From IMG/VR virus record IMGVR_UViG_3300042691_039283, positions 1-20,544 of that record: a stretch of 20,544 nt of DNA; one strand, written 5' to 3'. This DNA is from a virus. The notes beneath the pieces are model-generated. The model searched no databases and had not been told where the DNA came from. It worked only from the letters and a program-made list of their open reading frames with translations. Below, piece by piece: positions 1 to 20,544 of this stretch. The position numbers and the translations under genes are program-made. How positions within the stretch are numbered: the first letter of the stretch is position 1; the number at the start of each line of letters is the position of its first letter.

Positions 1-510
1 CTCGCCTAGATCGCCAGACTTTCGGAAAGCGGTATCTGCTTCTACTGCGTCTACTCGCTTACCAAACTTATTAACTTGTTCAATTGTTGCAGCAATGTCT
101 TTGGCGACTGCATCAAGTGAATCTTTTACTGCATTTGTGTCAACTTTTGAAGACTTTAGTACTTCGACTTCTGCCTGCAAAGACTTGACGGTTTCAGTTA
201 AATCGCTAAAGGCTGATGTAATTGTGTTCTTTAATTCTGCTATTGATTCAACAATAACATCATCTGATTTCTTCTTTGCCTTCATCTCTTCTTCATCTTC
301 CATGTCATCTTCTTCGGAATCTTCTTCCTCTTTAGATGCTGTAGATGATGATGCAGCCTTTTCTGTTTCAGCAACTTCTGTTGTTTCTACAACAACTTCA
401 TCTGCCTTTTCAGTTTCAACTACTGGAGTTTCAGCAACTGCCTCTGGAGCGATCTCTTCTGACTTTTCGATTTCGGTTACTTCTTCAGCAACCTTCTTTG
501 TTTTTGCCAT
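1..510 (-). CDS. Nested in-frame scaffold protein (internal start in protease gene, partial)
   Basis: An ATG at 510 is codon 251 of the protease frame. It is preceded by a full Shine-Dalgarno AAAGGAGG with an 8-nt spacer. The product would begin MAKTKKVAEEVTEIEK and run through an acidic low-complexity stretch, a cluster of Glu and Asp, a basic KAKKK patch and a heptad-like region (IAELKNTITSAFSDL onward) to the window edge. Acidic, helical, coiled-coil proteins of this kind act as capsid scaffolds. In phage lambda the scaffold Nu3 is made from an internal start within the protease gene C, which is the precedent. The in-frame start and ribosome site are seen directly; the separate product is inferred. 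Confidence 0.68.
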   Translation of the reverse strand, partial: MAKTKKVAEEVTEIEKSEEIAPEAVAETPVVETEKADEVVVETTEVAETEKAASSSTASKEEEDSEEDDMEDEEEMKAKKKSDDVIVESIAELKNTITSAFSDLTETVKSLQAEVEVLKSSKVDTNAVKDSLDAVAKDIAATIEQVNKFGKRVDAVEADTAFRKSGDLGE

Positions 511-1260
511 AGGATTTTCCTCCTTTGAAATCTTAGCACCAATGCCTTTAGCACTATCTACTAAGAATTTTACTATATCCATTTTTTCGTTGTCTTCTTT
601 TTCAACGAAACCTATATTCTTCATTTCATTTCCAGTAATTGGACTGTTTACTGTTTCTTGATCTGAAACCATTACTATTCCAGATTCCTCATCATAAAAA
701 ACATTTTCAAGCGCAACATCTGCACCTTTGACAATTTCAACACCATCAACTTTTTCAACTGACATAATATTTGCAAATTGATTTGCTGGAGAATCTACAA
801 GACTCAATTCAACAAGATCATAATCTTTAATAATTCTAATTGTGGAGTCTGACTTCTCATCATAACCGTCATCCCATTTATTCATTCTTCCACCGATTGA
901 AAATCCTGTTAGTGTACCGTCCAAAACTTTTTCCCATGTATCTTGTGCACCCTTAGAAACATATGCCGATACAAAAACTCCAGAATAAAACTTTTTAGAT
1001 TCTGGATCAAAATATCTATCTTCTTTAAAGTTAACCATTTTACCAACTGCTAGTGGTTGGTGCATTTCACGAATGTTTCCACGAAACTTTGAAAATGCTT
1101 TCATTGATGCCTCTGATGTAACTATGTCGCCTTGCTTATCAAGATTATCGAGTGAGGCAAAACCTGAGACGATACGTCTCTCCTTATCAACCTTCGCAAA
1201 TGGAAGGGAAAGTCTTACTGAGTCGCCAGTGGTGTCCCAATGGGCTTTGGATATAGTCAT
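1..1260 (-). CDS. HK97-type prohead protease fused to scaffold-like C-terminus (partial, 3' end outside window)
   Basis: The frame is open from the ATG at 1260 to the window edge (420 codons, no stop seen). Residues 1-165 look like an XkdF/HK97-type prohead serine protease. The motif KQGDIVTSEA lies at 42-51, a likely catalytic His67 in REMHQP, a likely nucleophile Ser121 in TGFSIGG, and ELSLVDSPANQ at 151-161. This fold trims scaffold and capsid N-termini during head maturation. From about residue 251 the protein becomes acidic, rich in Glu, Ala and Val, with a Glu/Asp run and a predicted coiled coil. That is typical of a scaffold, and an internal start there is annotated separately. The gene follows the portal, the usual head-gene order. 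The start lacks a Shine-Dalgarno site, but a strong promoter ends 10 nt upstream, so the mRNA may be nearly leaderless. The family call is firm; the exact catalytic residues are inferred from motif position. Confidence 0.88.
   Translation of the reverse strand, partial: MTISKAHWDTTGDSVRLSLPFAKVDKERRIVSGFASLDNLDKQGDIVTSEASMKAFSKFRGNIREMHQPLAVGKMVNFKEDRYFDPESKKFYSGVFVSAYVSKGAQDTWEKVLDGTLTGFSIGGRMNKWDDGYDEKSDSTIRIIKDYDLVELSLVDSPANQFANIMSVEKVDGVEIVKGADVALENVFYDEESGIVMVSDQETVNSPITGNEMKNIGFVEKEDNEKMDIVKFLVDSAKGIGAKISKEENPMAKTKKVAEEVTEIEKSEEIAPEAVAETPVVETEKADEVVVETTEVAETEKAASSSTASKEEEDSEEDDMEDEEEMKAKKKSDDVIVESIAELKNTITSAFSDLTETVKSLQAEVEVLKSSKVDTNAVKDSLDAVAKDIAATIEQVNKFGKRVDAVEADTAFRKSGDLGE
519..526 (-). 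promoter_or_regulatory. Internal Shine-Dalgarno for scaffold start
   Basis: The minus strand reads AAAGGAGG, then 8 nt, then ATG at 510. It lies inside the protease reading frame and is the best ribosome binding site near this locus, whereas the upstream protease start has none. It supports independent production of the scaffold part. Confidence 0.7.
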
Positions 1261-1270
1261 ACTAGAATAT

Positions 1271-1300
1271 ATTATAGAGCCTTTTTTACACAAATGTTAA
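1271..1300 (-). promoter_or_regulatory. Sigma70-like promoter for protease/scaffold gene
   Basis: On the minus strand TTAACA (1295-1300) and TATAAT (1271-1276) are separated by 18 nt, one mismatch from the bacterial consensus. The -10 ends 10 nt before the ATG at 1260, so the transcript would have only a few nucleotides of leader. It lies in the gap after the portal gene and could give head-assembly genes their own transcript. Confidence 0.65.
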
Positions 1301-1326
1301 TAAACTGTGAATAAACTTGTGGAAAA
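1295..1326 (-). repeat. Three phased 9-mer direct repeats resembling DnaA boxes
   Basis: On the minus strand three related 9-mers follow one another: TTTTCCACA (1318-1326), TTATTCACA (1306-1314) and TTATTAACA (1295-1303). Starts are spaced 12 and 11 nt, roughly one helical turn. The middle copy fits the TTATNCACA form of the DnaA box and the outer two each differ at one position. The last copy overlaps the -35 of the protease promoter, so a bound protein would affect that promoter. Chance in AT-rich DNA cannot be excluded. Confidence 0.45.
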
Positions 1327-2922
1327 CTATTGTGAAGATCTACCCTCGCCTTTTGGATTTCTTCCACTAATTGTGGCAGATCCGTCAGACTGATTGTTAG
1401 TTCTTTCTCCGTCCCTCGCCCTATCTGCTTCATTATTTTGCATTTCTGGCTTAGGCTGGAATGGCTCATCCCCTCCTTCCCTTTGTGGAAGACCGAGTAT
1501 AGACCTGGCTTCGTTAGGAAGCATAACTTGAGTCTTTACGTATCTTTCTAAAATTTGAGATTGTGCTATTTCGTCTGTAAGAGTTAGTTCATTAAACTTT
1601 AAAACAAGAATGTCAGTCTTTTCTTTAACAATCTTATTTAATGTTTTTTCTAGTTCTCTTTGTGCTGGTCTAGCAACCTGTTCTTTAAATGTGCGATCTT
1701 GAGCAAGTGCTGCTGCTATAGACCCAGAATCCCCTCCACCAATTTTAGATAGTGGCACTTGGTGCGCTACTAAAATATCATCACGATTTTGATTACGATA
1801 TCTTTCAAAAGAACCTTCTTGAACACCGTTCTCGATAGGCTGCATTGTGAACTCTACTTTATTAGTATCGCTGTCTCCAGGAAGTGGTATGTATAGTGTT
1901 CTATGAGATTGTCCTTTCAAACTTGTCTGAAGGAATCTAAACATCTTATCTTCTGCTTCTGCAGAAAGTCTGGCACCCTTTAGTGTCACAACATAACGAG
2001 GGACAGCCTTATTACTAAAGTAGTCGATGTTATATTGTGACGCTAACTGGTCTCCATGGAGCGAGTTTATTGCCGACATGATATCAGGTACACCATAAAA
2101 AGTATTTAAAGGCGAATACTGTTTAAAGTGTATGATTTCGTTAGGTCTTGGATCTGAAGTAACGGGATTAGCGTTCTTCGCACCAAAATTTCTAAAGTAA
2201 ACAACCTTCTGTCCTATAATCTGAACAAAGCCATCACGTAATCTACGAACACGCATTGTTGTTGCTGGTATGTGTCCGATATATCCTATTTCGCCACGAA
2301 TAGTTCTACCGACTTCTAGGTATCCATTACCTACAGCCTGTACATCTGTATAAACTTTCATCATTGTTGTTGTAAAAGAATCATCGTCATTTAGTGATTC
2401 TAACCAACCATGCATTTCGATCTTTGCTCTTTCAATTCTATTTCTTGCTCTTGCTACCTGCTCTTTATCTTGATTTGATTCAAGTCTAAGCATTGTTGCT
2501 GGAGAAACTTCAAAATCATATCCCAAACCCACAATGTTTTCTACTTTTGCATCAATGGCAGCATGGTTAGCAAATGATGTATCGTAATAATTTGCAAGTT
2601 CATAAACATTCCATGGTGGTGTAATTACATCAAATAATCCATAGCCATTTCTATATACCGTGCCAGGATTAATCTCTTTTGACTTTGCTCCATCAATACC
2701 TGACTGCTCTGCTCTTGCACTATCAAGATAACCTTGTGTTGGATTATTTCTATCTGCTTTTTCTACAAGCCGTGTAGTTCTTCTTCTAAAATTATTATCC
2801 AAACCATTGTAGGACTTTAGTTCAGACCATGCCTTATTAAATGGATCATCTGCTTTGAATTGATCTAATGGATTAACTAAATCGTCAACCCTTGCACCTA
2901 AAATATATTCATTTTCTTCCAT
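1327..2922 (-). CDS. Phage portal protein (HK97/PBSX type)
   Basis: This 531-residue protein matches the PF04860-type portal family in length and motifs. Portals form the dodecameric ring at one capsid vertex through which DNA is packaged and to which the tail joins. Visible features include PPWNVYELANYYDTS near the N-terminal third, HIPATTMRVRR, the family-typical EIIHFKQYSPLNTFYGVPDI, and QVPLSKIGGGDSGSI near the C-terminal third. The C-terminal 50 residues are polar, low-complexity and probably disordered. The ATG overlaps the stop of the upstream small gene (TAATG), indicating translational coupling. The protease/scaffold gene follows after a 66-nt gap with its own promoter. Confidence 0.93.
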   Translation of the reverse strand: MEENEYILGARVDDLVNPLDQFKADDPFNKAWSELKSYNGLDNNFRRRTTRLVEKADRNNPTQGYLDSARAEQSGIDGAKSKEINPGTVYRNGYGLFDVITPPWNVYELANYYDTSFANHAAIDAKVENIVGLGYDFEVSPATMLRLESNQDKEQVARARNRIERAKIEMHGWLESLNDDDSFTTTMMKVYTDVQAVGNGYLEVGRTIRGEIGYIGHIPATTMRVRRLRDGFVQIIGQKVVYFRNFGAKNANPVTSDPRPNEIIHFKQYSPLNTFYGVPDIMSAINSLHGDQLASQYNIDYFSNKAVPRYVVTLKGARLSAEAEDKMFRFLQTSLKGQSHRTLYIPLPGDSDTNKVEFTMQPIENGVQEGSFERYRNQNRDDILVAHQVPLSKIGGGDSGSIAAALAQDRTFKEQVARPAQRELEKTLNKIVKEKTDILVLKFNELTLTDEIAQSQILERYVKTQVMLPNEARSILGLPQREGGDEPFQPKPEMQNNEADRARDGERTNNQSDGSATISGRNPKGEGRSSQ

Positions 2923-3290
2923 TAGTCGTCTGCCCCATACTTCTTTATTGTTTGCTGCGCTGCATGTACTGCGCCAAGATCGTTTAGGTTTGGAATCAAT
3001 CCTTCTGACATTCTTTGCTTTTGTTCTGCATATTCTTCGTCAGAAATTCTACTTAGTCCCGCAAAAAATACAGCCTCTCCATCTGGCTCACCATAATGGG
3101 CTGCTGCTTTTCTGAGTTCTGCTATTTTAGTAATATCGCCTTTCATGGCAGGAATGTTTAAAATGTTTCCCTGTCCATCTGTAAACCATTTACCATTCTG
3201 TCTTTTCCAAACGTATATGCCCCAATCATAGTTTTTATCTATGACTGTCATTTTAGACTTACCAACTTGGCCAGGAATTTTACGTTTCAT
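2922..3290 (-). CDS. Conserved phage protein of unknown function upstream of portal
   Basis: This encodes 122 residues from the ATG at 3290, or 124 from an earlier ATG at 3296. I prefer 3290 because the TATACT hexamer at 3298-3303 ends 7 nt before it, which fits a leaderless start, and only 1 nt before the ATG at 3296. There is no Shine-Dalgarno site. The protein has no signal peptide or membrane segment. It contains YDWGIYVWKRQNGKWFTDGQG, a putative small beta domain with many Trp, Tyr and Gly residues, followed by a mixed alpha region ending LNDLGAVHAAQQTIKKYG. It is coupled to the portal gene by a TAATG overlap, so a role in head or portal assembly is plausible but not shown. Confidence 0.75.
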   Translation of the reverse strand: MKRKIPGQVGKSKMTVIDKNYDWGIYVWKRQNGKWFTDGQGNILNIPAMKGDITKIAELRKAAAHYGEPDGEAVFFAGLSRISDEEYAEQKQRMSEGLIPNLNDLGAVHAAQQTIKKYGADD

Positions 3291-3297
3291 TACCATC

Positions 3298-3308
3298 AGT
3301 ATACCATA
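3298..3308 (-). promoter_or_regulatory. Extended -10 promoter before the small pre-portal gene
   Basis: The minus strand reads ATATGGTATACT, an extended -10 (TATG-G-TATACT), 7 nt before the ATG at 3290. A second hexamer TATAAT lies just upstream, overlapping the stop codon of the LamG gene. The plus strand of the same site reads AGTATA...TATACT, so it is partly palindromic. Confidence 0.5.
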
Positions 3309-6300
3309 TTATACTGCGTCAGATATTTGTGATTGCCAAGATATGTCTTTAAATATGGAATACTCGTACCCCTCTATACTAAAAACACGAGTATCATCAA
3401 TAATTATTTTATTTGTTCCAGTATAAGCCTTGTATAGATCTGCTGGGTTGACACCATAAAAACTTAAAGAAGATTGAACTAAAACACCTTGCCACAAATA
3501 ATAGTCGTTCCAATACTCCCAATCAAAAATACCATCGGAAGAAAATTTAACCCTTGCCCAGGGCCTCTGTGTTACAGTCTGTATTTCTTGAAGACTGGTT
3601 GTTTGATAATATGACAAACTATTAAATATAATTGGTCCATTTATCATAATAGATCCAGAATAGGACTTGAAATCTAAAATAGAAGGAAATCCTATCCCTA
3701 TCATAGCCCATTCATTAGTGTTTATGATTGGTTCTTTAACAACTTGTCCATTTAAATAAAATACAATACCATCATAAAGTGCGCCAGTGTTACCGTCTAT
3801 TGCGTATATCTTTGCTCTTTTGCCTGTAGGATGATTTGCTATCATGTAGAACTTAATTATTTTATTTTTTGCATTTATTTGCATTATTTTTGTTGGAGCA
3901 TATGGGAAAAAATCTTCATTAAACCTAATTAAGGATTGTAAAGCCATTATCTCATAATTTGGTGTTTTGTTATTATTAACAGGAATTGCTACTCCACGAT
4001 TAATTAGTGGATCGTAGTTTCCTTTTATTTCTAGCCCAGAATGTCTTGTTAAATATAAATAAGGAGATGATCCTTTATATATTGTAAAAGGGTTTTTTGC
4101 TTTGTAATTATAATAATACCCGCTATTCAAATAGGGATAAACATTTGTTCCAAATCTTGTTCCTACATTATTTGCTGTATTATAATTAAATGCCTGTGAG
4201 GCTAATTGTAAGTTTTTAATTTTTATTGGTTTGTGTTTAATTCCGTTTATGTTAAATTCTAAATGAATTACAATTGCAATATCATTAAAATCAACACCTT
4301 TTGGCGGATAAATAACTACATTATCTACAACCTCATACTTTGTATTTATCCAACTGTCTCCAGGTGTAATAACACCATTTTTTGGAACATCTTCTGTGTT
4401 TATAAAAAATCCATTATTTGCATTTGCTCCAGTTGATAAATATTCAAAAGTAATATATGTTTTTAAAATTGAACTTGATGTATCATAAGAATATGTTTTT
4501 ATTGCTTTTTCAGCCAAATCTTGATAATCTACATATCCAGTATATAAATAATTATCCAGTGCCTCGTATGTTCTTTGTACTGGATATGAATATTCTAATG
4601 ATAATTCTGAATATGGCCAGCCGTTTTCATCTATAATCTGAGTTTCTTTAAATTTTGTAGGCGCTGGATAATTTATATTAAATTGTATAAAGTCTAAACC
4701 AAATTTTTCATCTCCATATTCATCAGTTATGTATTTTCCAAAGTAAGATAACGGAATATAGTCTTTCCATGATCCATTTACATCCACATCTAAATAAAAA
4801 CTATCAAAATAATTTTTTGGTGTTATCCCACAACTTGGATTATGATCCAATAATTCTACAGTTATAAAAGATGTTGGAGAAAATAACTCTGGATTTGAAC
4901 CTAGATAATAATTCCAAAATGCTTGATCTGCCTCGCCTCCATCATACTGAATTCCAGAGCCATAGGTATTAAATATATTTTCATAATCTTTTGGCACACC
5001 TAACAAATTAAACAAATTTTCAATGTCTTTTACATTTTTTTCTGAACATATTGCTATTTTATATATATTACCAGTAAATGTTTTTTCAAAATTTTTAGTG
5101 CCACCCACATACATTGATAGATTTGCATTTGTAAAAAATGCAGTTATGTTATCTCCAAAATAATCCCTAAATACATCTATTTCAACACCAACTGCGAATA
5201 TGTCTTCGTTTGAAACTGAAAGCGACTCATAGATAGTTAGCGGTAACTCTTCTCCATATTTTAATATATATCTAACATCATTTCCTACACATTCTATTGA
5301 AAAATAATTTGATAACTGATCTTCTAATCTTATTAAAACTCCTGTTCCAGAATATGTAGAGGGTTTTTTAAATAAGCCATAAAATGCGTGTGGCCTTTCT
5401 CCATTTAAAGAAAAATTATTAAAATATAAATATGAGTTAATATTTTCCCAGTTTTCAGAAGGTTTTAAATTTAAAAACATTAATTCTTCATTTTGAATTA
5501 CTGAGCAATCTATCAATAAATCGGCTTCTGATTTTGTATTATTGTCTATAAATATTTGTGGTGTAGAAAAATTTGGAGCAACTAAAGAATTATCTTCAAC
5601 AATGATGTTATCTAATGATGCCTGAGACCATGACCCTAGGTCTGGATAATTATAATTTTTTGCATAATCGGCAAATGAGTAATCAAATACGACAGAACTC
5701 CCTCCATAGGATGCATTTAAATTTTCTGGATATTCTACGCCTTGCCCATAAACAAATCTTCTTTTAGCAACTAATGATGGTACTAGGTATGGATAAATTG
5801 CTATACAGTCTAATTCTATAGGCTGAATATCTGAATATGCATAAAAACCTATCCAATCCTGATCTTTGTTATATTGATTTAGTTTATTTGGCAAAGACAA
5901 TGATTCGCTGTTTAAGGTTAAAGAAATTACCTCTTCTCCATTTAATAAAATTGTTGAAAGATTTGTAGAATATTTCCAATCAATCAGCATTGGCCTTTCC
6001 CATTGACCAATATAATATGAAGCATAACTATTATTTATTCTTAATACTAAAAATGATCCGTCTAAATAAATTCCATCTGTTGATGAAATAGGGCCTACAA
6101 TTCGTTTTGATGTAATAGACGAGTTGTTTGTACGTAACCAAAATTCTAAAGTAAACTCTTTATATCTTCCTCCATCTGATAAAATTTCATTTGAAGGAAT
6201 TATTAAACTAGGGCTATTATTATTATCATATAACTTAGTTACATTTTGTGATCCAAAAACCATAGGAATACCGAAATTTTTAGCAACTAATGAATTATTA

Positions 6301-7010
6301 TTAGTAAAATAATACCCAAAGTTTTCAGATAATCCGTATGCTGATGCCTGAATGACTTTTGATGAATTTAATGCTATCTCAGATGGAAGTGTTATTGGAC
6401 TAACACCCAAGGAACTTGACTGAAACTCTTCTGCCCATTGTCCTATTGTTATACCATTAATATAAAAAAGATAGTCTGCTAATTCTTGTGATCCTGTAAG
6501 ATAATTAATTTTTATAATTATTCTTATTGAAGAGTTTTCAAACTCTGGGCCAAAAGTTTCTGAAAGAAAATACCATTTATCTTTTAAAGATGCATCATAC
6601 GACTTAAGAATATCAACGTATGACTCTAACGCATCATCATAATATCTATAACCAATTTCAATACCTAAAGCATATGGACTTGTTGTATAAAAATAAGAAC
6701 CGACGGAAAACGTTTTAAGTGTTTGATTTAATTCATTTATATTAAATAGTTCTGGGCTTACCAAAGTAACAGAGAATGTTTCTGGCAATATGGCATTTGG
6801 AGAAATTTTATTAATAATACTATCTGGAAATGGCGCATCCAATAATTCCTCGGTCCCTAGAGAAGATCCATTATCAATAAACCATGCGGACGTATTTCTA
6901 TTATTTTCAGATATTAATGATACATAATCGGCTTTATCGTCTAATGCCCATAAAAACTTAGGGTGCTCAGAATATATTTTTTCTGCGTATAAATTTGAAG
7001 GATTAGACAT
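3309..7010 (-). CDS. Large LamG-domain minor tail protein
   Basis: This is the largest gene here (1233 residues). The N-terminus (NLYAEKIYSEHPKFLWALDD, residues 6-25) resembles the opening of minor tail proteins I know from actinobacteriophages. Residues about 282-410 form a LamG/concanavalin-like lectin domain (EFTLEFWLRTNN, then LSTILLNGEEV and DCIAIYPYLVP). A second lectin-like region around residues 530-680 is suggested by composition. The protein is rich in Asn, Tyr, Ser and Ile, with beta-rich repeats throughout, and has no membrane segments. It probably sits at the tail tip and binds surface glycans. No Shine-Dalgarno site is seen; a TGATAAAAT element ends 9 nt before the ATG. It is unusual in lying directly before the portal block rather than after a tape-measure gene. 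The tail role is likely; the exact position in the virion is inferred. Confidence 0.8.
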   Translation of the reverse strand: MSNPSNLYAEKIYSEHPKFLWALDDKADYVSLISENNRNTSAWFIDNGSSLGTEELLDAPFPDSIINKISPNAILPETFSVTLVSPELFNINELNQTLKTFSVGSYFYTTSPYALGIEIGYRYYDDALESYVDILKSYDASLKDKWYFLSETFGPEFENSSIRIIIKINYLTGSQELADYLFYINGITIGQWAEEFQSSSLGVSPITLPSEIALNSSKVIQASAYGLSENFGYYFTNNNSLVAKNFGIPMVFGSQNVTKLYDNNNSPSLIIPSNEILSDGGRYKEFTLEFWLRTNNSSITSKRIVGPISSTDGIYLDGSFLVLRINNSYASYYIGQWERPMLIDWKYSTNLSTILLNGEEVISLTLNSESLSLPNKLNQYNKDQDWIGFYAYSDIQPIELDCIAIYPYLVPSLVAKRRFVYGQGVEYPENLNASYGGSSVVFDYSFADYAKNYNYPDLGSWSQASLDNIIVEDNSLVAPNFSTPQIFIDNNTKSEADLLIDCSVIQNEELMFLNLKPSENWENINSYLYFNNFSLNGERPHAFYGLFKKPSTYSGTGVLIRLEDQLSNYFSIECVGNDVRYILKYGEELPLTIYESLSVSNEDIFAVGVEIDVFRDYFGDNITAFFTNANLSMYVGGTKNFEKTFTGNIYKIAICSEKNVKDIENLFNLLGVPKDYENIFNTYGSGIQYDGGEADQAFWNYYLGSNPELFSPTSFITVELLDHNPSCGITPKNYFDSFYLDVDVNGSWKDYIPLSYFGKYITDEYGDEKFGLDFIQFNINYPAPTKFKETQIIDENGWPYSELSLEYSYPVQRTYEALDNYLYTGYVDYQDLAEKAIKTYSYDTSSSILKTYITFEYLSTGANANNGFFINTEDVPKNGVITPGDSWINTKYEVVDNVVIYPPKGVDFNDIAIVIHLEFNINGIKHKPIKIKNLQLASQAFNYNTANNVGTRFGTNVYPYLNSGYYYNYKAKNPFTIYKGSSPYLYLTRHSGLEIKGNYDPLINRGVAIPVNNNKTPNYEIMALQSLIRFNEDFFPYAPTKIMQINAKNKIIKFYMIANHPTGKRAKIYAIDGNTGALYDGIVFYLNGQVVKEPIINTNEWAMIGIGFPSILDFKSYSGSIMINGPIIFNSLSYYQTTSLQEIQTVTQRPWARVKFSSDGIFDWEYWNDYYLWQGVLVQSSLSFYGVNPADLYKAYTGTNKIIIDDTRVFSIEGYEYSIFKDISWQSQISDAV

Positions 7011-7014
7011 TATG

Positions 7015-7028
7015 AGTATATTTTATCA
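7015..7028 (-). promoter_or_regulatory. Promoter for the LamG tail gene
   Basis: The minus strand reads TATGATAAAATATACT. TGATAAAAT (7020-7028) is an extended -10 ending 9 nt before the ATG at 7010. An alternative TATACT (7015-7020) has a TTTACA -35 at 17 nt spacing but ends only 4 nt before the ATG. Either gives little or no leader. Confidence 0.5.
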
Positions 7029-7547
7029 TACGATGCGTGTAAACCACCTTGGCATTGTATATCTATACCCATTGGATATTGATTTTACCCCATGTACAAA
7101 ATCTGGATTATCTGGAAAACATATTAAGTCTCCTGGCTCTGGTTTATGTGATATGTCATAACTAGGAAAATATATTTCTCCTCCATCATAATCATTATTT
7201 AAATATATTAATGTCGCTATATCGTTTGGCCTACTACTATCAAAATGTTCATGCATACCCCATCCTGGCTCAAACTTTGCTATATGAGTTTTAGTTTCAT
7301 AAAAATCTTGGAATGGTCCATCATAATTGTTTTTTACAAATTCGTATACATTTTTTGCATAAGTTTGCATTATTTCTAATATTTGTTGATTATTTTTTTG
7401 AATTTCATGATATGTATGAACAGTAAATTCTTTTTCTCCATTGCCATACTCTAAAAATTCTGTAGTATATTGTTTTGCATAATCAGATAAAAGGTTGGCA
7501 ACCTCTCTAGGCATAAATTCTTTTATATACTTTATTTTATTTATCAT
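7026..7547 (-). CDS. 2-oxoglutarate/Fe(II) oxygenase, prolyl-4-hydroxylase-like
   Basis: This 173-residue protein is about the size of a stand-alone P4H-type dioxygenase domain. The iron triad is visible as His101-x-Asp103 (MHEHFDSS) and distal His152 (DFVHGVK), and Arg162 in GYRYTMPRWF is placed to bind 2-oxoglutarate. TLIYLNNDYDGGEIYFP and PGDLICFPD are typical core strands. Such enzymes hydroxylate prolines or other side chains, or small molecules; the substrate is unknown. The ATG overlaps the stop of nrdJ (ATGA), so the two are co-translated. The nearby proline-rich tail repeats are possible substrates, but that is only a hypothesis. Confidence 0.88.
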   Translation of the reverse strand: MINKIKYIKEFMPREVANLLSDYAKQYTTEFLEYGNGEKEFTVHTYHEIQKNNQQILEIMQTYAKNVYEFVKNNYDGPFQDFYETKTHIAKFEPGWGMHEHFDSSRPNDIATLIYLNNDYDGGEIYFPSYDISHKPEPGDLICFPDNPDFVHGVKSISNGYRYTMPRWFTRIV

Positions 7548-9577
7548 GATTTAACCTTTATTTCACAAACATCTGTAGTACAGTACATCTCTCCTTGTGC
7601 CTCTAAATTTTCTGCTCCATCATAGATTGCAGACCAGTCAATTTTTTTAATTTGACCAATATAACTATTATACTCTTTTTCTGTAATTTCAGTATATGGT
7701 TGTTGTGGATATACTTTATTTCCCATCGGCAAGAACGAAACTGCTTTTAGTTGTCCCTCGTACATGTGAAGCGCAGGCGCAATATGCTTTGTTTCAGTTT
7801 CTTTGTCAAATGAAAGCGTTACAGACACGCCGTTATCAGACCAATATTTCTGAGCAGTAGCAGCAAGCGCAATCTTTTCAAACAAGGTAACATCCTTTTC
7901 AGATCTTGAATGTCCAGAGTGAACTGGGAAATATACGACAGTTGTATTCGCAGATACAAGGTCAGCCTCCATCTTATATCCAGCAGCCTTGAACAAATGA
8001 ATCATTGGGTCAGTATTCCCAAAACGAATTGCTCTCAAGAAATAGTTTCCACCTGGTGCCCAGTGAACTCCAGGCGTTGCGCCAGAAAGAATTGATACAG
8101 ACCCTGATGGTTTAACAGTTGTGACTCTAATGGAATCACGAACGCATAACCATTCAGAATATGAATGATCATATTTACGAATAGTCTCATAGCCTTCGTC
8201 CATCCATTCACGCACAACAGGCAAACCAAATTTGTCTGAGAATGATGCTATACCTGTAAGGGATGTTCCGATACGACGATTACGCTGCATAATTCCATTT
8301 GTCTGTTGCCAGTGTGTAGGTATTAGCGTTACCGTCTTACCATAAAGATATGCAAACTTTAATGTCCGCAAAAAATCTTCTTTTGTTTCATGGCGATTTA
8401 AATGTACCTCGACCAAAGTACATAGTTCGTATGATTCCAATGGCTGTTCAGCACAAGGATTAAAACCCATGACTCTATAATCTTTACCGTCAGCAGGATC
8501 TTTTAATCGCCCGTAATTTCTAGCAACATCTAGCCATATAAAGCCAGGCTCTCCGTTATTAGCGATTAGATCTACATAGTCTTCGTACTTTGTACCTACC
8601 GTCGCAGAAACAGAGTTATTTGACATCCAAGCCCAGCCTGGATTTTCTGGATCAAATGAATTTCTTTCTGGAAAAACCTCAGAATTCTTAAGATTCATAA
8701 AGTCTTGATCTTTAGCATCTCCCAAAGCCAAGGTAGCAGATCGTCTAACATTTCCTGATACTACACAGGTGCCAATAAGATTTACTATATCTACTATTGC
8801 TCTTGAGTCAAGGGTTTCTCCTGCTCTACCGCCGATTACAGACCTTATCTGCTTGTGCAACTGTATAAGTGGTGCGGGACCGCTTGCAGTGCCTCCAAAA
8901 CCCTTAATAGGGGCACCTAAAGGCCTAATAAGGTCATAGTTAAACTCCTGGATATACATATTAGGCTTTAGGTATGAGTTAATAAGTAATCTAACAGACT
9001 CTACCCAACCTTCACGAGTATCTGGTATTTCATATACTTGTGGTGGTTCTGTAGGGTCATAAATAGGTAGATTTTTTTCCCCGCCCAAAGTGTCGAAGCC
9101 TACGCCTACGCCCATCATAAGTGCATCCATTACCCAACCAAATAGTTGTCCTGGATCGTTGCGATCTATGTCTTTTGTAGAAACCATAGCGCAGTTTTGT
9201 AAAGCAGCAGAGTTTTTCTTTTCCATTGTCAGTGCAGTTCCAAAAGACCATAAACCTCGTCCAGGTGGTGTCCACTTCAAATTAAATAAACGATCAAACG
9301 CTTCTTTAGCAGATGACTGTGCTTTATAATCGTTCCAGGGTAATCTGTTTTCTTTAGCATGATTCTTTTGCGCTGAATACATACCCTCGATTACACGACG
9401 ACAAACCTCGTACCATCTTTCCTTAGTCCCATCGTCTTTCATGCGGGAGTAGGTACGAATAAATGTAATCTCTCCTAATGAATTTCCACCTGCATCTGTA
9501 AAACCAAATGGCGGTTCCTTTGTTTTATACTCATTTATAAACTCTTCAGACAAACGAAAACTAAAAAAATCAGACAT
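7544..9577 (-). CDS. nrdJ: Adenosylcobalamin-dependent ribonucleoside-triphosphate reductase (class II)
   Basis: This 677-residue protein is a monomeric class II ribonucleotide reductase, which reduces NTPs to dNTPs using a vitamin-B12 cofactor. Diagnostic residues are all present: Cys129 (AALQNCAMVST) and Cys386 (SYELCTLVEV) as the substrate-reducing pair, and Asn373, Cys375 and Glu377 in FNPCAEQP, where Cys375 is the thiyl radical site. The C-terminal redox pair Cys666/Cys671 (CTTDVC) has the CxxxxC spacing of the Lactobacillus leichmannii enzyme. VKPSGSVSILSGATPGVHW is the usual phosphate-binding loop region. Length is only slightly below the family norm, and nothing looks broken. Shine-Dalgarno AGGAGA lies 7 nt before the ATG, and an extended -10 at 9611-9619 may drive it. 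The host must supply cobalamin. It is unusual to find it between tail genes. Confidence 0.96.
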   Translation of the reverse strand: MSDFFSFRLSEEFINEYKTKEPPFGFTDAGGNSLGEITFIRTYSRMKDDGTKERWYEVCRRVIEGMYSAQKNHAKENRLPWNDYKAQSSAKEAFDRLFNLKWTPPGRGLWSFGTALTMEKKNSAALQNCAMVSTKDIDRNDPGQLFGWVMDALMMGVGVGFDTLGGEKNLPIYDPTEPPQVYEIPDTREGWVESVRLLINSYLKPNMYIQEFNYDLIRPLGAPIKGFGGTASGPAPLIQLHKQIRSVIGGRAGETLDSRAIVDIVNLIGTCVVSGNVRRSATLALGDAKDQDFMNLKNSEVFPERNSFDPENPGWAWMSNNSVSATVGTKYEDYVDLIANNGEPGFIWLDVARNYGRLKDPADGKDYRVMGFNPCAEQPLESYELCTLVEVHLNRHETKEDFLRTLKFAYLYGKTVTLIPTHWQQTNGIMQRNRRIGTSLTGIASFSDKFGLPVVREWMDEGYETIRKYDHSYSEWLCVRDSIRVTTVKPSGSVSILSGATPGVHWAPGGNYFLRAIRFGNTDPMIHLFKAAGYKMEADLVSANTTVVYFPVHSGHSRSEKDVTLFEKIALAATAQKYWSDNGVSVTLSFDKETETKHIAPALHMYEGQLKAVSFLPMGNKVYPQQPYTEITEKEYNSYIGQIKKIDWSAIYDGAENLEAQGEMYCTTDVCEIKVKS

Positions 9578-9610
9578 GTATTTCTCCTAATTGAAAACTG
9601 TAATTACTAA

Positions 9611-9619
9611 AGTATACCA
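9611..9619 (-). promoter_or_regulatory. Extended -10 promoter for nrdJ
   Basis: The minus strand reads CTCTGGTATACT, an extended -10 (TGG-TATACT) with no good -35. The leader would be about 25 nt and carry the AGGAGA ribosome site. A hairpin lies immediately upstream. Confidence 0.5.
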
Positions 9620-9643
9620 GAGTTTTTCTTTTTATAAAACTCT
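9619..9643 (-). other. Hairpin between the small Cys gene and nrdJ
   Basis: An 8-bp perfect stem AGAGTTTT/AAAACTCT with a 9-nt A-rich loop. On the minus strand no U-tract follows, so it is not a classical terminator. It abuts the nrdJ -10 element and could be a weak terminator for the upstream operon or an operator. Confidence 0.35.
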
Positions 9644-9665
9644 AATGTTGTTATTTAAGGTTATA

Positions 9666-9800
9666 TTAATTGAACTGCATTTTAGACGAATGAATATTTG
9701 GAAAACATTTATTACAAATTGATAAAGTTATTCCAGTAAATGGACAAGTTTGACTTTCTATTTTATGCCTTTTAATTAAACATAAAAATTTCTTAATCAT
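9666..9800 (-). CDS. Small Cys-rich protein, possible zinc finger (44 aa)
   Basis: A short frame starts at the ATG at 9800, overlapping the stop of the upstream oxygenase-like gene (ATGA), and ends in TAA at 9666. The 44-residue product starts MIKKFLCLIKRH and has four cysteines at 7, 19, 29 and 32 (TCPFTG and CNKC) that could bind one zinc ion. The overlap and the Cys spacing argue that it is real, since spurious frames rarely show both. The downstream 88 nt to nrdJ hold only the hairpin and promoter. I do not recognise a function. Confidence 0.6.
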   Translation of the reverse strand: MIKKFLCLIKRHKIESQTCPFTGITLSICNKCFPNIHSSKMQFN

Positions 9801-10429
9801 GCTAATGGTATCCAATGTTGCTCTAGGTCTTCTTTCATAACATTTAACGGTGATATATCATAGGCAATAGTAATTCTTGGCCTATCATACTCCCAGGGAC
9901 CTATACCATGCGGATGACCTGTTTCAGAAATAATTGCTTTATTATTTTTATTTATATTCTCAAAAGGAGTTCCTTCGTGTCCTCCTATTTTATAATAAGT
10001 AGACGATGGCTCTGCATCAACACAATAATATCCGTGAAAGTTAGGAATTCCCGTGCCACCTAAATGATCGTGGTAGTGTGTATTTTTTTCAAGTTCTGGA
10101 TTTTTTATTGCATTTGTATTAAACCATCCTTGAACCATATACTTTTGGTCTTTAAAATTAATATTATAGTAATCGCATGCTTCAATAATCATTTCTCTTA
10201 ATGCGTAATAAAGATTATAAATTGATTCATTATGAAATTGAAATATATTATACTTATTCCCTAAATCGTGTATTGCCCTTGCAGATTGTGCAGTTTGATA
10301 ATCTATATTTGGAATATTTCCATTAAGAATTTTATCATTAACTTCTAATAAGTATTTTTTTAAATCATCTAAATTATTATCTAAAGTTCTTATAAAAAAT
10401 TTATGATTTGGTTTAGAAAGTGATGTCAT
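9797..10429 (-). CDS. 2OG/Fe(II) oxygenase-like protein, tandem copy B
   Basis: This 210-residue protein is a paralogue of the gene just upstream. Shared blocks are YMVQGWFN (97-104), a HDH motif (His120-Asp121-His122), FHGYYCVDAEPSSTYY (131-146), GHPH (His172/His174), RPRITIAYD (183-191, Arg185) and the terminal EQHWIPL. The order WFN, HxH/HD, GYYxV, distal His and RIT matches the double-stranded beta-helix 2OG/Fe(II) superfamily, with His, Asp/His and His as iron ligands and Arg for 2-oxoglutarate. The N-terminal 90 residues diverge between copies. The ATG overlaps the stop of copy A (ATGA). The substrate is unknown. A structural, non-catalytic role is possible because HDH blurs the usual HxD motif. 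Confidence 0.75.
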   Translation of the reverse strand: MTSLSKPNHKFFIRTLDNNLDDLKKYLLEVNDKILNGNIPNIDYQTAQSARAIHDLGNKYNIFQFHNESIYNLYYALREMIIEACDYYNINFKDQKYMVQGWFNTNAIKNPELEKNTHYHDHLGGTGIPNFHGYYCVDAEPSSTYYKIGGHEGTPFENINKNNKAIISETGHPHGIGPWEYDRPRITIAYDISPLNVMKEDLEQHWIPLA

Positions 10430-11085
10430 AATAATGGAATCCAGTGCTGTTCTTGGTGCATTCCGTTTTGAATTAAACCTTCTAATGGGATAACATCATA
10501 AGCAACCGTAATTCTTGGACCTTCCCAATCCCAGTCAGCCTGTGCATGTGGATGTCCCATTTCAGACAAAATTGCTCTATTGTTTATGTTATTATTTACA
10601 ACCTCTTTATCAAAAACTTTGTAGTATGTTATTGATGGTTCTGCATTTACACAATAATATCCGTGAAAATGTGGTGCGCCCCATGGACCATGGTCATGCC
10701 AGTCTAGTTTTCCCTTTTTGGTGTAGTTAATATTAAACCAACCTTGCACCATATATTGTTGTTTATCAAAATCAATACCATAATATGCACATGCTTCTTT
10801 TGTCATATCAGAAACAGATCTAAATAGATTATGTATTCCAGGTATATGAAATTGAAATACATTATATTCTCGCCATTTCATTGTAGAAACACTATTAGAC
10901 TGTTTCCATATTTCATCATCTTTTAATTCACTAACACCTAGAACTTGTGCATTTTGTATTTTTAAATATCTATCGTCTAATTCTTTTCCTAGATAATTTA
11001 AATCATTATTTAAAAATCTTTCAAAAAATTTATGAGGTTGTGTAGATTTACTAACACTTTTAACTTCTAAAGGATAATTATACAT
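10426..11085 (-). CDS. 2OG/Fe(II) oxygenase-like protein, tandem copy A
   Basis: This 219-residue protein carries the same blocks as the following gene: YMVQGWFNIN (111-120), WHDHG (His130, Asp131, His132), PHFHGYYCVNAEPS (138-151), MGHPH (His178, His180), PRITVAYDV (Arg191) and EQHWIPL. It probably has the 2OG/Fe(II) dioxygenase fold. The two copies keep their cores and differ most in the N-terminal third and around residues 160-170, which suggests old duplication with separate partners or substrates. A weak ribosome site AGGA lies 6 nt before the ATG. A promoter with an inverted repeat sits 22 nt upstream, so this gene heads a three-gene operon (A, B, small Cys protein). Confidence 0.75.
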   Translation of the reverse strand: MYNYPLEVKSVSKSTQPHKFFERFLNNDLNYLGKELDDRYLKIQNAQVLGVSELKDDEIWKQSNSVSTMKWREYNVFQFHIPGIHNLFRSVSDMTKEACAYYGIDFDKQQYMVQGWFNINYTKKGKLDWHDHGPWGAPHFHGYYCVNAEPSITYYKVFDKEVVNNNINNRAILSEMGHPHAQADWDWEGPRITVAYDVIPLEGLIQNGMHQEQHWIPLL

Positions 11086-11103
11086 GTAATTCCTATCTCT
11101 TAA

Positions 11104-11116
11104 TGATAGTATATCA
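11104..11116 (-). promoter_or_regulatory. Extended -10 promoter within a perfect inverted repeat
   Basis: The minus strand reads TGTGATATACT (TGA-TATACT at 11108-11116). On the plus strand TGATAGTATATCA is a perfect inverted repeat (TGATA/TATCA, 3-nt centre). A similar repeat, with a 4-nt centre, covers the promoter at 20315-20328, so it may be an operator or simply the promoter consensus read both ways. Confidence 0.5.
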
Positions 11117-11123
11117 CATTGTA

Positions 11124-11312
11124 TTATGCTGGATTAGAAAAATTTGATCCATCCCAAAGATAGCCTGGGACAACTGTTGGATTATCTGTTATTTCTACAA
11201 TAGTTGGATTAGAGGCAAAGCCAGCCAATTCTGCTTCAACCTGTTGATTAATATGTTCATACATTAATACATTGCTAACTATTCCATCAACTATAAATGC
11301 TACTTTTTTCAT
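11124..11312 (-). CDS. Small tail-associated protein with WDGS motif, copy 2
   Basis: This 62-residue protein starts MKKVAFIVDG and ends GYLWDGSNFSNPA. It is a clear paralogue of the 67-residue protein at 20085-20288: both share FAFI/AFIVDG, an NPTIV block followed by D-N, and a C-terminal WDGSxF. The ending is common on small phage tail and tail-fibre-associated proteins. A strong Shine-Dalgarno site (AAAGGAG) precedes the ATG. It follows the fibronectin-repeat gene by 29 nt, as its paralogue follows the same type of gene, which suggests that each small protein serves its own large partner. Its function, perhaps folding or capping of the partner, is inferred. Confidence 0.75.
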   Translation of the reverse strand: MKKVAFIVDGIVSNVLMYEHINQQVEAELAGFASNPTIVEITDNPTVVPGYLWDGSNFSNPA

Positions 11313-11341
11313 TTTTTTCTCCTTTAGTATATTGTATCATA

Positions 11342-12565
11342 TTAAATGTGACATCCATCTTGAACGCAGCCATAATATCCGCAGCAACATGGTGTACATC
11401 CTGTAGGACTAAACCCGAATACAGTAAATGATGGTGGGGTTGGTGAGAACCCAAACACTGAGAACGGTGGAGTTGGTGAGAAACCAAACACGTTAAAGGG
11501 TGAGAACCCAAAGACTGAGAACGGTGGGGTTGGTGAGAACCCGAATACGTTAAAGGGTGAGAATCCAAAGACTGAGAACGGTGGGGTTGGTGAGAACCCG
11601 AACACCGAAAATGGTGGAGTTGGAGAAAACCCGAACACAGAAAATGGTGTGAAAGCAAATGTTGTTACGCTTGAAGATGCTGACGATGTACCAGACGATC
11701 CGTTAGCGTTATCGGCTCTAACAGTATAAGTTTGTGCTGTTCCTTGTTCTTGACCAACTGTAACAGATGTAGATGTTGTGTTTCCACTTTTACCATCTGA
11801 TGAAGACCAAAAATAATTTGTAATTGCCTTACCGCCATTTGCTGGTGCAGACCAGGAAACGCTATCGCTTGCAGAGTTTGCAACGGTAGATGCTGATGGA
11901 GCACTTGGAGTTGCTGGAACTGTAGTTGCTGTAACAGATGAAGATGCTGAAGAATATACAGAGTTTCCGTTAGCATTAGTAGCCCTAACCTGGAAAGTAT
12001 AAGATGTTGCAGATGTTAATCCAGTAACTGTATGTGGGGATGATGCTCCTGTTGCTGTATGTGATCCGCTTGATAATGTAGTATATCCTGTAATTGTTTT
12101 ACCACCAGTAGCATTTGCAGAAAAATTAACAGTAACAGCGCCATCATTAAATGCCCTATTTGTTCCTACGTCGGCCACTGACGAGATTGATGGTGCTTGT
12201 GGAACAGTTGTAGATGTTACAGAAGATGATGTTGTTCCAGCAGATGAACCAACTTGATTAGTTGCTATAATTGTAAAAGTATATGCTGTATTTGATGCTA
12301 ATCCTTCAAAAGTAGTACTTGTTCCCGATACCGTCTTTGAATAAGTTGAAGGAGTAGTAGTAATAGTATAAGATGATGCCTCAGCAGATCCAGCAGGTAG
12401 GGACCAAGCCAAACTTACTGCTCCGCCAACTCCAGATGCTGCTGCTTCTGTTGATACTGCTGATGCTGCATATGGACGATTAGTTCCAACATCTGTTGCC
12501 GTAGTAATTGTTACATTTTCAGGCCATGTTTGATGCCCTGCTTTTCTACCAATTTTACCTGCCAT
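11342..12565 (-). CDS. Fibronectin-III repeat protein with FSVFGFSPTPP repeats and Cys-rich C-terminus
   Basis: This 407-residue protein has three parts. Residues about 22-303 form three fibronectin type III-like domains; the first two each start with an AT/AD-DVGTNR motif, and all contain the Y-x-F/V-x-V/I-x-A-x-N strand. Residues 308-387 are eight copies of xVFGFSP, mostly separated by TPP. The last 19 residues hold six cysteines in a GCTPCCCGYYGCVQDGCHI tail. Such Fn3 proteins decorate virions or form fibres that bind carbohydrate surfaces. The repeat and Cys tail recur in the partial gene at 20348-20544. Shine-Dalgarno AAAGGAG precedes the ATG. Nothing shows enzyme activity. What the repeat does is unknown to me. 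Confidence 0.82.
   Translation of the reverse strand: MAGKIGRKAGHQTWPENVTITTATDVGTNRPYAASAVSTEAAASGVGGAVSLAWSLPAGSAEASSYTITTTPSTYSKTVSGTSTTFEGLASNTAYTFTIIATNQVGSSAGTTSSSVTSTTVPQAPSISSVADVGTNRAFNDGAVTVNFSANATGGKTITGYTTLSSGSHTATGASSPHTVTGLTSATSYTFQVRATNANGNSVYSSASSSVTATTVPATPSAPSASTVANSASDSVSWSAPANGGKAITNYFWSSSDGKSGNTTSTSVTVGQEQGTAQTYTVRADNANGSSGTSSASSSVTTFAFTPFSVFGFSPTPPFSVFGFSPTPPFSVFGFSPFNVFGFSPTPPFSVFGFSPFNVFGFSPTPPFSVFGFSPTPPSFTVFGFSPTGCTPCCCGYYGCVQDGCHI
11405..11644 (-). repeat. Coding repeat array (VFGFSP units)
   Basis: Eight units of 24 or 33 nt encode FSVFGFSP, FNVFGFSP and FTVFGFSP, most followed by TPP. Copies are very similar at DNA level with alternating 33 and 24-nt periods, a pattern expected from slippage or unequal crossover. 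It lies wholly inside the Fn3 protein gene. Confidence 0.9.
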
Positions 12566-12596
12566 TACTATCTACTCCTTTTATTTGTAATTTTTG

Positions 12597-14390
12597 TTAA
12601 GCCGTAGCAAGGTCGCCTATTACAACCCAAGTATCTGTTGCTCTCTTAAAAAGAGTTGCAGCAGACCATTGTGCTCTTAAGAATGCGCCAGGTGTAGCAT
12701 TTACAGTTACTCCTGCTGCTCCAACAATTCTTACTCCGCCAGTATTTGTACGAAGAATATCAATCGATGTTCCTACTGGATATGCTGTTGTTGAATTTGC
12801 TGGAATTGTAATATCTACAGCAGTTCCTCCTGTATGAGAAACCTCAAGCATTCCATCTCTTAGAGAAAGTCCGCTAGTAGATAAATTGTATGCTCCAGTT
12901 GCTTGAGTGATTGTAGTTCTTGATGGAACGCCTTCTTTTGTTTGAGTTCCATCCGTAAATGCAATTCCTGATGCTGCAACAGTTACTGTGCCAGTAAATG
13001 TTGGAGAAGCAATTGGTGCTTTTGTTGCTATAGAATTTGTAATAGTTGTTGAAAACGATGCGTCATTTCCAAGTGCTGTTGCTAATTCATTTAAAGTATT
13101 TAATGCTGCTGGTGCAGAAGCAACTAAATCAGCAACTGCTCCACTTACGAATGCTGTAGTAGCAATTTTTGTAGTGTTGTCTCCTGATGATGGAGTAGGT
13201 GCCGAAGGAGTTCCAGTAAATGTTGGAGAAGCCAATGGTGCCTTTAAATCAAGAGCAGTTTGTGTTGCTGTAGAAATTGGCTTATCTGCATCTGAAGTAT
13301 TATCTACATTGCCAAGACCTACTGAAGACTTTGTTAAGGCCGAAACTGCAGTTGATACTGCTGAATCTGCATATGTCTTTGTTGCAAGTGCTGAAGTATC
13401 AGCAATACCGTGTACGCTTGTTGTGTCTGCCTCGTGTGTACTTACTGCGTTATCTGCATAATTCTTTGTGGCCAATGCTGCAGTGTCAGCAATACCATGG
13501 ACATTTGTAGTAAGAGCATTATGCGTAGAAACTTTGCCATCTGCTGCTGTACCTGCTTCATTTATTGCTGCAGTTTCTGCTGCATCTGCTGCATTGTCTG
13601 CATATGTCTTTGTTGCAAGTGCTGAAGTATCAGCAATACCGTGTACGCTTGTTGTATCGTCGCTATGTGCTGAGAGCATTGTTGTAGTTACAAGTAAAGA
13701 TGTGTCAGCAATACCATGAACATTGGTTTGATCATTATTATGATCAGAAATTGCTGTATTTCTATCATTAACCTCTGTTGAAATTGCTGAATTTAATGCA
13801 GAAGTAACAACTAATACTGAGGTATCAGCAATACCATGAACGTCTGTTGTATCTGCATTATGACCAGAAATTGCTGTATTTCTATCATTAACCTCTGTTG
13901 AAATTGCTGAATTTAATGCAGAAGTAACAACTAATACTGAGGTATCAGCAATACCATGAACGTCTGTTGTATCTGCATTATGTGCAGTTAAATCTGCTGC
14001 ATAAACTAAATTAGCAGTATCTGAAATTCCATGTACGCCTACTGAATCTGATTCATGTGATGTTAAATTAGAACTAACATTTCCAATGCTGGTATTAAGA
14101 GTTACAGCCAAGTCCCCTAACTCTCTTAGTGTGTCTTTATTAGCATCTGCACCGTCTATTAGGTTGGCAAGATATTGAATTGGAATAAGTCCATTTACCA
14201 AAGGTGCGAATGACGATGCCCCATCTGTTGTGTCTTTAAAATAAGAGAGAGCAGACCATGCAGACGAACCATTACCGATCTTAAATTGACCAGTGTCAGT
14301 CTCAAATCCGATTTCTCCACCCGCTAAAATTGGGTTTGCAGATGTCCATTGTGCTGCAGTTCCTCTGCGCTGTTGCATTCTTGTTGCCAT
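12597..14390 (-). CDS. Tail fibre with Mtd-N-type N-terminus and VHGIADT repeats
   Basis: This 597-residue protein begins MATRMQQRRGTAAQW and continues with GGEIGFETDTGQFKIGNG. That is the N-terminal fold found in the major tropism determinant and many other fibres, used for virion attachment. Residues about 112-330 carry seven copies of VHGI(A/S)DT in 25-40-residue units with helical ATKTYAD linkers. They include a 40-residue unit duplicated almost perfectly. Two PLASPTFTGT-like beta units follow around residues 385 and 455, then a C-terminal beta domain rich in Thr, Ala and Gly that is probably the trimeric receptor-binding tip. No C-type lectin or diversity-generating template is visible. 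Shine-Dalgarno AAGGAG precedes the ATG. Fibre role is firm; the receptor is unknown. Confidence 0.88.
   Translation of the reverse strand: MATRMQQRRGTAAQWTSANPILAGGEIGFETDTGQFKIGNGSSAWSALSYFKDTTDGASSFAPLVNGLIPIQYLANLIDGADANKDTLRELGDLAVTLNTSIGNVSSNLTSHESDSVGVHGISDTANLVYAADLTAHNADTTDVHGIADTSVLVVTSALNSAISTEVNDRNTAISGHNADTTDVHGIADTSVLVVTSALNSAISTEVNDRNTAISDHNNDQTNVHGIADTSLLVTTTMLSAHSDDTTSVHGIADTSALATKTYADNAADAAETAAINEAGTAADGKVSTHNALTTNVHGIADTAALATKNYADNAVSTHEADTTSVHGIADTSALATKTYADSAVSTAVSALTKSSVGLGNVDNTSDADKPISTATQTALDLKAPLASPTFTGTPSAPTPSSGDNTTKIATTAFVSGAVADLVASAPAALNTLNELATALGNDASFSTTITNSIATKAPIASPTFTGTVTVAASGIAFTDGTQTKEGVPSRTTITQATGAYNLSTSGLSLRDGMLEVSHTGGTAVDITIPANSTTAYPVGTSIDILRTNTGGVRIVGAAGVTVNATPGAFLRAQWSAATLFKRATDTWVVIGDLATA
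13741..13980 (-). repeat. 120-bp tandem duplication inside the fibre gene
   Basis: Bases 13741-13860 and 13861-13980 are identical except for the fourth base (t versus c). Each encodes 40 residues of the VHGIADT unit. The neighbouring VHGIADT units are far more diverged, so this duplication is recent. Confidence 0.95.
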
Positions 14391-14433
14391 TTATCTCTCC
14401 TTGTGGTATTTCTACCGTTTTATTTCTGTGCCT

Positions 14434-14442
14434 ATTATAACA
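14434..14442 (-). promoter_or_regulatory. Extended -10 promoter for the Mtd-N fibre
   Basis: The minus strand reads TTGATGTTATAAT (TGT-TATAAT). No convincing -35 is seen. The leader to the ATG at 14390 would be about 37 nt and contains the AAGGAG ribosome site. A small palindrome CAATT/AATTG lies just upstream over the end of the previous gene. Confidence 0.45.
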
Positions 14443-14449
14443 TCAATTT

Positions 14450-14905
14450 TTAATTGAAATTATCTGTTGCGCTACCGCCATCATAAACTAAAGTCCATGA
14501 GTCAGTATTATAAGATCCTCCATCTACTGGAGATCCCTGTGGATCATTAAAACTACCGCCACTTATAAACTGAGATACTATAAAACCAGTTCCATCAATA
14601 GCGGTGTCGTGAATGTGATCTGGAAGACCCAATGTATCATCAATTGATGCCATCGTAATCCATGAACCAGAATAATAGACATTAACTCTTGATGTTAATG
14701 TATCAAACCACAAATCACCATTATCTGGTGTAGAGGGAGCGGTAGCCCCGACCTCCATACCGCCAACTACTGAATCAACATATGCCTTAGTAGCAGCGTG
14801 GGTAGATAATGTAGGCTCTCCTACAATTACCGTTCCACCGAACTCACCGCCACCATTAACGATAAGCCCATTTTTAACCTTGAAGTCCTTATTGACTGTT
14901 GCCAA
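14450..14905 (-). CDS. Short tail fibre/structural protein (151 aa, TTG start)
   Basis: I choose TTG at 14905 as the start because it aligns with the ATG of the next upstream fibre (both then read (L/M)ATVxKDFKVKNGLIV) and a GAGGGAG ribosome site lies 8 nt before it. A GTG at 14914 touches that site and is unlikely. After the shared 16-residue N-terminus come THAATKAYVDSVVGG, a fibre linker, then a compact beta region with NGDLWFDTLTSRVNVYYSGSW, the typical short fibre end domain. The C-terminus is Gly, Asp and Asn-rich. It is probably a minor fibre or a cap attached by the same N-terminal docking peptide as the 508-residue fibre. Function is inferred from this modular similarity. Confidence 0.75.
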   Translation of the reverse strand: MATVNKDFKVKNGLIVNGGGEFGGTVIVGEPTLSTHAATKAYVDSVVGGMEVGATAPSTPDNGDLWFDTLTSRVNVYYSGSWITMASIDDTLGLPDHIHDTAIDGTGFIVSQFISGGSFNDPQGSPVDGGSYNTDSWTLVYDGGSATDNFN

Positions 14906-14934
14906 GATTACCACTCCCTCTTTTATTTATTTTA

Positions 14935-16461
14935 TTACTTTAAAAGTGTTCCAACAACAGCCACTGTTGAGTTGTTGTTAAGAGTTGCTACACGAAGGCG
15001 TACATCTGAACCGCTTACATCTGCTGAAACAGATCCAAGTGAGCCGTTTGTTCCTACCATCGCATATTCTGTGATTGCTACATTGTCAGAAGTATCAAGA
15101 GTCAAGATAACTTTTGAAACCTCAGTATGTGAGCCTTGAGCAATCTTTACAAGGAATTCAGCAGACTTATAATCTGCCTTAGCCCATGAGACTGCTGTAC
15201 TTGTGCTTGCAGTTGCAACAGAAGCCTCTGCTGCTACCTGCTTTGCAATGTTTGCAATTTCTACTGCAGGGAAGTCAGGTGTGACTGCCTCAAGAGCAGA
15301 TACTGCACGAGCATTTGTAAAGTAAAGGTTTGTTGTACCTTCATCAAGATCATCTGTATCAGAATCTGCAACACCGTTTTCTGCGGTGATAAGAAGTCCA
15401 TCACCAACATTGTTATATGCAATTGTGATATTGCTCTGATTTGAATTTACAAGAAGTTCCATCGCTGCAGACTTAGCACGAGTAGATGTATGATAAAGAT
15501 TGCTTGCGCCCTCTTCAATATCATCTGTGTCAAGTGCATTGATAGCATTATCTGTATAAGTTGCTGCATTTTGTTCTGCTGCTAATGCAGAGCCATGTGA
15601 ATCATATGCTGCTGCTGTAGCATCAAGTGCTCTCTGATTTGTAAAGTAAAGGTTTGTGCCTTCTGATACATCATCAGTATCAAGTCCAGTTACAGAAATA
15701 ACATCGTTTACAATAGCAATGTTTGTACCAGGAGTTAATGTGTCTTGCTTTCCTGCAACCAAGTTAGCAACATCTGTTGCATAGTTTGGATTATCAGCGA
15801 TTGCTGCTGCCAACTCGTTGAGTGTATCAAGAAGTGCTGGAGCACCATCTACAAGATCTGAAACTTTATCATCAGCATATGCTTTTGCTGCTGCCTCTGC
15901 TGCGTTAGCCTTAGTCGTTGCATCCGATGCTGCTGCTGAAATTGCTGCTGCTTGGGCTGCATTAGCCTTTGTAGTAGCATCTGCTGCTGCTGTAGCCTCT
16001 GCTGCTGCTTGGGCTGCGTTAGCCTTTGTAGTAGCGTCTGATGCTGCTGCTGAGATTGCTTCACTTTTTGCGGTAGCAACTTCTGCATCTGTTGCAAAAG
16101 ATCCATTTAGTGTTGTTGAAATTTGAACATTTTGTGAACCGTTAAAAGATACAGAGCCTGTAACATCTCCAGTAAGTTCAATTGTACGAGCAGTCTCAAG
16201 AGTTGTTGCTGTATCTGCATTACCAGTTACATCACCAACGAGATCTGCTGTTATTTCATTTGCAGCAAAGTTGCCTGAAGCATCACGCTTTACGACCTTG
16301 TTTGCTTCATTTGCTGAGGTGGCTGTACCACCAATTAAATTGACGATATAGGTTTGATCGTCTGTTTTCTTTGTAAGAATATCATGGTTGTTGATGGTAC
16401 CTGTTGTGCCTTCAACAATCAGACCATTCTTTACCTTAAAGTCTTTTGTGACTGTTGCCAT
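14935..16461 (-). CDS. Tail fibre with Ala-rich coiled coil and LYFTNxRA repeats
   Basis: This 508-residue protein starts MATVTKDFKVKNGLIV, an N-terminal docking peptide shared with the 151-residue neighbour. Residues 45-120 form a beta-rich segment with GDVTGNADTAT. Residues about 136-196 are three Ala-rich units containing DATTKANAAQ/E, a probable trimeric coiled coil. Three DTDDxxEG...NLYFTNxRA-type repeats follow, near residues 261, 315 and 375. The last 80 residues are a beta domain (YKSAEFLVKIAQGS onward) shared with the 148-residue protein upstream. Shine-Dalgarno AAGGAG is well placed. The layout (N-terminal anchor, shaft, C-terminal tip) is that of a long trimeric fibre. The receptor is unknown. 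Confidence 0.87.
   Translation of the reverse strand: MATVTKDFKVKNGLIVEGTTGTINNHDILTKKTDDQTYIVNLIGGTATSANEANKVVKRDASGNFAANEITADLVGDVTGNADTATTLETARTIELTGDVTGSVSFNGSQNVQISTTLNGSFATDAEVATAKSEAISAAASDATTKANAAQAAAEATAAADATTKANAAQAAAISAAASDATTKANAAEAAAKAYADDKVSDLVDGAPALLDTLNELAAAIADNPNYATDVANLVAGKQDTLTPGTNIAIVNDVISVTGLDTDDVSEGTNLYFTNQRALDATAAAYDSHGSALAAEQNAATYTDNAINALDTDDIEEGASNLYHTSTRAKSAAMELLVNSNQSNITIAYNNVGDGLLITAENGVADSDTDDLDEGTTNLYFTNARAVSALEAVTPDFPAVEIANIAKQVAAEASVATASTSTAVSWAKADYKSAEFLVKIAQGSHTEVSKVILTLDTSDNVAITEYAMVGTNGSLGSVSADVSGSDVRLRVATLNNNSTVAVVGTLLK
15880..16056 (-). repeat. Ala-rich coiled-coil coding repeat
   Basis: Three near-identical units of about 19-20 codons with DATTKANAA cores and poly-Ala helices. 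The copies are similar in DNA sequence, so they arose by duplication within the fibre gene. Confidence 0.8.
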
Positions 16462-16476
16462 TTTTTATCTCCTTGT

Positions 16477-16923
16477 TTACGCCTTAAGTCCAATTCGTGC
16501 ATAACGAACTGTGACTGGCTTAATTGCAGGGTCTGGAGTAACCGTTAAGGATACTGTATTTCCAGCCCTTGAGACGCTAATGGTGCCAATATTCCCATCG
16601 TTGTCTATTGTTCCGTATTCGCTGACATTTACATTTGTACCGTCAACTAATACGGTCAACTCTGTTGCATAAAACTTATTGTCTCCCGCAGTTACCTTAG
16701 CGATTGAAACAATATATTTAACCATACGCCATTCTGTGGCATCAAAATTATCTACTACTGTTGGATTTTCAATTCCAGTGATTGTATTTTCGTTATTACC
16801 CATTGATCCAAGATCTGTGGAACGGGCGGAGGCTGAATCAATTAAATCTTCATAATCTTGCTGAGAGGGACGATCTCCAGTCTCAAACTTTGTCTTTAAT
16901 GTGGGTATTGATATCTTTGCCAT
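16477..16923 (-). CDS. Fibre-associated structural protein with shared C-terminal beta domain (148 aa)
   Basis: The N-terminus has a KFETGDRPSQQDYEDLID motif (residues 12-29), a helical docking segment that I associate with small structural proteins of aquatic phages. The C-terminal 85 residues (EWRMVKYIVSIAKVT onward) align by eye with the last 80 of the 508-residue fibre. They share KYxVxIA, TELTVLxDGxNVxVxEYGTxxNxGxxGTxSxxxxG and RLxV-like strands. It therefore looks like a short fibre made only of an anchor and the tip domain. The upstream AAGGAG is 13 nt from the ATG, a long spacing. The gene ends 16 nt before the long fibre start, so they are probably co-transcribed. Role inferred. Confidence 0.75.
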   Translation of the reverse strand: MAKISIPTLKTKFETGDRPSQQDYEDLIDSASARSTDLGSMGNNENTITGIENPTVVDNFDATEWRMVKYIVSIAKVTAGDNKFYATELTVLVDGTNVNVSEYGTIDNDGNIGTISVSRAGNTVSLTVTPDPAIKPVTVRYARIGLKA

Positions 16924-16953
16924 GATGATATTATAACTCCTTATTTTTATATT

Positions 16954-17199
16954 TTATAGGATGTAGTTACTATATCCAATAACTGCAACCCCAACACCTG
17001 CTGGATTGTCTTTAGAAAAACCAAAAACCCCAACATTAATAAATTGAACCTTAAAGGGAACAATTTCTTCTATTTTTATTTTAGATTTTATGTCGTTTAT
17101 TTTTATATAACGTTCTTCAAGTGGCTTTATTTGTGCATGGGCTATACGATGTGTTGTTCTATATACTTGATCTGATATTGGTTTTAGGCTTGTTGGCAT
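16954..17199 (-). CDS. Small phage protein of unknown function (81 aa)
   Basis: The ATG overlaps the stop of the preceding gene by one base (TAATG), so it is translationally coupled. The protein has a basic N-terminal half with many Lys and Ile residues and a hydrophobic Gly-rich C-terminus (NVGVFGFSKDNPAGVGVAVI). The VFGFS string matches the core of the repeats in the two Fn3-type proteins, though here it occurs once and may be coincidence or a shared beta motif. No signal peptide or clear membrane segment. Position among fibre genes suggests a virion or assembly role, but I do not recognise the family. Confidence 0.65.
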   Translation of the reverse strand: MPTSLKPISDQVYRTTHRIAHAQIKPLEERYIKINDIKSKIKIEEIVPFKVQFINVGVFGFSKDNPAGVGVAVIGYSNYIL

Positions 17200-17588
17200 T
17201 ACTCTGTTATGTCTTCAATAACTACCATAGAACCTTTGGCTACCGTCCAAACTCTAGTGCCAGAATCAAGTTCTGTAAGTTGTATATCAAAAACATCTCC
17301 TGTTTCTAAAATTTCAGATTGTGCTGATGTTAGAGAAACAGTAAAACTACCTTCGCTATCTTGAAACTCAATTGGCTGTGGCTCTAAAGATAAAACAACT
17401 TCATCTGTAGATGGACGATATACATCCATATCAATTTGCCAATCTTCAATAAGCAATGGATTTCTTTCATCGTCTGTAACATATACCCTAAATGCTGCAG
17501 AATCTCCTCTAACTACCGTCCAACGAATTTCGGGTGGCGTTGAGCCTAATGCATAACTATCTGTAGTTTGATTTCGGAAGGTAGCCAT
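17199..17588 (-). CDS. Small beta-sandwich structural protein (129 aa), baseplate/tail-like
   Basis: I choose the ATG at 17588 (MATFRNQTTD) although the frame is open upstream to 17684, because the extra 32 residues overlap the previous gene and lack domain character. A TATAAT ends exactly 6 nt before this ATG, suggesting a leaderless transcript. The protein is mostly beta: PEIRWTVVRGDSAAFRVYV, then DMDVYRP, FTVSLTSAQSEIL and FDIQLTEL with a WTVAKGSMVVIEDIT ending. This layout resembles the N-terminal immunoglobulin-like domain of baseplate upper proteins and other small tail proteins. It is coupled to the 81-aa gene. Function is inferred only from fold-like features and context. Confidence 0.72.
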   Translation of the reverse strand: MATFRNQTTDSYALGSTPPEIRWTVVRGDSAAFRVYVTDDERNPLLIEDWQIDMDVYRPSTDEVVLSLEPQPIEFQDSEGSFTVSLTSAQSEILETGDVFDIQLTELDSGTRVWTVAKGSMVVIEDITE

Positions 17589-17594
17589 AATAGG

Positions 17595-17603
17595 ATTATA
17601 CCA
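17595..17603 (-). promoter_or_regulatory. Extended -10 promoter, leaderless start
   Basis: The minus strand reads TTATGGTATAAT, then CCTATT and the ATG at 17588. With the usual 6-7 nt from -10 to start site, transcription would begin at the A of the ATG. The element overlaps the stop codon of the SGNH gene. Confidence 0.55.
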
Positions 17604-18579
17604 TAAATGAATAATAAAATTCTGCCCAGTGAGTCTGTCTATGTACGCCAAAATGAGGAACATATCTTCTTGGTGGCTCTCCACCTCTAGCGCCAGTTTT
17701 CTTTATCCATTCATAAAGATCTCCCTCGTCATATGCAACATTAAATCTTCTATGGCCATATTTTATAAATAAATCTTCATGACATTTTTCATTTTCCCAA
17801 TTCTTCATATCAAAGTCTAAATATGATTCTGCTACATCTGGTCCGTAATGGTAGCATTTAAATAAATCTGCAGTTGGATCTTTTTTATAAAATTTAAATT
17901 TATTAAAACAGTAATCATCAAAACTATCAAATCCATCACTCTTTAAATCAAAAGTATTATGAGTCCAAGTGCTCCAAATTAATTTTATATTATTACTTTC
18001 ACAAAAAATTTCTAACATTTTTATATATTCAAAATTTATATAGTAAACCCATTCTGAAGCAATAATGCTTGTCCAATCAAAAGGGAATTTAGCAGAAGTT
18101 TTTGGTAATCTATGAAAATTAGTTGACAGATCCTGCATACCATCCTGAAAAGAACTTATAAACCAAAATCTATCTATAAATGGGAAATTTGCAAATACAT
18201 ATTTAGGATAAAAATTATATTTATTAATAATAGAAAAAAATGCAGATATTGATTTCATAATAGACCCGCCGTTATATCCTATATTCCCTACTTTATAATT
18301 TTGACCATTTTCTTTAATTATTTTTTCTAAAATATTTGACCACCTATCTTCTTCTGGTAGTCCCATTCCGTATGTCATTGAACACCCTAAAGTTAATACT
18401 TCTGGTTTTTCAGAAAACTCAATAGATCTTAATCCATCTGAATTAAGTTTATAATCATAGATGCCGCTTGGCTCTAAAAAAGAATTTGTTAAGCCTCCAG
18501 GCTCTACAAAATTTTTTGGAATACTATATTTATCAAATAAATAAAAATCGTTTTTTAAATTGTTTTCTAGTAGAGCCAT
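17596..18579 (-). CDS. SGNH/GDSL-type hydrolase, probable tail-associated esterase
   Basis: This 327-residue protein has block I of the SGNH family at residues 64-73 (LGCSMTYGMG), with Ser67 as likely nucleophile. A NIGYNGGS segment at 99-106 may supply the oxyanion glycine, and the C-terminus HFGVHRQTHWAEF supplies a likely catalytic His309. The Asp normally three residues before that His is replaced by Tyr306, and a Pro/Arg-rich insertion (GGEPPRRYVP) precedes it, so the triad may be altered. SGNH enzymes remove acetyl or acyl groups from sugars and lipids. Among fibre genes such a protein often de-acetylates host surface glycans. No signal peptide. The start has no ribosome site, only an AT-rich leader. 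Confidence 0.78.
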   Translation of the reverse strand: MALLENNLKNDFYLFDKYSIPKNFVEPGGLTNSFLEPSGIYDYKLNSDGLRSIEFSEKPEVLTLGCSMTYGMGLPEEDRWSNILEKIIKENGQNYKVGNIGYNGGSIMKSISAFFSIINKYNFYPKYVFANFPFIDRFWFISSFQDGMQDLSTNFHRLPKTSAKFPFDWTSIIASEWVYYINFEYIKMLEIFCESNNIKLIWSTWTHNTFDLKSDGFDSFDDYCFNKFKFYKKDPTADLFKCYHYGPDVAESYLDFDMKNWENEKCHEDLFIKYGHRRFNVAYDEGDLYEWIKKTGARGGEPPRRYVPHFGVHRQTHWAEFYYSFMV

Positions 18580-18605
18580 GGCGTATTTTTTCTTTTTCTA
18601 TTTTT

Positions 18606-18626
18606 TATATAATAAAAAATTATATA
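18606..18626. repeat. AT-only inverted repeat in 73-nt gap
   Basis: An 8-bp perfect palindrome (TATATAAT/ATTATATA) with a 5-nt A loop lies in an almost pure A/T gap upstream of the SGNH gene. It is too weak and lacks a U-tract in the sense direction, so it is not a confident terminator. The gap also offers several TATAAT-like hexamers for a promoter. Confidence 0.4.
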
Positions 18627-18652
18627 TTTTATTTTTTTAAAATAATTTCTTA

Positions 18653-19168
18653 TCATGAAAGTCCAGCCTTTAATGCTCCCCAGGTTCCATTACCTTTTGC
18701 TTGAATAACAATAACCCCATTTGTAGGACTTGACACAGCAACCATTCCTATAGCACCGCCAATTACGCTATCTGTTAATGCGCCAGATGAATTCACATAC
18801 AATAATTCACCGACAGAAAAACTACTTGTGTTTACATTTTCTAAAACGCCAGCAACTACAACTTCTCCACTTGCTCCGTTTACTAATTCTGTTTTTGTCA
18901 AACCAAGTAGCGGATAATTATCTGATAAAGAAGAAGTAAATAATGCTATTTGTGTTTTATTGTTTGTATGCCCAACCGCATATACTGGTTTTGCAGCACC
19001 TATAGTTGAACCTGAATTATTTATTACCCTTACCCGCACATTTGAGGCATCAAGAGAAGAAATAGCATCATCAACATCATCTGCTAATTTTTTAATATCA
19101 TTATGTACATTTACAGAATCTGTTGCTTCTGGAAATGTTAAACCATAATTATTAGTTGTATCTGCCAT
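18653..19168 (-). CDS. Short fibre/decoration protein with trimeric beta domain (171 aa)
   Basis: The N-terminal 40 residues (YGLTFPEATDSVNVHNDI onward) form a helical anchor. Residues about 45-152 make a beta domain with NNSGSTIGAAKPVYAVGH, LGLTKTELVNGASGEVVVAG, and SFSVGELLYVNSSGALT. This order is common in phage fibres and head or tail decoration proteins. The ATG has no ribosome site. A TGATATAAT element ends 8 nt before it, suggesting a leaderless start. It is divergent from the plus-strand lytic gene, and both promoters share the 107-nt gap. It heads the long fibre gene run. Role inferred from the fold-like sequence. Confidence 0.75.
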   Translation of the reverse strand: MADTTNNYGLTFPEATDSVNVHNDIKKLADDVDDAISSLDASNVRVRVINNSGSTIGAAKPVYAVGHTNNKTQIALFTSSLSDNYPLLGLTKTELVNGASGEVVVAGVLENVNTSSFSVGELLYVNSSGALTDSVIGGAIGMVAVSSPTNGVIVIQAKGNGTWGALKAGLS

Positions 19169-19176
19169 AGAGATTA

Positions 19177-19185
19177 ATTATATCA
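19177..19185 (-). promoter_or_regulatory. Extended -10 promoter for fibre operon, leaderless start
   Basis: The minus strand reads AATGATATAAT (TGA-TATAAT), with a weak TTGAGG -35 at 18 nt, ending 8 nt before the ATG at 19168. It overlaps in space with the divergent promoter of the lytic gene. Confidence 0.5.
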
Positions 19186-19189
19186 TTAT

Positions 19190-19219
19190 TTGACTATCTG
19201 CCTCAAATTGTGTTATACT
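19190..19219 (+). promoter_or_regulatory. Sigma70-like promoter of the plus-strand lytic gene
   Basis: TTGACT (19190-19195) and TATACT (19214-19219) are 18 nt apart, and the -10 is extended (TGTG-T-TATACT). Transcription would start near 19226, just before the hairpin. Confidence 0.65.
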
Positions 19220-19229
19220 AAGAAGTAAT

Positions 19230-19254
19230 ATGACACCCTTTAACAAGGTGTCAT
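19230..19254 (+). promoter_or_regulatory. 5'-leader stem-loop before the lytic gene
   Basis: ATGACACC and GGTGTCAT pair over 8 bp; an alternative extends to 10 bp with one bulged C and a TAAC tetraloop. It sits at the expected 5' end of the mRNA and ends 10 nt before the AAGGAGG ribosome site. It could protect the transcript or act as a protein or operator site. The function is not shown. Confidence 0.55.
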
Positions 19255-19275
19255 TACGTTTCTAAGGAGGAAACT

Positions 19276-19839
19276 ATGATTAACTTTATGAATAATAACA
19301 GGAACATCATTGGCACACTCAGCATATTGGCGATGTTTTCCGTTTGGTCAAACGTGGCTAATGCTTCTGAAAACCGATTAAATGATAGTAAAACTATCGT
19401 GCTTGAAGAGACTATTGAGGCCACGCAAGTGGCCAAAAGTGTTTCTAGGGCTAAAGAAGATCAGTTAGAAAAATATAAAAACGCTACATCTCTATCTGAT
19501 AAAGATCTAAAAAATCTATTAAAATTAGTAGGTTTTGAAGGTCAAAATCTCAAGGAGGCTTGGGCTATTGCTAAAAAAGAAAGTAATGGTAGACCTTTTG
19601 CATTCAATGGAAATAATGAAACTGGAGACAGTTCATATGGCATTTTTCAAATAAATATGCTTGGAATGCTTGGTCCAGATCGTCGTAATAAATTCGATCT
19701 ACAACACAATGCAGACTTGTTTAATCCCGTCATAAATGCACAAATTGCATTTCATATGTCAAATGGCGGGGAAAATTGGAGGGCCTGGAAAGGCATTACT
19801 CCAAAAATTAGGGAATGGATTGAAAAGTTTCCTAATTAA
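19276..19839 (+). CDS. Secreted lysozyme/lytic-transglycosylase-like protein
   Basis: This 187-residue protein has a signal peptide: basic start, hydrophobic core IIGTLSILAMFSVW, and probable cleavage after ANA (residue 30). A linker of about 45 residues follows. Residues about 77-187 look like an SLT-type (SLT_3-like) lysozyme fold: Glu102 in AIAKKESNG is the likely catalytic acid, followed by GDSSYGIFQIN (117-127) and NPVINAQIAFHMSNGG...NWRAW. It would cut host peptidoglycan from outside the membrane, as an endolysin, a virion-entry enzyme or a resuscitation-factor-like protein. It is the only plus-strand gene, with its own promoter, a leader hairpin and a perfect ribosome site. Its stop codon directly abuts the stop of the facing gene. 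Confidence 0.82.
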   Translation: MINFMNNNRNIIGTLSILAMFSVWSNVANASENRLNDSKTIVLEETIEATQVAKSVSRAKEDQLEKYKNATSLSDKDLKNLLKLVGFEGQNLKEAWAIAKKESNGRPFAFNGNNETGDSSYGIFQINMLGMLGPDRRNKFDLQHNADLFNPVINAQIAFHMSNGGENWRAWKGITPKIREWIEKFPN

Positions 19840-20082
19840 TTACCATTTATTAAGTGGACAGGTTGCCTTTTGAAGTTCAACTTTTAATTTCATTAGGCAA
19901 CCGCACTTTTTACATTGCTTAGTTAGTTTTATTAATTCTGGACATTGCTTACAAATATTAAATCTTTCTGCAGCAAGTTCTGGTGTTGCTTTTTCTACTT
20001 CTGGCTTTAATAAATCCCAAGGCCTGGTTTCACCTAAATTTTCTTTATATCTTTGCCAAGCACTTTTGTTGTTTTCAGACAC
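19840..20082 (-). CDS. Small Cys-rich zinc-ribbon-like phage protein (80 aa)
   Basis: It starts with GTG at 20082, two bases after the stop of the 67-residue gene, so it is coupled. Six cysteines (44, 47, 57, 60, 62 and 75) lie in CKQCPEL, QCKKCGCLMKLK and ATCPLNKW, a pattern seen in small proteins of aquatic phages near tail and oxygenase genes. The C-terminal half probably binds zinc. The N-terminal half is charged and helical (WQRYKENLGETRPWD). It may recruit nucleic acid or protein; its role is unknown. The stop directly abuts the stop of the plus-strand lytic gene, with no terminator in between. Confidence 0.75.
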   Translation of the reverse strand: MSENNKSAWQRYKENLGETRPWDLLKPEVEKATPELAAERFNICKQCPELIKLTKQCKKCGCLMKLKVELQKATCPLNKW

Positions 20083-20084
20083 TA

Positions 20085-20288
20085 CTATGGCTTTCTAAAG
20101 GTAGACCCGTCCCAAATATCTCCCTTTTCAATAGTATCTACTAGATTATCTGGAACAACAACAATTGTTGGATTTGATCTAAATGTTTGATGTAAGACTG
20201 GGGTAGCAGGTGATTCATTTTCATACTGTGCCCATGTTTTAAAAACTTCTCCATCTGCTATAAAAGCAAATCTTTTTATAACGCTCAT
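20085..20288 (-). CDS. Small tail-associated protein with WDGS motif, copy 1
   Basis: This 67-residue protein begins MSVIKRFAFIADGEVF and ends GDIWDGSTFRKP. Its paralogue is at 11124-11312, with matching FAFIxDGxV, NPTIVxxxDN and WDGSxF blocks. A strong Shine-Dalgarno site (AGGAGG) precedes the ATG. Like its paralogue, it directly follows a protein with VFGFSP repeats and a Cys-rich tail, so the pair travels as a module. A role as partner or folding helper of that large protein is inferred from this conserved pairing. Confidence 0.75.
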   Translation of the reverse strand: MSVIKRFAFIADGEVFKTWAQYENESPATPVLHQTFRSNPTIVVVPDNLVDTIEKGDIWDGSTFRKP

Positions 20289-20314
20289 ATTATCCTCCTA
20301 GGACTTACTATGTT

Positions 20315-20328
20315 TGATAAGTATATCA
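20315..20328 (-). promoter_or_regulatory. Extended -10 promoter within an inverted repeat
   Basis: The minus strand reads TTATGATATACT (TGA-TATACT at 20320-20328). The plus strand TGATAAGTATATCA is an inverted repeat (TGATA/TATCA, 4-nt centre), like that at 11104-11116. It would give a roughly 25-nt leader with the AGGAGG site. Confidence 0.5.
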
Positions 20329-20347
20329 TAATTTTATACACATTTTT

Positions 20348-20544
20348 TTAATAATGACAGCCTCCACAAGACTGTCCAGATGTACCATATTCTCCATAAT
20401 AAGGATATTCACATGGAGAACAATTAGATGTTGGTGGAGTTGGTGAAAAACCAAAGACTGAGAAGGCTTCAGGTGGAGTTGGTGAGAAACCAAAGACTGA
20501 GAAGGCTTCAGGTGGCGTTGGTGAGAAACCAAAGACTGAGAAGG
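20348..20544 (-). CDS. C-terminus of second VFGFSP-repeat protein with Cys-rich tail (partial)
   Basis: Only the last 64 residues are in the window; the 5' part lies beyond 20544. They are two units of FSVFGFSPTPPEA, one FSVFGFSPTPP, then a 27-residue tail with four cysteines (NCSPCEYPYYG and SCGGCHY) and TAA at 20348. This is the same arrangement as the end of the Fn3 protein at 11342-12565: repeats, two C-rich clusters, YYG and a CH-x end. The missing N-terminal part probably holds similar Fn3 domains, by analogy. A paralogous WDGS small gene follows, as at the other locus. Confidence 0.8.
   Translation of the reverse strand, partial: FSVFGFSPTPPEAFSVFGFSPTPPEAFSVFGFSPTPPTSNCSPCEYPYYGEYGTSGQSCGGCHY
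20432..20542 (-). repeat. Coding repeat array (FSVFGFSPTPPEA units)
   Basis: Two 39-nt units and one 33-nt unit are nearly identical in DNA. They closely resemble the repeats at 11405-11644 in the same orientation, about 9 kb away. The array continues beyond the window edge. Confidence 0.9.

What the first reader, a model, noticed from the sequence alone, without database searches (positions are those of the whole stretch)
7026..11085. Three 2OG/Fe(II) oxygenase-like genes beside proline-rich tail proteins
A P4H-like enzyme with clear HxD...H...R and two tandem HDH paralogues lie within 4 kb, next to a protein with repeated SPTPP prolines. A possible system is hydroxylation of fibre prolines or other residues by phage enzymes, to stiffen or disguise fibres. 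Alternatives are modification of DNA, of a surface sugar, or of a host metabolite.
Basis: inference. Interest (0 to 1): 0.7.

Follow-up and report, generated by a model that had tools for sequence, protein, structure and literature searches.

The report
Phage tail-protein oxygenase module
A phage of water-dwelling actinobacteria carries three oxygen-using enzymes beside a sticky, repeat-rich tail protein; related phages keep this pairing and often add sugar-attaching enzymes of a family that can act on hydroxylated proteins, which suggests that these phages chemically decorate their own tail tips.

Summary
The P4H-like gene is a PF13640 enzyme (HxD..H..R). The two "HDH" genes are tandem paralogues (49% identical) with a confidently predicted 2OG-oxygenase fold, but their metal motif is HxH, not HxD, in all 59 relatives aligned. 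They lie just downstream of a fn3 tail protein with five SPTPP copies inside a Phe-rich F-x-F-x-P array. In related viral contigs (whiB in 13 of 16 long records, so actinophages) the order repeat protein - HDH(1-3) - [RNR] - P4H - LamG-like protein - portal is conserved, and all full HDH copies sit at one locus. Proline is the less constant residue of the array (1-22%; Phe 31-46%), so "proline hydroxylation by HDH" is not established. The strongest support is new: in relatives a GT60-type (PF11397) glycosyltransferase overlaps the HDH genes, and a second repeat protein with long (PT)n or (PVAPT)n runs is followed by an oxygenase and PF11397. Eukaryotic members of that family add GlcNAc to hydroxyproline or to threonine. 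Best reading: a tail-adhesin modification module, in relatives hydroxylation plus O-glycosylation. Substrate and activity are inferred. No PF11397 gene was seen in the window. Rivals: modification of a glycan, or ordinary auxiliary metabolism.

The parts
10426..11085 (-). HDH1 (HDH-A): slow-evolving, near-universal copy; 2OG-oxygenase fold, metal motif H130-D-H132, H180, R191
9797..10429 (-). HDH2 (HDH-B): variable second copy, ATGA overlap with HDH1
7026..7547 (-). P4H-like Fe(II)/2OG oxygenase (PF13640), H101-x-D103...H152...R162; ATGA overlap with RNR; 15 bp before the 1233-aa structural gene
11342..12565 (-). Repeat-bearing tail protein (FIB): fn3 domains, F-x-F-x-P array with 5 SPTPP, Cys-rich C-terminus CTPCCCGYYGCVQDGCHI
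11124..11312 (-). Small protein (62 aa) between FIB and HDH1, resembling by eye the ORF 20085-20288
   Evidence: no family match
7544..9577 (-). Class II (B12-dependent) ribonucleotide reductase lying between HDH2 and P4H; absent in several relatives that keep the rest
3309..7010 (-). 1233-aa structural protein (BIG), conserved neighbour of P4H; the LamG-like label is inferred by eye only
1327..2922 (-). Portal protein (PF04860), anchors the module among structural genes
20348..20542 (-). C-terminus of a second repeat protein, cut by the window end: (FSVFGFSPTPPEA)n and Cys-rich tail
19840..20082 (-). DUF6171 (PF19668) Cys-rich 80-aa protein downstream of the second repeat protein; a related region is fused to a PF11397 glycosyltransferase in relative L262

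Best explanation
The three genes are the oxygenase part of a tail-adhesin modification module of aquatic actinophages. HDH1 and HDH2 (an HxH variant of the Fe(II)/2OG oxygenase fold) and the P4H-like enzyme are probably co-expressed with the structural operon and most likely hydroxylate residues of the repeat-bearing tail proteins made next to them, the F-x-F-x-P array protein first of all. In several related phages the hydroxyls are probably then capped by a GT60-type glycosyltransferase encoded next door, in others possibly by a sulfotransferase. Shown: genes, predicted folds, active-site conservation, conserved gene order, adjacency of PF11397 enzymes in relatives. Inferred: that the enzymes are active, that the tail repeats are their substrate, which residue is modified, and the benefit (probably an altered adhesive surface).
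For: Conserved order FIB-HDH(1-3)-[RNR]-P4H-BIG-G124-portal, with HDH in 48 and P4H in 41 of 50 non-redundant loci that show both FIB and BIG. All 24 full HDH copies in 12 long records lie in one cluster per record, the FIB locus where read. The array was found independently by pattern and again points to HDH. H130, H132, H141, H180, R191 invariant in 59 of 59. Predicted fold matches PHD2 and P4H peptide hydroxylases among others. A PF11397-like GT overlaps or abuts an HDH gene directly upstream in 29 of 37 GT hits. At the second repeat locus: Pro/Thr repeats - oxygenase - PF11397 (E 4e-22 to 3e-39). Asp/Asn hydroxylase PF05118 and a sulfotransferase (phrog_3347) lie between FIB and HDH in near kin. 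The array's 3-mer type tracks HDH-A sequence (r 0.59-0.74) better than the fn3 part of the same protein does. Precedents: mimivirus L230 hydroxylates virion collagen-like proteins (PMC9614988); GT60 Gnt1 acts on Skp1 hydroxyproline made by PhyA (PMC6939170).
Against: No biochemical data. No PF11397 gene was seen in the window's 20.5 kb. Pro is not the constant residue of the array. Both arrays and HDH are core genes of one phage group, so co-occurrence is partly common descent: partial correlations are modest and the unrelated neighbour RNR scores 0.42 in the same test. HDH sequence does not co-vary with the fn3 part of FIB beyond the backbone. Two loci with FIB and BIG have no HDH (L178, L207), and L071/L077 (19-kb fragments) have HDH-A without a visible array. 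GT60 enzymes can also act on mucin-type Ser/Thr without hydroxylation (PMC8724618). The HxH site could make HDH an inactive or differently acting protein.
Confidence: 0.5

Rival explanations
1. The oxygenases act on a glycan: they tailor sugars attached to the phage tail or to the host surface, as part of a carbohydrate-modification island that sits beside the fibres.
For: In related loci the same island holds a galactose-3-O-sulfotransferase-like gene, a Nol-like carbamoyltransferase and PF11397 glycosyltransferases. L071/L077 have HDH-A in such an island without a visible array.
Against: In the window no sugar enzyme adjoins the oxygenases. HDH stays next to the array protein when the sugar enzymes are absent. 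An Asp/Asn hydroxylase-like gene is among the neighbours.
Confidence: 0.22
2. Ordinary auxiliary metabolism: phage 2OG oxygenases that consume 2OG or modify a host metabolite or host protein, placed in the operon for expression timing, with no link to the fibres.
For: Cyanophage 2OG oxygenases have been proposed to modulate 2OG/nitrogen status or DNA repair (PMC3037559). These phages carry 1-6 PF13640 genes per record. A metabolic gene, RNR, sits in the same operon. HDH divergence follows the backbone genes.
Against: HDH copies form one cluster per record, and the oxygenases are the most constant genes between FIB and BIG apart from RNR. A second repeat locus in relatives also has adjacent oxygenases in 9 of 28 cases.
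Confidence: 0.2
3. HDH proteins are no longer oxygenases: the HxH site binds metal or ligand but does not turn over 2OG, and they act as chaperones or assembly partners of the array protein. Clearly degenerate paralogues exist beside some FIB genes.
For: HxH instead of HxD/E. Degenerate 150-190-aa relatives that lack the motif but, in most cases, keep the C-terminal QKWIPL tail lie near FIB.
Against: H130, H132, H141, H180 and R191 are invariant across 59 diverse proteins, whereas the truly degenerate paralogues lose them; this is the pattern of an active site under selection.
Confidence: 0.13

Closest known systems
Mimivirus L230 lysyl hydroxylase-glucosyltransferase (PMC9614988, PMC5802723)
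   Same: A virus-encoded 2OG oxygenase, paired with a glycosyltransferase activity, that modifies repeats of the virus's own structural proteins; hydroxylysine confirmed in virions.
   Different: Collagen Gly-X-Y repeats and Lys target in a giant virus of amoebae; enzyme fused to its GT. Here separate genes in a tailed phage, Phe/Pro-rich arrays with almost no Lys, HxH motif in two of three enzymes, activity untested.
Skp1 pathway PhyA/Gnt1 (GT60) of Dictyostelium and Toxoplasma (PMC6939170)
   Same: A prolyl hydroxylase followed by a GT60 (PF11397) enzyme. In phage relatives PF11397 genes adjoin oxygenases and Pro/Thr-repeat proteins.
   Different: No GT60 gene seen in the window. Substrate unknown. 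Other GT60 enzymes initiate mucin-type GlcNAc on Ser/Thr-rich domains (PMC8724618), so the GT does not prove hydroxyproline.
Cyanophage and pelagiphage 2OG-Fe(II) oxygenase auxiliary genes (PMC3037559, PMC9599517)
   Same: Several small 2OG oxygenases per phage genome, function open; a remote HDH relative (27% identity, HKH motif) occurs in Synechococcus phage ACG-2014b.
   Different: There the genes were discussed as metabolic or ferrochelatase-linked; here they are fixed beside a repeat-bearing tail protein.
PDB 3bvc / 2rg4, uncharacterised 2OG-like proteins of roseobacters
   Same: Nearest solved folds to HDH1 (TM about 0.6).
   Different: 13% identity; no known function; metal site not compared residue by residue.

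Membership tests
Fe(II)/2OG oxygenase superfamily (P4H-like gene 7026-7547) | HxD...H metal triad and distal Arg/Lys for 2OG in a PF13640 domain | tested here: met
   PF13640 over cut-off; H101, D103, H152 invariant and R162 nearly so in 43 relatives
Fe(II)/2OG oxygenase superfamily (HDH1, HDH2) | Double-stranded beta-helix fold | tested here: met
   AF2 pLDDT 93.4 for HDH1, Foldseek to PHD2, P4H, 3bvc
Fe(II)/2OG oxygenase superfamily (HDH1, HDH2) | 2-His-1-carboxylate triad HxD/E...H | tested here: not met
   H-[D/E]-H in 59 of 59, HKH in a remote relative; alignment to HxD rests on strand spacing, hhalign gave only a weak match. An HxG reading (H132, G/P134) is not excluded
Fe(II)/2OG oxygenase superfamily (HDH1, HDH2) | Distal His and 2OG-binding Arg | tested here: met
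   H180 and R191 invariant in 59 of 59; their roles are inferred from position
Fe(II)/2OG oxygenase superfamily (all three) | 2OG-dependent hydroxylation activity | not testable with these tools
   needs an enzyme assay
Prolyl 4-hydroxylase (functional class) | Hydroxyproline formed on a peptide | not testable with these tools
   fold similarity to P4H/PHD2 only
GT60 (PF11397), relatives only | PF11397 match over the curated cut-off | tested here: met
   L262, L263, L264, L243, L221, L064, L068 over cut-off; DSH visible in L262 and L264
GT60 (PF11397), window | PF11397 gene in the 20.5-kb window | tested here: inconclusive
   None among the window ORFs scanned against Pfam, but not all window ORFs were scanned and the window is a fragment
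Hint/intein-like C-terminal domain, relatives of FIB | Hint fold, Cys1 and C-terminal HN | tested here: met
   Fold hits inteins, BIL and hedgehog; Cys1 and HN in many, not all; self-processing not testable here
Hint/intein-like C-terminal domain, window FIB | Hint domain after the array | tested here: not met
   20-residue Cys-rich tail instead

The most novel reading that the evidence does not exclude
Aquatic actinophages run their own two-step protein decoration: an unusual three-histidine (HxH) branch of the 2OG oxygenase fold, together with P4H-type enzymes, hydroxylates tail-adhesin repeats (Pro or even Phe), and GT60-type transferases then O-glycosylate them, on adhesins of which many also carry a self-processing Hint domain at the C-terminus. 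This would be a phage counterpart of hydroxylation-dependent glycosylation.
Probability: 0.28. Interest if true: 0.85.

Novelty: new variant of a known kind. Interest (0 to 1): 0.64.

Why it matters
What the many 2OG oxygenases of aquatic phages do is an open question, usually answered with host metabolism. A conserved pairing with repeat-bearing tail proteins, and with PF11397 glycosyltransferases in relatives, turns it into a direct test on two or three proteins in E. coli. If true, it shows that phages chemically mature their tail adhesins, and it offers a compact hydroxylase set with a possible new metal site.

Tried and rejected
Cellular relatives of HDH: none in genome contigs. Close HDH relatives in isolate phages: only ACG-2014b at 27%. 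PHROG name 'DNA endonuclease' for the P4H gene (phrog_2297): rejected, since PF13640 and the HxD..H..R residues fit an oxygenase. Co-inheritance of HDH with FIB as a swapping cassette: not supported. Array-HDH covariation as proof of substrate: rejected as proof, because RNR and BIG also score. Proline as the invariant target: rejected for the F-array. Pfam membership of HDH: no convincing match even at E<=1. Literature on hydroxylated phage tails or Hint-tailed fibres: none found in the held library.

Full report
What is there. The window is a 20,544-base virus record from IMG/VR. On the minus strand, portal, a 124-aa protein, a 1233-aa protein (LamG-like by eye), the P4H-like gene, a class II RNR, HDH2, HDH1, a 62-aa protein, the repeat protein FIB and further tail-fibre genes follow one another. 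The P4H gene is a PF13640 enzyme with all expected residues. HDH1 and HDH2 are 49% identical and match no curated family, but a 59-sequence alignment gave a confident AlphaFold2 model of HDH1 (pLDDT 93.4) whose solved neighbours are 2OG oxygenases: 3bvc, 2rg4, HIF prolyl hydroxylases, P4H; among viral models, cyanophage 2OG-like proteins and one 46%-identical uncharacterised phage protein.

An unusual metal motif. Across the 59 proteins, H130, H132, H141, H180 and R191 never vary; position 131 is D (50) or E (9). Counting from the end of the preceding strand, H130 takes the place of the HxD histidine and H132 that of the aspartate (strand ends at 121 in the HDH1 model; hhalign aligned only that N-terminal part and weakly). 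So HDH looks like a three-His variant. A remote relative in Synechococcus phage ACG-2014b reads HKH, so the acid at 131 is not essential. An HxG reading with H132 first is a less likely alternative that the tools here cannot exclude.

Conserved neighbourhood. From scans with HDH, with P4H and with array DNA patterns about 250 loci were read. The order FIB-HDH-[RNR]-P4H-BIG-G124-portal recurs with or without RNR. Among 50 non-redundant loci showing both FIB and BIG, 48 have HDH and 41 P4H. HDH follows the array in 64 non-redundant cases, directly in 40, with a typical gap of 40-60 bp. In 12 records of 66-124 kb all 24 full copies form one cluster per record. Of 22 further records chosen because the array at hand had no HDH beside it, all 11 longer than 49 kb have HDH elsewhere. 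These are related phages, so the counts are not independent. HDH-A forms one well-supported group (SH-aLRT 100, 26 sequences: 25 first copies and 1 second copy) and evolves slowly; HDH-B copies are diverse and number 0-2. whiB in 13 of 16 long records marks actinobacterial hosts (whiB as marker: PMC6802176, PMC10202952).

What the array says about the target. The arrays are 38% Phe, 14% Gly, 14% Pro, 12% Ser, 8% Val, 8% Thr and almost free of charged residues. Phe varies little (31-46%); Pro ranges from 1 to 22%, and several three-HDH phages have 6-9%. If HDH acts on the array, Pro may be one target but Phe, Val, Ser or Thr must be considered; Lys, Asn and Asp are practically excluded there. 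Array type co-varies with HDH-A more than with most genes, but RNR and BIG also score, so this is only suggestive.

Glycosyltransferases next door in relatives. In one branch (FGFTP arrays) a 250-290-aa gene overlaps or abuts the HDH stop and usually precedes a P4H gene; 29 of 37 hits have HDH directly upstream. Two of six tested are over the PF11397 cut-off and two below it. At a second locus, beside the endolysin, a further repeat protein ends in the same array or in a Hint domain. In several relatives it carries long (PT)n or (PVAPT)n runs and is followed by a 2OG-type oxygenase (PF13532 weak, HxD visible) and a strong PF11397 gene: L264 (E 4e-22), L263 (2e-33); in L243 by DUF6171, a P4H-like gene and PF11397 (1e-38); in L262 by a DUF6171-PF11397 fusion (3e-39). 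PF11397 adjoins 3 of 6 PT-rich and 1 of 22 other second-locus proteins (Fisher p=0.02; L264, missed by the rule, would add one to the first group). The window's own second locus, cut by the window end, has the array, a small protein and the DUF6171 gene but no visible PF11397. Eukaryotic GT60 enzymes act on hydroxyproline of Skp1 (PMC6939170) or on mucin-like Ser/Thr domains (PMC8724618), so this supports, but does not prove, hydroxylation as the first step.

Verdict. Activity, substrate and benefit remain inferred.

Noticed in passing
L003 8218-8718 and about 50 other FIB relatives (A3): Directly after the Phe-rich array many relatives carry a Hint/intein-like domain (Cys1 ... HN plus a few residues); fold confirmed against inteins, BIL and hedgehog. 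A possible self-processing or ligating tail protein; absent in the window.
   Followed up: partly
L079 7239-7802, L076, L138, L180, L011 4649-5110: Degenerate HDH paralogues beside FIB that lack the HxH site; most keep the C-terminal QKWIPL tail.
   Followed up: partly
L065 3746-4489, L079, L071, L067: A 230-260-aa family with 'PEP...IPEWYK' and 'GTPxxQVIPFKRE' (phrog_7084, unknown) recurs between FIB and HDH; the second motif recalls dUTPase-like folds, untested.
   Followed up: no
L002 8741-9430, L008 9238-9954: Sulfotransferase-like gene (phrog_3347) directly after FIB in the window's close kin; missing in the window.
   Followed up: partly
window 17596-18579: 327-aa protein with GCSMTYG, resembling SGNH/GDSL esterases by eye, among tail-fibre genes; relatives recur in the enzyme islands.
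   Followed up: no
window 7544-9577: Class II RNR inserted within a structural operon, absent in sister phages that keep the flanking genes.
   Followed up: no
L243 9728-11542: Second repeat protein with a (DP)n run next to the F-array.
   Followed up: no
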